NCBI RefSeq assembly: GCF_001544355.1
Contig: NZ_BCQI01000009.1
Coordinates: 1-64,000 of the forward strand
DNA: 64,000 nt
DNA from: Alicyclobacillus acidiphilus NBRC 100859
GTDB lineage: Bacteria; Bacillota; Bacilli; Alicyclobacillales; Alicyclobacillaceae
Direction: 5' to 3'
Within the stretch, counting starts at the first letter, position 1. The number at the start of each line of letters is the position of its first letter. This document shows, piece by piece, positions 1 to 64,000 of the stretch. A program made the translations under genes and the position numbers. Under the pieces are notes generated by a model, which saw only the letters and a program-made list of their open reading frames with translations, searched no databases and was not told where the DNA came from.

Positions 1-1346
1 TAGATCAAAATCGGGATGCCGACGACAAAGGCGATGAGCGCGGGTAAGCAACTGCCGAAGCCGCTCTGAACGAGCACCTCTCCGCCCATCAAAAACAGGA
101 AAGCGCCACTCGCGAAGGGCAACAGAATGCCAAATATCAAGACCGTGGGACTGTGGAAATGTTTCCTCATAAACCAAGCGGCCGACCAAGCTGTTACACC
201 GTAATAGAAGGCGACCACGATACCAATGTTGGTACTGGCTGCACGGAGGAAGGAGCTTACGCTTGGCGCGAGGTTGATCAGAAATATGCCAATCAGACCG
301 AGTGCGCCGAAGATAAATGTACCAAAATGGGGCGTACGCCAGGTCGGATGAACGCGGGCGAAGATACGCGGAAACACGCTGTCGCGCGCCATGTCGAAGG
401 CGACACGAACCGCTGGGAACAACGCTGTCACAAGAACGGCGACTGTGGATGAAATGACACACAGAATCATGATGTCATTCCAAGGCCGCGGAACGATTTG
501 CAGGGCAAAGTAGTTCAGAATATCGTCTTGATGGTTGGCGATCTCTTTTTCAGGCAGCAACATCTGCAACGAAATGGACATAATCGCGAACACCAGCAAG
601 AGTCCGAATGTACTTGCAATACTTGCGATGCCTGGATTCACGCGGGCATCTTTGGACTCTTCACCCAAGCTCGTGATCGAATCGAATCCCCAGTAAAAGA
701 AGATGGCGATGGTCGCCCCTCCTGCGAATGCGGAAAAGCTGCCGTGGAACGTAAACCAGTGGAATGAAAATGAATGCGATCCGAGAGGATGCGTCGTGAT
801 CACGCGGCAGATCCCGATGACCGCAAATACGAGCAGCGCACCATACTCAATCAACAACAGGATGGATTGGAAACGCGCCGAAATTTGCATCCCCCTGACT
901 GTTAAAAAGACCACCAGCAGGAACCATACCGCGGACACCAGCGATACGGCGAGCTGGTTGTTCGCCCATGCCGGGTTGAACAAATCCAACGTATACGTGC
1001 CTGATGGGACGGAACCGGTGACCAAAAAAATGAGATTGGCGGCCACGATTGACCAGCCAACCATGTAGCCGATGTATCGATTGAACGTGCCACTCACCCA
1101 TTTGTAGATGCCTCCGGCACTCGGCCCGTAGTATCGGTTCAAGTAGTAAAAACCGCACGCCACGCCGAGCATGGGGATGAAAGAAAACACAAGCATGGCC
1201 GGAGACGAGAACCCTACAATGGATATGATGACGCCGAGCGATACCGCCAAAGAATACGCGGGGGCAGTGGACGAGATGCCGAGGATGGTGTTGTCCACAA
1301 TACTGATACTGTCCGCTTTTAATTGAACATCATTTTCTTGATTCAC
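1..1346 (-). CDS. APC-superfamily amino acid permease, C-terminus cut by window edge
   Basis: Membrane transporter predicted to import or exchange amino acids or amines. Reading the minus strand from 1346 gives a continuous frame of about 448 codons to the window edge with at least ten hydrophobic segments. The N-terminus has the family pattern of a short cytoplasmic tail, then ISSTAPAYSLAVSLG, which matches the glycine/serine-rich first helix of APC proteins, followed by GPSAGGIYKWV. The start is uncertain: GTG at 1346 has a GGAG 11 bases upstream, and an in-frame GTG at 1358 is also possible. It is divergent from the sugar importer, with a 200-base region between them. The substrate cannot be told from sequence. 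The missing part is only the last segment. Confidence 0.88.
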   Translation of the reverse strand, partial: MNQENDVQLKADSISIVDNTILGISSTAPAYSLAVSLGVIISIVGFSSPAMLVFSFIPMLGVACGFYYLNRYYGPSAGGIYKWVSGTFNRYIGYMVGWSIVAANLIFLVTGSVPSGTYTLDLFNPAWANNQLAVSLVSAVWFLLVVFLTVRGMQISARFQSILLLIEYGALLVFAVIGICRVITTHPLGSHSFSFHWFTFHGSFSAFAGGATIAIFFYWGFDSITSLGEESKDARVNPGIASIASTFGLLLVFAIMSISLQMLLPEKEIANHQDDILNYFALQIVPRPWNDIMILCVISSTVAVLVTALFPAVRVAFDMARDSVFPRIFARVHPTWRTPHFGTFIFGALGLIGIFLINLAPSVSSFLRAASTNIGIVVAFYYGVTAWSAAWFMRKHFHSPTVLIFGILLPFASGAFLFLMGGEVLVQSGFGSCLPALIAFVVGIPILI

Positions 1347-1481
1347 CTTGTGATTCACTCCGTGATGACACCTTCGCCTTCTTGTGAATTTCCCAGTGAA
1401 TATTAATACAAGAATCCGTATATTGCACGATGATTTTTGGTGATCGACCCGGTGACCTGCCATTGTTATACAGATTTTATG

Positions 1482-1510
1482 TTGAAACTCATATAATAGT
1501 ATGCTAGTAT
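1482..1510 (+). promoter_or_regulatory. SigA-type promoter of the sugar ABC importer
   Basis: TTGAAA at 1482-1487 and TAGTAT at 1505-1510 are separated by 17 bases, the optimum for a housekeeping promoter. It points to the solute-binding protein gene at 1559 and lies just upstream of the inverted repeat at 1526-1543. Confidence 0.6.
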
Positions 1511-1525
1511 ACAAGACGTTGACTG

Positions 1526-1543
1526 ATTAACGGATTCGTTAAT
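1526..1543. promoter_or_regulatory. Inverted-repeat operator ATTAACG-N4-CGTTAAT
   Basis: Two perfect 7-base arms (ATTAACG and CGTTAAT) flank GATT. The site sits about 15 bases downstream of the predicted -10 box and upstream of the ribosome binding site of the importer operon, where a repressor would block transcription. No regulator gene is adjacent. A related box TTAACGAATTCGTAT overlaps the stop codon at the far end of the operon (4748-4762). Confidence 0.5.
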
Positions 1544-1558
1544 TCGGGAGGGAGCTTT

Positions 1559-2899
1559 ATGATTGGCAGAAAGAAAGCGTATTCAATGGCCGCGGGGGTC
1601 AGTTTAGCGGCGGTTGTTGCACTGGCGGGGTGTGCTACAAGCAGTCCGCAAACGAATAGCACGTCGTCTTCATCTCCGTCTTCGTCTTCGTCGGGAGCGG
1701 CTTCGGTGCAGCAGGAGAACATCACGTTTGCTTGGTGGACGACACCAATCCGCACAAAGATGACGGAGCAAGCCATCGCGCTGTTCGAAAAAAAGTACCC
1801 CAATATCCATGTGACTTCGGAATATGAGCCTTGGAATGGATACTGGACCAAGCTGGCCACGCAAGCGGCTGGCGGTGCTCTTCCTGACGTCATGCAAATG
1901 GACGCGTCGTATCTGAATCAGTACGTGTCGAATGGATCGCTCATGAACTTGACCAAGACGTCCATCAATACGTCGGGGCTGAGTCCGGATGTTGTGGATA
2001 TGGGCAAAGTGAATGGCAAGTTGTATGCGGTGCCTGTGGCAATCAACACCTTTTGCGAGATCGTAAACCCAGCCATATTGAAGAAAGCGGGCATTAGCTT
2101 CAATCCTAACAAGAGTTACACGTGGGATCAGTTTGCCAACATCCTGATTGAAGTGCATAAGAAGTTGCCCAATGTGTACGGTTCGACCGACGATATTTGG
2201 CAAGGTGCGCCTCTCGCGTATTGGGCGAGATCCCACGGCGAATCACTCTTTTCCGCCAATGGCAAGTCCATTGCAATATCCGAGAAAACCCTTGCAGCGT
2301 GGTTCCAGTATTGGCTCAACCTGCAAAACAAGGGCGGGGTCGAGCCGGCTCAGGCGAATGCCGCTTGGGATCACACTGATCCGACCGCGAGCCCGTTTGA
2401 CAAAGGACAAGTCGCATTCACATATGCGTCGATTGGGCAGGACGCGAGCTATCAACAATATCTGGGCAAACCGATTGAGCGCATGATGTTCCCGGATTGG
2501 AACCAGCCGAGCAAGCCAAATATCCTGCATCCGGCTATGTATTGGACCATATCGTCCAAGACGAAGTATCCCGATGCGGCTGAAAAGTTAGTCAATTTCC
2601 TTGAGAACGATCCGCAGGTGTCAAAGATATTCCAGAATGATCGCGGCGTAACCGCGAATTTGAAAAACCGCGCGGCTGACGAAAAGGCGATCGGCGGCGT
2701 GGTCGCCCAGCAGGACAACTTCATGGATAAGGTCGAGAAGGTTTCCAGCGTCGTGCCGCTTGACCCTCCGGCAGCGGGTCAAATCGAGGGAAATCTCCTG
2801 GAGAACATTGGTCAAGAGGTAACGTTCAAGAAACTGACGCCAGATCAGGCAGCAAAGCAGTTCATTCAGCAGGCGAATCAGATTCTGGCCCAAGGATAA
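1559..2899 (+). CDS. Sugar ABC transporter solute-binding lipoprotein (family 1)
   Basis: Extracytoplasmic binding protein of a carbohydrate importer, 446 aa. The N-terminus is a lipoprotein signal: basic MIGRKK, hydrophobic stretch, lipobox LAGC with the acylated Cys at residue 25, then a Ser/Thr/Pro-rich linker (about residues 27-48). The mature part begins ITFAWWTTPIRTKMTEQAIALFEKKYP, typical of family 1 sugar-binding proteins, and includes the LPDVMQMD segment. AGGGAG lies just before the ATG. Two permease genes follow on the same strand, making a MalE-MalF-MalG-like set. No ATPase gene is present, so a shared MsmX-type ATPase elsewhere is expected. The sugar is unknown. Confidence 0.93.
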   Translation: MIGRKKAYSMAAGVSLAAVVALAGCATSSPQTNSTSSSSPSSSSSGAASVQQENITFAWWTTPIRTKMTEQAIALFEKKYPNIHVTSEYEPWNGYWTKLATQAAGGALPDVMQMDASYLNQYVSNGSLMNLTKTSINTSGLSPDVVDMGKVNGKLYAVPVAINTFCEIVNPAILKKAGISFNPNKSYTWDQFANILIEVHKKLPNVYGSTDDIWQGAPLAYWARSHGESLFSANGKSIAISEKTLAAWFQYWLNLQNKGGVEPAQANAAWDHTDPTASPFDKGQVAFTYASIGQDASYQQYLGKPIERMMFPDWNQPSKPNILHPAMYWTISSKTKYPDAAEKLVNFLENDPQVSKIFQNDRGVTANLKNRAADEKAIGGVVAQQDNFMDKVEKVSSVVPLDPPAAGQIEGNLLENIGQEVTFKKLTPDQAAKQFIQQANQILAQG

Positions 2900-2959
2900 A
2901 TCTTGTGGCCCAACCGTGGTACGGGGTCGCCGAGGCCCCGTACTTCAGGAGGTTTTACG

Positions 2960-3889
2960 ATGGGAATATCCATGGGTAACGCGTTAAAGTCAAACGCAGT
3001 GGCTCGTTCCGCCACAAGGCTGGCGAGCAAGAAAAACAAATCTGCTTATGTCTTTATGACGCCGTGGCTGTTGGGCATGCTCTTTCTAACTGCGGGATCC
3101 ATGCTGTTCACTCTATATCTCGCATTTACGAACTATGATCTGCTGACTCCTCCCAAATTTATCGGTGCGGAAAACTTTCGTCAGTTGTGGCAAGACCCTA
3201 ATTTCTGGACGTCCATTCGGGTGACTTTCATCTATGTTGTGGTCTCCGTTCCGATCCGACTCGCGGCCGCATTGCTTGTCGCCACTTTGGTGAACAAGCC
3301 TATTCGCGGGATCGGGATCTATCGGGCGCTGATCTACTTGCCTTCATTGCTCGGCGGGAGCGTCGGCGCGTCCATCGGCTGGAGGACGTTGTTCGATCAA
3401 AACGGTCCCATCAATTCTGTGCTGAGCCTGTTTGGCATCCACGGTCCGGTTTGGCTTGGCAATCCAGTTACCGCAATCATCGTTTTGGTGCTGTTGAGCG
3501 CTTGGCAGTTCGGATCCGAAATGGTTATCTTTTTGGCTGGTCTCAAACAAATTCCGAGCTATCTCAATGAAGCCGCCACCATCGACGGCGCATCCGGCGT
3601 TCAGAGGTATTTTCGAATCACCCTGCCGATGCTTTCACCTATTATCTTCTTTAATCTTCTTATGGGGACCATCTCATCCTTTATGGTGTTCACGCAGGTC
3701 TATGTCATTACTGACGGTGGACCGATGAACTCGACTTTGTTCTATGTTCTATACCTGTACCAACAGGGATTTCAGTACTTCCATATGGGCTATGCCGCCG
3801 CACTGGCTGTCATCTTGCTGATCATCATCGCCCTTTGCTCGGGGTTCATTTTCTTGACATCCAGGTTCTGGGTGAATTACGACGTCTAA
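2960..3889 (+). CDS. Sugar ABC transporter permease, MalF type
   Basis: Inner-membrane permease of the importer, 309 aa with six predicted helices starting at about residue 30 (YVFMTPWLLGMLFL). The EAA loop that docks the ATPase is seen as EAATIDGASGVQRYFRITLP. The ATG at 2960 is chosen because AGGAGG lies 7 bases before it; an upstream in-frame start at 2903 has no such site. It lies 60 bases downstream of the binding-protein gene and 13 bases before the next permease, so the three genes form one operon. Confidence 0.93.
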   Translation: MGISMGNALKSNAVARSATRLASKKNKSAYVFMTPWLLGMLFLTAGSMLFTLYLAFTNYDLLTPPKFIGAENFRQLWQDPNFWTSIRVTFIYVVVSVPIRLAAALLVATLVNKPIRGIGIYRALIYLPSLLGGSVGASIGWRTLFDQNGPINSVLSLFGIHGPVWLGNPVTAIIVLVLLSAWQFGSEMVIFLAGLKQIPSYLNEAATIDGASGVQRYFRITLPMLSPIIFFNLLMGTISSFMVFTQVYVITDGGPMNSTLFYVLYLYQQGFQYFHMGYAAALAVILLIIIALCSGFIFLTSRFWVNYDV

Positions 3890-3902
3890 GGTGGTGTGTG
3901 AG

Positions 3903-4751
3903 GTGCCTTCTACTTCCAAGGCGGGATTGCGACTCGCGATGCGGCACGTGATTCTCATCGTGGTTTCGTTCCTCATGATCTATCCGATTTTGTGGATGTT
4001 CTTCGCATCGTTCAAGCCGGATGACCAAATTTTCTCGACGAGCAATCTCTTCCCAACCACATGGACCTTTGCGCATTATATCGATGGGATCACGGGCAAA
4101 TCAGGCACGAATTTCGGGCCCATGTTCTTGCATTCTCTGGAGATTTCCGTTGTGGTCGTCATTGGATCGCTGTTTAGCTCAGCGCTGACAGGGTTCGCGT
4201 TTGGCAGACTGGAATTCACCGCAAGACGGTTTTTGTTTGGGTTCATGTTGGCGACCATGATGCTTCCGGCTCAGGTCGTGCTGATTCCGCAGTACATTAT
4301 TTTTCACAGACTGAGCCTGATCAACACGTTTGTCCCGTTGATGCTGCCGAGTTTTTTAGGAACAACGCCGTTTTTCATTTATCTGATGGTGCAATTTGTT
4401 CGGGGTATTCCTAAAGATCTCGACGAGGCTGCTGCTATCGACGGATGCAGCACATATCGGCTCTTTGTCTCCGTGATTCTCCCGTTAACCAGGCCTGCGC
4501 TGATTACCATAGCCATCTTCGCCTTCTATTGGACCTGGAACGACTTTTTCAGCCAGACGATTTATCTCAACAATCCAAACTTGTTCACAGTGCCGATTGG
4601 GTTAAACATGTTTATGGACAACATGGGGAATTCGCAGTGGGGTGACCTGTTTGCCATGTCGATTGTATCGGTCATTCCTGTGCTCATCATTTTCATATTC
4701 TTCCAACGATATCTCGTTGAAGGGATCGCAACTCAGGGTCTGAAAGGTTAA
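3903..4751 (+). CDS. Sugar ABC transporter permease, MalG type
   Basis: Second permease of the importer, 282 aa, six helices. The EAA motif reads DEAAAIDGCSTYRLFVSVILPL and the C-terminus ends in GIATQGLKG, both typical of MalG/CUT1 permeases. Start choice: GTG at 3903 has AAGGTGG 8 bases upstream; GTGs at 3891 and 3894 in the same frame overlap that site and are less likely. It ends in a TAA that is part of the box TTAACGAATTCGT. A terminator follows 49 bases later, closing the operon. Confidence 0.92.
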   Translation: MPSTSKAGLRLAMRHVILIVVSFLMIYPILWMFFASFKPDDQIFSTSNLFPTTWTFAHYIDGITGKSGTNFGPMFLHSLEISVVVVIGSLFSSALTGFAFGRLEFTARRFLFGFMLATMMLPAQVVLIPQYIIFHRLSLINTFVPLMLPSFLGTTPFFIYLMVQFVRGIPKDLDEAAAIDGCSTYRLFVSVILPLTRPALITIAIFAFYWTWNDFFSQTIYLNNPNLFTVPIGLNMFMDNMGNSQWGDLFAMSIVSVIPVLIIFIFFQRYLVEGIATQGLKG

Positions 4752-4799
4752 CGAATTCGTATCGAATCACGGGTGCAAGCCAGATCGGGCAAGTACAGA

Positions 4800-4840
4800 C
4801 CAAGGACGCGGAAGACCTAGAACCGTGTCCTTGGTTTTTT
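4800..4840 (+). terminator. Rho-independent terminator of the sugar importer operon
   Basis: CCAAGGAC (4800-4807) pairs with GTCCTTGG (4827-4834), extended inward by CGG/CCG with a G-T wobble, followed directly by six T residues. Confidence 0.85.
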
Positions 4841-5025
4841 CGCTGTCTGATGTTCATAGGATGTGCGAACTTCTCACCTTTTTACCAGTCCTGATAGACT
4901 ATCAAAAGGGGTATAATAATGGTGGAAAAGTATGTTTCTAAATAGCGCTTTGCTTTGGTTGCTTGATACAGCACGAAAGAGAGCGCCTACTCTTTTGAAA
5001 ATACATCGGATAAGGAAGGATTGGG

Positions 5026-6528
5026 ATGAGCAGCGTACAGAAAGCAACGGACGTAATCTTAATTGGTGCTGGCATCATGAGCGCGACGCTCGGAACGTTA
5101 CTGAAAGAGTTGGCACCCGAATGGGAAATCAAAGTGTTTGAGAAACTCGGAAGCGCGGGAGAGGAAAGCTCGAACGAATGGAACAACGCGGGCACGGGAC
5201 ACTCCGCGCTGTGTGAGTTGAACTACACGACCGAGAGACCGGACGGATCCATAGACATTAGTAAGGCGATTAAAATCAATGAGCAGTTCCAATTGTCCAG
5301 ACAGTTTTGGTCTTATCTCGTGAACTCGGACATCATCCGAAATCCGCAGGATTTTATTCGACCCATACCTCACATGAGTCTGGTACAGGGAGAAAAAGAC
5401 GTGGCTTTCTTGAGGAAGCGGTTTGAAGCCTTGTCAAACAGTCCGCTGTTTCAAGGAATGGAGTTCTCCGACGATCCTGACAGACTGAAGGAATGGATTC
5501 CGCTCATCATGGAGGGGCGTACTTCGGACGAACCGATCGCGGCGACGAAGATCGACTCAGGGACGGATGTCAACTTTGGCGCCTTGACACGTATCCTCTT
5601 TGATCACCTGAAGCGTCAAGGTGTCGAAGTCAACTACAGGCATAGTGTCAAGAATATCAAGCGTACGGACGATGGCCTTTGGGAAGTGAAAGTGCTCGAC
5701 ATAGATGGCAGCACTACCGAATCCCACGCGGCCAAATTCGTGTTCATCGGCGCTGGCGGCGGAAGCTTGCCGTTACTGCAAAAGACCGGCATTCCGGAGT
5801 CAAAGCATATTGGAGGGTTCCCGGTCAGTGGACTGTTCTTGGTATGCAAGAATCCGGAAGTCATCGGGCAACACCATGCAAAGGTATACGGAAAGGCGAA
5901 GGTTGGCGCTCCTCCGATGTCTGTTCCGCATCTGGACACCAGATACATCGACAACAAAAAATCGTTGTTGTTTGGGCCGTTTGCCGGGTTTTCTCCGAAG
6001 TTCTTAAAGACCGGTTCCAATTTCGATTTAATCGGTTCCGTCAAACCGAACAACGTCTTCACGATGTTGGCGGCAGGCGTCAAAGAAATGGCGTTAACCA
6101 AATATCTGGTGCAACAAGTGATGTTGTCGAATGAAAAGCGCATCGAAGAATTGCGCGAGTTTATTCCGACGGCCAAGAGTGAAGATTGGGACATGGTCGT
6201 CGCGGGTCAGCGGGTGCAAGTGATCAAGGACACCGAGGACGGCGGCAAAGGCACGCTCCAATTCGGCACAGAGGTCGTTAGCGCGGCCGATGGATCGATC
6301 GCCGCGTTGCTTGGCGCATCTCCCGGCGCTTCGACGGCGGTTCATGTCATGTTGGAAGTATTGGAAAAGTGTTTCCCGCAACAGATGAAGGGGTGGAAAC
6401 CAAAAATCGAAGAGATGATCCCTTCTTATGGCTTGTCGCTCAAGGACAATCCGGAATTGTTCGAAGAGATTCACGCTTCAACCGCCGAAACGCTTGGTCT
6501 TAGTGAGAAAGAACTGGCCTATAGCTAA
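5026..6528 (+). CDS. mqo: Malate:quinone oxidoreductase
   Basis: FAD-dependent, membrane-associated enzyme that oxidises malate to oxaloacetate and passes electrons to quinone, linking the citric acid cycle to respiration. It has 500 aa, the normal length. The dinucleotide-binding motif [10 protein letters not shown] is at residues 13-22, followed by the Mqo-typical [29 protein letters not shown] and [13 protein letters not shown] blocks, and a C-terminal [25 protein letters not shown] precedes the ATG. A TATAAT at 4912-4917 may be its -10 box but the -35 is weak. The esterase gene follows after 32 bases and may be co-transcribed. Confidence 0.96.
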
Positions 6529-6560
6529 TCATTCATCGCTGACGATGTGGAGGACGGAGA

Positions 6561-7688
6561 ATGCCAATCTCACGAGCGTTGCAAACGTATTCCTTGGCCG
6601 ATCTCGATCATGTCAAGGTACTCGGACGAACGACGGGATCGCTGACGCCGTTGACGCTGTTTTGGACGGCGAGCGGGATCGAACTGAATGTCGATGGGTC
6701 AGAGCTTTGGATCGAGGTTGAGGCGGACTATGGGCAGTATGAGCCGTGGATCGCCATGTTGAACAACGGCGCGTTGGTGTCCCGACAAATGCTGACGGCC
6801 GGAAGACAGTGGCTTTGCGTCTTCCGCGGCATGAATCCAGACAATGTGAAGCATGTCCGCATTGTTAAAGAACTGCAGGCAATGAGCGGCGATCCCGACT
6901 GTTTGCTGCAAATCCATGGCGTGAAGTGCGACGGCGCGTTTTTTCCGGTCGAAGAGAGGCCGCTCAAGATTGAATTCATCGGCGACAGCATCACGTCCGG
7001 AGAGGGGGCTGTTGGCGCGAAGGCGGAGAGCGATTGGATCCCGATGTGGTTCAGCGCCGTCCACAGCTACCCAGAAATGACGGCCAACGAATTGAACGCG
7101 GAGTATCGTGTGATTTCACAATCCGGATGGGGGGTACTCACGAGTTGGGACAACAATCCCAACGCGAATATCCCAGATGGTTACGAGAAAGTATGCGGTC
7201 TGTTGTCGGGAACGCGCAATCAGGCTCTCGGCGCGTTGGACGCGTACGACTTCACGTTGTGGCAGCCGGATGTCGTGATTGTCAATCTGGGGACGAATGA
7301 CGCGGGCGCGTTCCACAATCCTGCATGGATCGATCCGGTTACTGGAGAAGCGTACAAGCAACGTCTCCATGAAGATGGGACGTACTGTGAAGAGGACTTG
7401 GGAAAGTTCGTGGCTGCGGCAGAGCGGTTTTTGGTCAAATTGCGGGCCTGCAACCAGCATGCTCATATTGTCTGGGCCTACGGTATGATTGGCATTCCGC
7501 TGATGCCGGCGATTTATCGGGCCGTGGATCGGTATCAGCAGAAGACGGGAGATCGGAGAGTCTCCGTGTTTCAACTGCCCAACACGACAGCCGAGACGGT
7601 GGGAGCTCGCAACCATCCTGGTACTCTCGCCCATCAAAAGGCCGCGTCCGAATTGGCTGATTATATCAGGACGATATTGGGCGTGTAG
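6561..7688 (+). CDS. SGNH/GDSL hydrolase with CE2-like N-terminal domain
   Basis: Probable carbohydrate deacetylase or related esterase, 375 aa, no signal peptide so cytoplasmic. Residues about 1-130 look like the jelly-roll domain of family CE2 esterases (LFWTASGIELNVDG). The catalytic domain has GDSITSG with Ser143, GTNDAGAF (block III) and NHPGTLAH with His352. The Asp three residues before the His of classical SGNH enzymes is Ala here, as in CE2 enzymes that work with a Ser-His dyad. GGAGG lies upstream of the ATG. Being just downstream of mqo suggests co-transcription but no shared pathway. The substrate is not known. Confidence 0.85.
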   Translation: MPISRALQTYSLADLDHVKVLGRTTGSLTPLTLFWTASGIELNVDGSELWIEVEADYGQYEPWIAMLNNGALVSRQMLTAGRQWLCVFRGMNPDNVKHVRIVKELQAMSGDPDCLLQIHGVKCDGAFFPVEERPLKIEFIGDSITSGEGAVGAKAESDWIPMWFSAVHSYPEMTANELNAEYRVISQSGWGVLTSWDNNPNANIPDGYEKVCGLLSGTRNQALGALDAYDFTLWQPDVVIVNLGTNDAGAFHNPAWIDPVTGEAYKQRLHEDGTYCEEDLGKFVAAAERFLVKLRACNQHAHIVWAYGMIGIPLMPAIYRAVDRYQQKTGDRRVSVFQLPNTTAETVGARNHPGTLAHQKAASELADYIRTILGV

Positions 7689-7761
7689 TGTGAACCGGGT
7701 TCAAGGAAACAACCCCTTCGCGAAACTGGAAGGGGTCGTCCTGTGTGATTGCATGAACCTG

Positions 7762-7935
7762 CTAACGGCCTCCATAAAACCAGTTTGAACTCAGGTGAAC
7801 AAATTCCTGCCACTCCAGCAGCACAAACAAAACTGCCAACGCGATGACTGCGATGACGGCGACTTTGGCGGGGGATCGCCGTTTTCTGTCTTTGACCTTG
7901 TCTGTGGTGTCATATCTGCTCTTGTCCATGTGCAT
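7762..7935 (-). CDS. Small single-pass membrane protein, hypothetical
   Basis: 57 codons from ATG at 7935. The N-terminal half is strongly basic (KVKDRKRRSPAK) and is followed by one hydrophobic helix (VAVIAVIALAVLFVLLEW) and a short tail ending NWFYGGR, a layout expected of a real N-in membrane peptide. Alternative starts are GTG at 7953 and ATG at 7929; none has a strong ribosome binding site. It is divergent from dppA, 65 bases away. I do not recognise a family. Confidence 0.5.
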   Translation of the reverse strand: MHMDKSRYDTTDKVKDRKRRSPAKVAVIAVIALAVLFVLLEWQEFVHLSSNWFYGGR

Positions 7936-8000
7936 AGGATGTCCAATGCGCACGTGGATATGATAGTTGCACAGTCTTCGACTGAAGGGAGCATTTTTCC

Positions 8001-8849
8001 ATGAAGATATTTATTTCTGCTGACATCGAGGGCGTTTCGGGCGTAGCGACGAATGTCCAACTTACCAAGGAGGGCGAGTACCAACGCTTTCGGCGGCTGT
8101 ACACACAAGATGTCAATGCGGCCATCGCGGGGGCGTTTGATGGCGGGGCCACCGAAGTGGTTGTGGCTGACGGCCATGGCAATATGTCGAATATCCTCAT
8201 TGAGGAGTTGGACGATCGCGCCGTCCTCATCAGCGGCAACAATCGCGTGATGTGCCAACTGGAAGGTCTCGACGAGTCCTATGACGGTCTGTTCTTTGTC
8301 GGGCACCATGGACGGGAAGGCGGAGATGTGCGTGCGGTCATCAACCACACGCTTGCGGGCATCTGCGTCAGCGAACTCAAAGTGAATGGAACAGTCTTGG
8401 GTGAAACTCAACTGAATGCCAGAGTCGCAGGCCAGTTTGGGGTTCCAGCCCTATTCATCTCAGGTGACGACGCGTATGTGGAAGAGGTAAAGCGCGACCT
8501 GCCGCATATTGAGGCAGCGATCGTCAAGTGGGGCATCGACAGATATTCGGCCAAATTGCTGCCACCCGCAAAGGCGCAGCAGATCATTCGCGAAAAAGCC
8601 AAAGCGGCGATGGGGCTGATTGGCACAGCGAAGCCCAAACGGCTGGATGGCCAGGTAACCTTTGAGGTCACATTCAAGAATACGGCTCAAGCGCACATGA
8701 CGACGACGATCCCGCTCATCGAGCAGACATCGCCGACCACCATACGATTCACGACTGCGGATATGGTGACCGGATACAAACTGTTCTGGGGCTGCGTCAT
8801 CATCGCCATGACTGCGACGAATGGCGTCCTGAGCGCTGCAAACGCTTGA
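8001..8849 (+). CDS. dppA: D-aminopeptidase, M55 family
   Basis: Zinc-dependent peptidase of the DppA family, which in Bacillus subtilis removes N-terminal D-amino acids from short peptides, thought to help reuse cell-wall peptides. It has 282 aa, normal length, and is cytoplasmic. The metal-binding residues of the family are visible: DIEG (Asp8, Glu10), ADGHGN (His60), GHHGR (His104) and GETQLNA (Glu133 region), plus VINHTL. The ATG at 8001 begins the conserved MKIFISADIEGVSG. It stands alone here, without the dpp permease genes with which it is linked in B. subtilis. Confidence 0.94.
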   Translation: MKIFISADIEGVSGVATNVQLTKEGEYQRFRRLYTQDVNAAIAGAFDGGATEVVVADGHGNMSNILIEELDDRAVLISGNNRVMCQLEGLDESYDGLFFVGHHGREGGDVRAVINHTLAGICVSELKVNGTVLGETQLNARVAGQFGVPALFISGDDAYVEEVKRDLPHIEAAIVKWGIDRYSAKLLPPAKAQQIIREKAKAAMGLIGTAKPKRLDGQVTFEVTFKNTAQAHMTTTIPLIEQTSPTTIRFTTADMVTGYKLFWGCVIIAMTATNGVLSAANA

Positions 8850-8917
8850 TGGAATTCGTCATGGCTGGGAAAGCTAATCTCCGACACGCAACCTATCAAA
8901 GGTAAGGAGGAGCAGCC

Positions 8918-9043
8918 ATGGCGGAGGCGAAAGCGGGCCGGTTGTCGCACGTCGACGTATTTCACAAGTACGGCCGCGATATTCTGCGAAGTGAGCCAGA
9001 CGGAATCAAGGAAAACAACCTGGATGAATTGCCCGAGTTTTGA
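8918..9043 (+). CDS. 41-aa hypothetical protein
   Basis: An ATG preceded by AAGGAGGAGCAGCC (a near-perfect ribosome binding site with good spacing) opens 41 codons beginning MAEAKAGRLSHVDVFHKYG and ending ELPEF. The peptide is charged and soluble, with no hydrophobic segment. It lies 68 bases after dppA and 116 bases before the HD-GYP gene. The strong ribosome binding site is the main argument that it is translated; it could also be the start of a decayed longer gene. I do not recognise it. Confidence 0.45.
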   Translation: MAEAKAGRLSHVDVFHKYGRDILRSEPDGIKENNLDELPEF

Positions 9044-9159
9044 CAGATAGTTCGACAAACATCGACCTCTTCCCATGGTTAACCAAAGGATTTCGTCCAT
9101 CCGTAGTCAAATGAAACAAGTTGGCGGCTTCGGCAGCGGAATGGACGAGGAGGATCATC

Positions 9160-10104
9160 ATGCCGATCTACGATGGCGAATCAAATATCATGGTGACCTC
9201 GCGAGATTCATCGCTCGAACAGGCTCACTTTAACGGCCTGACGATGTCTTTGTTAGCCTCGGGAGACGGGACGGAATTGATCCATCACCATTTGGCGGCA
9301 GGGTACGATTGGGCAATCGGACCAGAAGAGGGCTGGCAAGCATTCGAATCCATTTGTGTGCTGCGAGGGCACCTGACATGGGAGTCTCAAGAAGGCACTC
9401 AGCATCTGCGGCCGGGTGACGTCCTGTCCGCACACCCGATTCAAAAGTACGTCGTCTTCACGGCCCAGGAAGATACAGATTTTTTGTATGTTGTCACGCA
9501 GCCAGTCTTTCACCAATACAGTCAGCAATTGCACGCATTGGTGCAGATGGCGATTTCTATCGCGGAAAAGGACGGGTATACTTCGGGCCACTGTGACCGA
9601 ATCAAAACGATGTCGGTTCAGGTTGGACGAGTCATGGGGCTCTCGCAATCGCAATTGTTCAATCTGAACATGGGATCGTTTTTTCACGACATCGGCAAGA
9701 TTCGCGTGCCAGAAGCTATCCTGCTGAAAGCGGGGAAGTTGACGGACGACGAGTGGAAAGAGATGCGCGAACACGCGCTGCACGGGAAACGGATTCTGCT
9801 CGAAAGCGAACTTCCGTACTTGAAGGAACCGGCCAATATTGTCGCGCAGCATCACGAACGCCAGGATGGGAGAGGCTATCCGCTCGGTCTTCGCGGAGGC
9901 GAAATCTGTATCGAAGCGGCAATTATTTCGGTTGTCGACTCGTTTGACGCGATGACCACTGATAGACCTTATCACAAAGCGGTAAGTCGCGCTGACGCGG
10001 CGGCGGAGTTGCAGCGATGCAAAGGAACGCAGTTTCACCCGGACGTCGTCGACGCGTTTATCCGCGTGCTTGAGGAGGACCCGGGGATTCAAGCAGGTGC
10101 TTGA
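9160..10104 (+). CDS. Cupin/HD-GYP domain protein, probable c-di-GMP phosphodiesterase
   Basis: 314 aa. Residues about 20-115 form a small beta-rich, cupin-like domain (LRPGDVLSAHPIQKYVVFTAQEDTDFL), a likely ligand sensor. Residues about 125-300 are an HD-GYP domain: GHCDRIKTMS, the metal-binding HD in FFHDIGKIRVPEAILLKAGKL, HHERQDGRGYPLGL and VVDSFDAMTTDRPYHKA. HD-GYP proteins hydrolyse cyclic di-GMP to pGpG or GMP. Key residues are intact, so activity is likely. The ATG at 9160 is chosen for the GAGGAGG before it. A c-di-GMP riboswitch lies directly downstream, suggesting local action on that signal. Confidence 0.88.
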   Translation: MPIYDGESNIMVTSRDSSLEQAHFNGLTMSLLASGDGTELIHHHLAAGYDWAIGPEEGWQAFESICVLRGHLTWESQEGTQHLRPGDVLSAHPIQKYVVFTAQEDTDFLYVVTQPVFHQYSQQLHALVQMAISIAEKDGYTSGHCDRIKTMSVQVGRVMGLSQSQLFNLNMGSFFHDIGKIRVPEAILLKAGKLTDDEWKEMREHALHGKRILLESELPYLKEPANIVAQHHERQDGRGYPLGLRGGEICIEAAIISVVDSFDAMTTDRPYHKAVSRADAAAELQRCKGTQFHPDVVDAFIRVLEEDPGIQAGA

Positions 10105-10129
10105 TTTAGCGAATCAACGAGTATATGAT
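10101..10129 (+). promoter_or_regulatory. Promoter of the first c-di-GMP riboswitch transcript
   Basis: TTGATT at 10101-10106 and TATGAT at 10124-10129 with a 17-base spacer. The -35 box overlaps the stop codon of the HD-GYP gene. The riboswitch begins about 30 bases downstream. Confidence 0.55.
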
Positions 10130-10157
10130 GGAATTAATAGAAAATATACGTTTCGGG

Positions 10158-10243
10158 GACGACAAAGGCAAACCTACTGAAAAGTGGGGACGCAAAGCTA
10201 GAGGGGCTACGCAGTGATTGCACGCCAGCCAGCTGCCGAATTT
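10158..10243 (+). ncRNA. Cyclic-di-GMP-I riboswitch (GEMM-I)
   Basis: The segment carries the hallmark GEMM-I elements in order: GGCAAACC, a GAAA-capped hairpin, GGGGACGCAAAGCT, a variable arm and the closing GCCAGCCAGCTGCC. In this class the aptamer binds c-di-GMP between its two helices. It is followed by a hairpin with a T run (10257-10285), so it probably works by transcription termination. The gene it controls is the small secreted protein at 10329. The second copy at 15456 shares GGCAAAC and GGACGCAAAGCTA. Confidence 0.88.
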
Positions 10244-10256
10244 GCATCGGTTGCGG

Positions 10257-10285
10257 AATGCACCCGTGTAAATCGGGTGCATTTT
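10257..10285 (+). terminator. Terminator stem of the riboswitch expression platform
   Basis: AATGCACCCG (10257-10266) pairs with CGGGTGCATT (10274-10283) around a 7-base loop, running into TTTT. It lies 14 bases after the aptamer and 44 bases before the coding start. Confidence 0.75.
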
Positions 10286-10328
10286 CCTATTTGTCGTCCG
10301 GCGCGAGGACGCGGAGGTGTAATGTCGG

Positions 10329-10616
10329 GTGATGAAGAAATCGATAGCAATTGCGCTGGTTGTTGGTGCAGTACAGGTGGTTGGCACTGTAACCGCCATG
10401 GCGGCAACCAGTACTGGGTATGACTCGTCCGATGATACCACGGTGAATATTGGATCGTCCGGGCAAACATCGCAAACGGCCTTGTCCACAGCCACATTCG
10501 ATTTGCAAGAGAGTCTGTACCAAGCCACGGGTGCAGATGTTTCGCACGACTATATTTGGGTCAGCGTGAACGGAAACTCGCTCATCGCGTTGGATCCGCC
10601 GCGCCCAATGGCGTAA
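10329..10616 (+). CDS. Small secreted protein under c-di-GMP riboswitch control
   Basis: 95 aa from GTG at 10329 (ATG at 10332 is the alternative); GGAGGT lies 10 bases before the GTG. Residues 1-26 are a signal peptide: MMKKS, hydrophobic core, AMAA cleavage site. The mature 69 residues are Ser/Thr/Asp-rich at first (STGYDSSDDTTVNIGSSGQTS), then QESLYQATGADVSHDYIWVSVNGNSLIALDPP. No Cys and no anchor, so it is probably released or held in the wall. I do not recognise a family. Its own terminator at 10649-10698 makes it a single-gene unit whose expression should follow c-di-GMP. Confidence 0.75.
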   Translation: MMKKSIAIALVVGAVQVVGTVTAMAATSTGYDSSDDTTVNIGSSGQTSQTALSTATFDLQESLYQATGADVSHDYIWVSVNGNSLIALDPPRPMA

Positions 10617-10648
10617 CTTTTACTACATAAATTCTATCCACTACATAC

Positions 10649-10698
10649 ACGGGGTCTCATGCGCAGCGTTCCCTCTGCGCAATGTGGTCCCGTTTTTT
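10649..10698 (+). terminator. Terminator after the secreted protein gene
   Basis: ACGGG (10649-) pairs with CCCGT ahead of six T residues, with an inner GCGCAG/CTGCGC stem. It closes the riboswitch-controlled unit. Confidence 0.8.
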
Positions 10699-10873
10699 GT
10701 GATTGCTAGAAGCACGCCCGCGTTCAAAACTTGCAACGGATCGGTGTATGATATACCTCTGATAGATCTTCTTCACAATCTCGTTTTACTGAATGGTCTA
10801 CAGGACATGCTATAGTGTTTGCAATGATCGAACATTGAGATGAAAATGGGTTGTCTTGTATGGAGGCCGCACG

Positions 10874-11881
10874 ATGCCGAAAAAAGTAACAATAAAGGAC
10901 ATTGCCAAGCATGTCGGTGTGACTCCAACGACCGTTTCGAATGTGCTGAACGGCACCAATCGGATCAGTGACGAAACGAGGAAGCGTGTCCTTCAAGCGG
11001 TTGAAGAACTGAATTATACGCCGAACATGTCGGCGCGGGCGTTGGTGAAGAAACGGACCTACGCGATTGGCTTATTCATTCCCGCAACGCCGCGAGCCTT
11101 TTCCGATCCGTACTACTCCGAATTGCTGCGCGGTTTGACAGAGGTTTCACTCGATCACGGCTACGTCGTCTCGATTATCTATTCGGACAGCCTGGACAGT
11201 TTGGTGCGGGAGCGGATCGACGGACTGGTGCTCACGGAAGTGAAAGTGAACGACCAATACATCCAGTACTTCAAGCAATCCAATATGCCTTTTGTGGCAT
11301 TGGGGCGCGGCGGGGATGCCGATCTCATGGATTACGTGATGTCCGATACGAGGCGCGGTCTTCAGGAGGCTGTCAATCATCTCTATCGGCTTGGGCATCG
11401 TCGACTCGGTTACGTACTCGGGCCCTTGGCTTACGAATACGTGTATGAACGGTATCAAGTGTTTCGTGAGACGCAACGCCATCTTGGTCTCGAGTATCGC
11501 CCGCAATGGGTCGCTACCGGAGAAAATAGTCGAGAAGGCGGCGCAAGCGCAGTCAGGCGGATCATTCGCGCGGATGAGCGGCCCAGCGCTATTCTCGCGT
11601 CAACCGATATCATGGCCCTGGGAGCCATTGAGTATTTGCGCGAAGTCGGGTACGCTGTCCCTGAGGACGTGTCTGTCGTCGGATTCGATGACGCTGAATT
11701 CTCCAAGTATGTCCGACCGTCGATCACGACCGTTCGCCACGATATTTATCGAGCAGGCCGCCACGCAGCCCAGATGTTGATTGCCAAGTTGGAGGGGCGT
11801 CCTTATACCAGGCCTGTCAATTTGCCGGTTCGATTGATTGTCCGGGACTCGACAGCGCCTGTGACTCACGTCGAAGGTTAG
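10874..11881 (+). CDS. LacI-family transcriptional regulator
   Basis: 335 aa. The N-terminal helix-turn-helix and hinge are textbook: VTIKDIAKHVGVTPTTVSNVLNG and PNMSARALVKKRTYAIGL. The rest is a periplasmic-binding-protein-like sugar sensor with ILASTDIMALGAIEYLREVG and VPEDVSVVGFDDAEFSKYVRPSITTVR. ATG at 10874 has GGAGG just upstream; a TTG at 10856 in frame is less likely. A perfect 16-base palindrome with a central CG lies 48 bases after its stop codon, ahead of the solute-binding protein and GH30 genes, so it most likely represses that sugar-use unit. Confidence 0.94.
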   Translation: MPKKVTIKDIAKHVGVTPTTVSNVLNGTNRISDETRKRVLQAVEELNYTPNMSARALVKKRTYAIGLFIPATPRAFSDPYYSELLRGLTEVSLDHGYVVSIIYSDSLDSLVRERIDGLVLTEVKVNDQYIQYFKQSNMPFVALGRGGDADLMDYVMSDTRRGLQEAVNHLYRLGHRRLGYVLGPLAYEYVYERYQVFRETQRHLGLEYRPQWVATGENSREGGASAVRRIIRADERPSAILASTDIMALGAIEYLREVGYAVPEDVSVVGFDDAEFSKYVRPSITTVRHDIYRAGRHAAQMLIAKLEGRPYTRPVNLPVRLIVRDSTAPVTHVEG

Positions 11882-11928
11882 AAAAACTATTGCATATTTT
11901 TCTAGAAAGGTGTACGCTTCGCATAACT

Positions 11929-11944
11929 GCTTTAACGTTAAAGC
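11929..11944. promoter_or_regulatory. LacI-type operator, perfect 16-bp palindrome
   Basis: GCTTTAACGTTAAAGC is a perfect palindrome with the central CG usual for LacI/GalR operators. It lies between the LacI gene and the solute-binding protein gene. Confidence 0.75.
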
Positions 11945-11995
11945 GGATGTTCCAATCGCCTGAGGCCGATTCGAACATTTACTTTACGTCCAATG

Positions 11996-12009
11996 GGTAA
12001 GCGTTTTCA
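11996..12009 (+). promoter_or_regulatory. Candidate cre (CcpA) site
   Basis: GGTAAGCGTTTTCA differs from the TGNAARCGNWWWCA catabolite-response consensus at one base. Its place upstream of a sugar-use unit, 52 bases after the LacI operator, fits carbon catabolite control. Chance matches to this degenerate motif are common. Confidence 0.4.
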
Positions 12010-12178
12010 AGATTTCTGGTGCCGAAAGGGTGGTGATGCCGACGAGTTGACTGCAGATCTTCGCGGGAAATTTCTTGGAATGTGATGGTGGGGGTCAGAA
12101 GAGATATGAAATGTGCCAAGGGCACTCCTACCTACCGGCAGCATTTTCAAACTTGACAGACCAGAGGAGGATTCACCA

Positions 12179-13843
12179 GTGTCCAAAAAGCGTTTAATCG
12201 GTCTTGCGGCAACCTCGGCCATGGCGCTCGCGTTAACGACGAGCCCCATGTTGCAGGCATCAGCGGCTACAGAGCCTCCGCTCGTCGTCGTGACAAGTCC
12301 ACAAGGTACGTATGCTGAGAATTTCAACCCGTACTCTTCCGGACAATTGGCAGGCACACAAGGCAACGTATACGAATCCCTGTTCTTCTTTGACGCGGTT
12401 ACGGGGAAAACGTGGGATCTGCTTGGGAAGAGTTACGCATTCTCGAATGGCAACAAAACGTTGACCGTACAGCTCCAACCGAATGCGAAGTGGACGGATG
12501 GACAGGCGTTTACGGCGAACGACGTCGTGTTTACGTTTAACGATCTCAAGAAATACCCTGATGCCGATTCAAACGGCGTTTGGCAATATTTGAAGAGTGT
12601 TCAAGCGAAGGGAACCCACACGGTCGTATTCAATTTCAAGTCGGTCAACGTGCCGTTCGCGGAGCAGTATGTCTTGGGCGAGACGTGGATTCTCCCGCAA
12701 CACGAATGGTCTTCGCTCGGAGATCCCGCCAAGGCGAAGATCACGGTCAGCAACGCGATTGGCACAGGCCCGTTCATTGTGAGCTCATTTACCACACAGG
12801 ACTACAAATTTAAGGCCAATCCAAACTATTACCTTGGTGCTCCCAAAGTTCCGGAACTGGATTATCCCGCATTCGCCAGCAATGCAAGCGCGGATCTCGC
12901 GTTGGCGAACGGCAGTGTGCAGTACGGCAACTTGGACATCCCGAATGTCGAGAAGACGTACGTTGCCGGCAACAGCCACAACCACTACTATTTCCCGCCA
13001 GACAACGAAGTGGAGCTGTATCCAAACCTCAGCAATCCTTTGTTGGCTCAATACAATGTGCGTGAGGCAATCAGCCTGGCTATCAACAGAAACAAACTCT
13101 CTACACTCGGTGAAACCGGTTACGAAGGCGTCGGCAATCCAATCAGCTTGCCGTTGCCCAACTTCAAGGACTGGGTAGATCCGAGCTTGCCGAAATCCGA
13201 TTTGACGTTCTCGGCTCCGAACGACGCGAAAGCCATTCAACTGCTTGAGGCCGCTGGGTTCAAGAAAGATTCGAATGGCATCTTTGCGAAGAACGGCAAA
13301 GAGCTGAACTTCAACCTCGAAGTCGTCTCTGGTTGGAGCGACTGGGACGAAGATTGCCTGCTCATCAAGCAGGATCTTTCGAAGATTGGCATCGGCATCA
13401 CCGTCAATCAGGTCGACTATGGCACGTACTATGCCAACATCGCTCCAACACCAGGTAAAAATGGCGTGACAACAGGCAAATACGACTTGGCTGTCTCTTG
13501 GACGAACGAAGGTCCGACGCCGTACCTTGCATACTACGACATGCTGGATTCGCACGGCGTGTTCAACGTGGAAGGATTTAAGAACAAAACCGTAGACAAC
13601 GCGTTGAACTCTTTTGCGTCTACAACGAACCTGACCACGCAGAAGAAGGACATGTACACCATCGAGAAGATCGCTGCCGAACAGTTGCCTGTGATTCCAT
13701 TGCTGACGGGCGCTTATTGGTACGAGTACAACGACAAGGACTACACCGGTTGGCCGACCAAGTCGAATCTTTGGATTACGCCTGGTCCGGCAAACACGCA
13801 ATCGGCGGCTATTGTGATGCAGCACCTCAAGCCAGTTCACTAA
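12179..13843 (+). CDS. ABC transporter solute-binding protein, family 5, orphan
   Basis: 554 aa extracellular binding protein of the oligopeptide/oligosaccharide type. A signal peptide covers about residues 1-30 (KKRLIGLAATSAMALALTTSPMLQASAA) with no lipobox Cys, unusual for a Gram-positive binding protein of this kind. Family 5 blocks are present: GQLAGTQGNVYESLFFFDA, LQPNAKWTDGQAFTANDVVFTFNDL and VREAISLAINRNKL. GTG at 12179 is chosen for the GAGGAGG 8 bases before it. No permease or ATPase gene is linked. Position between a LacI gene and a GH30 glycosidase suggests it binds an oligosaccharide, as some family 5 proteins do, rather than peptides. Confidence 0.9.
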   Translation: MSKKRLIGLAATSAMALALTTSPMLQASAATEPPLVVVTSPQGTYAENFNPYSSGQLAGTQGNVYESLFFFDAVTGKTWDLLGKSYAFSNGNKTLTVQLQPNAKWTDGQAFTANDVVFTFNDLKKYPDADSNGVWQYLKSVQAKGTHTVVFNFKSVNVPFAEQYVLGETWILPQHEWSSLGDPAKAKITVSNAIGTGPFIVSSFTTQDYKFKANPNYYLGAPKVPELDYPAFASNASADLALANGSVQYGNLDIPNVEKTYVAGNSHNHYYFPPDNEVELYPNLSNPLLAQYNVREAISLAINRNKLSTLGETGYEGVGNPISLPLPNFKDWVDPSLPKSDLTFSAPNDAKAIQLLEAAGFKKDSNGIFAKNGKELNFNLEVVSGWSDWDEDCLLIKQDLSKIGIGITVNQVDYGTYYANIAPTPGKNGVTTGKYDLAVSWTNEGPTPYLAYYDMLDSHGVFNVEGFKNKTVDNALNSFASTTNLTTQKKDMYTIEKIAAEQLPVIPLLTGAYWYEYNDKDYTGWPTKSNLWITPGPANTQSAAIVMQHLKPVH

Positions 13844-13870
13844 GTTGCTCGACGCAGATTGAGGGTTTCC

Positions 13871-13913
13871 AAAGGCGAGGAGCGATTCCAGAGGAATGAA
13901 GCTCCTCGCCTTT
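13871..13913 (+). terminator. Terminator after the family-5 binding protein
   Basis: AAAGGCGAGGAGC (13871-13883) pairs with GCTCCTCGCCTTT (13901-13913) around a 17-base loop. The T run is short, so some readthrough into the GH30 gene is possible, which would give more binding protein than enzyme. Confidence 0.75.
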
Positions 13914-13963
13914 CTGCGTTCGTCCCTGCGACGAGCGCGCTATGAGAGGAGGGGGAACTATCG

Positions 13964-15325
13964 ATGATTCGCGAAACGAATTTGACTCCGCGGACAGCCA
14001 AGGTGATCCAGACAGCGAGAGACACGGGTGATCGTCTGAGTGAAATCAGTCCACTGGTCTTTGTCGAGGACAACGAGACCTGGCGCGGCTTTATCAAAAT
14101 TTATCCGGACGTGCGGTATCAGGAGATAGAAGGTTTTGGCGGAGCGTTTACGGAAGCGGCCGCTGTGACATTGGCCAAGATGAGCGAGGATGTCCAGCAG
14201 CAGGTGCTGCAAAGCTATTTCCATCCGACCTTGGGCATTGGCTATTCCTTGTGCCGAACGCACATACACAGCTGTGATTTTGCGTTAGGCAACTATACGT
14301 ATGTCACGGACGGCGACACAGAGCTCGCCTCGTTCAGCGTCTCGCGCGACGAGGAGGCCCTCATTCCGATGATTCGCGGTGCGATGGGCGTCGAGGGCGC
14401 GTCGTTTCGCTTGTTTGCGTCGCCGTGGAGTCCTCCCGCATGGATGAAAACCAACGGCGCAATGAACGGCGGCGGGCGGCTCCTGCCTGAATATCGAGCG
14501 GTGTGGGCAGACTACTACGTCAAGTACATTGAGGCGTATCGGGATAGGGGAATTTCGATTTGGGGACTGACTGTACAGAATGAACCGCATGCGGTGCAGC
14601 GATGGGATTCTTGTATCTATGACGCGCATGACGAAGTGGAATTCGTAAAACGTTTTCTCGGCCCAGCTTTGAGCCGGTCGGGGTTGGAAAACATTCGGCT
14701 GATGATTTGGGATCACAACAAGGACGGTGTATATCCTCGCGCCAAGGCGGCGTATTCGGATCCCGAAGCTGCCGCGTACATTTGGGGAACCGCGTTCCAC
14801 TGGTACTCGGGAGATCATTTTGGCGATCTCGACGCTGCCCGTTATCGGTTTCCCGACAAAAAGTTGCTGTTCACCGAAGGTTGTATCGAAGGCGGCGTCC
14901 ACCTGAACGATTGGAGTACCGGTGAACGCTACGCCCACCACATCCTCGGCGATCTGAACCACTGGGCGTGCGGGTGGGTCGACTGGAATCTCGTCTTGGA
15001 TGAACAGGGTGGGCCGAACCACGTCGGAAATTTCTGCGACGCACCCGTGATTGCGGATACGCGTACAAACACGCTGACCTATGAGAACTCGTACTACTAC
15101 ATTGGCCATTTTTCCAAGTACGTTCGTCCTGGCGCGGTCCGCATTGGCTGCAGCGTCTTTACGGACGAGCTCGAATGTACCGCATTCCAGAACCCTGACG
15201 ATTCCATCGTGGTGATCGTGTTGAACCGCACCGATGCCGTGATATCGTACCACCTGCAGTTTGAAGCGGGGATACTTGCATCGGGTTCGAGTCAACCGCA
15301 TTCCATTCAGACCATACTTATCTAA
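13964..15325 (+). CDS. Glycoside hydrolase family 30
   Basis: 453 aa, no signal peptide, so it acts inside the cell on imported sugars. The family pattern is clear: EIEGFGGAFTEAA near the N-terminus, SPWSPPAWMK, the acid/base Glu207 in TVQNEPHA and the nucleophile Glu305 in LLFTEGCIEGG, then a small C-terminal beta domain. GH30 includes beta-glucosylceramidases, beta-1,6-glucanases, beta-xylosidases and related enzymes; the closest fit by motif is the GH30_1/2 group but the exact bond is not certain. AGAGGAGGGGG precedes the ATG. It probably works with the upstream binding protein under the LacI regulator. Confidence 0.92.
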   Translation: MIRETNLTPRTAKVIQTARDTGDRLSEISPLVFVEDNETWRGFIKIYPDVRYQEIEGFGGAFTEAAAVTLAKMSEDVQQQVLQSYFHPTLGIGYSLCRTHIHSCDFALGNYTYVTDGDTELASFSVSRDEEALIPMIRGAMGVEGASFRLFASPWSPPAWMKTNGAMNGGGRLLPEYRAVWADYYVKYIEAYRDRGISIWGLTVQNEPHAVQRWDSCIYDAHDEVEFVKRFLGPALSRSGLENIRLMIWDHNKDGVYPRAKAAYSDPEAAAYIWGTAFHWYSGDHFGDLDAARYRFPDKKLLFTEGCIEGGVHLNDWSTGERYAHHILGDLNHWACGWVDWNLVLDEQGGPNHVGNFCDAPVIADTRTNTLTYENSYYYIGHFSKYVRPGAVRIGCSVFTDELECTAFQNPDDSIVVIVLNRTDAVISYHLQFEAGILASGSSQPHSIQTILI

Positions 15326-15334
15326 ATGTGCGAA

Positions 15335-15363
15335 GCCGAGTCCGCGATTGCGGCTCGGCGTTT
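15335..15363 (+). terminator. Terminator after the GH30 gene
   Basis: GCCGAG-T-CCGC pairs with GCGG-CTCGGC around GATT, with one bulged T, followed by a short T-rich stretch. Confidence 0.7.
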
Positions 15364-15455
15364 GTTCGAATTTGCGCCGATATTTAGAAGTTTATCTCAA
15401 AACTATCGACAACTGTAGAAATCTGTCGAAATGTGTAGTATGATGGCGAAAGAAT

Positions 15456-15542
15456 GGAATACTTGGCAAACACACTGAAAAGTGTGGACGCAAAGCTACG
15501 GGTCTAAAGGCGGAATCGCCCATGATCGCCGGGTTGCATCTC
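15456..15542 (+). ncRNA. Cyclic-di-GMP-I riboswitch (GEMM-I), second copy
   Basis: GGCAAAC, a CACACT-GAAA-AGTGTG hairpin, GGACGCAAAGCTACGGGTCTAA and the closing GCCGGGTTGC reproduce the GEMM-I aptamer. A TATGAT at 15439-15444 is a probable -10 box. After the aptamer, GGGTTGCA (15531-15538) can pair with TGCAACCC (15550-15557), and CGG/CCG plus TTTT follow, so the 3' half of the aptamer may be taken into an alternative stem. It controls the PAS-EAL gene starting at 15600, whose product should degrade the ligand. Confidence 0.88.
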
Positions 15543-15599
15543 TTGTCCCTGCAACCCACGGTTTCGGGGATTTTCCGTTTTAAAGGGGGGTGTGGTGTC

Positions 15600-16874
15600 A
15601 TGTCGTCGACATCGCAAGACTCCCTGGCGGAGAACGGACAGGAGATTCAACAGGTGTCCACGTTTGCCTGGATGACGGCAAACTCGCCAGTGGCGGTCTA
15701 TGCATTGGACAAGAATGGTTTTATCATCAGTTGGTCGGAAGCAGCTCAACGCATATTTGGTTGGTCTGCGGAAGAGCTGATTGGACACGCCGGATTGCAG
15801 TTGATTCCAGCGGGTGAAATCGAAGAGACATATCAAATCACAAGAGAAATCCTGAATGGCAAAATCATCAACGGCAAACTCGTGAAACGTCAAACCAAGT
15901 CCGGCGATATTCTCACTGTGATCATCTGGGCCTATCCCCATATCAATGCTGCGGGAGAGGTCCTAGGCAGCACCATCTTTGCGGCGGAGGACTTCCGATC
16001 CACGGAACTGTTTGTTCATCGGGATCGAATACGTATGTACGAAGCGTTGACGCAGGCTTTGCAGCGTAACGAATTCGAACTGTACTATCAACCCAAGGTC
16101 GACACGGAAACAGGCAGACTGCTGGGCGCGGAAGCGTTGCTGCGGTGGTTCAACCCTGAATTGGGACAGGTTTCGCCTGAACATTTTATTCCGTTTGCAG
16201 AGCAGTCTGGACTGATTTGGGAGATTGGCGCATGGGTTTTGCGGCGGGCTTGCGCATGCGCGAAATCGTGGCAAATGGCGGGACTGCCTTCAATTCGAAT
16301 TGCTGTCAACGTCTCCGTCGTTCAATTTGAACACGACGGCTTTCTTCAACTGGTCGAAGAGGTTCTTGAAGAAACACAGCTTGACCCGCAGTGGCTTGAG
16401 CTGGAAATTACCGAATCTGTATTTGCAAATCACCTCGAGCGAGTGATCTCGGTCGTCAATCGACTGACGGAACTCGGGGTGAGTATAGCTGTTGACGACT
16501 TTGGCACGGGCTATTCCGCGCTTCGCTATTTGCCGTTTATGGCATTGTCCACGTTAAAAATCGATCAAGCGTTTGTCCGGATCTTGCAAGAGACGGATCG
16601 GGCCAAACTCGTGGTCGCGAACATGATTGAATTGGCGCACTCTTTGAACATGCGAGTGGTTGCGGAGGGCGTTGAACATCCAGGGCAGTGGGCGGTGCTC
16701 AAGGCAAACCGATGTGACGAAATTCAAGGTTATCTCGTTTTGCCGCCGCAGCCGCAAGATCTGTTTGAGCAGATTTGCCTGAAGCGACCGGAGGGGGAGG
16801 CTCTGTACGCCTTCGAGTTTACGAACCAGCACCTTCGTGAAATAGGCGAACCAATAGCTGTACAGCGCCGATGA
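15600..16874 (+). CDS. PAS-EAL protein, probable c-di-GMP phosphodiesterase
   Basis: 424 aa, soluble. A PAS sensor covers about residues 22-135 (SPVAVYALDKNGFIISWSEAA, FGWSAEELIGH). The EAL domain covers about 145-400 with an apparently complete set of active-site motifs: AEALLRW, NVSVVQFE, LELEITES, VDDFGTGYSALRYL, LKIDQAFV, VVAEGVEH and IQGYLVLPP. There is no GGDEF domain, so the role is breakdown of c-di-GMP to pGpG. ATG at 15600 has AGGGGGG upstream. Because a c-di-GMP riboswitch lies in its leader, the gene probably forms a feedback loop. Its last 56 bases overlap the convergent J-domain gene. Confidence 0.93.
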   Translation: MSSTSQDSLAENGQEIQQVSTFAWMTANSPVAVYALDKNGFIISWSEAAQRIFGWSAEELIGHAGLQLIPAGEIEETYQITREILNGKIINGKLVKRQTKSGDILTVIIWAYPHINAAGEVLGSTIFAAEDFRSTELFVHRDRIRMYEALTQALQRNEFELYYQPKVDTETGRLLGAEALLRWFNPELGQVSPEHFIPFAEQSGLIWEIGAWVLRRACACAKSWQMAGLPSIRIAVNVSVVQFEHDGFLQLVEEVLEETQLDPQWLELEITESVFANHLERVISVVNRLTELGVSIAVDDFGTGYSALRYLPFMALSTLKIDQAFVRILQETDRAKLVVANMIELAHSLNMRVVAEGVEHPGQWAVLKANRCDEIQGYLVLPPQPQDLFEQICLKRPEGEALYAFEFTNQHLREIGEPIAVQRR

Positions 16875-17412
16875 CGGACAGCGCGAGCAGGATGAACAAT
16901 GCCATCGGCGATCCCGACAGACCGCTCAAGATGGCTCCGCCTAGGGTGAAAGCCGTAAACCCGCCGAGGGCGAGGTAGAAGTTCGACGTGCGACCGGCAG
17001 CGGTGGATCGAAGAGACGCTGAGGTCCCATCCTGAGAGACGCCGGAGGCTTGAAAGCCTTTCGCGTTGTCCGTGGATTTCGGCTGCCCGGACGGTCCTCG
17101 CAGGCTCGAATCGTAGATACCTCTCGTGTCTGGATTCGCGAGTGTGACATACGCAGCCAGTATGCGCTGGGTCTGCCGCTGCGCCAATTCGCGGTTCGGA
17201 TGAACGTCAGGGTGCCAGATCTTAATGGATCGTTTGTATGCGGATTTGATGTCAGATGGCGATGCGTCATAGGGAAGGCCAAGCACGTCATAATGTGTCA
17301 GTGGCAGATCTGAGCCGCATTGCCCACAACGGCATTCAACGCCTCGGGCCATCTGAACACGATTGACGGTATGGCACGACGCGCATCGCTTGAGGACAGT
17401 CGTTTCACCCAC
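16819..17412 (-). CDS. J-domain protein with zinc ribbon and C-terminal membrane segments
   Basis: About 197 aa. Residues about 8-30 carry a Cys-rich ribbon (CASCHTVNRV then CRCGQCG). The J domain follows (YDVLGLPYDASPSDIKSAYKRS) with the catalytic HPD in WHPDVHPN, so it should stimulate a DnaK-type ATPase. After a Ser-rich linker, two hydrophobic segments near the C-terminus anchor it in the membrane. GTG at 17412 is chosen because AAGGAG lies upstream; an ATG at 17469 in frame has no ribosome binding site. It is not the housekeeping DnaJ, being short and lacking the substrate-binding region. Client unknown. Confidence 0.82.
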   Translation of the reverse strand: MGETTVLKRCASCHTVNRVQMARGVECRCGQCGSDLPLTHYDVLGLPYDASPSDIKSAYKRSIKIWHPDVHPNRELAQRQTQRILAAYVTLANPDTRGIYDSSLRGPSGQPKSTDNAKGFQASGVSQDGTSASLRSTAAGRTSNFYLALGGFTAFTLGGAILSGLSGSPMALFILLALSVIGAVQLLVRLFHEGAGS

Positions 17413-17509
17413 GGCCAGCCACACTCCTTGTATTCCGCCTCGACTGGGACACACGCCCAATTGTACCATGGGATTGTCTGCACGTTAACAAAATCGCCAC
17501 ATCGGTCAC

Positions 17510-17538
17510 TTGACTGACTTACATCATTGTATTAAATA
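17510..17538 (+). promoter_or_regulatory. Candidate promoter of the efflux operon
   Basis: TTGACT at 17510-17515 and TAAATA at 17533-17538 with a 17-base spacer. CATTGTA (17525-17531) and TACAATG (17555-17561) form an inverted repeat across the start region, as in MarR-type operators; no MarR gene is adjacent. Confidence 0.45.
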
Positions 17539-17626
17539 TACATAGACTAAATAGTACAATGTCTAAACAGCTATTATCCATGATTCTACACATCATGCGA
17601 GAGCACGCATCGTAGGGGGAAGAGAA

Positions 17627-18286
17627 TTGAACACAGGAAACAGTTACCGCCGCCTGATCACTATCCAGATCATCGTCATCATTGTCGTGATCGCAGCCGC
17701 CCTCACAGGTTACTACTTCTACAACCAGTCCACGCTCTATCTCAAGACGGACGATGCGCAGGTGAGTGGAACGCAGATTGTGATTTCGTCGCCCGCGACA
17801 GGAAAGATCACCAATTGGCAAGGCAATTTCGGAAACACGTTCTCCTCTGGAGCTACCATTGCCGATGTCGAAACGCAAGAAGGCAACAAAGTGGTCGACA
17901 TCCCCATCAAGACTCCGGCGGCTGGCACCATCGTGCAATCGGACGCCATGAACAACGAGTACGTGGCGGCAGGTACGCCGCTTGCTTACGCGTATGACAT
18001 GAACCACTTGGATATCGTCGCGAATATCAAGGAAACCGAGATCAACGATGTGAAGGTTGGTCAACAGGTCGACGTCTATGTGGCGGGCCAGTCGGGATCC
18101 CTGTCCGGCACCGTGAGTCAGATTGGCCTCGCGACGGCCAGCACGTTCTCGCTGCTCCCGACGCAAAGCACGACAGCCGACTACACGAAGGTCACGCAAG
18201 TCGTTCCGGTGACGATCTCGCTGCAAAGTACAGCTGGAAGCGGCCTGAGGCCCGGTATGAGCGCAACCGTCCGGATTCACAAGTAA
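17627..18286 (+). CDS. HlyD/EmrA-type membrane fusion protein
   Basis: 219 aa periplasm-facing adaptor of a drug efflux pump. One N-terminal membrane anchor (IVIIVVIAAALTGYYFYNQ) is followed by a biotinyl-lipoyl-like core (DDAQVSGTQIVISSPATGKI, IPIKTPAAGTIVQSDAMNNEYVAAGTPLAYAYD) and a C-terminal beta-barrel ending in LRPGMSATVRI. The long coiled coil of Gram-negative EmrA is missing, as expected for a single-membrane cell. The TTG start has AGGGGGA upstream. It lies 12 bases before the transporter gene, so they form one operon. Confidence 0.9.
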   Translation: MNTGNSYRRLITIQIIVIIVVIAAALTGYYFYNQSTLYLKTDDAQVSGTQIVISSPATGKITNWQGNFGNTFSSGATIADVETQEGNKVVDIPIKTPAAGTIVQSDAMNNEYVAAGTPLAYAYDMNHLDIVANIKETEINDVKVGQQVDVYVAGQSGSLSGTVSQIGLATASTFSLLPTQSTTADYTKVTQVVPVTISLQSTAGSGLRPGMSATVRIHK

Positions 18287-18298
18287 GGGGGGACTTCG

Positions 18299-20086
18299 AT
18301 GTCGAATGACACGCTAGTGCCCGCCAACCAGGCAGCCGGTACCGCAGCGCTGTCGGCGCAGACCAATCTGCCGCCCGCTGAGGAATCGCCGCAAGCGCAT
18401 CGTCTGCCTATTATGATCACACTTGTGTTTGGCATGTTCATCGCGATTCTCAACCAGACGCTGTTGAATGTCGCTTTACCGCACCTGATGTCTTCGTTCA
18501 ACGTCACCGCCGACACGGTGCAATGGCTGACGACGGCGTACATGCTGACGAACGGCGTGTTGATTCCCATCACCGCCTTTTTGATGGGGACATTCTCGAC
18601 GCGTCAACTGTTCATCTCCGCAATGTCGTGCTTTACGATTGGTACATTCATTTGTTCGATCGCGCCGACGTTTTCGATCATGGTTATCGGCCGAGTGGTT
18701 CAGGCTGCGGGATCGGCCATCATGATCCCGTTGGTCATGACCGTGATCCTGGAGCTCTTTCCGATTGAGCAGCGCGGCCGGGCCATGGGCACGATGGCCA
18801 TCGCAATGTTTTTCGCGCCAGCGATTGGCCCGACCTTGTCCGGCTGGATGATCATGCACTGGTCGTGGCGTTTGCTGTTCGACGTGGTGATTCCGCTCGG
18901 CGTGATCGACGTGCTGCTGGGCGTCTTTTTGCTCAGGAACGTATCCAAGCCAGCCCGACCCAAATTTGAAGGCACTGGCATGGTATTGTCGCTCGTCGCC
19001 TTCTTCTGCTTGCTGTACGCGTTGAGCGAGGCAGGCAGCAAAGGCTGGGGGGACACCGCTGTACGTCTGTCGCTGATCATTGGCGCGGTGTTTTTGGTTC
19101 TGTTTGTCATTCGCGAATTGACCTGCAAAGAGCCCATGTTGAATCTGCGCGTGTTCAGATACGGGATGTTCTCGTTGACGACGGTGATTGGCGCGCTCAT
19201 CAACATGTCGATGTACGGTGGTATGATTTTGACGCCGATTTACATGCAGAATATCCGTGGCTTTTCGGCGTTGCAGTCAGGCGTGGTCATGTTGCCCGGA
19301 GCGATTTTGATGGGTCTGATGTCGCCCATCTCCGGAGCTTTGTTTGACAAGCTGGGTGCCCGTCCGCTGGCGTTGGTCGGCCTCGGGATCACCATCGGTT
19401 CAACGTACGAGTTTACGCTGCTCAACGATTCGACGACATACGGCCACATCATGCTGCTGTACACCATCCGCATGCTTGGCATGTCGCTGCTGATGATGAC
19501 GGTGCAGACGGCAGGCATGAACCAGTTGCCACGGGAACTGTACCGGCATGGGACCTCGGCGTCGAATACGGCGCGCACCATTGCTTCGTCCATCGGCACG
19601 GCCATCTTGGTGACGGTCATGACCAGCCGGACGAAGGTTCACTACGAAGAGTTTCGCGACACCATGACGTCGACGAATTCGTACGTCAACGGGATGTTTC
19701 ACGAACTGACCCAGTATTTCGCCACGCAACTGCATGGTTCCATCGCCAACGGGACCATCGCCGCGAGGCAGGTGCTGTACGATCTCGCCGAACAACAATC
19801 CACCATCTACGGCATCAACGACGCCTTCTGGTGGGCCACGATTGGCACAGCCATCGCGTTTGTGCTGTCGTTCTTCATCCGCCATATCAAGCAGCCCGCG
19901 ATGGCTGCGGCAGGCGCAGCTTCAGGTGGTGCGGCGGCGAGTGCGGTGACGCCGGGATCGGAAGCTGCTTCCGGGCAGAACGTCACTGACGCGATCCAAG
20001 CTCCGGCGGAGGAAAGTCCATCGGATGGCGAGCCGGAACCGTTGGCTCAGGCTGAACAAGAAGTCGCCGCACACCAGGAGGGCTAG
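18299..20086 (+). CDS. MFS multidrug transporter, DHA2 (EmrB/QacA) family
   Basis: 595 aa with about 14 membrane helices, the size of DHA2 drug:proton antiporters. Family signatures are visible: LNQTLLNVALPHLM in helix 1 and GRVVQAAGSAIMIPLVMTVI with the helix-5 region. The C-terminal 60 residues after the last helix are a soluble Ala/Glu-rich tail (AAAGAASGGAAASAVTPG, ending AEQEVAAHQEG), which is not part of the usual fold. It pairs with the membrane fusion protein upstream. Its last five codons start the 93-bp segment that is repeated at 21922. Substrates cannot be predicted. Confidence 0.93.
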   Translation: MSNDTLVPANQAAGTAALSAQTNLPPAEESPQAHRLPIMITLVFGMFIAILNQTLLNVALPHLMSSFNVTADTVQWLTTAYMLTNGVLIPITAFLMGTFSTRQLFISAMSCFTIGTFICSIAPTFSIMVIGRVVQAAGSAIMIPLVMTVILELFPIEQRGRAMGTMAIAMFFAPAIGPTLSGWMIMHWSWRLLFDVVIPLGVIDVLLGVFLLRNVSKPARPKFEGTGMVLSLVAFFCLLYALSEAGSKGWGDTAVRLSLIIGAVFLVLFVIRELTCKEPMLNLRVFRYGMFSLTTVIGALINMSMYGGMILTPIYMQNIRGFSALQSGVVMLPGAILMGLMSPISGALFDKLGARPLALVGLGITIGSTYEFTLLNDSTTYGHIMLLYTIRMLGMSLLMMTVQTAGMNQLPRELYRHGTSASNTARTIASSIGTAILVTVMTSRTKVHYEEFRDTMTSTNSYVNGMFHELTQYFATQLHGSIANGTIAARQVLYDLAEQQSTIYGINDAFWWATIGTAIAFVLSFFIRHIKQPAMAAAGAASGGAAASAVTPGSEAASGQNVTDAIQAPAEESPSDGEPEPLAQAEQEVAAHQEG

Positions 20087-20164
20087 TTCGATTCGAGCAT
20101 GCATGACAAGTTTTTTCGAGGGACTGTCCGCTTCACCATGGAAGCGGGCAGTCCTTTTCTGTGT
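20072..20164 (+). repeat. 93-bp direct repeat, copy 1 (end of DHA2 gene plus terminator)
   Basis: Identical base for base to 21922-22014, 1850 bases downstream. This copy contains the last codons and stop of the DHA2 transporter gene and its terminator. Confidence 0.95.
20121..20158 (+). terminator. Terminator of the efflux operon
   Basis: GGACTG-T-CCGCTTC pairs with GAAGCGG-G-CAGTCC around a short ACCATG loop, followed by TTTT. An identical copy is at 21971-22008. Confidence 0.9.
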
Positions 20165-21070
20165 CACATCTGTTGGATATCGTCCACACCATCACGGACG
20201 AGCGAGTTTCCACCCCTTGTTGGTGTTTGGCTTACTCACTGGTCGTCGTCTCTATGATGAGTTGCGCCCTGGTGACGCCCATACATAAGATGGATTTGCG
20301 GATTTCTACCAGTTCAAACTGCAGTGGACCAAACGCATCGCACGGTTGGCGCAAGCGCCAAATCTCCTTTGGCACTGAGTCACAGAGAGTGATTGGGAAC
20401 ATGGTGGCGTTACATCGATGATGTATCAGGCAACATCCGGGGACAAACCTCGGCGGAGCGTGATTTTTAGGTCGAAGACATTGGCCTCCAAGAGTGCCTG
20501 CGTGCGATTGGCTCTGGGAATACGAGACGACTGCCACAACGTTTGACTGGAGCGACGGGGATGTGTGGTATTTCTGTAAATTTTGGGGTAACGCCGAGAA
20601 TCACATCAAGGAAGTCCAATATGGATTTGCCATCGACCAGTTCTCTAGCCAATGTCAACAAAGCGCCGCAAGGTCTGGAGCTACTTGCGTATCATCTACT
20701 CCTGCTGGACAAGCGTCGCGATTTAACCGGGTGGGAGACAGTGAGTGGACCGCCGGACGGCTCCGATGAAGACTATGCTACCTGCCCGGGATACTAGCGC
20801 GCCATGTACGCCAGTGGAGTACTCGTCAGCCAGTGTATGCAAAGCATCGGTCGTCGATTATGTTTCGTGCTGTCAAGGAGATTTTTTTCCAATTGAAAAA
20901 GTGGAGGTCATAGCCTGGCCTGGAGAGGCGGTATCATTCCTCAAGTTCCATACCATGATTTCGTCGTGTCCGCTAACAAATCAACCGAATACCGAAAAAC
21001 ACCTCGGTCAATGACCTCAATCACCTAACCGTCGAAATCCGAGTTGACATGTTTTGGAGTGGGTTTCGCG
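20165..21070. other. 906 bases without a supportable gene
   Basis: Only short frames broken by stops are present. A few stretches have coding-like composition in different frames (for example GFADFYQFKLQWTKRIARLAQ around 20291-20353 on the plus strand), consistent with decayed coding DNA, but none could be assigned. No transposase signature or terminal inverted repeat was recognised. Confidence 0.5.
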
Positions 21071-21409
21071 TCATTTTGTTGACCTTACCCCTTTAGAGAC
21101 TATCTTCACTGCATTTCCTTTCCCTACCTGTTCATGCACGAGTTCTTCATCTATAAAAACACGTAGTCTATATGGCCGGATTCCTCCCAATATTAGTTTT
21201 CTCCGTTGTTCAATTCGTACTTTATGCACCTCAGAACTGCCTACTTCGAATGTGTATGATTTAGTCAGCTTGAAAGAGAAGAGACGAAAATCACTAATGA
21301 TTCTTATTCCATCAACGTCGATGTAGACTGTCCCCAAGTTTTGATTAAAATCATATAAAACTTTGTGAATTTCCGTATTCCCGACTTCAAACGAAAATAC
21401 CATCAGCAT
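21071..21409 (-). CDS. Conserved-looking beta-rich hypothetical protein, low GC
   Basis: 112 aa, no signal peptide. It contains two related segments, FEVGNTEIHKVLYDFNQNLG near the N-terminus and FEVGSSEVHKVRIEQRRKL in the second half, each followed by a VYIDVDG or RVFIDEELV strand pair, indicating a beta-sandwich made of two repeats, loosely like FAIM1-type folds (a weak comparison from memory). The DNA is clearly AT-richer than its neighbours, a sign of transfer. Start ATG 21409 (alternative 21403). Its leader contains a long inverted repeat and a TATAAT. It is the only intact gene in the rearranged zone. Confidence 0.7.
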   Translation of the reverse strand: MLMVFSFEVGNTEIHKVLYDFNQNLGTVYIDVDGIRIISDFRLFSFKLTKSYTFEVGSSEVHKVRIEQRRKLILGGIRPYRLRVFIDEELVHEQVGKGNAVKIVSKGVRSTK

Positions 21410-21431
21410 CGCCCCATCTTAGAGTGGCTTT

Positions 21432-21495
21432 AGGCGAACCTGTTGTAGAACAGGCTCTCAATCGAAAAGAGGGGTGTCATCTAAATGGTTCGCCT
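21432..21495 (-). promoter_or_regulatory. Inverted repeat in the leader of the low-GC gene
   Basis: AGGCGAACC (21432-21440) is complementary to GGTTCGCCT (21487-21495); inside it CCTGTT-GTAG-AACAGG forms a second hairpin. On the minus strand a TATAAT lies just upstream (complement of 21501-21507), so the structure would be at the 5' end of the transcript. It could be an operator or an RNA control element. Confidence 0.45.
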
Positions 21496-21767
21496 TTATC
21501 ATTATAACCGGAAGAGTGAAAGGGTTTGTTAAATATTTCCCCAAAACACTTGATTAACTTGTGCTAAGCCCAAACATGCCAAAATTTCATGTTCAGAGGA
21601 GGGATGTCCCCCCTCTGAGAAAACGAAGTGGTTGTTTCAGCCAACGCTTGGGGAACACTCATGAGTGATGAGCCAACGACGACAAGACTTGTCGTCGCAC
21701 CGATAGCCCACTTGAGAATAGTCAGTGTAAATACCATCTCTCATCATAATATGGAGTGCGTTTGACA
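21496..21767. other. Intergenic stretch with two hairpins
   Basis: No gene seen. TCAGAGGAGGG (21593-21603) pairs with CCCCCCTCTGA (21608-21618) with one mismatch, and CGACGACAA (21677-21685) pairs perfectly with TTGTCGTCG (21689-21697). Neither has a T run on the plus strand. Confidence 0.5.
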
Positions 21768-21925
21768 GATGCGGCATCTGTGGTTGCTACTGGTACCCGC
21801 GGCCTATCCGCGGTGTCGGTCATCTATTCCGTCACGATGGTCAACGCAAATCACACTCTTTGGGAGCGCGTCGTCAGAATCGCAGTGACAGGCTTTGTGG
21901 GCATTGGGAGAGCCATCTGTCCACC
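21768..21925 (+). pseudogene. Fragment of an MFS transporter related to the gene at 22158
   Basis: The frame here reads VIYSVTMVNANHT and VTGFVGIGRAICP, matching VYSVTMVYANHT and VTGFAGIGGAVCP in the transporter downstream (23040-23205). Similarity is good from about 21812 and weaker, with indels, back to about 21768. It stops abruptly at CTGTCCA, where the 93-bp repeat begins. No start codon context or further transporter sequence is present, so it is a remnant. Confidence 0.8.
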
Positions 21926-22014
21926 AGGAGGGCTAGTTCGATTCGAGCATGCATGACAAGTTTTTTCGAGGGACTGTCCGCTTCACCATGGAAGCGGGCA
22001 GTCCTTTTCTGTGT
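21922..22014 (+). repeat. 93-bp direct repeat, copy 2
   Basis: Exact copy of 20072-20164, including the last codons of the DHA2 gene and the whole terminator. It is fused to the MFS fragment on its left and followed by the promoter region of the intact MFS gene on its right. Confidence 0.95.
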
Positions 22015-22157
22015 TATCGCCCGCGTTTCTGCGTGAAGTCGATGCCAAGGCGACATATCTCGTGTAAACTGGCTTTGGGCTGAGATGATACACATTCGCC
22101 GGACAGTATGATGAAGGTCCGGATCGATAGACGACCGTCCATGGGACGAGGGGGAAC

Positions 22158-23366
22158 ATGAGCTTGAATCGATTTCTCTGGGCCTCATACGGCATGTATG
22201 GCTTGGGGGGTATGACCAGCGTGTTCTTCGGGGCCATCATGCCGGAATTGCTGGCCCACTACCACGTGAATTACACCTCGGCAGGCTTACTGATTCTCCT
22301 TCAGTCAATCGGCTTCATGATTGGCGTGCCGATCACGGTACGCTGCATGAGTCGCACGCATTATCGCGTCATTCTGTCGTCTTCCGCGCTGGCGATTGTC
22401 GTTGCCCAGACAGGCATTCTCCTGCTGCCGAACTTCGTGTGGGTGCAGTGCCTCGTGATTGTCAACGGAGCTGGCGCGTCGGCTTTGGAGACAGCGGTCG
22501 CTTCGTACATCATGGAGATGTTCGTCGGGCGGCGCGCAGGCATGATGAGTCGGCTGGAAGTCGCGTTTGGTCTCGGCGCCCTGGTGATGCCGGCTGTGTC
22601 CAGCGGATTCATCGCCATGAACCTTTGGCGGCTGTCGTCGCTGCTTGTGGCGATCTTTGCCTTCGTGTTGGCGATGGTCTGGATGACCATGACTTCGGCG
22701 TTACCGGCGTCGAGTGTCGGCAAGCACGCAGAGGAGCGCAGCACGCCTCCTCCCGTGTTTCGCGGCGTCGCGTCGAAATATGCCGTTCTCTCGCTGTTTC
22801 TCCTCATGATTCTCGTGTACGTGGGCGTCGAAGGAAGTTTGAACGGATTTCTTCCGAGTATCGTCACCACGTATCTGAAAACCAGGCCTGGTATCGCGGC
22901 GCTCAGCACGTCCGTGTTTTGGATCGCGATGGTCGTCGGCCGGACCGCAATTGGTTGGATCGTTCGACGCGTAGCTTACCAAATCTATCTGCTTGGCAGC
23001 GTGGCGGCGGGGATTGGTTGCCTTCTGCTGTTCAGTCAAGCGCGGAGTCTGGTTGCCGCGTACGCGACCATATTTGGACTTGGTCTCGCGATGTCGGCCG
23101 TCTATTCCGTCACGATGGTCTACGCGAATCACACGTTTCCCGGCATGGAGCGTTTTGTCACCAGCGCGGTGACGGGCTTTGCCGGCATTGGTGGAGCCGT
23201 CTGTCCAGCGATTGTCGGCTACGCCATGGACCACATCTTGCCTGGGCAGGTCTTGTGGCTGATCCTTGCGTTCGTCGTGACGCTGTTTGTCGTGCTCGCC
23301 GTCATTGTGGGGTGCATTTCTCTCGTTCGGCATCGCCGACGCGCGGGAACCGTGAATATCGTCTGA
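22158..23366 (+). CDS. MFS transporter
   Basis: 402 aa with 12 predicted helices. The N-terminus (YGMYGLGGMTSVFFGAIMPELLAHYHV) and FGLGALVMPAVSSGFIAM resemble sugar/fucose-permease-like (FHS) MFS proteins, but substrate is not clear. GAGGGGG lies just before the ATG. It starts a run of same-strand genes with an APH-like kinase (15 bases downstream), a VOC protein and a GNAT remnant, a set that looks like a resistance or detoxification group. A partial second copy of its C-terminal region lies at 21768. Confidence 0.88.
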   Translation: MSLNRFLWASYGMYGLGGMTSVFFGAIMPELLAHYHVNYTSAGLLILLQSIGFMIGVPITVRCMSRTHYRVILSSSALAIVVAQTGILLLPNFVWVQCLVIVNGAGASALETAVASYIMEMFVGRRAGMMSRLEVAFGLGALVMPAVSSGFIAMNLWRLSSLLVAIFAFVLAMVWMTMTSALPASSVGKHAEERSTPPPVFRGVASKYAVLSLFLLMILVYVGVEGSLNGFLPSIVTTYLKTRPGIAALSTSVFWIAMVVGRTAIGWIVRRVAYQIYLLGSVAAGIGCLLLFSQARSLVAAYATIFGLGLAMSAVYSVTMVYANHTFPGMERFVTSAVTGFAGIGGAVCPAIVGYAMDHILPGQVLWLILAFVVTLFVVLAVIVGCISLVRHRRRAGTVNIV

Positions 23367-23381
23367 GAGGAGATGTGTCGC

Positions 23382-24350
23382 ATGCCGTTCGAATGGGACG
23401 CGGACATTGCCGTCGATGAGCGGCTGCTTCGGCGCCTCCTTGGGCGTCAATTCCCATGGCTTGCCATCGAGCACGTGGAGCCGCTTGAGTCCGGGTGGGA
23501 CAACGCCGTGTTCGCCGTCAACCAGCAATACGTCTTTCGCCTTCCTCGGAGGCATATCGCCGTTCCGCTGATGGAGGCGGAAATTCAACTGCTCCCATGG
23601 CTGGCGCCGCACTTGCCGTGTGCTGTTCCCGTGCCGCACATCGTGGGACGGCCGAGCGACGATTATCCTTTCTCTTTTGCAGGCTACACCCGCATCCATG
23701 GACATCCACCCTATCATGCCGATTCCGACCCGCCCGCCCGCTCATCCATCGCGCGGGCGTTTGGGTCGTTTCTCCAATCGCTTCATTCCGTGTCCATCGG
23801 GGAAGCGATGGCGCACGGCATCGCGATCGAAGATTCCATTGGTCGCATGGACTTGCGCAAACGCATACCGCTCTTGCTGGACAAGGTGGAGCAGGCGTGC
23901 GGCATGGGGTATTTCGACGGGCGGGAGCAACTCGTTCATCGCGTTCACGCCCTCATCGACGCATTGCAACGTCTGCCATCTGATCCACCACCGCGGGCTG
24001 TCGTCCACGGTGACTTGAACTTCCGCAACTTCCTCGTCGACGAGGCCGGGGTGTTGAGCGGCGTGATCGATTGGGGGGACGCGCACATCGGCGATCCCGC
24101 CGTCGACCTGTCGATCATCTTCAGCTTCTGTCCCCCTGCCGCCCGGCCTCCGTTTTTCGAAGTCTATGGGGCAGTCTCTCCGGAGATGGAGTTGCGGGCA
24201 CGGTTCCGCGCGCTGTACGTCAGCCTGATGGTGTTGCTATACGCGCACGAGATTGGACAAGCGCGCCAAGTTCGAGAGTCGCTGCTCGGCATCGCGAACG
24301 CGCTCGACGCCAACGCGCAATCTGACAGCGGGTTTCCGCATTCCGATTGA
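23382..24350 (+). CDS. Aminoglycoside phosphotransferase (APH)-family kinase
   Basis: 322 aa soluble small-molecule kinase. The catalytic loop is VVHGDLNFRNFLVDE and the metal-binding motif is VIDWGDAHIGDPAVDLS, both complete. The N-lobe has ESGWDNAVFAVNQQYVFRLPRR with the ATP-binding Arg/Lys region. The ATG at 23382 has GAGGAG 9 bases upstream. Members phosphorylate aminoglycosides, macrolides, or ordinary metabolites; the fold alone does not show antibiotic resistance. It sits between an MFS transporter and a VOC protein, both also common in resistance gene groups. Confidence 0.9.
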   Translation: MPFEWDADIAVDERLLRRLLGRQFPWLAIEHVEPLESGWDNAVFAVNQQYVFRLPRRHIAVPLMEAEIQLLPWLAPHLPCAVPVPHIVGRPSDDYPFSFAGYTRIHGHPPYHADSDPPARSSIARAFGSFLQSLHSVSIGEAMAHGIAIEDSIGRMDLRKRIPLLLDKVEQACGMGYFDGREQLVHRVHALIDALQRLPSDPPPRAVVHGDLNFRNFLVDEAGVLSGVIDWGDAHIGDPAVDLSIIFSFCPPAARPPFFEVYGAVSPEMELRARFRALYVSLMVLLYAHEIGQARQVRESLLGIANALDANAQSDSGFPHSD

Positions 24351-24369
24351 AAGCCTAGGAGGAACGCGA

Positions 24370-24783
24370 ATGCTTCACCATGTAGAAATCAACGTCTCCG
24401 ATTTGCGCCGAACCACGGCGTTTTGGGAATGGTTCCTCAAGGAACTCGGCTATACGCCATTTCAGGCTTGGCCGCAAGGGCGCAGCTGGAAATTCGGAGA
24501 GACTTACCTGGTCTTCGTCCAGACCGTGGACAAACATCTTGATATACCGTACCATCGCGGCCGAGTCGGGTTGAATCATTTGGCGTTCCATGCCGCCTCC
24601 CGCCAGCAGGTGGACGATATCACGGAACAACTGCGCGACAGAGGGATTTCCATTCTGTATGAAGACAGGCATCCATATGCAGGCGGCGGGGGTCACTACG
24701 CGGTCTATTTTGAAGATCCGGATCGGATCAAGGTGGAACTGGTGGCGCCGGGAGTGTCGGAGGCCACGGGGGCATTGGGGTGA
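24370..24783 (+). CDS. VOC-family (glyoxalase/bleomycin-resistance) protein
   Basis: 137 aa, single VOC module pair. MLHHVEINVSDLRRTTAFWEWFL begins with the first metal-ligand His (residue 4), GLNHLAFHA gives the second half, and YAVYFEDPDRIKVELVAP carries the Glu of the metal site. TAGGAGG precedes the ATG by 7 bases. It follows the APH-like kinase by 19 bases. VOC proteins include lyases, dioxygenases and drug-binding proteins; function here is unknown. Confidence 0.9.
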   Translation: MLHHVEINVSDLRRTTAFWEWFLKELGYTPFQAWPQGRSWKFGETYLVFVQTVDKHLDIPYHRGRVGLNHLAFHAASRQQVDDITEQLRDRGISILYEDRHPYAGGGGHYAVYFEDPDRIKVELVAPGVSEATGALG

Positions 24784-24799
24784 TCGGAGTGATCGGAAC

Positions 24800-25081
24800 A
24801 TGGACAGTGGCAATCAGCCATCGCCGCAGCCGAACAACCGCCTAATCGTCCGGAGCGCCGATCCGTCGGAAGCGCCTGTGCTCACGGACATCGCTTTTCG
24901 ATCCAAAGCGGTCTGGGGCTACGACGATCATTTCATGGAGCAGTGCCGCGACGAGTTAACCATTCGCCCGGATCCAAACGCTGAACCGTTTTATCTCGCG
25001 ATGGGCGCGCAGCGTGTGGGGGAGGTTCCGTCGGGATCGATCCCTGGCCGCATGCTTCCGCTTCTCCAGTACCTTCTATAG
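24800..25081 (+). pseudogene. GNAT acetyltransferase with internal in-frame deletion
   Basis: 93 codons from ATG to stop. Residues 1-53 (LIVRSADPSEAPVLTDIAFRSK, then VWGYDDHFMEQCRDELTI) match the first part of GNAT acetyltransferases. The frame then jumps directly to DPNAEPFYLAMGAQRVGEVPSGSIPGRMLP, the final strand-helix segment of the same family. The central part, including the acetyl-CoA binding loop (R/QxxGxG/A), is absent, so the product cannot be an active acetyltransferase. The rest is a full-length frame without stops, suggesting a recent deletion. It is the last gene of the 22158 group. Confidence 0.75.
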
Positions 25082-25131
25082 TCTACCGTCGCCACCTTCG
25101 CTCGCTCCGTTGCGTTCCGTGGTTCGCTTCG

Positions 25132-26097
25132 TCACACGCCGATGACCCAGCCTTCGAGTCGAGCCAGGCGGCATTCGTCTTCGGATAGTCCGGGATCAGG
25201 GGCGAACGGAATGCCGCCTGAATGGTCCTGCTTCTCCATCCACTCGACGCATGCCACCGCGTCTCCTTCGTCTGTGCGAGGGCCGTGGTTGTACAAAGTT
25301 GGATAGACTTCGACGAGCACGTGCGCGTACGATGGGGGATCCCAGCCGTCATATGGCCAGCAAAAGAGGGGAATGCCGAGGCGATCGCAGAACTCGAGCA
25401 GCGCGTGCACGTAGGGAATGCCGAACAGCGATTGCTGGCCGACGCTGCCTTGACCGCCGAGTTGGTAAATGGGTTTCATAGACTTGCCCCGTTTCACCTG
25501 ACACAGTCGTTCCACGAGCCGCTTTTCCGGCATTTCCACAGAAAAGGGGAAGTCGGGCGTACGCTCTTGAATGGACCAGTTCGTGCCCCAGAACGGCCCT
25601 TCCAGCGTGATGCCGACGGCTCTGAACCAGTGGTTGACGCTTGCGGCCCAGGTGCGGGGATGGACCGTGTTATCCATTCGGCGCAGAACATCGTCGAGTG
25701 CGTGGGCGGCGGCCGGATGGGCGGCGCAGCGTGTCCGCAATTGCTCAATCTGTCGCTTGGTCAGCGGATCGCCAAGCGGGTGCGGCGCGGCGGGCGTGGG
25801 CTGTGCCAGGCAGTTCAGCAGTTCCCGCCAAGACGTCCACGGTCGATGCGCGACGTGATCGAACAAACCCCGAGGGAAGCTGTACGAGTGATCAAAACCG
25901 AGGATGGCGCGCCGGCCCTCCTGCTCTGCATGGATGAGCATGTTGCACGTCTCAATCCACAACTCCGCCCGGGTCAGGCGACGAACGACCGTTAGGCCGC
26001 CGTCCCGTTGTTTCATCGCGAAGACGATGTGTTGGCGCTGTCCGGCAGGCGAACTGCTGCCGCTGTAGTCGGCGAATGCATAGACATCGAACGGCAT
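25132..26097 (-). CDS. DUF429-like protein, possible RNase H-fold nuclease
   Basis: 321 aa, soluble. The N-terminus MPFDVYAFADYSGSSSP places an Asp at the end of the first strand. AILGFDHSYSFPRGL, LVEVYPTLYN and DEGDAVACVEWM follow, the spaced acidic residues (D, D, E, D) expected for the RNase H-like fold predicted for DUF429. ATG at 26097 has GGGGGAG just upstream, so longer versions are unlikely. The gene is convergent with the GNAT remnant and 34 bases downstream of the sensor kinase. No characterised homologue comes to mind. Confidence 0.7.
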   Translation of the reverse strand: MPFDVYAFADYSGSSSPAGQRQHIVFAMKQRDGGLTVVRRLTRAELWIETCNMLIHAEQEGRRAILGFDHSYSFPRGLFDHVAHRPWTSWRELLNCLAQPTPAAPHPLGDPLTKRQIEQLRTRCAAHPAAAHALDDVLRRMDNTVHPRTWAASVNHWFRAVGITLEGPFWGTNWSIQERTPDFPFSVEMPEKRLVERLCQVKRGKSMKPIYQLGGQGSVGQQSLFGIPYVHALLEFCDRLGIPLFCWPYDGWDPPSYAHVLVEVYPTLYNHGPRTDEGDAVACVEWMEKQDHSGGIPFAPDPGLSEDECRLARLEGWVIGV

Positions 26098-26131
26098 GGC
26101 TGCTCCCCCAAATTTCCCTTGCGCGCTTCCG

Positions 26132-27514
26132 TCACCCTCCGAACTGAGGCGTGTTGGTTTCCATGGAGGTTCGCGTGCGCTTGGGATCGTGATCCGTGGG
26201 CGAGGCGATGAGTTTCGGCAGCGTGATGCGAATTTCGGTGCCGCGCCCAACTTGGCTTTTGATGTCGATATAGCCGCCGAGATCGTGGATGGTCTTGTAG
26301 ACGAACGTCAGCCCCAGCCCCGTACCCGTCGTCTTGGTGGAGTAATACGGCTCCCCGAGGCGCGGCAACTCGGATGCTGGGATCCCTCTTCCTGTGTCTG
26401 TGACGATCACGGTGACACGTCGATCCGCCTCTTTCAATGACAGAGTCACGACGCCGCTGCCTTCGATCGATTCGATGGCGTTTTTCACCAAATTCACGAG
26501 GGCTTGGCTCAAGATCTCCGGGTTGGCCGCCACGACGGCGTTGCCGTCTATGGAAGTCCGAATGTCGACGTGTTGGACTTCCGCGTAAGGACCCAGCATC
26601 TCTACGGCGTAGGCGATCAGTCCGGCGAGATCGACTCTGCGAATCATACTCTTGTCGTCGTCTCCGGTGCGGGCAAGCTGCAGGTAATGGGCAATGATGG
26701 ACTCTGCCCGCTCCAATTCACTCATCATGCTCTGCATAAACTCCACGGACTTCTCTCGACCGTAGTCGTGGCTCAGCATAAGTTGGGTGAAGCCCTTGAC
26801 GACGGTGATTGGATTGCGGACTTCGTGCGCGACGGAGGCGGACAATTGGCCGATGAGTTTCAGTCGATCACTCTGCCGTTCGGCAAGCCGCCGCCGCTGC
26901 GCGTTTCTCATGCTCTCGACGATCCGGATGGATAGAACAAAGGTGATGTTGAACACGAGGACATACGTGATAAAGTAGTCCATCTGTGCCCCGCTTAAGC
27001 GCGGCGCGTTGACGAAAACGTAGTCGACGAATGTGTAGCAGAACAAAGTCAATACAAATATTGTGATTCTCTGGGACTGTGTGCGATCTTTCGAAAAGAA
27101 GTAGGCCAGTGACACCATGGCTGCGTAGATGCCAAGGATTTCCAGGCCGTGTGGCAACAGGCGAAGGACTGTGTGAAGCGCGGTCAAACTCAGATGATAG
27201 TGGGACAACGTGAAATAACCTGCGACGATTTCCACGAACGCGTAAGCGGCGAGTACGAGCAGGCTAAGCCGCCACGACAGCAGGTAGAAGGCCAACGTCA
27301 GTGGGACGATGCTAAGGTTGACTTCGAGGTGGTTGGCGAGTCGAAAGTTGAATAAAGTGGTGATGACCGACGAAATCAGAAAGATAAAGGACAGGAGCGC
27401 TGGAGTGGGGTATACATTTGTAGAGGCCCTCGAGCTGCGCACCTGCCAAGCGTCGAGAACAAACAATGGCAGCAATACGCACAAAAAATCCGCGAGGAAG
27501 TTCCTAATTTCCAT
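26132..27514 (-). CDS. Membrane sensor histidine kinase, orphan
   Basis: 460 aa. About five to six hydrophobic helices (residues 1-205) form a membrane sensor. The kinase core has the H-box SVAHEVRNPITVVKGFTQLML (His about residue 229), N-box NLVKNAIES, and DTGRGIPASELPRLGEPYYSTKTTGTGLGLTF. The H-box sequence and 5TM-like sensor resemble the KinB-type sporulation kinases of Bacilli that feed the Spo0 phosphorelay. No response regulator is adjacent in the same operon, which fits that idea. The start has only a weak AGGA upstream. Confidence 0.88.
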   Translation of the reverse strand: MEIRNFLADFLCVLLPLFVLDAWQVRSSRASTNVYPTPALLSFIFLISSVITTLFNFRLANHLEVNLSIVPLTLAFYLLSWRLSLLVLAAYAFVEIVAGYFTLSHYHLSLTALHTVLRLLPHGLEILGIYAAMVSLAYFFSKDRTQSQRITIFVLTLFCYTFVDYVFVNAPRLSGAQMDYFITYVLVFNITFVLSIRIVESMRNAQRRRLAERQSDRLKLIGQLSASVAHEVRNPITVVKGFTQLMLSHDYGREKSVEFMQSMMSELERAESIIAHYLQLARTGDDDKSMIRRVDLAGLIAYAVEMLGPYAEVQHVDIRTSIDGNAVVAANPEILSQALVNLVKNAIESIEGSGVVTLSLKEADRRVTVIVTDTGRGIPASELPRLGEPYYSTKTTGTGLGLTFVYKTIHDLGGYIDIKSQVGRGTEIRITLPKLIASPTDHDPKRTRTSMETNTPQFGG

Positions 27515-27677
27515 TCACGCACGTCCTACTCAACAATTCCAAACCAAGCACACGTTGACTGAATTCGATGCCGGCTTGTCCCAGACGGGAAGATTGAATC
27601 TTTCTTCCAAAAGGGAAGAAGCTGTTTCCATTTTAGCGATAAACTCCTTCCCTTGCCACAACAATTGTCATGACGTT

Positions 27678-28349
27678 TCAGTCGATTTTCACGAGTCGCA
27701 GTTTGGCGGCGAGGAGCACCGCCTGTGTCCTGTCCAATACCTCCATTTTGCCAAGGATATGGCTGACGTGAACTTTGACCGTCTTTTCGCTGATACCGAG
27801 CGCAGCAGCAATCTCCTTGTTCGAGAGCCCCCTCGCCATCGCCCGGAGGACGTCCAGTTCGCGGTCGGTCAAGGCTTCGCGCAAACGTCCTGGCGAAGCT
27901 TGATCCGCTGTTTGCCTGACCCGTTGCGTCGAGTTCCAGACATGCCGCTCCAGCACCATTTTGCCTGCGGCCGCTTGGCGGATTCCGCCCAGCAATATAT
28001 CTGGGGCCACATCCTTTTGCAAATACCCAACGGCCCCCGCCGCCAAGGCGGCCGCGGCGGAAGCGTCGTCGTCAAACGACGTCAAGGCGAGTATCCGGAG
28101 CGAAGGGCGCAGGCTGGTCAGAGTCCGGATGGCTTCAACACCATCGCACGGTCCCGGCATCTTGAGGTCCATGATCACCACATCAACCGCGAACGCGGGA
28201 TCTCGGAACAGTTGGATGGCCCGTTCGCCGCTGTCCGCTTCGCCGACGACTTCGAGATCGTCCGCCATCTGCAGAAAGGCGCGCAGACCTTCGCGGACGA
28301 CCGGGTGATCATCGACGATGAGAACCCGAATTCGAACCCCGCTGATCAT
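27678..28349 (-). CDS. NarL/FixJ-family response regulator
   Basis: 223 aa. The receiver domain has VLIVDDHPVVREGLRAF (acidic pair), the phosphorylated Asp in VVIMDLKMPG, and Lys in GYLQKDVAPD. The LuxR-type helix-turn-helix is LTDRELDVLRAMARGLSNKEIAAALGISEKTVKVHVSHIL. The start codon overlaps the stop codon of the kinase gene by four bases (ATGA), so the two are translationally coupled partners. The target genes are unknown. Confidence 0.95.
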   Translation of the reverse strand: MISGVRIRVLIVDDHPVVREGLRAFLQMADDLEVVGEADSGERAIQLFRDPAFAVDVVIMDLKMPGPCDGVEAIRTLTSLRPSLRILALTSFDDDASAAAALAAGAVGYLQKDVAPDILLGGIRQAAAGKMVLERHVWNSTQRVRQTADQASPGRLREALTDRELDVLRAMARGLSNKEIAAALGISEKTVKVHVSHILGKMEVLDRTQAVLLAAKLRLVKID

Positions 28350-30013
28350 GTCTGACCATCTCCCTTCTCAGGTGCGTGAATCGGTACTTGCACTTCTACG
28401 ACGGTGCCGCCGGTCGGACTGCGGCGAAACGCGACAGCGCCGCCTATCGCGCGGGCGCGTTCCACCATGGTGCGGGTGCCAAAGCCCTTGCCGATTGCCG
28501 CGTCGGGCAGACCCACGCCGTCGTCTTCAACTCGTACGACGAGCGTCGCTGTCGTCTGATCGCAGCGAACGGTGATCGATTTCGCGTCTGCGTGTTTCAA
28601 GGCGTTGTGCAAAGCCTCATCGAGGATGGCCAAGAGTGCCAGGCGGATGGGCGGGTCCGGCTCCAGGTGGTTGGAGTCGTCGACGGCCAGTGACACCTGG
28701 ATGCCTTGCTGCATGCGCAACGTTCGGACGCGATCGCGCAGAGCCTCGTACAAGGACGATTGGCTGTCGTCCCGACGCAAGGCGCGGACGAAGTCGCGCA
28801 TCTCCTGCTGCGAATCGCGAAGTAGTTCCTCGACTCGCAAAATGGTCGAAGGCACGTTATCCGTCAGTTCGCGCAACTGCGCGACCGCCGTCCGCAGAAG
28901 CAGCTGCGCCGAAAACAACCGTTGGCTCACCGAATCGTGCAGATCGGCGGCAATGCGTTGACGCTCTTGCAGTTGCGCGTTTCGCAAGGCTTGTTGACGC
29001 CCCGACGCATGCACGTAGCTCGTGGCGACTTGCCAGGCGAACGCTTGCAGCAACAGTTCATCCTGGCTGTCGAACGCGTGCGGCAGGTCGCTCTCCACTC
29101 GCAGGGCCAGCGACGTCATCGGGATGTTCGCGGTCAGGGCGCTTTTTGCTTCGGACAACAGGATGCTGCAGCACTCTTCCAGAGGGCGGACTTCACCGCT
29201 CGGGGCGGTGTAGACGTACGGCCGCTCCTCGTCCGCGGCCGATTTCGTCTCCGCGACGGCGAGTATGTTCACTTCGGCGAGATCGCTCCCTGCGGCCCTT
29301 TGCCCCTGAGGCTGTTCGATCACGCCGCACGCCCGGTATCCATATTCGCGCACGTACGATTCGACGGCGTGCTGAAGCAGTCGATCCGGTCGCGCGTCGC
29401 CCACCCAGTCGGTCGCGATCTTCGCGAGCCGCTGCAGGCGATCGGCGTGATCGCGATCCGCCTGCAGCACCTGCGCCCGCTCCATGGCGACGGCGACTTG
29501 CCGACCGACCGTCGCCAGAAAGGCGAGCGTCTCTGCGTCGAAGACGGTGGTTCCGGGCGCGGCCAGGTTGAGGATGCCAAGTGATTTCGATTTCGTCCGC
29601 AGGGGTATGCTCGCGTGAAAGTGGAGATTGCCCGTGTCTCCGACCGCCGATTTGAGTCGGCTGCAACGCACGATGTTGACTGCTTCATCCAACTTGCGTT
29701 CGACAAACTGGCTCTGGCATTCACACCAGCCTGTGCGCAACCGCCTTTGCCCGCATTCGTCGAGCGCAGGCGGCAAGCCGCTCGCTCCGACCTCGACGAA
29801 TGATCGCTTCTGCTCGTTGAAGCGAAACGCCCATGCCGTGCGCAAGCCAAGTGCTTCGCCCAAGCGCGGCAATAAGGCGTCCATCGCGGAAGAGATGTCG
29901 TTCGCTCGGTTGAGCGCTTCCGCGATGTCGCGGAATACGGCGATTTGATTGTCGACGTCGTGAATGCCTCGGGGGTTTATCCCGTCTGCTTTCCCGTTTA
30001 CTTCTCCGCCCAT
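28346..30013 (-). CDS. GAF-domain sensor histidine kinase, NarL-partner type
   Basis: 555 aa, no membrane helices. Two GAF-like regions (about residues 20-185 and 200-350) precede a HisKA_3 dimerisation helix with ERQRIAADLHDSVSQRLFSAQ (phosphorylated His in LHDS) and an ATPase domain with VEDDGVGLPDAAIGKGFGTRTMVERA. The first GAF domain contains the Cys pattern GWCECQ and later RCSRLK, which could bind a metal, haem-like or redox ligand; this is inference. It is followed by its response regulator with a four-base overlap. Start ATG 30013 has GGAGGT 11 bases upstream. Confidence 0.92.
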   Translation of the reverse strand: MGGEVNGKADGINPRGIHDVDNQIAVFRDIAEALNRANDISSAMDALLPRLGEALGLRTAWAFRFNEQKRSFVEVGASGLPPALDECGQRRLRTGWCECQSQFVERKLDEAVNIVRCSRLKSAVGDTGNLHFHASIPLRTKSKSLGILNLAAPGTTVFDAETLAFLATVGRQVAVAMERAQVLQADRDHADRLQRLAKIATDWVGDARPDRLLQHAVESYVREYGYRACGVIEQPQGQRAAGSDLAEVNILAVAETKSAADEERPYVYTAPSGEVRPLEECCSILLSEAKSALTANIPMTSLALRVESDLPHAFDSQDELLLQAFAWQVATSYVHASGRQQALRNAQLQERQRIAADLHDSVSQRLFSAQLLLRTAVAQLRELTDNVPSTILRVEELLRDSQQEMRDFVRALRRDDSQSSLYEALRDRVRTLRMQQGIQVSLAVDDSNHLEPDPPIRLALLAILDEALHNALKHADAKSITVRCDQTTATLVVRVEDDGVGLPDAAIGKGFGTRTMVERARAIGGAVAFRRSPTGGTVVEVQVPIHAPEKGDGQT

Positions 30014-30088
30014 TTCCCCCGTTCACCTCCAGGCTCATCTCGGCCGCCATCCAGCTGATTGATCTCGCGCTATGTCTCCTTCAGATTA

Positions 30089-31198
30089 TCACGAGAGAAT
30101 GAGGTTGATATCGCCGAATTCGTGCCACAGATAACCGCGTTCCAGGGCACTCTGGTAGGCTTGCCGCAGTTTGTCAGGGCTGACGAAGGAAAACAACATC
30201 GCCAGATGGCTGGTATCGCTCTCGTGCATGCCAGTGATGAGTCCAGTCACCGAAGGCACCGGATGTTCCGGTGTGATGACGATATCGGTCCAGCCGCGCC
30301 TGGCGTCGACTCTGCCCGTTGCCGGGCTGGTTGCGGCCGCCAAGGCGCGCACCACCGTCGTGCCCACCGCAACCACGCGCCGTCCAGCCGCGTTGGTTCG
30401 GTTGACCAGTTCAGCCGTCTCGCTGGGCACGCTGAACCATTCGGGCAGGAATGGATGTTCCGCGAGGGGGCCTGCGACTTCATGGCTGGACACGCCGGTG
30501 TGCAGCGTGATCTCGGCGAACAGTACGCCTCGCTCCTGCAGGGAACTGACGACCCGCGGCGTGAAGGCGCGCGCTGCGGACGGCATCTCGGCAGAACCGA
30601 GATCCCGCGCAAACATCGTTTGAAACGCGTTCACATCCGGTTTGCTCTGCAAGTAGCCATAACGGATTGGCTCGCCGACGCGCGCCGCCAGCTTCCACAG
30701 GTCGCTGCGGCACTCGATGTACCAGAGTCGGCTGTTCGGGTGGAAGCGGCCGATCACGGTCGCCATCGCCGCGGAACTGTTGGCGCCGATGGCAAGCCGA
30801 TCACCGACGGCAAACGGTTCCTCATTCGGGCCGCCCTCGGCCGACCGGCGTTCGACGATATAGATGGACCGCGTGATGCGGTTCGAAAGATGAATCCGCA
30901 GCGGCTTTCCGCACATGGACGCAGGCAGGCTGGCGGGCAGGGTCTTGGACGTGTTGACGACGAGCAGATCGCCCTGGCCCAGATAGCGGCTCACGTTCCG
31001 AAAGACGTCGTGCCGGGTTGCGCTCGTTTGCGCGTCGAGTACGAGCAGCTTTACCATGTCCCGGGCAATGCCGCGCTCTTCCGCCGGGCAGGGCGCCGGA
31101 ATGGGCGTTCCTTGGAGATGCAGATGGAGGTCCGCGGAGTTTGCCGTCGAGGTTTGAGCCGCACACTGCGATCGTTGGCGAAGGAGATTCGTGTTCAT
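30089..31198 (-). CDS. QueA-like S-adenosylmethionine:tRNA ribosyltransferase-isomerase paralogue
   Basis: 369 aa. The QueA fold is recognised by RDMVKLLVLDAQT, SAARAFTPRVVSSLQERGVLFAEITLHTGVSS, VVAVGTTVVRALAA and ITGMHESDTSHLAMLFSF. QueA moves ribose from SAM to preQ1 in tRNA to make epoxyqueuosine. The N-terminal QueA motif NDTRVIPARL is changed to NTSKTLPASL here, and no other queuosine gene is linked, so this may be a divergent paralogue with another substrate. The ATG overlaps the stop codon of the SDR gene by four bases. Confidence 0.85.
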   Translation of the reverse strand: MNTNLLRQRSQCAAQTSTANSADLHLHLQGTPIPAPCPAEERGIARDMVKLLVLDAQTSATRHDVFRNVSRYLGQGDLLVVNTSKTLPASLPASMCGKPLRIHLSNRITRSIYIVERRSAEGGPNEEPFAVGDRLAIGANSSAAMATVIGRFHPNSRLWYIECRSDLWKLAARVGEPIRYGYLQSKPDVNAFQTMFARDLGSAEMPSAARAFTPRVVSSLQERGVLFAEITLHTGVSSHEVAGPLAEHPFLPEWFSVPSETAELVNRTNAAGRRVVAVGTTVVRALAAATSPATGRVDARRGWTDIVITPEHPVPSVTGLITGMHESDTSHLAMLFSFVSPDKLRQAYQSALERGYLWHEFGDINLILS

Positions 31199-31959
31199 GC
31201 GAGATCGGCCCCTTCCAGTACGCCGCCCGCGACGCGCAGCCGCGTGCCGGTTGCGAATGGATGGCTCCGGCTATCCAACAGCGGCATGAACAGTGGCAGC
31301 AAGGCCCTCGCGACCGTTGCGGGGGACGCCAACCCTTGCGCGCCCGGGTCGGCAGCGTGGTGCATGGTCGTGTCCATGTCGCCGGGATCGACACTGTGGA
31401 CCTGGACGCCGTCGGCAGCCAACTCCGCCGCCATCGTCTTGTGCAGCAAGTCGAGCGCCGCCTTGGACGCGCCATAGATGCCCCAGCCGGGATATCCGCC
31501 CGCCGCGGCGTCGCTCGAGATGCCCAGGATGAGGCTGCGACTCTGGCGGGTCAGGATCGGTACAGCTTTGCGGAGAAGCTGCAGCGGCGCCAGCACATTG
31601 GTGGCGAACACATGGCGATCATTTTCGAAGCTGCTCTGGAGGATCACTGGCAGAGGCAGTGATCCGAGCGTCGACGCGTTGTTGACGACCCCGTCGATCC
31701 GGCCGAACGCGCGGACGGTCTCGTCCACGAGCCGCGTTTGAACGGTGTCGTCGTTGATGTCGCCCGAGACGGCGACAACAGGACTGATGGACTGCAGTGC
31801 CGCTTTGGCTGCTTCGACGTCGACGCTCGATCTCGCGCAGAACGAGACGCGAAAGCCGCCTTGCAGCAGCGTTTCCGCGAGTGCGCGCCCGAGTCCTTGC
31901 GTGCCGCCGGTGATCACGATGACGGGACTGTTCGAATTCTTGTCATGCGGGAAGTTCAT
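31195..31959 (-). CDS. SDR-family oxidoreductase, coupled to the QueA-like gene
   Basis: 254 aa classical short-chain dehydrogenase. NAD(P)-binding TGGTQGLGRAL is at residues 18-28; NNAS, the Ser in GISSDAAAG and the catalytic YGASK are present. The Arg in FCARS after strand 2 suggests NADP(H). Its stop codon overlaps the QueA-like start, so the pair is one operon. It ends in a beta-rich VAGGVLEGADLA tail. The substrate is not known. Confidence 0.9.
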   Translation of the reverse strand: MNFPHDKNSNSPVIVITGGTQGLGRALAETLLQGGFRVSFCARSSVDVEAAKAALQSISPVVAVSGDINDDTVQTRLVDETVRAFGRIDGVVNNASTLGSLPLPVILQSSFENDRHVFATNVLAPLQLLRKAVPILTRQSRSLILGISSDAAAGGYPGWGIYGASKAALDLLHKTMAAELAADGVQVHSVDPGDMDTTMHHAADPGAQGLASPATVARALLPLFMPLLDSRSHPFATGTRLRVAGGVLEGADLA

Positions 31960-32088
31960 TAGGATTCTCCTCCTCCTGGCGGTGGGATAATCAGGAACTG
32001 TTCCACCGCGAATGTCGCTGCGGATGTCGCTACCAGGAGCGTACAGGAGGAGGGAGGGGCGGCGAGTCCGCTGATTGGCTTACCGCGT

Positions 32089-33321
32089 CTACGCCTTTTG
32101 GCTTACGTCGCTGCCGCTCGTCGTCCGGGACGCCCACCAAACGAGGAGAATGCTGACCAAAAAGACCAGGATCACCAGGAACATGGGGATGGACGGCTGA
32201 ATGCTGTATGTCCAGCCGCCGATCACGCCAGCCGGCGATGTCGCGGCGAGGATCATGACGTTGAGCACGGAAAGCATGGTCGCCCGATGTTCGTCGTCGA
32301 TGGCGTTCGCCACGACGGACTCCACGTAAGGATTGGCGATGATGGTGCCCATCGCGGCGAGAATCGTGCTGACGACGACCCACATGAAGTTGTGGACAGG
32401 CATTACCACCAGGATGACGCTCGCGATGCCGAACAGCACGAAGCCAAAATTCATCCACCGCAAGGCGTGCTCCTCGCGAAAGCGAGGGACGACGGTGAAC
32501 AGCAGGATGACCATGGCTGCCGACGAGATCGCGGGAAAGAGCGAGACCAGGCCGGCTGGGATACCAAGGTAATCGATTTGATAGACGAACAGGAACGTCG
32601 TTCGAATGGTCGTTTGAATATTCCACAACACGTACACGGCGAACAGGATGAGCAACGTGCGGTTGCGCAGGATTTGCATGAATACCTCGGCGTACTTTCG
32701 CAGTTCGGCCTTGAAGTCCACGGATCTCCGCTCGTGCATTTTGCGAATGCCAATCTCCGTTTCGTGAAGCCCAATGTGTCGGAAGTAAATCATCGCGCTC
32801 ATGCTGACGCAGGCGAACGCGTACATGATGCGCGTGGCAGGCACGACGGAAAAGTGATCGACCAAGATGCCGCCGATAGGCGCAAACAAGCCTCCGATCA
32901 CGCTGACAATTTGCAGCCCCGTGAACACGAATGTCCGCTTGTCCGGCTCCGTGTCTTCGACGAGCAGGCAATACCAGGCGGTGGCTGGGATGCGCTGCAA
33001 TCCGTTGAGCACGGCGGCGAGCACGAACCACCAGAAATTCTGCGAGATGGCCCAGACCAGCGTGGCGACGGACCAACTGACGACGTCATAGGTCCACAAC
33101 GCCTTGCGCCGGCCCATCCTGTCGGTCAAATAGCCGCTTACGAAGGCGGAAACCATCTGCAGCAGTAAATTGAGTGTTGTCACCAGGCCGAGCTGCGTAT
33201 CGGTGACGTGAAGTTTGAGCATATAGACAGAAGCGTACGTCGTGTACATGCTGTACGGAATGACAAACAGCGGTTCCATCCAGACGCACGTTCGAGCATT
33301 TCCAGAAATCTGTCGAAGCAT
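32089..33321 (-). CDS. MFS transporter
   Basis: 410 aa, 12 predicted helices. The loop 2-3 motif GYLTDRMGRRKALW is a standard MFS signature. The N-terminal region (NARTCVWMEPLFVIPYSMYTTYASVYML) is like that of a group of Bacilli MFS proteins of unknown substrate. ATG at 33321 has GGAG 8 bases upstream; the GTG at 33330 is less suitable. It is divergent from the Tex gene, with 207 bases between. Confidence 0.88.
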   Translation of the reverse strand: MLRQISGNARTCVWMEPLFVIPYSMYTTYASVYMLKLHVTDTQLGLVTTLNLLLQMVSAFVSGYLTDRMGRRKALWTYDVVSWSVATLVWAISQNFWWFVLAAVLNGLQRIPATAWYCLLVEDTEPDKRTFVFTGLQIVSVIGGLFAPIGGILVDHFSVVPATRIMYAFACVSMSAMIYFRHIGLHETEIGIRKMHERRSVDFKAELRKYAEVFMQILRNRTLLILFAVYVLWNIQTTIRTTFLFVYQIDYLGIPAGLVSLFPAISSAAMVILLFTVVPRFREEHALRWMNFGFVLFGIASVILVVMPVHNFMWVVVSTILAAMGTIIANPYVESVVANAIDDEHRATMLSVLNVMILAATSPAGVIGGWTYSIQPSIPMFLVILVFLVSILLVWWASRTTSGSDVSQKA

Positions 33322-33528
33322 ATCAGTCACTCCACTCTAGCACGATACGTATTCGGCGTCCTCGCCGACCTTTCCTGTGAAACTCGGCGCCAAGGGACGA
33401 AGGCGGGGTGGAATCGACATTCCGGGCGATGCCTGCTATTCTGAAACGCAGTACGGTGCTCGGCGCATGGTGCTCGGCGCACGGCGGCCGGCATGCATCG
33501 AGTAAAAGGTCTGAAGGAGTACGGACGC

Positions 33529-35823
33529 ATGACCGAAGCGACAGCGACTGGATTAAAAGATTCACAAGATTTCAGTAATGACGTGGCGAAGAAACTTCAA
33601 ATAGATCCGCGGAAGGTCAAGGCGGCCATCCGTTTGTTGGACGAGGGCAATACGATTCCGTTCATCGCTCGGTACCGCAAGGAATTGACCGGGGAGTTGG
33701 ACGAAAACCAGCTTCGCGATATCGCGGCGGCGTACGAAGCGGCGAAAGCCCTCGCGGCGCGAAAAGCCGACGTGTTGCGGCTGCTCGAAGAGCAGGGAGT
33801 GCTGCAGGATGAAGCGAAGGCGAGGGAATTGCGCCTCGCCATCGCGCAGGCAACGACCGTGGCGGAGGTCGACGATATCTATCGTCCATATCGGCCAAAG
33901 CGGAAGACGCGCGCGTCCATCGCTCGGGAGCGGGGGCTCGGACCGTTGGCCGAGTGGTTGGAGGGGGCGGCGAGATCGACTGGTTATCGCGAGGTGGAGG
34001 CGGCGGCCAGGGCGTACGTCGACGAAGAGAAGGGCGTTTCGACTGTGGAAGACGCGATTCAGGGCGCGCTGGACATCATCGCCGAGACGATCTCGGACGA
34101 CGCCAACAACCGCCGGTTTATTCGCACTGCGACGTTCAGGCAGGGCTTGATTCGCAGTGTGGCGGTGGATCCGGACGAGCAGACGGTGTACGAGCAGTAT
34201 TACGACTACAGCGAGGCGGTGGCCAAGGTGCCGCCGCACCGGATTCTTGCGATGAATCGCGGCGAACGCGACGAAAAGCTCAAAGTGTCCATCGTCGCGC
34301 CAGAGGATGCCGTGGTCGAACGGCTGTTGCGCAGGTACGGGGGCCTGCCAGACGAGGGCGGCGAGCCAACCGTTGGCGTCCTGATTGGACGGGCGGCGGC
34401 CGACGCGTACAAGCGGTTGATTGCGCCTTCCATTGAACGGGATGTCCGTGGCGCGCTGACCGAGGCGGCGGAAGAGCGGGCCATCGACGTGTTCGGTGCG
34501 AACTTGAAGAGTCTGCTGTTGCAGCCGCCGCTGCGCCACCGCCGAGTGCTTGGGGTCGATCCCGCCTATCGCACAGGTTGCAAGCTGGCCGCGGTCGACG
34601 AGACGGGAAAGCTGCTCGAAGTCGGGGTGATCTATCCGACGCCGCCGCAAAACCGGGTGGCAGAGGCTGAGGCGAAGGTGCTTGAGCTGATTCAGCGGCA
34701 TGGGATCAGCGTGATCGCGATTGGCAACGGAACCGCTTCGCGCGAAACCGAAGCGTTTATCGTCCAGTGTATCCGCAAGTATCAATCCGTCCCAGGGCAT
34801 GCTGGCGCCGATCTCGCCTATGTCATGGTGTCGGAAGCTGGCGCAAGCGTCTATTCGGCGTCGCCGCTCGCCGGGGAGGAGTTTCCGGAACTGGACGTCG
34901 CCGAGCGCAGCGCCATCTCGATTGCCCGGCGGCTGCAGGACCCGCTCGCGGAATTGGTGAAGATTGACCCAAAATCGATTGGCGTCGGTCAATATCAACA
35001 CGACGTCTCACAGTCGCGCTTGGGAGAGAAGCTCGGCGCCGTCGTGGAAAGCGCGGTGAACCAAGTCGGGGTCGACGTCAACACCGCGTCGCCTTCGCTG
35101 TTGACGTACGTGGCAGGATTGAACAAGACCGCGGCGAAAAACATCGTTCAGTTTCGCGAGTCACAGGGCAGGATCACGAGTCGCCGGGCGCTTGCGAAGG
35201 TGCCGCGGATTGGACCGAAGACGCTCGAGCAGTGCGTCGGCTTCCTGCGCGTTCACGACGGTGAGAACGTCCTCGATTCCACGCCCATCCACCCGGAATC
35301 CTACCCTGTGGTGGAACGCTTGCTGGCAGACAGCGGCGTCGACGCGGACATTCTGCGCGACACCGCGAGCCGACAGGCGTGGCTGGCCGAGATTCGCGCG
35401 GCGGGACTCGCTGAGGTGGCCCGCCGCATCGACGTCGGATTGCCGACTTTGCGGGACATTCTCGACGCCTTGGAGCGCCCTGGGCGCGATCCGCGCGACG
35501 ACGTCCCGCCTCCGTTGCTGAGGACGGATGTGGTGAAGCTGGAAGACCTGCAGGTTGGTATGGAGTTGACCGGGACGGTTCGCAACGTGGTGGACTTTGG
35601 CGCGTTTGTCGACGTCGGTGTCAAGAACGACGGCCTGGTCCACATCTCCGAGTTGGGCGACACGTTCGTCAAACACCCCATGGATGTCGTCGCGGTCGGG
35701 GACATTGTCAAGGTCCGCGTGATCCAGGTGGACGTCGCCAAAGGCAGACTCGGCTTGTCGATGAAAGGGCTTGGCAAGGCGCCGTCCCTGTCATTGCGTC
35801 CATCTGCAACTGCATCCCATTGA
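33529..35823 (+). CDS. tex: Tex family RNA-binding protein
   Basis: 764 aa, typical length. Order of parts: N-terminal helical domain (LDEGNTIPFIARYRKELTGELDE), YqgF/RNase H-like domain (VLGVDPAYRTGCKLAAVDETG), helix-hairpin-helix region (NTASPSLLTYVAGLNKTAAKNIVQFRE, VPRIGPKTLEQCVGFLRV), and C-terminal S1 domain (GMELTGTVRNVVDFGAFVDVGVKNDGLVHISEL). Tex binds nucleic acid and affects transcription; its exact role is not settled. ATG at 33529 has AAGGAG upstream; an ATG at 33493 in frame has none. The P-II gene starts 16 bases after its stop. Confidence 0.96.
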   Translation: MTEATATGLKDSQDFSNDVAKKLQIDPRKVKAAIRLLDEGNTIPFIARYRKELTGELDENQLRDIAAAYEAAKALAARKADVLRLLEEQGVLQDEAKARELRLAIAQATTVAEVDDIYRPYRPKRKTRASIARERGLGPLAEWLEGAARSTGYREVEAAARAYVDEEKGVSTVEDAIQGALDIIAETISDDANNRRFIRTATFRQGLIRSVAVDPDEQTVYEQYYDYSEAVAKVPPHRILAMNRGERDEKLKVSIVAPEDAVVERLLRRYGGLPDEGGEPTVGVLIGRAAADAYKRLIAPSIERDVRGALTEAAEERAIDVFGANLKSLLLQPPLRHRRVLGVDPAYRTGCKLAAVDETGKLLEVGVIYPTPPQNRVAEAEAKVLELIQRHGISVIAIGNGTASRETEAFIVQCIRKYQSVPGHAGADLAYVMVSEAGASVYSASPLAGEEFPELDVAERSAISIARRLQDPLAELVKIDPKSIGVGQYQHDVSQSRLGEKLGAVVESAVNQVGVDVNTASPSLLTYVAGLNKTAAKNIVQFRESQGRITSRRALAKVPRIGPKTLEQCVGFLRVHDGENVLDSTPIHPESYPVVERLLADSGVDADILRDTASRQAWLAEIRAAGLAEVARRIDVGLPTLRDILDALERPGRDPRDDVPPPLLRTDVVKLEDLQVGMELTGTVRNVVDFGAFVDVGVKNDGLVHISELGDTFVKHPMDVVAVGDIVKVRVIQVDVAKGRLGLSMKGLGKAPSLSLRPSATASH

Positions 35824-35839
35824 AGCGGAGGTATGTTCG

Positions 35840-36205
35840 TTGAAACGGATCGATGCCATCATTCGCCCAGAAAAGCTGCAGCCGACAATTCAGGCCCTGC
35901 GGAAGGTCGGCGTTTCCGGGTTTACGGTGATTCCCGTGCAGGGCCGAGGACAGCAAAAGGACACGATTGGCGTCTATCGCGGACATGTGTACGACATCAA
36001 CCTGCATCCGAAGATCAAGCTGGAAATCGTCGTGTCCGACAACTATCTGCATCCGACGATTCAAGCCATCATGAACGCCGCGCAAACCGGCAAGACAGGC
36101 GACGGCAAGATCTTCGTGTACCACATTGAGGAAGCGTACAACATCCGAACCGGCGCGGTCGACGAAACCATCGACGAGCTCAACTCGCCAAGGGAGGACT
36201 CATAA
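35840..36205 (+). CDS. glnK: P-II nitrogen regulatory protein
   Basis: 121 aa. LKRIDAIIRPEKLQPTIQALRKVGVSGFTV opens the P-II fold, followed by the T-loop (GRGQQKDTIGVYRGHVYDINLHPKIKLEIVV) including the Tyr that is modified in some family members, and GDGKIFVYHIEEAYNIRTG near the end. TTG at 35840 is the start, with GGAGGT 8 bases before it. P-II trimers read ATP/ADP and 2-oxoglutarate and plug ammonium channels. The Amt gene starts on the base after its stop codon, so the two are certainly co-transcribed. Confidence 0.95.
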   Translation: MKRIDAIIRPEKLQPTIQALRKVGVSGFTVIPVQGRGQQKDTIGVYRGHVYDINLHPKIKLEIVVSDNYLHPTIQAIMNAAQTGKTGDGKIFVYHIEEAYNIRTGAVDETIDELNSPREDS

Positions 36206-37426
36206 TTGCCCGAGCACACAGCACTGAACGCAATTTGGGTCGTGATCGCGGCTGGGCTTGTCCTCTTTATGGAGGGTGGATTCAGTCTGCTCGAGGCTGG
36301 CTTCGTACGGACGAAAAACGCGGTCAATGTCACGATGAAAGTCTTCGTCGATCTTACCTTTGGCGTCCTCGTGTTCTACTTACTTGGGGTACATCTGCTG
36401 TTCGGGGGTCATGATCTCTTTCATCTGTGGGGATGGGGCAAGGTCGTGCCGTCGGCTTCGCAGCTTCCGGTTGCGGCGTTTGAGTTGTTCCAGATTGGTT
36501 TCGCCATCGCGACCGCTTCCATCATTTCCGGCGCTGTAGCCGAACGCATGCGATTTTCGGCGTATGTCGTGATTGTCGTGCTCGTCTGCGGCGTGGTCTA
36601 TCCCACGTCCGCGCACTGGGTTTGGGGTTCTGGCGGGTGGCTTGCCAATTTGGGCATGGAGGATTTTGCGGGATCCGCCGCCATCCACGCCATGGGCGGC
36701 TTCATGGCAGTTGGTCTCGCGTGGATGGTCGGCCCGCGGCAAGGCCGGTTCGATCCGTTCGGCGGCGTCCGCGTCTTCGCACCGAGCAACATTCCGTTGG
36801 CTTCGGCGGGCACGTTCATCCTTTGCTTCGGCTGGATCGGTTTCAACGCCGGCAGCACCTTGAACGCGTTCGATCCACGGCTGTCCAACATCGCCCTCAA
36901 CACGATTCTGGCTGCCGCGGCCGGCGGCGCCACCGCCGTCCTGTTCACGATGCTCCGCTACAAAGTGGCCGATCCCAGCATGACGATGAACGGCGTGCTC
37001 GCAGGCCTCGTCGCTGTGACCGCAGGCTGCGCCTATGTCAATCAGGCGTCCGCCATGATCATCGGCTGCGTGGCGGGCGTTCTCGTCGTCCTCGCGACAG
37101 GATGGCTGGACAACCTGAAAGTGGACGATCCCGTCGGCGCCTTCGCCGTCCACGGCGCAAACGGCCTATTTGGCACCTTGGCAGTCGGCTTGTTCGACTC
37201 TCGCCAGGGCCTCTTCACGACAGGTCACGCGCATCTGCTCGGCGTTCAGGCCCTCGGCGCTATCACATTTGCCGCATGGGGCTTCGGGTGCGCCGTCTTC
37301 ATTGGCTTCCTCCTGCGCAGCACATTCGGGCTTCGCGTATCCAGTGACACGGAGGAAGAAGGCTTGGACATTGCCGCTCACGGAATTCCCGCCTACAACG
37401 AATTGGAGCGCTTTACGGACGTGTAG
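36206..37426 (+). CDS. amt: Ammonium transporter
   Basis: 406 aa with 11 helices. Amt signatures: FSLLEAGFVRTKNAVNVTMK near the N-terminus (EAGxxR..N), GAVAERMRFSAY, and DDPVGAFAVHGANGLFGTLAVGLF with the pore His. The TTG start follows AGGGAGGA by 7 bases and directly follows the P-II stop. It carries ammonium into the cell and is probably blocked by the P-II protein at high nitrogen. Confidence 0.96.
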   Translation: MPEHTALNAIWVVIAAGLVLFMEGGFSLLEAGFVRTKNAVNVTMKVFVDLTFGVLVFYLLGVHLLFGGHDLFHLWGWGKVVPSASQLPVAAFELFQIGFAIATASIISGAVAERMRFSAYVVIVVLVCGVVYPTSAHWVWGSGGWLANLGMEDFAGSAAIHAMGGFMAVGLAWMVGPRQGRFDPFGGVRVFAPSNIPLASAGTFILCFGWIGFNAGSTLNAFDPRLSNIALNTILAAAAGGATAVLFTMLRYKVADPSMTMNGVLAGLVAVTAGCAYVNQASAMIIGCVAGVLVVLATGWLDNLKVDDPVGAFAVHGANGLFGTLAVGLFDSRQGLFTTGHAHLLGVQALGAITFAAWGFGCAVFIGFLLRSTFGLRVSSDTEEEGLDIAAHGIPAYNELERFTDV

Positions 37427-37459
37427 CGAATATCGACATGGGAAAGGTGGTTGACGGCT

Positions 37460-38323
37460 GTGAAACTTTGCACATTGTATCGAGACAACGGCCACGAAGG
37501 GGTAGGACTGGTCACGGACCACGGCGTGATCGACGTCGCGGCCGCGAGTGAGTCGTCTGGCATTCCGGCGCCCATCACCATGCTGGACGTGATTCAGGGC
37601 GGCGATCTCGCCATCCAGCAACTGCAACAGATTCAAAAGGCGGCGACGGCAGCCATCGACGAGTCGGTCGTGCGCTTCGCGCCCGTAATTCCGCACCCAG
37701 GCAAAATTCTGTGCGTCGGTCTGAACTATCGCAAACACGCCTTGGAGTCGAACATGCCGATCCCAAGCGCGCCCGTGTATTTCGCGAAATTTGCGAACAG
37801 TCTCGCCGCCCATCGCGAGTCCATTCAACTGCCTGCCGTTGTGGAACAGTGCGACTACGAAGTGGAGTTGGTCGCCGTGATCGGGCGCAAGACGAGGAAT
37901 GTGAACCCGCAGCAAGCCTTGGCGTCGGTCTTCGGCTATGCCGTCGGAAACGACCTGTCGGCGCGCGATCTCCAGTTCCGCAGCAGCCAGTGGCTGTACG
38001 GCAAGGCCATCGACGGCTTTTCGCCGCTTGGCCCCTACTTGGTCACCGCGGACGACATCGCCGATCCGCAGGACCTCCCCCTGAAGTGCTGGGTCAACGG
38101 CGAGCTTCGGCAGGATTCCACCACGGCGGACATGATCTTCTCGGTGGCCGACGTCATTTCCGATCTGTCCCGAATCATGACACTCGAGCCCGGCGATGTC
38201 ATTTACACCGGCACGCCCGAAGGCGTCGCGATGGGCATGGCGGAAAAAGTCTGGCTGCGGCCCGGCGACGAGATCGTGTGCGAAGTCGGGCATTTGGGAC
38301 GGTTGCAGAATCGGATCGTGTAA
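37460..38323 (+). CDS. Fumarylacetoacetate hydrolase (FAH) family protein
   Basis: 287 aa. The N-terminal domain is followed by the FAH catalytic domain: ILCVGLNYRKHALESNMPIP, DYEVELVAVIGRKTRNV with the metal-binding Glu pair, GYAVGNDLSARDLQ (Asp ligand), KAIDGFSPLGPYLVT and VIYTGTPEGVAMG. Members cleave or decarboxylate acylpyruvates and related 2-oxo acids. GTG at 37460 is chosen for the AAAGGTGG 9 bases upstream; a TTG at 37451 overlaps that region. It follows the Amt gene by 33 bases but has no functional link to it. Confidence 0.93.
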   Translation: MKLCTLYRDNGHEGVGLVTDHGVIDVAAASESSGIPAPITMLDVIQGGDLAIQQLQQIQKAATAAIDESVVRFAPVIPHPGKILCVGLNYRKHALESNMPIPSAPVYFAKFANSLAAHRESIQLPAVVEQCDYEVELVAVIGRKTRNVNPQQALASVFGYAVGNDLSARDLQFRSSQWLYGKAIDGFSPLGPYLVTADDIADPQDLPLKCWVNGELRQDSTTADMIFSVADVISDLSRIMTLEPGDVIYTGTPEGVAMGMAEKVWLRPGDEIVCEVGHLGRLQNRIV

Positions 38324-38373
38324 GCGGTAAGTATGTCGGCGACACCAGTGGTGGCGGGCGGCGGTGCGTGGCG

Positions 38374-38454
38374 GTGCGTGGAGTGCGTGGAGTGCGTGGA
38401 GTGCGTGGAGTGCGTGGAGTGCGTGGAGTGCGTGGAGTGCGTGGAGTGCGTGGA
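38374..38454 (+). repeat. Nine tandem copies of a 9-bp unit (GTGCGTGGA)
   Basis: Nine identical head-to-tail copies, preceded by an imperfect copy (GTGCGTGGC). A minisatellite of this kind is expected to vary in copy number between strains. It lies 50 bases after the FAH gene in a convergent intergenic region. Confidence 0.97.
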
Positions 38455-38460
38455 GGCAAA

Positions 38461-38645
38461 TAAGCGGCGCTAAACCGCTTAAGTGTGTCGAATCGTCCGA
38501 TTGACGCCGAATAAGCGGCTGAGCGCCGCTTAAGAGGGCGCAACCGCTCCATTTCGGGGGCTTCGGAGGCAAATAAGCGGCCGGGCGCCGCTTATTTGCG
38601 TTCGATCTCGCCGGTTTGCCGGAATAAGCGGCTGAGCGCCGCTTA
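38461..38645. repeat. Four REP-like palindromes in two 113-bp-spaced pairs
   Basis: Four 21-base imperfect palindromes of the form TAAGCGG-N7-CCGCTTA lie at 38461-38481, 38512-38532, 38574-38594 and 38625-38645. Start-to-start spacings are 51, 62 and 51 bases, so units 1-2 are repeated as units 3-4 at 113 bases. GGAGGCAAATAAGCGGC precedes units 1 and 3. Arms are extended by AAA/TTT or GAA/TTC in units 3 and 4. They resemble REP/BIME elements and may also act as bidirectional terminators between the convergent genes. Confidence 0.9.
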
Positions 38646-38648
38646 TTC

Positions 38649-38704
38649 GCCCGCCTCCCTCTGCCCGCCTCCCTCTGCCCGCCTCCCTCCGCCGGCCTCC
38701 CTCC
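38649..38704 (+). repeat. Four tandem copies of a 14-bp unit
   Basis: GCCCGCCTCCCTCT twice, then GCCCGCCTCCCTCC and GCCGGCCTCCCTCC, head to tail. Strongly pyrimidine-rich on this strand. It directly abuts the last REP-like palindrome. Confidence 0.95.
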
Positions 38705-38737
38705 GTCGCCCGCATTCCCCCACTCGCACGACCTTCT

Positions 38738-39637
38738 CTAGTCCTTCGCAGTAGAACCTGCGGCGCGTTGCAATTCCGAGCGGGAGTTCAGGAGCGTGAT
38801 CGCCGCCAGGTATGTGGCAAAGAGCATGGTGAAAAGCATGATAATCGTCGAGGACTCGTAGATACCAGGAACGGTCCACGTGTGGCCGACGGCGTCCGTG
38901 ATGGTTCGATGATCGTCGAGCAGAAGATATGAAACCAGGTAGCTGACGGCTGTCGCGCCGTAAATCATGATGGGCATCACCCAAAAGCCGGTCGTACTTT
39001 GCGGGCGAATCACTTGCGGCCGCACCCGCAGTATGACGGCGAACACCTGAAAGAATACCCAGACGGTCAGGAACCATCCCAGATAATTGGTGAGCGGGAC
39101 ACCGTTGTAACCGCCGCCGTTCTCCCAGATCCACTGGTGTTCCACCGTGGAGCTGATGGGATCAAACACGAGATCCCACATGACCATGATAAATGAGGCT
39201 GTAATCGGCTGAATGATCATGCCGCTCAAGGTATTTGTGCGCTCGTCCCCGTTTCGAAGAATCGTGGACGCGAGGCACCATGCGAGATAACCGTAGCAGA
39301 AGTAGGCAATGCCAATTGTGATCGGAACATGAAACAGAAATGGCGTCCCGTTTTGCGTGTAGTAATAATGACCGAACGGAAAGCCTGTCATGATACTTAA
39401 GTTCTCGGAGCAATTCGAGATTATTTCAGTAATTACAAAGAACAAGATGATGCCCTTCGCGCCGTAACGGCGTCCTCCATGCCAGAACGCGAACGGGATT
39501 CCCAAAAACATGAGAGCTGGGACACCTTTGCCAAATGCGCCGGCAATGGACTCACCGATGATAATGACGGTCATCATCCAGGTGAGAATCCACAAACCGA
39601 CGCCTGAACGCCCTCCAGGTTGTTCTTTTGTGTTCAT
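38738..39637 (-). CDS. Carotenoid biosynthesis protein family (CruF/DUF422-like)
   Basis: 299 aa integral membrane protein with about seven to eight helices. The family blocks are SENLSIMTGFPFGHYYYTQ, LVFDPISSTVEHQWIWENGG and YNGVPLTNYLGWFLTVWVFFQ, which match the Caroten_synth family that contains carotenoid hydratases CruF and the C50 hydratase of haloarchaea. It would act on the ends of a linear carotenoid; no other carotenoid gene is in the window. GGGGGAGG precedes the ATG. Its promoter contains a TetR-like operator in the -35/-10 spacer, so it is probably repressed by the divergent TetR. Confidence 0.85.
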   Translation of the reverse strand: MNTKEQPGGRSGVGLWILTWMMTVIIIGESIAGAFGKGVPALMFLGIPFAFWHGGRRYGAKGIILFFVITEIISNCSENLSIMTGFPFGHYYYTQNGTPFLFHVPITIGIAYFCYGYLAWCLASTILRNGDERTNTLSGMIIQPITASFIMVMWDLVFDPISSTVEHQWIWENGGGYNGVPLTNYLGWFLTVWVFFQVFAVILRVRPQVIRPQSTTGFWVMPIMIYGATAVSYLVSYLLLDDHRTITDAVGHTWTVPGIYESSTIIMLFTMLFATYLAAITLLNSRSELQRAAGSTAKD

Positions 39638-39667
39638 CTGATTTCCTCCCCCAGCGAGGTATCAAAT

Positions 39668-39681
39668 GGACCTGTTGGTCC
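39668..39681. promoter_or_regulatory. TetR-type operator 1
   Basis: GGACC-TGTT-GGTCC, a perfect 5-base-arm inverted repeat, followed by GTTTGT like operator 2. It lies between the predicted transcription start and the coding start of the carotenoid-family gene. Confidence 0.7.
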
Positions 39682-39696
39682 GTTTGTTCAAACCAA

Positions 39697-39725
39697 ATTA
39701 TCGGACCGTTGGGTCCGTTTGTCAA
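39697..39725 (-). promoter_or_regulatory. Promoter of the carotenoid-family gene with embedded operator
   Basis: On the minus strand TTGACA (39725-39720), a 17-base spacer and GATAAT (39702-39697) form a near-consensus promoter. The spacer is almost entirely occupied by operator 2. Confidence 0.75.
39703..39716. promoter_or_regulatory. TetR-type operator 2
   Basis: GGACC-GTTG-GGTCC, the same arms as operator 1, centred 35 bases away. It fills the spacer between -35 and -10, where a bound repressor excludes RNA polymerase. Confidence 0.75.
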
Positions 39726-39765
39726 GCAGCTTGCCGTGAGACTTCAAAGGCCGAACGAAGTGTCC

Positions 39766-39795
39766 TTGCGTTTGTGGGCTGACGTCATTTATGAT
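39766..39795 (+). promoter_or_regulatory. Candidate promoter of the TetR gene
   Basis: TTGCGT at 39766-39771, 18-base spacer, TATGAT at 39790-39795. It lies 50 bases from operator 2, so the regulator may be only weakly autoregulated. Confidence 0.45.
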
Positions 39796-39916
39796 CTGTT
39801 TCAATCCGGCGGACGCTCTGCGGCGTTTCAAGCTGAGTGCGTCGTCGATCACGGCCTATCGCCGGATGGCCGTGCGGTTTGCAGAGTTGGTTTTATCAAG
39901 CAGGGAGGTGATCCGT

Positions 39917-40498
39917 ATGGACAGGCGGGAGGAAACGTCCGAGCAGCCAAGAAGTCGATCAGACGCGAGACGCAATCGCGAACGAGTGTACCAAGCTGCG
40001 CTGGAGGTGCTTGCCGAGCGAGGCAGCAGTGCGACGATTCTCGATATCGCGCGTCATGCTGGCGTCGGCAAGGCGACTGTGTATCGCAACTTCCCGACGA
40101 AATCGGCGATTCTCGATTTCGCCGTCGAGCACCATGGACAGTGGCTTGCTGAGCGGATCGAACAAGCCATCCACGACAATGATGGCTGGCCTGGCTTTGA
40201 GTCCCTTGTCCGCGACACCATGTTGCGCATTCGCACCGAACCGATCCTGCTGGAAGCACTACGTCTCTCAAACCAATCGACAGCGGAGATCGTAGGCGTG
40301 ATCAATGAACGCCTGCTGTACCTGATGAATGCGCTTCGCACCCAGGGATATCTCAGATCTGACGCGACCATCGAAGACCTTGCCATGCTGGTCGTGGGCA
40401 CGTCCGACTACCTGGCGAGCCGATCCGCCACGGCCGACGAGTGCCAGCGCGCTGCCGAACTGATTGCAAACGCGTTGCGCCGACACAGCCCAGTGTAG
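39917..40498 (+). CDS. TetR-family transcriptional regulator
   Basis: 193 aa. The DNA-binding domain is RERVYQAALEVLAERGSSATILDIARHAGVGKATVYRNFPTKSAIL, a clear TetR helix-turn-helix; the C-terminal ligand domain (about residues 75-185) is helical. ATG at 39917 has GGGAGGTG 8 bases upstream; the in-frame upstream ATG at 39791 is actually inside the -10 box and is rejected. It is divergent from the carotenoid-family gene and probably represses it through the two GGACC operators. The ligand is unknown. Confidence 0.93.
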   Translation: MDRREETSEQPRSRSDARRNRERVYQAALEVLAERGSSATILDIARHAGVGKATVYRNFPTKSAILDFAVEHHGQWLAERIEQAIHDNDGWPGFESLVRDTMLRIRTEPILLEALRLSNQSTAEIVGVINERLLYLMNALRTQGYLRSDATIEDLAMLVVGTSDYLASRSATADECQRAAELIANALRRHSPV

Positions 40499-40714
40499 TC
40501 GGGCATCAAATTGGCAATCGGCCAGTGGATCTTTCGTAGATCACCTCGGGCTTCAATTTCCCGACTCCTCTGAATGTTTTCGTTCCTCCTGCACTCTTCG
40601 CGGCGAGGTATAGCTCATGATGAAAAGTGCGTTTTGAGTCGACATTCGATCACGATGGTGATACGTCTTTCGTGCTTTGATCGCCTTAAGATAGGCGCGG
40701 GTCTGGCGGCGGAA

Positions 40715-41070
40715 CCGCCAGTCACCTTGGATGTGCCGAATCGACGGTCAGTGATTTCATGGTCATCTGACAGTACCCAGGTGGGCGCGCTCAGTGGGCA
40801 AACTCTAAAAATTATGAATGTCGCCAACCGATCTCTATTCACATTGAATCAAAACGTTCAAAGTTGGGGATGGTGTCACAGACCACGTTGTATGTCGTGA
40901 CTGCCGAGAATATCATCGGCCTTATCGATCTTTCACCCGGTGGCCAATTTGAGACATCCATTCGCCTGTCTTCGCCTGCGAAGGCTGTTTCCGCTGTCCG
41001 CAGGCAAGCTAACTCTCTATGCAACGCACGAATCGGAACGAATCGAGAGCCGAGCGAAGCGGAGGTCTAG
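40715..41070 (+). pseudogene. Frameshifted remnant of a beta-propeller (TolB/WD40-like) protein
   Basis: VTLDVPNRRSVISWSSDSTQVGALSGQTLKIMNVANRSLFTLNQNVQSWG in one frame continues as GMVSQTTLYVVTAENIIGLIDLSPGGQFE in a second frame after about position 40868, and as AGKLTLYATHESERIE in a third after about 41000. The combined reading has the repeated WSSDS..., LYV/LYAT pattern of beta-propeller blades. At least two frameshifts and no proper start show that it is not functional. The parent protein could not be identified. Confidence 0.65.
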
Positions 41071-41342
41071 AAGGCGATGATGGCGAGGACAAGTTGGAAC
41101 GGAGAGATGCTAGTGAAGCAACAAAGCAGGACTGACTCCGGTCCGGGGCACAGACATATTGTTACCATGCAACATTCTCCTCAGGCACACTTGTTTAACG
41201 AGAATCCCCACCGATTGAGCCCACATTCTGGGGCTCTTTGTGCTGTAGGGCAAAATCCAACCTGCAATGCCTTGCTGGGCCTGTATCGCTGTCAAAGATG
41301 CGTTACGAGCAAGCCATTTAGCTTTCGCCGTCTCAAGGCACT

Positions 41343-41468
41343 TCAGCAGTCCCAAACAACGACAGCACGCTGCTTCCGAGACTGGTATACAACGTAGAAA
41401 ACACCAATCAGAAATCCGTCAACAAGGACGACAGTAAGAAGTAGGATCACCACGAGTCGGTTGATCAT
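41343..41468 (-). CDS. Possible 41-aa membrane peptide
   Basis: ATG at 41468 opens MINRLVVILLLTVVLVDGFLIG, one clear membrane helix, followed by a basic tail YQSRKQRA and a TGA at 41343. The composition is far from random, but no ribosome binding site is evident and the surrounding DNA is decayed, so it may be a remnant. Confidence 0.35.
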   Translation of the reverse strand: MINRLVVILLLTVVLVDGFLIGVFYVVYQSRKQRAVVVWDC

Positions 41469-41741
41469 GAATCGCGACCGCGAAGTGTCACAAGCGATCT
41501 CGATCCACTCTATCCACTCACTCCATCCACAGAAATTACACAGATTTCCGCGAACGAAAGAGTAAAATGAATAGGACGACTCGACGCAATTTCAATGTGC
41601 CGGACGTATGAATATGACATCGTAGTTCTTCGTTCCGATTCAGCATATCGGTGCGATTCGGAATCAATAGAGCCTGCCGCCCGTATCCTCTAGAGCGACA
41701 GACATCATGCAGGCGTACTATTGCTAGGAGGAATTCAAGAA

Positions 41742-44243
41742 TTGAAACGGTCTGAGTCAAAACTTCCGAAGTCGAAGCTTCCGAAGTCGAAACGAATCAG
41801 GTCAGCACAACAACGGCCGGCGTTCTCCAGGCGCAAGATCCTATGGGTCTCTGGGCTTTCACTCGCGGGTCTCGTCTTTGGCGGCGCCGCGCTCGGCACG
41901 ATTGCTTACTTTCTGTTGCTCCGGATGGCTCCCATCTCTATCGAGAAATTGACTGCGACACCAGAGCCGACCGTCGTGTACGACGCATCTGGCCAGGTCT
42001 ACGAGAAGATTGGGACACAGGAAACCGATTTACAGTACAACCAGATTCCGACGAATCTGCAGGATGCGATTGTTGCGACGGAAGATCACAACTTTTGGAC
42101 AGGTTCCAGTGTCGATATGCGAAGCATTCTTCGCTCCGTGTTTGTCGATCTGCTGACGCGAACGACCAATCAAGGTGCCAGCACCATCGAGGAACAATTG
42201 GCGAAGATTGTGTTTCTGAACGACAACAAGACGCTTTCGTACAAGCTGAAAGAGATCGCAATGGGTATTCATATCGATCAGGATTTCACGAAGCAAGAAA
42301 TCCTGACGATGTATTTGAACAAAGTCTTCCTTGGCGAGAACACCGTGGGCGTTCAGCAAGCGGCCCTGCGCTATTTTGGCGTGGACTTGGAAAAGCCGGG
42401 GGAGACGTTGACACTGGATCAAGCCGCCTTGCTGGCGGGCTTGCCGCAGGCTCCATCCGCGTACGATCCGCTGCAGCATCCTGCTGCGGCCCGGACACGC
42501 CGCAATGAAGTGCTGCAGAACATGGTGAAGTACGGCTACATCACACCGCAGGTCGCAAGGCGTGCCGAGGCCGCGCCGCTTGGTGTGAAGTATCACTCCT
42601 TGCCGAGCGATTCGTGGAATGCCCATCCGCTGTTCACCAATTTCCTATTCGACTATGCTCGGCGAAACGGGATATCGAACCAACAACTGCTGCAAGGCGG
42701 GCTTCGGGTGTACACCACCATCGAGCCGAATGTGCAACAGGCTGTGGACGATGTGTTTTGGAGCGGGCAGTACGACAGCGACTTCCCAGGTCCGGTCGAT
42801 GGGGCGGCTGTGTTTGTCGATCCGAAGACAGGCGGTATCGCCGGTGCGGCAGGGTCGCGCAAGATCGATTACGCGCCGCTTGGCTTGGATCGGATCTACA
42901 GCGACAGCTCGCCGGGATCGTCCATCAAACCCATCATGGAGTACGCGCCTGCGATTGAAAGTGGAAAATGGGGACCGACGTCCATTCTCGACAACGCGCC
43001 GCAGGACTTTGGCGGGGGATATGAGCCGCAGAACTGGGAGGGCGTCGACGGTCCCGCGAAAGTCACCTTGCAGTACGCCTTGGAGGAGTCGCAAAATATC
43101 GCCTCAGTCTGGCTGCTGCAACAGATTGGTCTGAACACAGGCACGAGTTTCGCGATGAGAGACGGCATTCAACTGACGCAACAGGACAGGGAGCACCTTG
43201 GCGTGGCCATTGGCGGCATGCAATACGGCGTCAATCCGCTGGAGATGGCGCAAGCGTACGAGGCGTTCGACAACAATGGCGTGCAGATGAAAGCCCATCT
43301 CATCAACAAGATCGTGAATCAAAACGGACAGATCATCTACCAATTCCAGCCGCAAGCGAAGACGATTATGAGTGCGCGAACGGCTGCCATCATGACCAAT
43401 TTGCTGCAGGACGTGGTGAACTACGGAACCGGCACATCCGCACAGGTGCCTGGTTGGGGCGTGGCTGGCAAAACGGGAACCGTGCAATACGACACCGGGT
43501 TGAATGGCAGCGAGCCGAATTGGATCCGGGATGCCTGGTTTGATGGGTATACACCCAACCTGGTGGGTTCGATTCACATCGGCTACGATCAGTCGTCGCC
43601 AGCTCACCACATGACCATGTCGCCGTTGGATCCTTCCGCCAACGCGGCGATGATCTTCCGCGACATTGTCCGTATTGCGGAGTCAGGCATTCCGCCTGAG
43701 CAGTTCAACGAGTCGGCGCTGACAGAGACGCAGGCTGTTGGCGGTACGTCCAACTCGGCAGCCAACAGCGCCGCAAACAACAGTACAACTGCGAATAACA
43801 CCACAAACAACGCGGTAAACAACACCGTGAACACAACGACGAACAACGCTGTGGGCACCAATGCGTTCCCGAGCAATCTGACGAATTCGACTGTGAACAG
43901 CACTGGCAACACGAGTACAGGTTGGAACAATACGACGAATTCGACATGGAACAGCACCGCGAACACCACGCCGATGAACAATACCGAGAATTCGACGGAA
44001 AACAGTCCTGCCGACAACGGCGGAGCTGTCAACAACACCGTAAATTCAACCAGCAACAGCCTGAATACGACTGCGAACACGACGGCGAACGGCGCTGCCA
44101 ATACATCCACGAACAACGCGGCCAATACGGACGTGACGTCGCCGGCGGATCGCAATCAGTCCAATTCGGCGAACGTGCCTGAATCCAACGGGATGACGTC
44201 CGGTTCTCAAAGCACAAATGGGACAGGAACCATCTCCCCCTAA
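41742..44243 (+). CDS. Class A penicillin-binding protein with long Asn/Thr-rich tail
   Basis: 833 aa bifunctional peptidoglycan synthase. A basic cytoplasmic start (with KLPKSK repeated), one membrane helix (about residues 33-62), then the GT51 glycosyltransferase domain: catalytic Glu114 in ATEDHNFW and QGASTIEEQLAK. The transpeptidase has SSIK (Ser393), SQN and KTGT (Lys577). After about residue 666 comes a 165-residue low-complexity tail of Asn, Thr, Ser and Ala, full of N-x-S/T triplets and without Cys, which would lie outside the membrane. TTG at 41742 is chosen for AGGAGG 9-10 bases upstream. The glycan gene cluster starts 94 bases after it. Confidence 0.94.
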   Translation: MKRSESKLPKSKLPKSKRIRSAQQRPAFSRRKILWVSGLSLAGLVFGGAALGTIAYFLLLRMAPISIEKLTATPEPTVVYDASGQVYEKIGTQETDLQYNQIPTNLQDAIVATEDHNFWTGSSVDMRSILRSVFVDLLTRTTNQGASTIEEQLAKIVFLNDNKTLSYKLKEIAMGIHIDQDFTKQEILTMYLNKVFLGENTVGVQQAALRYFGVDLEKPGETLTLDQAALLAGLPQAPSAYDPLQHPAAARTRRNEVLQNMVKYGYITPQVARRAEAAPLGVKYHSLPSDSWNAHPLFTNFLFDYARRNGISNQQLLQGGLRVYTTIEPNVQQAVDDVFWSGQYDSDFPGPVDGAAVFVDPKTGGIAGAAGSRKIDYAPLGLDRIYSDSSPGSSIKPIMEYAPAIESGKWGPTSILDNAPQDFGGGYEPQNWEGVDGPAKVTLQYALEESQNIASVWLLQQIGLNTGTSFAMRDGIQLTQQDREHLGVAIGGMQYGVNPLEMAQAYEAFDNNGVQMKAHLINKIVNQNGQIIYQFQPQAKTIMSARTAAIMTNLLQDVVNYGTGTSAQVPGWGVAGKTGTVQYDTGLNGSEPNWIRDAWFDGYTPNLVGSIHIGYDQSSPAHHMTMSPLDPSANAAMIFRDIVRIAESGIPPEQFNESALTETQAVGGTSNSAANSAANNSTTANNTTNNAVNNTVNTTTNNAVGTNAFPSNLTNSTVNSTGNTSTGWNNTTNSTWNSTANTTPMNNTENSTENSPADNGGAVNNTVNSTSNSLNTTANTTANGAANTSTNNAANTDVTSPADRNQSNSANVPESNGMTSGSQSTNGTGTISP

Positions 44244-44336
44244 CCGGACTTCACCATGATTGTCCTATACGTCGGGAGTGGCGATTGCATAGTGTACGTC
44301 AGTGACTACCGTGTGTCAGGGTTAGGAGATGACTGT

Positions 44337-45119
44337 ATGATGCAATCGCTGCCTCGCGTACTTGTCCTGTCTGTGCCGAAAGGTGGGACAAATCTGCTGA
44401 TGCAAGTGGTGATGGGCATTCCAGGCATGCAGCAAATTCGCGAGAATATGATGACCGAATCGGCGTCCGGCCCAATCGGGCGAGGCGAGATGGGCGTCAT
44501 GCACCTGCCTTACCATCCGCGATTTGAGAAGCTGCTTGTCGATCACGGTCTGAAAGCCATCTTCATTACGCGCGATCCCCGAGACATTGTCGTTTCTCTG
44601 ATGTATTTCATCCTGCACAGCCTGCCTTCGCATATTCTGCATCTTCCGTTCAAGATGAGTTTCACGACGAATGAACAGCGGCTGCAAGCCATCATCAATG
44701 GGGTGTCGTTTCAGGACGAGCTGGCCGATACGGTGCTGGCCAACGAACTTGTCGTCGCGCATGGCGGTAACCGCTACCCGAATATCGACGAATTCATCAG
44801 GTCTTTTTTGCCGTGGCGGGATTCTCCGTGCGTTTGCCACGTCAGGTATGAAGATCTCGTTACGTCTCCGAAGAATGTGGAAGCGGTCCGAAAGATTGTG
44901 GATTTTCTGTGGGACGATGTTTCCGCGCTGGGAATCCCCAAAGAGCTCCTGGTTTCGCAGATGATTGGCAACATCAATCCCAGCCGATCGCCGACATTCC
45001 GCGCAGGGCGGACGGGCGATTGGCGCTTCGAGTTCTCGGAGCAAAACAAGGAAGATTTCAAGCGCGTCGCTGGGGCTCGGCTGATTGAACTAGGATATGA
45101 GTCGGATTTGTCGTGGTGA
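44337..45119 (+). CDS. Sulfotransferase-family protein
   Basis: 260 aa, soluble. The PAPS-binding elements are LVLSVPKGGTNLLMQ (5'-phosphosulfate loop) and FITRDPRDIVVSLMYF (3'-phosphate binding Arg/Ser). VRYEDLVTSPK and RAGRTGDWRFEFSEQNKEDFKRVAGARLIELGYE complete the family pattern. Such enzymes move sulfate from PAPS to a hydroxyl or amine of a sugar or small molecule. ATG at 44337 has AGGAG 8 bases upstream. Its place at the start of a glycan locus suggests that a surface sugar is sulfated, which is uncommon in Bacilli. Confidence 0.88.
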   Translation: MMQSLPRVLVLSVPKGGTNLLMQVVMGIPGMQQIRENMMTESASGPIGRGEMGVMHLPYHPRFEKLLVDHGLKAIFITRDPRDIVVSLMYFILHSLPSHILHLPFKMSFTTNEQRLQAIINGVSFQDELADTVLANELVVAHGGNRYPNIDEFIRSFLPWRDSPCVCHVRYEDLVTSPKNVEAVRKIVDFLWDDVSALGIPKELLVSQMIGNINPSRSPTFRAGRTGDWRFEFSEQNKEDFKRVAGARLIELGYESDLSW

Positions 45120-45229
45120 TCCGCGCTGGGAAGCGACGTTCATTTGCGACGGGGTCACTCGCAGGAGGCCCTCATCGTCCAAGGGCCTCGGTACTTTCCT
45201 CATTCATCTGAAACATGTATCTCGGGCAT

Positions 45230-46354
45230 TCATCTCGAATGTCCTATTTGTTCGTACTGTTCTATCCATCGATGTGCGATCGCGTGGATGTCGAAGTCTC
45301 GTACAATCCGTTCGCGTCCGTCGCGCCCCAGTGCCCTGGCCCATTCAGGCGCAGACAGGACGGCCGTGATGGACGCCGTCAAGGCGTCCATGGTGATGGG
45401 GCGGTCTGCGTCGTGATCGCCGAAATGGCAGCGGATGGCTTGTTCGTATCTCGCAGGCGTCACAATGCCGACCATGCCGCGCGTACCTGCGGCGATGACC
45501 GGGCGTCCGCATGCCATGGCCTCCATTGCGACGCGGCCGGTTCCGACCACGCAGTCCGCGATCGCGAACATGGGACGCAGATCCAACTGTTCGCCCAAGC
45601 AATGGATGTAGAACGCTCCCTCGTTCGTATGGATGGAATGCGCATGTTCGACAACCCGGAAGAGGTCCGGGCCGCCGCCCGCGATGAGCACCTGCAAATT
45701 CGGAATGGCTTCCCGGCGGACGGATCGGCAGGCGTTGATCAACTGCATGCAGATTTCGGCCTTTTCCCACGCCATTCTTGCGGCATAGACCACCACCGGG
45801 CTTGCGGCGTCCAGGTTGTAATTCGGCCGGAGAGCCGAGCCGTCCATCGGTTGAAAATAATCTGTCGCGATCCCGTTGGGAATCATGATGGATTCGATGC
45901 CGTTCCCTTGAAGCCAGTCGTGGATTGGCGGGCTGACACTGACGATGTGGGCGGTGTCGTCGAGGACCGCTTTGAGCATGGCTGTATCGTAGTAGGTGCC
46001 ATGAACCGTAAAGCAGATCGGGATTCCGCGCCGCTTCGCGATTCGGACGACAAACCGCGTGGACGGCAGTTGATGGCCGTGCACGACGGTAATGGCCTCG
46101 CGTTCCAAAATGTCGTCCAATGTCTCTTCAATCTCTTGCCAGACAAGCGGGGGCACAGAGTCGCCCAAGGGAAAATGAATGTGGTGGACTTTGCATCCGA
46201 GCGCTGCAAACGCCGCGCTCAACGGACCATCGGCACCGACGACGACGATATTCATGCCCGCGCGCAAGAGATGCGGCACGGTGGTATATATCTGGGTCTC
46301 GGTTCCACCCAGAACGAAGCTGTCAATCAGTATCAAGAGATTTCCTCGTGGCAC
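45230..46354 (-). CDS. Glycosyltransferase family 4 (paralogue A)
   Basis: 374 aa GT-B enzyme that uses a nucleotide sugar. N-domain: LILIDSFVLGGTETQIY and VVHGHQLPSTRF. C-domain: IPNGIATDYFQPMDG, VVYAARMAWEK, and the nucleotide-binding GTGRVAMEAMACGRPVIAAG with the conserved Glu. GTG at 46354 (or the adjoining TTG at 46357) has AAAGGAGGGG upstream. It has the same length and same unusual motifs as the GT at 50986, so the two are paralogues. It is convergent with the sulfotransferase and follows two GT2 genes on the minus strand, a three-gene operon. Confidence 0.92.
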   Translation of the reverse strand: MPRGNLLILIDSFVLGGTETQIYTTVPHLLRAGMNIVVVGADGPLSAAFAALGCKVHHIHFPLGDSVPPLVWQEIEETLDDILEREAITVVHGHQLPSTRFVVRIAKRRGIPICFTVHGTYYDTAMLKAVLDDTAHIVSVSPPIHDWLQGNGIESIMIPNGIATDYFQPMDGSALRPNYNLDAASPVVVYAARMAWEKAEICMQLINACRSVRREAIPNLQVLIAGGGPDLFRVVEHAHSIHTNEGAFYIHCLGEQLDLRPMFAIADCVVGTGRVAMEAMACGRPVIAAGTRGMVGIVTPARYEQAIRCHFGDHDADRPITMDALTASITAVLSAPEWARALGRDGRERIVRDFDIHAIAHRWIEQYEQIGHSR

Positions 46355-46394
46355 CAAATCCCCTCCTTTTGTCGCGGTGTCCAATTTGTATCGT

Positions 46395-47099
46395 TCAAAG
46401 AGGCCGGTGGGTCTTGCTCTGTATCAGACGGGATCGCTGATGCCCGTGTTGTCTCGCGTAATAGAGAACCTCCCGCAAATTGTCGATGGCGATGCCGTTG
46501 ATGACGTATTTGCGGATCAGATTCACATCCTCAGATCCATAGGGCGTCCGTGTCAATCCGCCCAAGTTGTCGAAGACGACGCCCCTGAACAAGATACTGG
46601 AGGTGCACAACGACGGCCGTCCAAGCGCAAGACTCTCTTTGATGTCGTTCCCGTATTCAATCCAATAGCAGACTGTCCGCCGCTGAAAGTCGTTGTCGTG
46701 AAACCATTCGACGTTTGTACCCACGAGATCGATGTCGGGATGGCTCTTCAGATAATCGACCTGCATCTCGAAGCGTTTGGGGTCGGAGATATCATCCAAG
46801 TCCTGCAACGCGATATATTCGCCGCGCGTCAGGAACATCCCGATGGTCAAGGCGCCGGCGTACCCAATTCTTCGCGGCAATCGCACGGACACGACGGCGA
46901 TCCCGGCGGCGGCGGCCGCCTCCTGGAAACCCGACACTCGATGTTCCAGGCCGTCCGTTGAGGCATCGTCGACCACGACGATCTCGATGTTTCGATACGT
47001 TTGCCTGAGCAGGCTGCCAAAGCAATCGTCTGCGTACTGGGCCTGGTTGCAGCCAGGAATCACAACGCTTACGAGTTCTGGTGCGCGATCAAATGACAT
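46395..47099 (-). CDS. Glycosyltransferase family 2
   Basis: 234 aa GT-A enzyme, cytoplasmic. APELVSVVIPGCNQAQYADDCFGSLLRQTYRNIEIVVVDDASTD opens the family 2 fold; the metal-binding DxD region is LQDLDDISDPKRFE. ATG at 47099 has AGGGGGG just upstream. It lies 40 bases before the GT4 gene and 37 after the next GT2, with which it shares much sequence (NVEWF/NYATF, CYWIEYGNDI/DYSVWIKYGREQ), so the two came from a duplication. Sugar donor unknown. Confidence 0.93.
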   Translation of the reverse strand: MSFDRAPELVSVVIPGCNQAQYADDCFGSLLRQTYRNIEIVVVDDASTDGLEHRVSGFQEAAAAAGIAVVSVRLPRRIGYAGALTIGMFLTRGEYIALQDLDDISDPKRFEMQVDYLKSHPDIDLVGTNVEWFHDNDFQRRTVCYWIEYGNDIKESLALGRPSLCTSSILFRGVVFDNLGGLTRTPYGSEDVNLIRKYVINGIAIDNLREVLYYARQHGHQRSRLIQSKTHRPL

Positions 47100-47136
47100 G
47101 CATGTCCCCCCTTGTCGTGAAGGCGATGGCTTCGGT

Positions 47137-47847
47137 TTACCATGATTCTCCTCTCGCCAGGCGCTGCGTGGTTTGACCGGGATGCAACCGATAGTAGTAC
47201 AGCACGTCGGGCAAGTTTTCCGTAACCACGCCGCCAGACACGTAGCGCCCGACAAATTCGAAATCCGACGCACTGGTCATCCGGCGAGTCCATCCTCCCA
47301 TCCGATCAAACGCCGCTCCCCTCATCAGAATGGTTCCGTCACAGACACAATGCTCGCCAAGCCCGTAGCTCTGACGAATCTGTTCTCTGCCGTACTTGAT
47401 CCAGACCGAATAGTCCAAGGACGCGTGTTCCAGATCCCCGTCCTCAAAGGTCGCGTAATTGGTCCCCACCATCTCGACATCCGAATGTTTTCGCAAATAT
47501 TCGACTTGTCTTTGGATCCGTTCTGGGTGCGACAAGTCATCCGCCGCCTGACACGCGATGAACTCGCCCTGGGCGAGGAACAGGCCCACGGTCGCGCTTC
47601 CAGGCTGTTTCACGTTGACTGGAAGCGACACAAAGATGATGCGCTCCGGCGGCAGCCGATGCGCGACCTCGGATTGCCACCGGCTCACGACCTCTGCGCA
47701 ATCGTCGGTCGAATGGTCATCGACAATCACGATTTCGATATTCCGATAGGTCTGATTGACGAGACTGTCCAGGCACGCCGGCAGATACACCGCGTTGTTG
47801 TACACCGGGACGACGATGCTCACCAGATTGGGCACACGTTCAAACAA
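47137..47847 (-). CDS. Glycosyltransferase family 2
   Basis: 236 aa from TTG at 47847. NLVSIVVPVYNNAVYLPACLDSLVNQTYRNIEIVIVDDHSTD and CQAADDLSHPERI give the GT-A core and DxD-like motif. The TTG follows GGGGGTGAG and makes the N-terminus line up with the neighbouring GT2 (MFERVPNLVS versus MSFDRAPELVS); an ATG at 47913 has no clear ribosome binding site. First gene of the minus-strand three-glycosyltransferase operon, divergent from the nucleotide-sugar genes at 48102. Confidence 0.9.
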   Translation of the reverse strand: MFERVPNLVSIVVPVYNNAVYLPACLDSLVNQTYRNIEIVIVDDHSTDDCAEVVSRWQSEVAHRLPPERIIFVSLPVNVKQPGSATVGLFLAQGEFIACQAADDLSHPERIQRQVEYLRKHSDVEMVGTNYATFEDGDLEHASLDYSVWIKYGREQIRQSYGLGEHCVCDGTILMRGAAFDRMGGWTRRMTSASDFEFVGRYVSGGVVTENLPDVLYYYRLHPGQTTQRLARGESW

Positions 47848-48101
47848 ACACTCACCCCCAAGACATGCGTCACGAACGCCTTTTGCTTCATACCTGTTAC
47901 GCAATTCAACCATGACAACCTATGCCGATCCCGAGAGTCGGGACATGGACAACTGTCGTTGCAGACGTCATGCCATCCGGGCCAGTTGACCAGTCCGTTT
48001 GTCCACAAATTTGAAACGCGGTCGCATCGCCCGTTCATCTAGGGGAGCGCCGCATATGAGTGGAGGGAAGCGGACAACAAGGGAATGTAAGGGTGGGGAG
48101 C

Positions 48102-49193
48102 ATGAAGGTTTTGACGATTCTGGGCACGCGCCCCGAGATCATCCGGCTAAGCCGAATCATTGAAAAACTAGATCAAGACGCGTCAGAGCACGTGATTGTG
48201 CATACCGGTCAAAACTACGATCCGGCGCTCAGCGAAGTGTTCTTCCGAGAAATGAAGATTCGCCAGCCGGACTATCATTTCTCGCTGCAAAGCAGCACAT
48301 TCGGGTCTCAAATCGGCGAGATGTTTGCGCGGGTGGAGGCCGTTTTGCGCGACGTACGTCCGGAGAAGATTCTCGTCCTCGGGGACACCAACAGCGCCTT
48401 GAATGCCATTCTTGCAGAGCGGTTGGGCATTCCTGTCTATCACATGGAGGCCGGAAACCGCTGCTACGACTCGATGGTTCCGGAGGAAATCAATCGAAAG
48501 ATCATCGACGCCGTGTCGTCTTACAATCTGCCATACACACCGGGCAGCAGGGAAAATCTGCTCAGGGAAGGGATGCACCCGCAGCGGGTTTGGATGTCGG
48601 GCAATCCGATTTACGAGGTTCTCAAGCACTTTGGACCGCGAATCGAAGAGAGCGACATCCTCAAGCGGCTGTCGCTGATCGAACAAGCGTATTTTCTCGC
48701 CACCATCCATCGAGCTGAAAACGTCGATTCACCGGATCGGCTCTCAGCCATCTTCGAGGGACTCGAGCGTGTGGCGGACGCGTTCCAACTGCCCGTCGTC
48801 GTAAGCGTCCATCCCCGAACGAAAGACCGCTTGCAGAAACTTGGCGTCCATTTGCATCATCCGCAGTTGAAGCTCCACGATCCGTTTGGCTTTTTCGACT
48901 TCGCCAAGTTGCAGCGTCACGCGCTGTGCGTCTTGACCGACAGCGGCACCGTGCAGGAAGAGAGCTGCATCTTCGGCGTTCCCGCCGTCACGGTTCGTCA
49001 GAGCACCGAGCGTCCGGAAACCGTGATCTGCGGCAGTAATGTGTTGTCTGGCGTCCATCCGGAACGAATCCTGGATTGCGTCCGATTGATGGTGAAATCC
49101 AACCGGGACTGGAAATGTCCTGAAGGTTATATGGACGAAACGGTGTCGACCAAAGTTGTCCAGTTTTTATTAGGAGGACTCACATATGTTTAA
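48102..49193 (+). CDS. UDP-HexNAc 2-epimerase (WecB/FnlC-like)
   Basis: 363 aa. MKVLTILGTRPEIIRLSRIIEKL, VHTGQNYDPALSEVFF, GDTNSAL, HMEAGNRCYDSMVPEEINRKIID and TDSGTVQEESCIFGVPAVTVRQSTERPE are the standard non-hydrolysing 2-epimerase motifs. Alone, WecB converts UDP-GlcNAc to UDP-ManNAc. Followed by a 4,6-dehydratase/5-epimerase and an RmlD-like reductase, it is better seen as the FnlC/WbjD/WbvD-type enzyme that acts last on the 6-deoxy-L-sugar. ATG at 48102 has GTGGGGAG upstream. Overlaps the next gene by eight bases. Confidence 0.93.
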   Translation: MKVLTILGTRPEIIRLSRIIEKLDQDASEHVIVHTGQNYDPALSEVFFREMKIRQPDYHFSLQSSTFGSQIGEMFARVEAVLRDVRPEKILVLGDTNSALNAILAERLGIPVYHMEAGNRCYDSMVPEEINRKIIDAVSSYNLPYTPGSRENLLREGMHPQRVWMSGNPIYEVLKHFGPRIEESDILKRLSLIEQAYFLATIHRAENVDSPDRLSAIFEGLERVADAFQLPVVVSVHPRTKDRLQKLGVHLHHPQLKLHDPFGFFDFAKLQRHALCVLTDSGTVQEESCIFGVPAVTVRQSTERPETVICGSNVLSGVHPERILDCVRLMVKSNRDWKCPEGYMDETVSTKVVQFLLGGLTYV

Positions 49194-50175
49194 AGACAAA
49201 GTCATTCTCATCACAGGGGGAACCGGTTCGTGGGGACAACAGTTGACCACGGCCTTGTTGGCCCACGAACCACGCGAAATCCGGATTTTGTCGCGAAATG
49301 AGTTTGCTCAAGTACAAATGCAAAGAAAGTTTCAACACGCCAAGCCTCTCCGCTTTCTGATTGGCGACGTTCGGGACGCGGAAGCCGTCGACGAGGCGTG
49401 CAAAGACGTCGATTACGTCTTTCATCTGGCCGCGCTCAAGCACGTGCCTATCTGTGAGGATCAACCGATGGAAGCGTTGAAGACGAACGTGATTGGGACG
49501 CAGAACATCATCCGCTCCAGTATCGAACACGGTGTCCAGAAAGTGATCGACGTATCGACCGATAAGGCCGTGGAGCCCGTGAACTTTTACGGGATGTCGA
49601 AAGCGCTCGGCGAGAAACTCATTCTGCAAGCGAACAAGCTGAGTGAGACCACGCGTTTCGCCTGCGTGCGCGGGGGCAACGTCCTCGGCAGCAACGGCAG
49701 CGTCGTGCCGCTGTTCATCTCGCAGCTAAAAGCTGGACAGCCAATCACCATCACGTCGCGGGAGATGACTCGTTTCTTTCTGACGCTGCGCAACGCCATC
49801 GATCTCCTCATTCACGCTGCAACCGTCGCGCTTGGCGGCGAGATCTTCGTGATGAAAATGGCATCGTGCAAGATTGTCGATCTCGCCGCCGTTTTAACCA
49901 AGCACTATGCGTCGCAAGCGGCCGAGATCGTGGAAACGGGCATCCGGCCTGGGGAGAAGCTGCACGAAGTGTTGGTTTCGCGTCATGAGGCGCCAACGAC
50001 GGTTCAATTCAGCGAACAATACTACGTGATTCTTCCGCCCGGCGCTTCTCAACAGTTGCAAGAAGCCTATCGATCCTATCCAGCTTTTGAATATCCCATC
50101 TATGAATCCAGTGCCAACCTGATGACCGAACAGGGCATCGAGGCCTTGCTGAAAGAGGGGGGATTTCTAACTTGA
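49186..50175 (+). CDS. UDP-GlcNAc 4,6-dehydratase (CapE/FnlA/WbjB-like)
   Basis: 329 aa extended SDR. VILITGGTGSWGQQLTTALL is the NAD(P) site; FHLAALKHVPICEDQPMEALKTNV, STDKAVEPVNFYGMSKALGEK (catalytic Tyr-x3-Lys as YGMSK) and RGGNVLGSNGSVVPLF are typical of the polysaccharide biosynthesis CapD/E group. FnlA-type members remove water at C4/C6 and invert C5 of UDP-GlcNAc. Ribosome binding site AGGAGG lies inside the end of the upstream gene. The next gene overlaps by four bases. Confidence 0.93.
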   Translation: MFKDKVILITGGTGSWGQQLTTALLAHEPREIRILSRNEFAQVQMQRKFQHAKPLRFLIGDVRDAEAVDEACKDVDYVFHLAALKHVPICEDQPMEALKTNVIGTQNIIRSSIEHGVQKVIDVSTDKAVEPVNFYGMSKALGEKLILQANKLSETTRFACVRGGNVLGSNGSVVPLFISQLKAGQPITITSREMTRFFLTLRNAIDLLIHAATVALGGEIFVMKMASCKIVDLAAVLTKHYASQAAEIVETGIRPGEKLHEVLVSRHEAPTTVQFSEQYYVILPPGASQQLQEAYRSYPAFEYPIYESSANLMTEQGIEALLKEGGFLT

Positions 50176-51008
50176 AACTCTTGATCTTTGGAGCCGGCGG
50201 CATGGCGGGACACGTGCTCTTCCAATACTTTCAGCGCGATGGAAACTACGAGGTGTGGGGCACTGCCCGCAAGCAGGGACTCGACCCGAACATCGTGGAG
50301 TTGGATGCCCGGGACCAGGATGGGGTCCTCGGGATGATAGACGATATTCAGCCCGACGTGGTCATCAACTGCGTCGGCGTCCTGAACCAATTCGCGGAAC
50401 GCGATCTGACACAAGCCATCTACGTGAATGCGCTCTTCCCGCATCTTTTGAAAGATTTCTCCAATCAATTTGGCTATCGGTTGATTCACTTGAGCACGGA
50501 CTGTGTGTTTTCCGGGCTCAGAGGGGGATACCGCGAGACCGACCAGCCTGATGGGGCGACTGCCTATGCGAGGACGAAAACACTGGGTGAGGTTGTGGAT
50601 GCGCGGAACGTGACCATCCGGACCTCGATCATCGGCCCCGAACGAAAGGCCGACGGCATCGGTCTGTTCCATTGGTTCATGGGACAAACGGGTGAAGTGT
50701 CAGGCTACCGAAACGTGTTTTGGAATGGCGTGACCACGCTGGAACTGGCAAAGGCAGTTCAGTGGTTGATGCATCGGCCAATCACTGGACTGGTTCATTT
50801 GGCTGCGCCGCAGCCGGTCTCGAAGTACGAGCTTCTGGTTTTGCTGAAGGAGGCGTTTGGCCGAGGCGACATCGAGGTCATCCCCGTCGATGAGCCTCGC
50901 TCCGACAAAACGCTCGTGAACACCCGGCCGGATTTCACGTTTCAGGTGAGTCCGTATGCGATCATGTTGGATGAGTTGAGATGGTTTATGTCGCAGGTAC
51001 TGCGTTGA
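50172..51008 (+). CDS. RmlD-like nucleotide-sugar reductase
   Basis: 278 aa. The N-terminus has GAGGMAGHVLF (dinucleotide-binding), and the middle INCVGVLNQFAERD, HLSTDCVFSGLRGGYRETDQPDGATAYARTKTLGE with Tyr-x3-Lys as YARTK, as in RmlD reductases. It lacks the extra cupin domain of WbjC/FnlB (about 370 aa), so it resembles WbvR, which makes UDP-L-quinovosamine rather than UDP-L-fucosamine; this assignment is inference. TTG at 50172 overlaps the stop of the dehydratase gene by four bases. Its last 23 bases overlap the convergent GT4 gene. Confidence 0.88.
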   Translation: MKLLIFGAGGMAGHVLFQYFQRDGNYEVWGTARKQGLDPNIVELDARDQDGVLGMIDDIQPDVVINCVGVLNQFAERDLTQAIYVNALFPHLLKDFSNQFGYRLIHLSTDCVFSGLRGGYRETDQPDGATAYARTKTLGEVVDARNVTIRTSIIGPERKADGIGLFHWFMGQTGEVSGYRNVFWNGVTTLELAKAVQWLMHRPITGLVHLAAPQPVSKYELLVLLKEAFGRGDIEVIPVDEPRSDKTLVNTRPDFTFQVSPYAIMLDELRWFMSQVLR

Positions 51009-52110
51009 CATAAAGATTCAGAAGTTGGTCGCACACATGCTGGATGGAGAACTGGCTCGTCACCCACTCTCGGCACATGCTGCCGATGGTGGGGAGGCTG
51101 GTTCGATCTTGGACGAGGTCCCGCACCCCGCGCGTGAGCACTGCCCGGCTCAGGGATTGACTGGCGGCGTGATCGCCGAAATAGACGGACCATGCCTGCG
51201 CGAAGTTGCTTGGTTGAACCAACCCGAAATAGCCGTGGGTTCCAGCCGCAATCACCGGTTTTCCGCACGACATGGCTTCGAGCGCCACGCGTCCGGTTCC
51301 AATGACGCAGTCCGCCGCGGCGTAATATCGCGCAAGTTCCTGCACGTTGCCAACCATGTGGATGAACTTGTGGCCTCGCCAGGCGTTGATCTTGTTTGCG
51401 TATTGGTTCAGCCACACGAATGCGTTTCCGTCGCCTGCGATCACGGCGTGCACCTGCGGGGCAGTCCGCTCGATATCCATCCCCAGCGCGGCCTGAATCG
51501 TCGTCTTGGCAATCGAGCCTTTCTCCCAGGCGAGTCGGCCGGCGTTGAGCACGACGAAGGCATCGTCGGGGATGTCCAATTTTTCTCGAATCGAATGGCC
51601 GTCCATTGGCCGGAACTCGTCGACGTCAATGCCATTGGGGATCAGGGTGGCGGCAAACCCCAGCTTCTGGACATACGCGTGCACAGGCGCGCTCACGGAT
51701 ATGATTGCTGCGGATTGTCCCAACACGTGTCGCAAGGCCTGTGGGTCGTAGTACGTTCCATGGACGGAAAAAACGAGTGGGATATTCAGTTCTCTGCCGA
51801 CATCCGCCGCGATACTGGCCGACGTTGTCTGATGTCCATGAAGCAACGAAATGCGTTCTCTTCTGCAAATATCGGCGAGTTCCCGCGAGATGGTCCGACG
51901 TGCGTCTGGATGGATCCAGTTCGCCGCGAGTGACGGAAGTTCGTACACCGTGACGCCGGATTGTTGGATTCGTTCCATAAACGGACCGTTTCCAGAAGCA
52001 ATCACGACGTGTATTCCCCGTTTGACGAGTTCTTTGGCTACTGACAGGACGTACGTTTCCGTTCCGCCGAAATTCAGTTGATCCAAGAGCATCAAAATGG
52101 AAACATCCAT
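50986..52110 (-). CDS. Glycosyltransferase family 4 (paralogue B)
   Basis: 374 aa, same length as the GT4 at 45230 and clearly its paralogue: LDQLNFGGTETYVLSVAKELVKRG, LLHGHQTTSASI, VFSVHGTYYDPQALRHVL, IPNGIDVDEFRPMDG and IGTGRVALEAMSCGKPVIAAG align throughout. ATG at 52110 has GAGGGGTGA upstream. It stands alone on the minus strand between the nucleotide-sugar genes and the Sm-like genes. Having two copies in one locus suggests two similar linkages are built in turn. Confidence 0.92.
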   Translation of the reverse strand: MDVSILMLLDQLNFGGTETYVLSVAKELVKRGIHVVIASGNGPFMERIQQSGVTVYELPSLAANWIHPDARRTISRELADICRRERISLLHGHQTTSASIAADVGRELNIPLVFSVHGTYYDPQALRHVLGQSAAIISVSAPVHAYVQKLGFAATLIPNGIDVDEFRPMDGHSIREKLDIPDDAFVVLNAGRLAWEKGSIAKTTIQAALGMDIERTAPQVHAVIAGDGNAFVWLNQYANKINAWRGHKFIHMVGNVQELARYYAAADCVIGTGRVALEAMSCGKPVIAAGTHGYFGLVQPSNFAQAWSVYFGDHAASQSLSRAVLTRGVRDLVQDRTSLPTIGSMCREWVTSQFSIQHVCDQLLNLYVNAVPAT

Positions 52111-52366
52111 CCATATCACCCCTCATATCGTTACCCAATCGAGCAAATGGGTTTTGTCTCACTTCTCTACGCTATTCACTCGAAGCTCAGATGCTTAGGG
52201 CAATCACGCATTTGATGAAGAAAGAATGAAGAAAGATGGAAGTTTTGGCGGCGTTTGTCCCTCGCGATAAAAACCTATTTATGTCCACAGGTGGTTGTTT
52301 GTCCGAACGAATCCGATGTACAAGTTCATATCGTGGTGACAAATACGAAGAAAGGAATGATTCCTG
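52111..52366. other. Divergent intergenic region
   Basis: Holds the starts of the GT4 paralogue B and of the small Sm-like gene. No convincing SigA promoter was found on the plus strand; CATA at 52328 with ACAAG upstream is only a loose resemblance to a late sporulation promoter. Confidence 0.35.
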
Positions 52367-52765
52367 ATGGCTCGTCTTGGGTTACCTGGGAGTACACCTG
52401 CTGAGAGAGCGCAAGTGCTCGTTGAAGCAATCCAGAGCGCTCTCGCCAATGTCAACACCACCAACACAACCAGCGCAACCAACTCGTCGCTGACGACCGC
52501 GACTGCGCAATTGAGTTCCGACGGCGTGGTCGGCAACATCGTATCGACGGTTGAATCGTTATTGTTTCCGTCCAGCACGCCGAGCACCATCCGGGGAGTT
52601 CTCCTTGGGCTGTTGAACCGAACGGTGACCATTGTCACGCCGTTTGACTCGGTTACTGGAACGTTGATTGCCGTCCAACGCGACTACGCTGTTCTCGTCA
52701 ACGCCGCTGGCCAAACGGTCCTGATTCCGTTTAACAATATCGAGTCCGTTTCGACAGCCGCGTAA
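52367..52765 (+). CDS. Sm-like (DUF2642-type) protein with Asn/Thr/Ser-rich linker
   Basis: 132 aa, no signal peptide. Residues about 20-48 are low-complexity (NVNTTNTTSATNSSLTTATAQL). The C-terminal half (LGLLNRTVTIVTPFDSVTGTLIAVQRDYAVLVNAAGQTVLIPFNNIESVS) has the five-strand Sm/SH3-like pattern of small spore-coat-associated proteins such as DUF2642 members. AAAGGA lies upstream of the ATG. It is paired with a second Sm-like gene 43 bases on. The S/T/N linker could be a glycosylation target given the neighbours; that is inference. Confidence 0.75.
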   Translation: MARLGLPGSTPAERAQVLVEAIQSALANVNTTNTTSATNSSLTTATAQLSSDGVVGNIVSTVESLLFPSSTPSTIRGVLLGLLNRTVTIVTPFDSVTGTLIAVQRDYAVLVNAAGQTVLIPFNNIESVSTAA

Positions 52766-52808
52766 ACGCGTTGCGTGAATAGTTCATTTGAGAAAGGAGC
52801 GGTCAAGC

Positions 52809-53021
52809 ATGGCCTTTGCAAACACATTTGTCGGTGAACTGAACCGTCTCGTCGGAAGAACGGTCGAAATCGCCTATGACAATATGCTTCTTTCAGGGGT
52901 GATCGCCTCTGCGCGAGGAATGATTCTGACGGTTATCCCTTCGGGCAGTTACTACACCCCGTCTGGTCAAGTGACCTTCATCAATATCAATGCCATCGAT
53001 TTTGTGCAAGTGATGAGCTAA
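52809..53021 (+). CDS. Small Sm-like (DUF2642-type) protein
   Basis: 70 aa, consisting of one domain: ELNRLVGRTVEIAYDNMLLSGVIASARGMILTVIP, then YYTPSGQVTFININAIDFVQVMS. It aligns with the C-terminal half of the preceding protein (LNRTVTIVTP/VGRTVEIAYD; IPFNNIESV/ININAIDFV). ATG at 52809 has AAGGAG about 10 bases upstream. Such proteins are found on Bacilli spores, suggesting the locus serves spore surface structure. Confidence 0.78.
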   Translation: MAFANTFVGELNRLVGRTVEIAYDNMLLSGVIASARGMILTVIPSGSYYTPSGQVTFININAIDFVQVMS

Positions 53022-53077
53022 ACTCTGCCGGGCGGCGCAGCGCTGTGCTTCGCCGCCCGACCTTTGGGAGGAACGCC

Positions 53078-54376
53078 ATGCGGATTCACGTTGTGCTTTG
53101 CCCGTATTCCACGGGATTCGGAATCACTCGAGCGTTTGAATCGTTGAACAGGTGCGGCTCCTCGATGGTCGATATCACGATGCTTCGAAGCGATAGACAG
53201 CCGTACATCGATATCGATCCCAGTGGACCACTCGGCCGTGCTGGCTGGCCGCGGACGACGGTATCCACGCTGAGCGAAGCGTTGAATGGTCGCGAGTATG
53301 GCGACGACGATGTCCACCTGTTTCTCTACGATCACGATTATCTCTCAGGTGATTTGGGAGCCCTGCGGTTGGACCTAGCCCAAACGTATCGCGTGATCGC
53401 CAGCCCGTATTCTGTCGCGAGCGAGTCATTCGCGCGTCCCTTTCTCATTCACAGCAAGAGTCTCTCTGAACGATGGGGGAATCTCGACTCCCTTCTGGCG
53501 ATGGACCCGGAAGCGGCCATCGTAGCGGTCATGCAACGGTTCCCTGCGGATCAGGTGACCACATTGTCGCTGCCAGCCGTGAAACAGACGCGCAAACTGA
53601 ACGATAGATTCCGCGCGGAGTATCTGCGTTCCTTGGCGGGCCAAATCCCTGCGCCCGCGTCGGGAGCATCCGTGCCGTCCATCGCGGTCATTCTCGCAAA
53701 CTACAATATGGCCCGCTATCTGCCCATGGCGCTCGCTTCACTTGGCAGCCAATCCGTGCCTGCAAGCGAAATTTGGCTGGTGGACGACGGATCGACCGAC
53801 GCTTCGCCAACGATCTTGCAAGAGTGGGCCAATCAACACGGGGCTGGCTTTTTTGGCGGTGGCGGGAACGAAGGCAAGGCCCGTAGGCTCAATGCCGCAC
53901 TGCCGCAGATGCAGGCAGACTTCGTGCTAGAGTTGGACGCAGACGATTGGATCGATCCAAACGCCGTTGCGACCATTCAAAGCTGTCTCGCGGCTCTGCC
54001 GGCAGAGGCGAATCTCTTGTATGGCAACTTGCGAACATGGAGAGAGGGTCTTCATGGGAAGTATCGAGGCACAGGCGTTCACAGAGGGTATCCAATCGAC
54101 GATGTCTCTGCGCTTCTCCGCTATCCGTTGCCGCTTGGGCCGAGGATATACCGCACGCAGTCGCTGAAAGCCATTGGCGGTTTTCCTGTGTCGTCGTTTG
54201 CGGATGGCCGCTTGTACGAAGACGTCCTTGCTGTCTCGCGCCTGATGGCCCACGGCCGTATCCAGTACGCCGACTTCACGGTCTACAACACGCTCGCGCA
54301 CGCAGGCAGCATCACGAGACGAAACCAAGGCATGTGGCACCATTTTCTGCGCGCGGAATTTCCGATGTACACTTGA
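53078..54376 (+). CDS. Family 2 glycosyltransferase with unfamiliar N-terminal domain
   Basis: 432 aa. Residues about 1-200 (MRIHVVLCPYSTGFGITRAFESLNR, DDVHLFLYDHDYLSGDLGAL) form a domain I do not recognise. Residues about 205-400 are a GT-A domain: SIAVILANYNMARYLPMALASLGSQ, EIWLVDDGSTDASP, ELDADDWIDPNAV with the metal-binding DADD. GGGAGGA just before the ATG. It follows the Sm-like gene by 56 bases on the same strand, so the three are probably one unit. This layout recalls CgeD-type proteins of the Bacillus spore crust, but that is only a suggestion. Confidence 0.85.
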   Translation: MRIHVVLCPYSTGFGITRAFESLNRCGSSMVDITMLRSDRQPYIDIDPSGPLGRAGWPRTTVSTLSEALNGREYGDDDVHLFLYDHDYLSGDLGALRLDLAQTYRVIASPYSVASESFARPFLIHSKSLSERWGNLDSLLAMDPEAAIVAVMQRFPADQVTTLSLPAVKQTRKLNDRFRAEYLRSLAGQIPAPASGASVPSIAVILANYNMARYLPMALASLGSQSVPASEIWLVDDGSTDASPTILQEWANQHGAGFFGGGGNEGKARRLNAALPQMQADFVLELDADDWIDPNAVATIQSCLAALPAEANLLYGNLRTWREGLHGKYRGTGVHRGYPIDDVSALLRYPLPLGPRIYRTQSLKAIGGFPVSSFADGRLYEDVLAVSRLMAHGRIQYADFTVYNTLAHAGSITRRNQGMWHHFLRAEFPMYT

Positions 54377-54477
54377 CTGTATTCGACGAATCCGCTTCGT
54401 ATTTTGGCATTGTACTATGGATGCGTTAAACTAGATACGTAGCACTAACCATTTGTAAGCGATTCGGAGGGATACAT

Positions 54478-55353
54478 ATGTCAGTGGAAAAGATGTCGGC
54501 CAAGCTTTCTGGCACGTTTACCATCGGCGGGGATTTGACCGTCAATCGTCTCGGTTACGGCGCGATGCAGTTGACCGGGCCAGGGGTTTGGGGAGACCCG
54601 CGCGATCCCGACGAAGCCGTGCGCGTCCTGCGGCGAGCTGTCGAACTCGATGTCACCTTCATCGACACGGCCGACTCGTACGGACCTTTTGTCTCGGAAA
54701 TGCTAATCAAAAAAGCCCTTCATCCGTATCCCAAAGATTTGGTCATCGCGACCAAGGCCGGCCTTACCCGATCCGGCCCGGACGACTGGCGCCCTGTCGG
54801 CCGGCCGGAGTATCTCCGTCAGCAGGTCCATCTCAGCTTGCGTCACCTTGGACTGGAGCGGATCGATCTGCTGCAGTTGCATCGCATCGACCCGAAAGTG
54901 CCGCTGGAGGAGCAAATTGGCGAGCTGAAGCTGCTCCAGGATGAGGGCAAGATTCGTCACATTGGCTTGAGCGAGGTCAGCGTCGAGGAAATTGAGGCGG
55001 CGAACAAGATTGCGAAGATCGTCTCCGTCCAAAACCTGTACAACTTGGCCAAGCGCGACGCGGAGCCGGTTTTGCAGTACTGCGAACAGCATCAGATCGC
55101 CTTCATCCCCTGGTTCCCACTGGCGACTGGGCAGTTGGCGAAGCCAGGCGGCCCGCTTGACGAGATGGCCAATCGCCTAGGCGCGAAGCCGTCGCAACTG
55201 GCCTTGGCTTGGTTGTTGAAGCGTTCGCCCGTGATGCTCCCGATTCCTGGGACGTCGTCGGTTGCCCACCTGGAAGAAAACATGACGGCGGCTGGGATCT
55301 CGCTGAGCGACGCGGACTTCCAAACGCTGACCGAAATCGGTTCCGCCAAGTAA
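54478..55353 (+). CDS. Aldo/keto reductase
   Basis: 291 aa TIM-barrel NADPH-dependent reductase. The catalytic tetrad is visible: Asp and Tyr in [14 protein letters not shown], Lys in VIATKAG, His in [10 protein letters not shown]. The C-terminus has the NADP-binding [24 protein letters not shown] precedes the ATG. It resembles the oxidoreductases of the YvgN/PdxI-like broad group that reduce various carbonyls. Convergent with the DeoR gene, 25 bases apart, with no terminator seen between. Confidence 0.94.
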
Positions 55354-55378
55354 CGCTCGACTCCAACGTCGATTCCAA

Positions 55379-56170
55379 TCAGGATAAACGGGTGGCGGAG
55401 CGCGTCGGCGCGATCATGACTTCGATGCCCATTTCGACAAGTCGATTGCGGACCGAGTCGTGAATGGCGTCGTCCGTCACCAGGACGTCCATTGCCGTCA
55501 ATTCGCCGATCACGGAGAACGCGCGGACTCCAATCTTACTGGTGTCGGCAAGCACGACCACTTGACTGGCCGACGCCATCATCCGTTTGCGGACTCGCAC
55601 TTCAAAGTCGTTGTAATCGGTCAGCCCTCTGTCGAACGAGATGCCGCCCGTCGCGATGAAGGCGCGATCGGCGTGAAACTGCGACAACGCCTCTTCCGCC
55701 AAATACCCGGTGAGATAGGGTTCGTCGCTTTGCAGATCGCCGCCGGTCAAGATCACGCGGGCATCCGTCGACTGCTTGAGGCGATTGGCCGCGAGCAAGG
55801 AGGGCGTCACGACGGTCAGGCGCTCTTTGCCAGCGAGACAATTGGCGAAGGCGAGCGCAGTCGTGCCGACGTCGATGAAGAGGGTGTCACCGTCCTGCAC
55901 GAGCGTTGCGGCGAGACGGCCGATGGCCTGCTTTTCCGCGGTGCGGTGCACCTCTCTGTCCTGGTAGAGCCGCGCTGTTTCTTTCGCGTCCGTCACGGCC
56001 CCGCCGTACACACGCCGCAGCAGGCCCTGTGACTCCAGGACTTCCAAGTCGCGTCGGATCGTCTCGCCCGAGACCTGAAGATGTTTGGCCAATTCCACAA
56101 CGCGAACGGACGATTCGCGCGCCAACAGATCCATGATCCACCGTTGTCTCTCTGCAGCAAGCAATGTCAT
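55379..56170 (-). CDS. DeoR-family transcriptional regulator
   Basis: 263 aa. The N-terminal winged helix ERQRWIMDLLARESSVRVVELAKHLQVSGETIRRDLEVLESQGLLRRVYGGAV is the DeoR signature. The sensor domain is of the ribose-isomerase-like type (DTLFIDVGTTALAFANCLAG, FIATGGISFDRGLTDYN), which usually binds a phosphorylated sugar. It is the last gene of a minus-strand run starting at 61870 and may control it. Confidence 0.94.
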   Translation of the reverse strand: MTLLAAERQRWIMDLLARESSVRVVELAKHLQVSGETIRRDLEVLESQGLLRRVYGGAVTDAKETARLYQDREVHRTAEKQAIGRLAATLVQDGDTLFIDVGTTALAFANCLAGKERLTVVTPSLLAANRLKQSTDARVILTGGDLQSDEPYLTGYLAEEALSQFHADRAFIATGGISFDRGLTDYNDFEVRVRKRMMASASQVVVLADTSKIGVRAFSVIGELTAMDVLVTDDAIHDSVRNRLVEMGIEVMIAPTRSATRLS

Positions 56171-56234
56171 CCCGCCTTCTGTCCGATTCCGAGCAAGCCT
56201 ATTGTGACCATCCTACCATATGACCAGGCCCACA

Positions 56235-57083
56235 TTACCAAGTGAGAAACGTCTCGAGACCTTTGCCGACATCTCCAGGCGCGTGTGCGTCGCTGCCAAA
56301 CACGCAGAGGGTTCCTTGACGCCTGCACGCCTCGACGAACCATGGCTCGACGTAGGGCTTGCCGCACGAGGGCTTGCGAAGTCCGGCCAGATTGACATCG
56401 ACGCCGACGCCCGTGGCGGCCAGCGAAGGCAGCAACCGCTCCTGGCGCTCCCGCATCGCGCCTTCGTCCATCTCCGGCAGATCGAGCCGGAATTTCTCAA
56501 TCAGGTTGATGTGGCCGACGCGCGTCGGCATCGGCAGCGTCGACGCGAAGCGGATAGCTTGCTCGACGTGATCGTAGTAGGCGTGAAGCAGCGAGCCCAT
56601 CGATCCGTAGTGGGCGAGGAGCCCTTCGGCGACGTCCTGCGCGGTGTGGTCGACGCAACGCATGCCGCCTTGTCCAGGCAGGAAGTGCACGGAGACGACG
56701 GCCTCGTCCATCACGTGCCGATACTGGCTGACGAGATCGTACGTAAACGATTCAGCGCCAGGCAGGTAGTCGAGTTCCAATCCGCAGCGGATGTTGATCC
56801 GCTCTCGATATTGGTCCTTGCATCTCTGCACGGCGGCGAAATAATCCTCCAGGCGGGAAGGCTGCATGGCGAGCTGGGACTGGAGGTCCGCATCCGCGAG
56901 CCAGCCGGCAGGCAGCGGCGGATGTTCGGTGACGCTGTAGCGGGTCAATCCCAATTCGCAAGCTCGCAGAATGTACGATTCGAGCAGAGAACCGTCGCCG
57001 TGTGGGCAAAATTGTGTATGTGTGTGGCCGTCCCAACTGAGGGCGCTTTCGCCGTGCTCGTCAGGCTTCAGTTCTTCATGCAT
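56235..57083 (-). CDS. PHP-domain phosphatase (histidinol-phosphatase type)
   Basis: 282 aa. The metal site motifs of the HisK-type PHP family are present: WDGHTHTQFCPHGD, the His/Glu in SVTEHPPLP, GLELDY, VVSVHFL, GHINLIEKF and FGSDAHAPGDVG. HisK enzymes remove phosphate from histidinol phosphate. No other his gene is nearby; instead it lies 50 bases downstream of an importer ATPase and beside a phosphatase-superfamily gene, so it might act on an imported phosphate compound. ATG at 57083 has GGAG 9 bases upstream. Confidence 0.85.
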   Translation of the reverse strand: MHEELKPDEHGESALSWDGHTHTQFCPHGDGSLLESYILRACELGLTRYSVTEHPPLPAGWLADADLQSQLAMQPSRLEDYFAAVQRCKDQYRERINIRCGLELDYLPGAESFTYDLVSQYRHVMDEAVVSVHFLPGQGGMRCVDHTAQDVAEGLLAHYGSMGSLLHAYYDHVEQAIRFASTLPMPTRVGHINLIEKFRLDLPEMDEGAMRERQERLLPSLAATGVGVDVNLAGLRKPSCGKPYVEPWFVEACRRQGTLCVFGSDAHAPGDVGKGLETFLTW

Positions 57084-57133
57084 GCGTCGACACTCCATTC
57101 GGTCTTGGGGACTAGGTGCTCTTCGAGACGAGT

Positions 57134-58189
57134 TCATTGAGATTCCGCACGTTTTGGCGGAATCATGTTTACATACACTTCCGCGCCATTCGTCAGCCAA
57201 CCTGCTTGTGACGACAAAATATCCGCCACGATCTCGGTGTCGCCGGCACGCAGGTGAACGTTTGTCAGTGCGCCAGAGAATGACAGGTGTGTAACCCGCG
57301 CAGGGATTTGGCCAGGGTTCTGCGTGGGAGAGACCTGCACGCTCTCAGGCCGCGCGAACAGCGTCACGGTATCGCCCGCCGACCAGCTTTGGTTGACAGG
57401 GTGCGGCCACTCCATCAGAACGCCGTTCCAGTCGACGACGACGCTGTCGGACGAAACGGCCCGGACGGTCGCTTGTAACGCGTTGACGCGGCCGATGAAG
57501 TGAGCTGTAAAAGTCGAGGCCGGCCGATAATAGATGTCGGCAGGCGTGCCAACCTGCTCGATACGGCCCGCGTTCATGACGACGACGCGATCGCTCAGCT
57601 CCAACGCCTCTTCCTGGTCATGCGTCACCATGAGCGTCGTCACGCCTGTCGTCCGCTGGACGTCCTTGAGGAAGGAGCGCAGCCCTTGGCGGACCTTCGC
57701 GTCGAGGGCGGACAGCGGTTCGTCAAGCAGCAAGAGCGGTGGATGGAAGGCAAGCGCGCGGGCCAAGGCCGTTCGTTGGCGTTCGCCCCCGCTCAGGCTG
57801 TCCGGGTGAAACCGGGCGCGATGCGAGAGTCCGACGAGTTCCAGCAAGCTGTCGACGCGCTTGCGGATAGCTTCCGCGCGCCACCGGCGAATGCGCAGCG
57901 GAAACGCGATATTGTCCCACGCTGTCATGTTCGGGAACAGCGCGTACGACTGAAACACGAGCCCGATATTGCGGTGCTGCGGAGGCAGCGACGTGACATC
58001 CTGACTCGCGATGTGAATCTGCCCGGCGGATGGTTCCAACAGGCCCGCAATCATTCGCAGCACGGTCGTCTTGCCGCTGCCGCTTGGGCCAAGCAGTGTG
58101 ACAAACTCGGATTCGCCGACATCGAGCGAGAAATCGGAGACGGCCGTGTGCGTGCCAAAATGTTTGGAAAGGTTCGTGACTGACAACAT
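57134..58189 (-). CDS. ABC transporter ATP-binding protein (PotA/FbpC/PhnT type)
   Basis: 351 aa. Walker A GPSGSGKTT, signature LSGGERQRTALARAL, Walker B LLLLDEP, and H-loop VTHDQ are complete. The C-terminal 110 residues form the TOBE regulatory domain. This length and layout match ATPases for polyamines, iron or 2-aminoethylphosphonate. It follows the second permease gene with no gap (58190/58189), completing a four-part importer. Confidence 0.95.
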   Translation of the reverse strand: MLSVTNLSKHFGTHTAVSDFSLDVGESEFVTLLGPSGSGKTTVLRMIAGLLEPSAGQIHIASQDVTSLPPQHRNIGLVFQSYALFPNMTAWDNIAFPLRIRRWRAEAIRKRVDSLLELVGLSHRARFHPDSLSGGERQRTALARALAFHPPLLLLDEPLSALDAKVRQGLRSFLKDVQRTTGVTTLMVTHDQEEALELSDRVVVMNAGRIEQVGTPADIYYRPASTFTAHFIGRVNALQATVRAVSSDSVVVDWNGVLMEWPHPVNQSWSAGDTVTLFARPESVQVSPTQNPGQIPARVTHLSFSGALTNVHLRAGDTEIVADILSSQAGWLTNGAEVYVNMIPPKRAESQ

Positions 58190-58957
58190 CTACTGATACT
58201 CCCTTCGCTTGCGTCCGAACGCACCCATGGCGAGAAACACAAGGAGTGCGGAAATCACGATGGAGAAGACGGCCATCGCGGAGCCTTCCAACGGGGTGTT
58301 GCCGAATGCGACTTGGATATAGACGGGCAGCGTCGTATAACTTCCGCCAGTCGTCAGGTCGGTGATGGTGAACTCGCCAGCCCCCATGCTGAACACGAGA
58401 ATCGAACCATTGACAATGCCTGTGCGCAGGAGGGGAGCCTGGATTTGCAGCAGTGATCGCCAAGCCGAGCTGCCCAGGCTTCGCGCGGCATCGTGATACG
58501 TCTTGGCGTCCATAAGGCGAAGCCGATTGAGAATCGCCTGCACGTAGTACGGCATGCCGAGCAACGTGAACGCGAAGGGGAGCAAGGCGGGCGTGCCGGC
58601 GAGCGCAAGCGGCGGACCGCTGAAAAATTGGACATAGGCCAGACCGAGCACGACGGCCGGAATGACGAACGAAATAAACGAAAACCCTTCAATGACCCGC
58701 AAAATCTGCGGATAGTACATGTAGCCATACCAGATCGCCGGCGTGATCAGGACGATGGCCAACGCCACACTCAGCACCGAAATCACCAATGACTGCAGGC
58801 AGGCGCTCCAGAAGGCGCTGTCCGTGAACAGCTGCGTATACGGCGACACAGAGAAGTTGCCGCCGCCTTCGAAGGTGAACAGGACGAGCCCAAAGACAGG
58901 CAAGGCCATTTGCAGGATAAACAGCGTCAGGATGATCCGGACGAACCATTTATGCAC
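58190..58957 (-). CDS. ABC transporter permease 2
   Basis: 255 aa, six helices. The EAA-type loop DAARSLGSSAWRSLLQIQAPLLRTG lies between helices 4 and 5. GTG at 58957 has GAGGGGG 8 bases upstream and overlaps the previous gene by eight bases; a GTG at 58966 is also possible. Member of the PotC/PhnV-like permeases. Confidence 0.9.
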   Translation of the reverse strand: MHKWFVRIILTLFILQMALPVFGLVLFTFEGGGNFSVSPYTQLFTDSAFWSACLQSLVISVLSVALAIVLITPAIWYGYMYYPQILRVIEGFSFISFVIPAVVLGLAYVQFFSGPPLALAGTPALLPFAFTLLGMPYYVQAILNRLRLMDAKTYHDAARSLGSSAWRSLLQIQAPLLRTGIVNGSILVFSMGAGEFTITDLTTGGSYTTLPVYIQVAFGNTPLEGSAMAVFSIVISALLVFLAMGAFGRKRREYQ

Positions 58958-59813
58958 GTCCTTCACCCCCTCGTTTGTTCGGCCCGGCGATGCGCTGCAT
59001 GGCCAGAAAAACGACGACGGCGAGTCCAAGCACGACCATTTCCAACATGGCCAAGGCGTCGCCCAGGCCCAGGTTCATCGTCACGTTGCCGTCGATCAAA
59101 TAACCGATTTGAATGGGGATGAGATTGATGCTGCCGCCCGCGATGGCGTAGGCCGTCACGTAGGATGAAAACGCGTTGGCGAACAGCAAGGCGAACGTCC
59201 CAACGAGGCTCGGCGTGAGAATGGGCAGAACGACCGCTCGGATGTAACGCCAGATCGATCCGCCGAGTGTGTACACCGCTTCTTCCCATTCGCTGCGGAT
59301 GGAGTGCACGGCAGGTAACAGAAGAATCACCGCGAGCGGCACGAGAAAGGTGGCGTAGACGATCATCAGCCCCGTGGCGGAGGCGAGGTTGAAGCCGAGA
59401 TCGGTCAAATTTTTGCCGAACAAGAACTCGAACACGATGGTCACGAAGCCAGACGTGCCAAGCGTGGCCATGAACGCCACGGCAAGCGGCAGCCCGGCGA
59501 AATTGGCCATGACGCTGGAGACGGCGGTGAGGGTGCTTTGCAGCCAGGTGAGGCGGGATCGCGTCAACGCCCATGTGACGAGACCTCCGCCGACAATGCC
59601 AATCAAGGCGCCTTCCAGCGACAGGAGGCTGGTCGTGGCGAACGCCGACAAATACTGCCCTTGCAACGCGCTTTTGTAGTTGGCGAGGGTGGCGTGCGAA
59701 CCATTTGAGAAGCTGCCAATGACCATACCGATTGCCGGGTATATGGCGAACAAGGCGACAAACGCGAAAATGGGTATGAAGATTGACAAGGAGAGCATGG
59801 ACTTGGATTTCAT
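58950..59813 (-). CDS. ABC transporter permease 1
   Basis: 287 aa, six to seven helices. The EAA loop is EEAVYTLGGSIWRYIRAVVLPIL. ATG at 59813 has GGAAAGGAG 9 bases upstream. It is separated from the binding-protein gene by a 125-base region that contains two strong hairpins, which could reduce permease output relative to binding protein. Confidence 0.92.
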   Translation of the reverse strand: MKSKSMLSLSIFIPIFAFVALFAIYPAIGMVIGSFSNGSHATLANYKSALQGQYLSAFATTSLLSLEGALIGIVGGGLVTWALTRSRLTWLQSTLTAVSSVMANFAGLPLAVAFMATLGTSGFVTIVFEFLFGKNLTDLGFNLASATGLMIVYATFLVPLAVILLLPAVHSIRSEWEEAVYTLGGSIWRYIRAVVLPILTPSLVGTFALLFANAFSSYVTAYAIAGGSINLIPIQIGYLIDGNVTMNLGLGDALAMLEMVVLGLAVVVFLAMQRIAGPNKRGGEGRA

Positions 59814-59850
59814 CCAGGTGTGTGCTCCTTTCCTTGGTGAATATCGAGCG

Positions 59851-59907
59851 TCTCGCGCTCGCGCGAGAAAGGACAACCTCGCATGCCTATCGACACGCGA
59901 GGTTGTC
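59851..59907 (-). terminator. Two adjacent hairpins between binding protein and permease genes
   Basis: TCTCGCGC/GCGCGAGA (59851-59868) and GACAACCTCGC (59872-59882) with GCGAGGTTGTC (59897-59907). On the minus strand the second stem comes first and is followed by CTTTCTC. There is no long T run, so they are better seen as an attenuator or mRNA-stabilising element than as a full terminator. Confidence 0.6.
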
Positions 59908-59937
59908 GGGGTAGTGGAAGAACGTGTTGTCCAGGGC

Positions 59938-61008
59938 TTAGCCGAGGACCTCGCTTTGCCATTCGCTGTTGACGGTGTTTTGCGCCTTGGTGAGGTCGCC
60001 CGTCAGAAATTCCACTTTCTTCGGCAGAGGCGGCAAATGAACGCTCTTTGGCAATTTGATGTACTTGAGCCGGACCGGATATGCGCCGCCTTCGGCGTAG
60101 GAGATTTGACCAGCGTCTGAGAACAGGTACTCGTTCAACAGTCGGGCTGCGTATGGATGCGGCGCGTACTTGTTGATGACTTCAACGTACGGGCCAGCCA
60201 CTGTGCCGTCCGACGGGACGACCACTTTGATGTCGTCGTTCTTCAGTTGTTGCTGGTCGGATTCGCCGAGGTAGTTCCAGACGATTTGAATCGCGTTCTG
60301 ACCCGTCTGCATCTCTGAGGTTCCAACGTTCGATCCATTCCAGTTGCCGTTCTGCTTCAATTTTTTGAAGAAGTCGAGCCCGGGCTGGATGTTGCTTGCG
60401 CTGCCGCCGTTCGCGTACGCGGCGGCGACCACCGCGTCAAAACCTTCGCCCGCTTGGCGTGGATCGGCGACACCAATCAAGCCTTTGTACTCCGGCTTCA
60501 ACAGGTCCTTCCACGTGGTGGGAACGTCCTTCACCTTTTTCGTGTTGACCTCAAACGCGATCACGCCGTAGTAGGCAGCGGCCCAGTAACCGTTCTTGTC
60601 TTTCAAGTCGGCCGGGATTTGGTTCCAATATTTGTTTTTGTACGGAGCCACGACACCCATCTGGACCGCCGTCGGTCCGAACGAAATGCCGATGTCGCCG
60701 ACGTCGCCTACAGGGTGCGATTTTTCTTTCTGGAACGCCTGCAGTTCCTGTGCGGAGCTCATGTTGCCTTCAGCCTGATACACCGTCTTGATGCCGTATT
60801 TCTTTTCGAAACTGGCCCACATGTCGCCGAGGTTCGCCCAGTTGGCGGGCATGCCAAATCCGTGTACTTCGCCGTCTTTCTTCGCCAGTTGAACCGATAC
60901 GTTGCTCGTCGGCAGGTTTGCCGCGGCGTAGATGGGTGCGGCTGTGCCGATTGCAAGCGCCGCTGCGCTGATTGCCAATGCGCTGACTGTCCACGTCACG
61001 CGTTTCAT
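59938..61008 (-). CDS. ABC transporter solute-binding protein
   Basis: 356 aa. A signal peptide (about residues 1-29, ending IYAAA) has no lipobox Cys. The mature chain (VHGFGMPANWANLGDMWASFEKKYGIKTVYQAEGNMSSAQELQAFQKE; TTWKDLLKPEYKGLIGVADPR) matches the family 1 proteins for iron, polyamine, thiamine or 2-aminoethylphosphonate. The nearby hydrolases of phosphate compounds favour an organophosphorus ligand. It is 13 bases downstream of the phosphatase-superfamily gene. Confidence 0.9.
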   Translation of the reverse strand: MKRVTWTVSALAISAAALAIGTAAPIYAAANLPTSNVSVQLAKKDGEVHGFGMPANWANLGDMWASFEKKYGIKTVYQAEGNMSSAQELQAFQKEKSHPVGDVGDIGISFGPTAVQMGVVAPYKNKYWNQIPADLKDKNGYWAAAYYGVIAFEVNTKKVKDVPTTWKDLLKPEYKGLIGVADPRQAGEGFDAVVAAAYANGGSASNIQPGLDFFKKLKQNGNWNGSNVGTSEMQTGQNAIQIVWNYLGESDQQQLKNDDIKVVVPSDGTVAGPYVEVINKYAPHPYAARLLNEYLFSDAGQISYAEGGAYPVRLKYIKLPKSVHLPPLPKKVEFLTGDLTKAQNTVNSEWQSEVLG

Positions 61009-61021
61009 TGGGGTATCCTCC

Positions 61022-61870
61022 TTATGCTTGGGTTGTTGAGTGAAACCATTGCCTTAGGCGATCTGGCGAAAATCTCGTCATACTCGGAGCAGGCGCGATC
61101 TGCATCAGTTGGCAAATCAAATCCGCCAATTCCACTTGCGAGAATGTCGACTCGCTGTCGCCGAGCTTCTTGAGCTGACTGGAGAGCAGATAGAACGGTA
61201 CGATCCGGTGCTCATCCAGCGTGCCGCCGTGGTAACCGACGCTGTCCATGCCGTGATCCGCGGTGATCGCCACCTGATACCCGTCGGACAGCCACTGCGG
61301 CACCATCATGGCGAGCAGGGTGTCAATCCGGATGACGGCGCCCGCGTACTCGGGGGAAAGTCCGCCGTGCTTGTGGCCCGCGTCATCCACGTTCATCGAG
61401 TGGACGACAAGCAGGTCTGGCTGAACGCGCCTGCGCAGGTCCTCGGCTTCCACATACAGATGCGTGTCCGGATAGTGGTCTTCGAAATAGAACCGGCCGT
61501 GCGTAATGCCGTGGTCGGCGTCGTGGAGATTGCGATCTCGAACGTGATCGAACGGCGCCTGCTGGTACAGCTCGCTGATCCAGTGGTATCCGAAGACTGC
61601 GCTTGTCTTGCCGGCAGCCCGGATTCGATCAAACAGACTCTCTTGCGTCGACCTGCGGACGATCTCATTCGACAGGATTCCGTTAACGATGGGTTCGGTA
61701 CCCGTGAAGATCGCTTCGTAGCACACTCTCGACAGCGACGGCAAGACGCTTTGTACGGTAGCTCGCAGAGCCTGACCACGTTCGACCAACGACTCCACGA
61801 AACCAAGGCGTTCATGCGCGACTTGGTTGGACATGCCGTCGACGATGACCAAAACCAATCGATCGCTCAC
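61022..61870 (-). CDS. Alkaline-phosphatase-superfamily phosphodiesterase
   Basis: About 282 aa, cytoplasmic. Metal and nucleophile motifs of the type I phosphodiesterase/nucleotide pyrophosphatase group: LVIVDGMSNQ (Asp), PSLSRVCYEAIFTGT (Ser/Thr nucleophile region), HSMNVDDAGHKHGG (Asp, His) and ITADHGMD (Asp-His), plus a late His in DEHRIVPF. Relatives split phosphodiesters, phosphonoacetate or pyrophosphates. GTG at 61870 gives MSDRLVLVIVDGM; GTG at 61876 is the alternative, both after GGGAGGTGA. It is the first gene of the importer operon, so it probably handles the imported compound. Confidence 0.85.
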   Translation of the reverse strand: MSDRLVLVIVDGMSNQVAHERLGFVESLVERGQALRATVQSVLPSLSRVCYEAIFTGTEPIVNGILSNEIVRRSTQESLFDRIRAAGKTSAVFGYHWISELYQQAPFDHVRDRNLHDADHGITHGRFYFEDHYPDTHLYVEAEDLRRRVQPDLLVVHSMNVDDAGHKHGGLSPEYAGAVIRIDTLLAMMVPQWLSDGYQVAITADHGMDSVGYHGGTLDEHRIVPFYLLSSQLKKLGDSESTFSQVELADLICQLMQIAPAPSMTRFSPDRLRQWFHSTTQA

Positions 61871-62136
61871 TCCCACTGTCACCTCCCGGCTGGTTTGCTT
61901 CGAGATGCTCCAAACAACCCCCGATGCTTGCAACGTGTTGTTTATTGTTGTTTGATTTGAAATTTATCAGTGAATTCTATGGTTTTCGTTGCATTCTTGT
62001 TAAGGTTGGGTGAAAAGTTCGTAGGAAAGCTGTAATTTACGTCTGTTCGATACGAGCTTCGCGAATAGGCATCAGCATTTCACAGAATTGATGTACAATG
62101 AAGAAATCTTAGAGCAGACAGAAAGGCTGAATCGGC

Positions 62137-63252
62137 GTGTCAAAACACCAGCGGCGAATGGTGGTCAAAGTAGGATCCAGTTCTTTGACAGACGCCATGG
62201 GGCGGCTTTCAGAACAGAAGATGGATAGGCTCGTGGGCCAAATCGTCGACATGCAGCAGGATGGCCGCTGGCAGGCTGTCCTTGTTTCGTCAGGCGCCAT
62301 CGCGGCCGGTCTGGGCCAGTTGGGATGGCAGCGGGCGCATATTTCGATGCCGGAGAAACAGGCCGCGGCTGCTGTCGGACAGACCGTGCTGATGGAGACC
62401 TACGAACGGCTCTTTGGCCGGCGCGGGCGCAGCGTTGCGCAGTTGTTGCTGACGAGATCGGACGTGGAGGATCGGAAACGGTTCATCCATATTCGCAACA
62501 CAGTCGGCGCCTTGCTGCGGCATGGCATTGTGCCGATTATCAACGAAAACGACACGGTCGCGGTGGACGAGATTCGGTTCGGGGACAACGACGCCCTGGC
62601 GGGGTTGACAGCGCTCGTGTCGGAGGCGGATCGGCTGGTCCTGCTGACAGACATCGATGGGCTGTACACCGCCAATCCGCGCATGAATCCGGACGCGACC
62701 TTGATCTCGGAAGTGGCGGCGATTACCGAATCGATTGAGGCCCTAGCGGGCGGCCCAGGGAGTTCCGTGGGCACAGGCGGCATGCGGACGAAGATCGAGG
62801 CGGCGAAGGTCGCTGTCCAGGCTGGGGTGGAGGTCGTGATTGCCAATGGCGAAGTGCCTGACGTGCTCGTGCGGATTGCCAACGACGAGCGGGTTGGCAC
62901 TTGGTTTCGGCCGAGTCCGGAACGGATGGGCATGCGCAAAATGTGGCTGATGCACGCACCCAAACCGGACGGCTCCATCACCATCGACGAAGGCGCGGCA
63001 CAGGCGTTGCTTCAGTCGTCCAGCAGTCTACTGCTTCCAGGGATTGTCGACGTCGTTGGCGATTTCCACGAAGGTGGCGTGGTCACGCTCATCACCCGAG
63101 ACGGTCAAATCGTCGGCAAAGGCATCGCCAACTACTCGGCGCGAGACCTGGTGGAATTGGTGAATCGCCGAAAAGCGGGAGAGACTCTGTACAACGTGCA
63201 CGAGGTCGTGCATCGAAACGATATGGTTCTGGTTGAGGAGGCGGCGAGATAA
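62137..63252 (+). CDS. proB: Glutamate 5-kinase
   Basis: 371 aa. First step of proline synthesis: ATP-dependent phosphorylation of glutamate. The amino acid kinase domain has VVKVGSSSLTDAMGRLSEQ, LVSSGAIAAGLGQLG, IINENDTVAVDEIRFGDNDALAGLTA and GTGGMRTKIEAAKVA; the C-terminal PUA domain begins near residue 275. GTG start with AAAGG upstream. A TACAAT at 62094-62099 is a possible -10 box. Its stop overlaps the proA start (TAATG). No T-box or other leader element was seen. Confidence 0.96.
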   Translation: MSKHQRRMVVKVGSSSLTDAMGRLSEQKMDRLVGQIVDMQQDGRWQAVLVSSGAIAAGLGQLGWQRAHISMPEKQAAAAVGQTVLMETYERLFGRRGRSVAQLLLTRSDVEDRKRFIHIRNTVGALLRHGIVPIINENDTVAVDEIRFGDNDALAGLTALVSEADRLVLLTDIDGLYTANPRMNPDATLISEVAAITESIEALAGGPGSSVGTGGMRTKIEAAKVAVQAGVEVVIANGEVPDVLVRIANDERVGTWFRPSPERMGMRKMWLMHAPKPDGSITIDEGAAQALLQSSSSLLLPGIVDVVGDFHEGGVVTLITRDGQIVGKGIANYSARDLVELVNRRKAGETLYNVHEVVHRNDMVLVEEAAR

Positions 63253-64000
63253 TGTCGAGTGATCACGTGATGGCGCCAACGGCTGGGCAGCATGCGGCCA
63301 TTCGCGAGGCGGTGCTGCGGGATTTGCGTAGATCGCGCGGCTGCAAAAACCAAATGGCCTTGGCCGCGACTTCGCAGAAGAACGAAGCCTTGCAGCGCAT
63401 GGCCGAATCCTTGTGGACGCATCGCGCAGGCATTCTCGACGCGAATCGGGCGGACATCGAGGCGGCGCGCCAGGCCGGTCAAACGGATGCCAAGCTGGAT
63501 CGCCTGCGCCTTGACGAGCGGCGCATCCAGGACATGATGATAGGGTTGCACGAACTGGTCTTGCTGAGGGATCCCATCGGCGAAGAGATCGAATCGACGG
63601 AGCGGCCAAATGGCCTCGACATTCGGAAGGTCCGCGTGCCCATGGGCGTGATCGCCATGATTTACGAATCGCGGCCCAACGTCACCGTCGATGCGGCCGG
63701 ACTCACCGTCAAAACGGGCAACACCGCCGTCCTGCGCGGCGGCCGGGAAGCCTTGCGAACCAATCGCGCCTTGGTCGCGGCCCTGCACGACGGTCTGGCA
63801 GCCGCTGGCTTGCCACGCGACGCCGTGGTCCTGATTGAAGAGGTCGCGCACGAATCGGTGGATGTGATTATCACCGCCCGCGGCCTGGTCGATCTCGTCA
63901 TTCCCCGCGGTGGCGCGGCGCTCATCCGGCGCGTGGTCGAGGGCGCGCAAGTGCCCGTGATCGAAACCGGCGTCGGCAATTGTCACGTGTATGTGGATCG
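63252..64000 (+). CDS. proA: Glutamate-5-semialdehyde dehydrogenase, cut by window end
   Basis: First 249 codons. Second step of proline synthesis: NADPH reduction of glutamyl 5-phosphate. Family blocks: AAIREAVLRDLRR, ERPNGLDIRKVRVPMGVIAMIYESRPNVTVDAAGLTVKTGNTAVLRGG, VDLVIPRGGAALIRRVVEGAQVPVIETGVGNCHVYVD, the last including the catalytic Cys. The ATG shares its first base with the stop codon of proB, so translation is coupled. The N-terminus is about 15 residues longer than usual. Confidence 0.96.
   Translation, partial: MSSDHVMAPTAGQHAAIREAVLRDLRRSRGCKNQMALAATSQKNEALQRMAESLWTHRAGILDANRADIEAARQAGQTDAKLDRLRLDERRIQDMMIGLHELVLLRDPIGEEIESTERPNGLDIRKVRVPMGVIAMIYESRPNVTVDAAGLTVKTGNTAVLRGGREALRTNRALVAALHDGLAAAGLPRDAVVLIEEVAHESVDVIITARGLVDLVIPRGGAALIRRVVEGAQVPVIETGVGNCHVYVD

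Follow-up and report, generated by a model that had tools for sequence, protein, structure and literature searches.

A putative peptide-pheromone cassette in Bacillota built on a cupin-HD-GYP phosphodiesterase and accompanied in some lineages by a c-di-GMP riboswitch

A two-gene cassette, consisting of a gene for a cupin-HD-GYP c-di-GMP phosphodiesterase and a downstream gene for a short exported peptide, is widespread in Bacillota, where it occurs in many families and also on plasmids. The cassette is apparently undescribed; our search of the open-access literature (subscription papers were outside its scope) yielded no description of an HD-GYP protein together with a pheromone, a cupin, RRNPP or Phr. 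One such cassette is present in a 64,000-nucleotide stretch of Alicyclobacillus acidiphilus DNA, hereafter the window, in which a c-di-GMP-I (GEMM-I) riboswitch lies between the two genes. This locus is probably a peptide-pheromone cassette whose receptor and effector is a phosphodiesterase and not a TPR protein. With a little more reserve, we also favor the broader view that it represents a class of peptide quorum sensing that is new and related to neither RRNPPA nor Agr. In this class, the intracellular pheromone receptor would be the cupin domain of an HD-GYP enzyme, the peptide would directly set the c-di-GMP level, and a c-di-GMP riboswitch on the pheromone gene would close the loop in some lineages.

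Results

The gene pair in the window

The first gene (9160-10104, plus strand) starts with an ATG at 9160, preceded by GAGGAGG, and encodes a protein of 314 aa that matches Pfam HD_5 (1.8e-33). Its AlphaFold model is confident (pLDDT 89) and consists of a cupin beta barrel, formed by residues 1-116, and the HD-GYP helices. Foldseek matches of this model include HD-GYP structure 4mcw and the cupins ectoine synthase, EutQ, TM1459 and KdgF. The catalytic motifs expected of an HD-GYP phosphodiesterase are intact (HD, and HHERQDGRGYP for HHExxDGxGYP). Fusion of a sensor to HD-GYP is also known from phosphodiesterases with PAS, REC or globin domains; the cassette enzyme differs from these in that its sensor is a cupin, for which a linked gene for an exported peptide is the candidate source of ligand. 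TPR motifs, of which five to nine are expected of an RRNPPA receptor, were absent from this protein, in which Pfam finds only HD and the model only cupin and HD-GYP. It is therefore not an RRNPPA member, although it would work like one. A second cupin-HD-GYP gene of the same genome (L070, G000:C55:235-573) is cut by a contig end, with no peptide gene in view.

The second gene (10332-10616, plus strand) encodes the exported peptide precursor, which has 94 aa when read from ATG, or 95 aa from GTG at 10329; its homologues share both the reading frame and the gene order. A Sec signal peptide is predicted at 10332-10403 with a cut after TAMA (MKKSIAIALVVGAVQVVGTVTAMA followed by ATS, assigned by eye), and relatives have the same design. 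Toward the C-terminus, the alignment reveals a conserved beta-hairpin of long precursors, YIWVSVNGNSLIAL (10551-10592), and the protein ends in DPPRPMA (10593-10613), the proposed mature signal. The AlphaFold model of the precursor is poor overall and uninformative (pLDDT 55.7), with the hairpin modelled as two strands. The gene is followed by a terminator of its own at about 10649-10698 (-23.8 kcal/mol, z -3.8, then TTTTTT). Comparison with Pfam, NCBIfam, PHROGs and PDB sequences gave nothing above threshold, and viral contigs contained no relatives. Against the NCBIfam cut-offs for known signaling peptides, there was no match to Phr, and the best scores for AimP and AgrD were 13.2 and 11.2 bits versus 35 and 19 bits, respectively. 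These data agree with the original prediction, made from the DNA sequence of the locus, of an unfamiliar protein that has a signal peptide and whose gene ends in a separate terminator.

Other genes in the window include an M55 D-aminopeptidase gene (8001-8849) upstream of the pair and a gene for an SBP_bac_5 solute-binding protein (12179-13843) downstream. The latter protein could belong to a peptide importer; its LacI and GH30 neighbors suggest a sugar system.

Conservation of the gene pair

Homologues of the small protein were first found in an Alicyclobacillus MAG (G018, 57% identity) and in Bacillota MAG CF.Solf.bin.4 (G039, 46%), and a profile search added two further genomes (G369 and G050). 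The homologue search proposed with the original prediction thus returned only four relatives, in each of which the small protein gene lies directly 3' of a cupin-HD-GYP gene. That prediction had suggested that the upstream HD-GYP gene may tune the signal of the small protein; the link proved stronger than this, as the gene pair is conserved across many families.

The cassette survey started from the cupin domain, which was used in genome searches, and the DNA 3' of each HD-GYP gene was then read. The 80 cupin-HD-GYP proteins collected across Bacillota fell into two clades in the tree. An exported short ORF was located downstream in 44 of the 50 members of the window's clade (the other six lack a peptide gene) and in 3 of the 30 members of the other clade (a Peptoclostridium plasmid, G453 and G758), counts that are not independent since many of the genomes are congeners. 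Peptides were detected with a home-made rule (a positively charged start and a hydrophobic stretch) rather than SignalP, and four of the 44 (L056, L156, L161 and L165), missed by the automatic rule, were added by eye. When applied to other genes of these loci as background, the same rule selected 4 of 197, none of which had an acidic-proline end.

In most loci, the two genes overlap at stop and start (ATGA) or are separated by 3-25 nt. Most peptide ORFs have a positive start, a hydrophobic core and an A-x-A site, as judged by the rule and by eye. Ten pairs of peptide ORFs had dN/dS values of 0.05-0.42, and these ORFs are thus under purifying selection. In annotations, the products of cassette peptide genes figure as hypothetical proteins, and the shortest of these genes are easily overlooked by gene callers.

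On the enzyme side, most pairs show faster divergence in the cupin domain than in HD-GYP, with distance and the conservation that is usual for catalytic domains as confounding factors; such divergence would be expected of a ligand-binding part and weakly suggests this role. Where peptides share the C-terminus (L065/L067, L057/L058 and L094/L148), the cupins are 87-98% identical, these being also the closest pairs.

Precursor anatomy

The shortest precursor has 28 aa and the longest 124 aa. Their constant part is the proline-rich C-terminus, whereas the body varies or vanishes. In addition to DPPRPMA of the window, C-termini include DPPKFMF, DPPAVMF, DPPLVMD, DPPIVMY, TPPIVMD and DPPHPMF, and sister cassettes have the C-terminal pair SVPIPFFN/NVPVTLFN. 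In long forms (about 70-124 aa), a beta-hairpin precedes the end, which reads YIWVSVNGNSLIALDPPRPMA in the window and LAVDPPKFMF, LAVDPPAVMF, VTVDPPLVMD or GIDPPHPMF in others. Short forms, such as MKKMVYFLAMTALAAGLVIEPQSVPIPFFN, MKYRLFNLAVKASLAVTAIITIMSDPGPMP and one ending in FGTTSTPPIVMD, consist of a signal peptide and the end with nearly nothing in between.

In some precursors, the end is repeated. The 38-aa precursor of L156 (MKKLLSSALLTPPAPWVNRHQPPAPWVNKTQPPAPWVN, ending in TPPAPWVNRHQPPAPWVNKTQPPAPWVN) contains PPAPWVN three times, and the 55-aa precursor of L154 (ending in SVPPVVMYGANSIPPVVMY) contains PPVVMY twice. In the tree, L156 groups with L162, which has a 103-aa precursor, in a clade of precursors of ~100 aa that includes L153 (ending in DPPHPMVN); thus, the body differs or was lost while PP-x-P-x-VN was kept. 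Several long precursors (L054, L134, L151, L159, L162 and L167) run beyond the motif.

The original prediction took the small protein to be a surface or matrix factor, and this part found little support. In a fuller form, the idea is that c-di-GMP regulates the protein as an exported factor of the surface, matrix or envelope and that the HD-GYP gene does no more than set c-di-GMP locally. Genes of this kind are often under the control of GEMM-I riboswitches, and long precursors, including that of the window, retain the hairpin before DPP; it is possible that these precursors contain a folded exported domain with a role of its own. However, precursors of 28-38 aa are made up of a signal sequence and the C-terminal motif, this hexa- or heptapeptide occurs in two or three copies in some precursors of the cassette, no adhesin or matrix family scored above threshold, and the linkage is to the enzyme, mostly in loci that have no riboswitch. 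We therefore hold a surface or matrix role to be unlikely.

Quite unlikely, too, is that the peptide stays inserted in the membrane by its hydrophobic N-terminus as a small partner with an anchoring or regulatory effect on the HD-GYP protein, with no diffusible signal. One would expect such a partner to be tightly linked to the enzyme, and the tiny members L133, L136, L157 and L158 do lack a clear signal-peptidase site. Yet good A-x-A sites are the rule among the members, the conserved part would face away from the cytosolic enzyme, across the membrane, and multi-copy C-terminal repeats fit an anchor poorly. A released C-terminal peptide, as in the pheromone reading, would account for the repeats and for the near absence of a body in short precursors.

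The riboswitch and its placement

The aptamer at 10158-10241 (plus strand) matches RF03167 (c-di-GMP-I-GGC) with 65.5 bits (E 3.1e-13), above the gathering threshold of 59. The search with the general model, RF01051, that had been proposed for verifying a full GEMM-I aptamer gave 72.5 bits at 10157-10240 against a gathering threshold of 35. The conserved core is complete, with GGCAAACC, the GAAA tetraloop, GGGACGCAAAGC and CUGCCGAA. Judged by the RF03167 alignment, the ligand-contacting G (Hoogsteen) and C (Watson-Crick) and the GAAA loop are all retained, their roles being those known from the Vc2 structure. Also retained is the first G of GGCAAA, the position that selects c-di-GMP over cAMP-GMP. 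The GGC variant model outcompetes RF01051 within the Rfam clan, and the usual CUAA/AUG tetraloop receptor is missing from P3. Both features would be compatible with a degenerate or altered-ligand GEMM-I variant in which c-di-GMP is not coupled to the peptide gene, but the RF01051 score and the retained G and C argue against it, as do related arrangements in other genomes, which have standard RF01051 aptamers (73.7-77.5 bits). We regard this alternative as very improbable and treat the element as a c-di-GMP riboswitch.

The terminator stem that had been predicted behind the aptamer corresponds to an intrinsic-terminator-like hairpin of 12 pairs at 10255-10285 (plus strand, -18.6 kcal/mol), which would serve as the expression platform. 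Two further candidate structures on this strand emerged from folding: a ligand-free hairpin at 10231-10254 (-7.4 kcal/mol), which would sequester the 3' strand of P1, and an antiterminator at 10241-10272 (-11.2 kcal/mol), predicted to be mutually exclusive with both this hairpin and the terminator. With the aptamer enforced, the antiterminator forms transiently in the folding predictions, at transcript lengths 10272-10276. This order of folding leans weakly toward c-di-GMP acting as an ON signal for the peptide gene, which seems somewhat likelier than the reverse; it is a lean only, because the terminator is predicted to exceed the other elements in stability in either state and to be dominant at equilibrium. 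The aptamer's 5' edge (10157-10166, GGACGACAAA) is perfectly complementary to a segment just 3' of the terminator (10290-10299, TTTGTCGTCC). Pairing of the two segments in the complete transcript would disrupt P1 and might contribute to the switch or to the control of translation.

Upstream, a consensus scan located a sigma-A-like promoter (TTGATT-17-TATGAT, 9/12) at 10101-10129 on the plus strand, a match that by itself is no evidence of function. It overlaps the end of the HD-GYP gene, and the riboswitch RNA may thus be its own transcript. Downstream, the Shine-Dalgarno sequence GGAGG (10313-10317) precedes three possible starts; spacing favors ATG 10322 (4 nt, versus 11 nt for GTG 10329 and 14 nt for ATG 10332), but the 33-aa Cys-rich overlapping frame that it would open (10322-10423) can be dismissed as the real product, since homologues conserve the 10332 frame, with identities of 54 and 43%.

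The element resembles other RF01051/RF03167 riboswitches in having an aptamer and a terminator platform in the 5' leader of a gene; it differs from them in its location between a phosphodiesterase gene and the peptide partner. In G453 and G758, two congeneric genomes from another class, such an aptamer has independently come to lie between the enzyme and peptide genes, and in G748 it lies ahead of the whole pair, which makes three separate placements around the cassette. In addition, two peptide-less cupin-HD-GYP genes of a single genome (L144 and L146, G739) have a c-di-GMP-I riboswitch upstream, where it would provide direct feedback on the phosphodiesterase. These placements indicate that c-di-GMP feedback was attached to the enzyme family several times. 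No Rfam riboswitch occurs near the G018 and G039 loci, and most related loci likewise lack one; thus, the riboswitch is an add-on and the conserved unit is the enzyme with its exported peptide. Where it separates the two genes, c-di-GMP should control signal production.

Genome-wide, we detected nine c-di-GMP-I elements in 3.86 Mb, including the aptamer described above. A second, canonical one in the window (15455-15541; RF01051, 77.4 bits) precedes a PAS-EAL phosphodiesterase gene (15594-16874), such that two riboswitch/phosphodiesterase arrangements lie less than 6 kb apart. At other places in this genome, c-di-GMP-I riboswitches form two pairs with members only 2.5-4.6 kb from each other (L006 and L010 on G000:C40; L004 and L011 on G000:C19).

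Discussion

In the RRNPPA systems of Bacillales, the propeptide gene is located immediately downstream of the receptor gene, the propeptide is exported by Sec, and several subfamilies have multi-copy mature peptides (PMC9765709). The Phr products of B. subtilis have 39-57 aa, are cut to 5-6 aa and are re-imported by Opp (PMC3601992). The cassette resembles Rap-Phr and the other RRNPPA systems (Rap, NprR, PlcR and AimR with Phr, NprX, PapR and AimP) in that the gene for a cytosolic receptor/effector is followed by that for a Sec-exported precursor, with the peptide gene immediately downstream in the proportion of the window's clade given above and with Sec/SPI signals recognized by the rule and by eye. 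Further similarities are the constant C-terminal residues, the repeated peptides of L154 and L156, and the occurrence across Bacillota and on plasmids. The difference lies in the partner, a cupin-HD-GYP protein in place of one with a TPR domain. Since this partner is a phosphodiesterase, the output of the cassette would be c-di-GMP itself and not a phosphorelay or a promoter. The cassette has the appearance of a hormone system of bacteria with a direct connection to a second messenger.

We propose that the cassette works as follows. The first gene would supply a cytosolic c-di-GMP phosphodiesterase in which an N-terminal cupin sensor is joined to HD-GYP, and the second a Sec-exported precursor. 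Outside the cell, proteolysis would release the few C-terminal residues (about DPPRPMA in the window), and the released peptide would be taken back into cells. There it may bind to its receptor, the cupin domain of the HD-GYP protein of the same cassette, and change c-di-GMP hydrolysis with cell density or confinement, in a direction for which we consider both possibilities. In the window, where a promoter-like site and a riboswitch of its own precede the peptide gene, c-di-GMP would in turn feed back on signal production. If the switch is ON, a peptide that activates the phosphodiesterase would give negative feedback, and inhibition of the enzyme by the peptide, comparable to that of Rap by Phr, would make the feedback positive.

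How Gram-positive bacteria couple population signals to c-di-GMP is largely open, and a phosphodiesterase with its own exported peptide would answer this question directly. If the proposal is correct, the cupin would be an added receptor fold in peptide signaling, and a riboswitch between the two genes would make the locus a self-contained feedback circuit.
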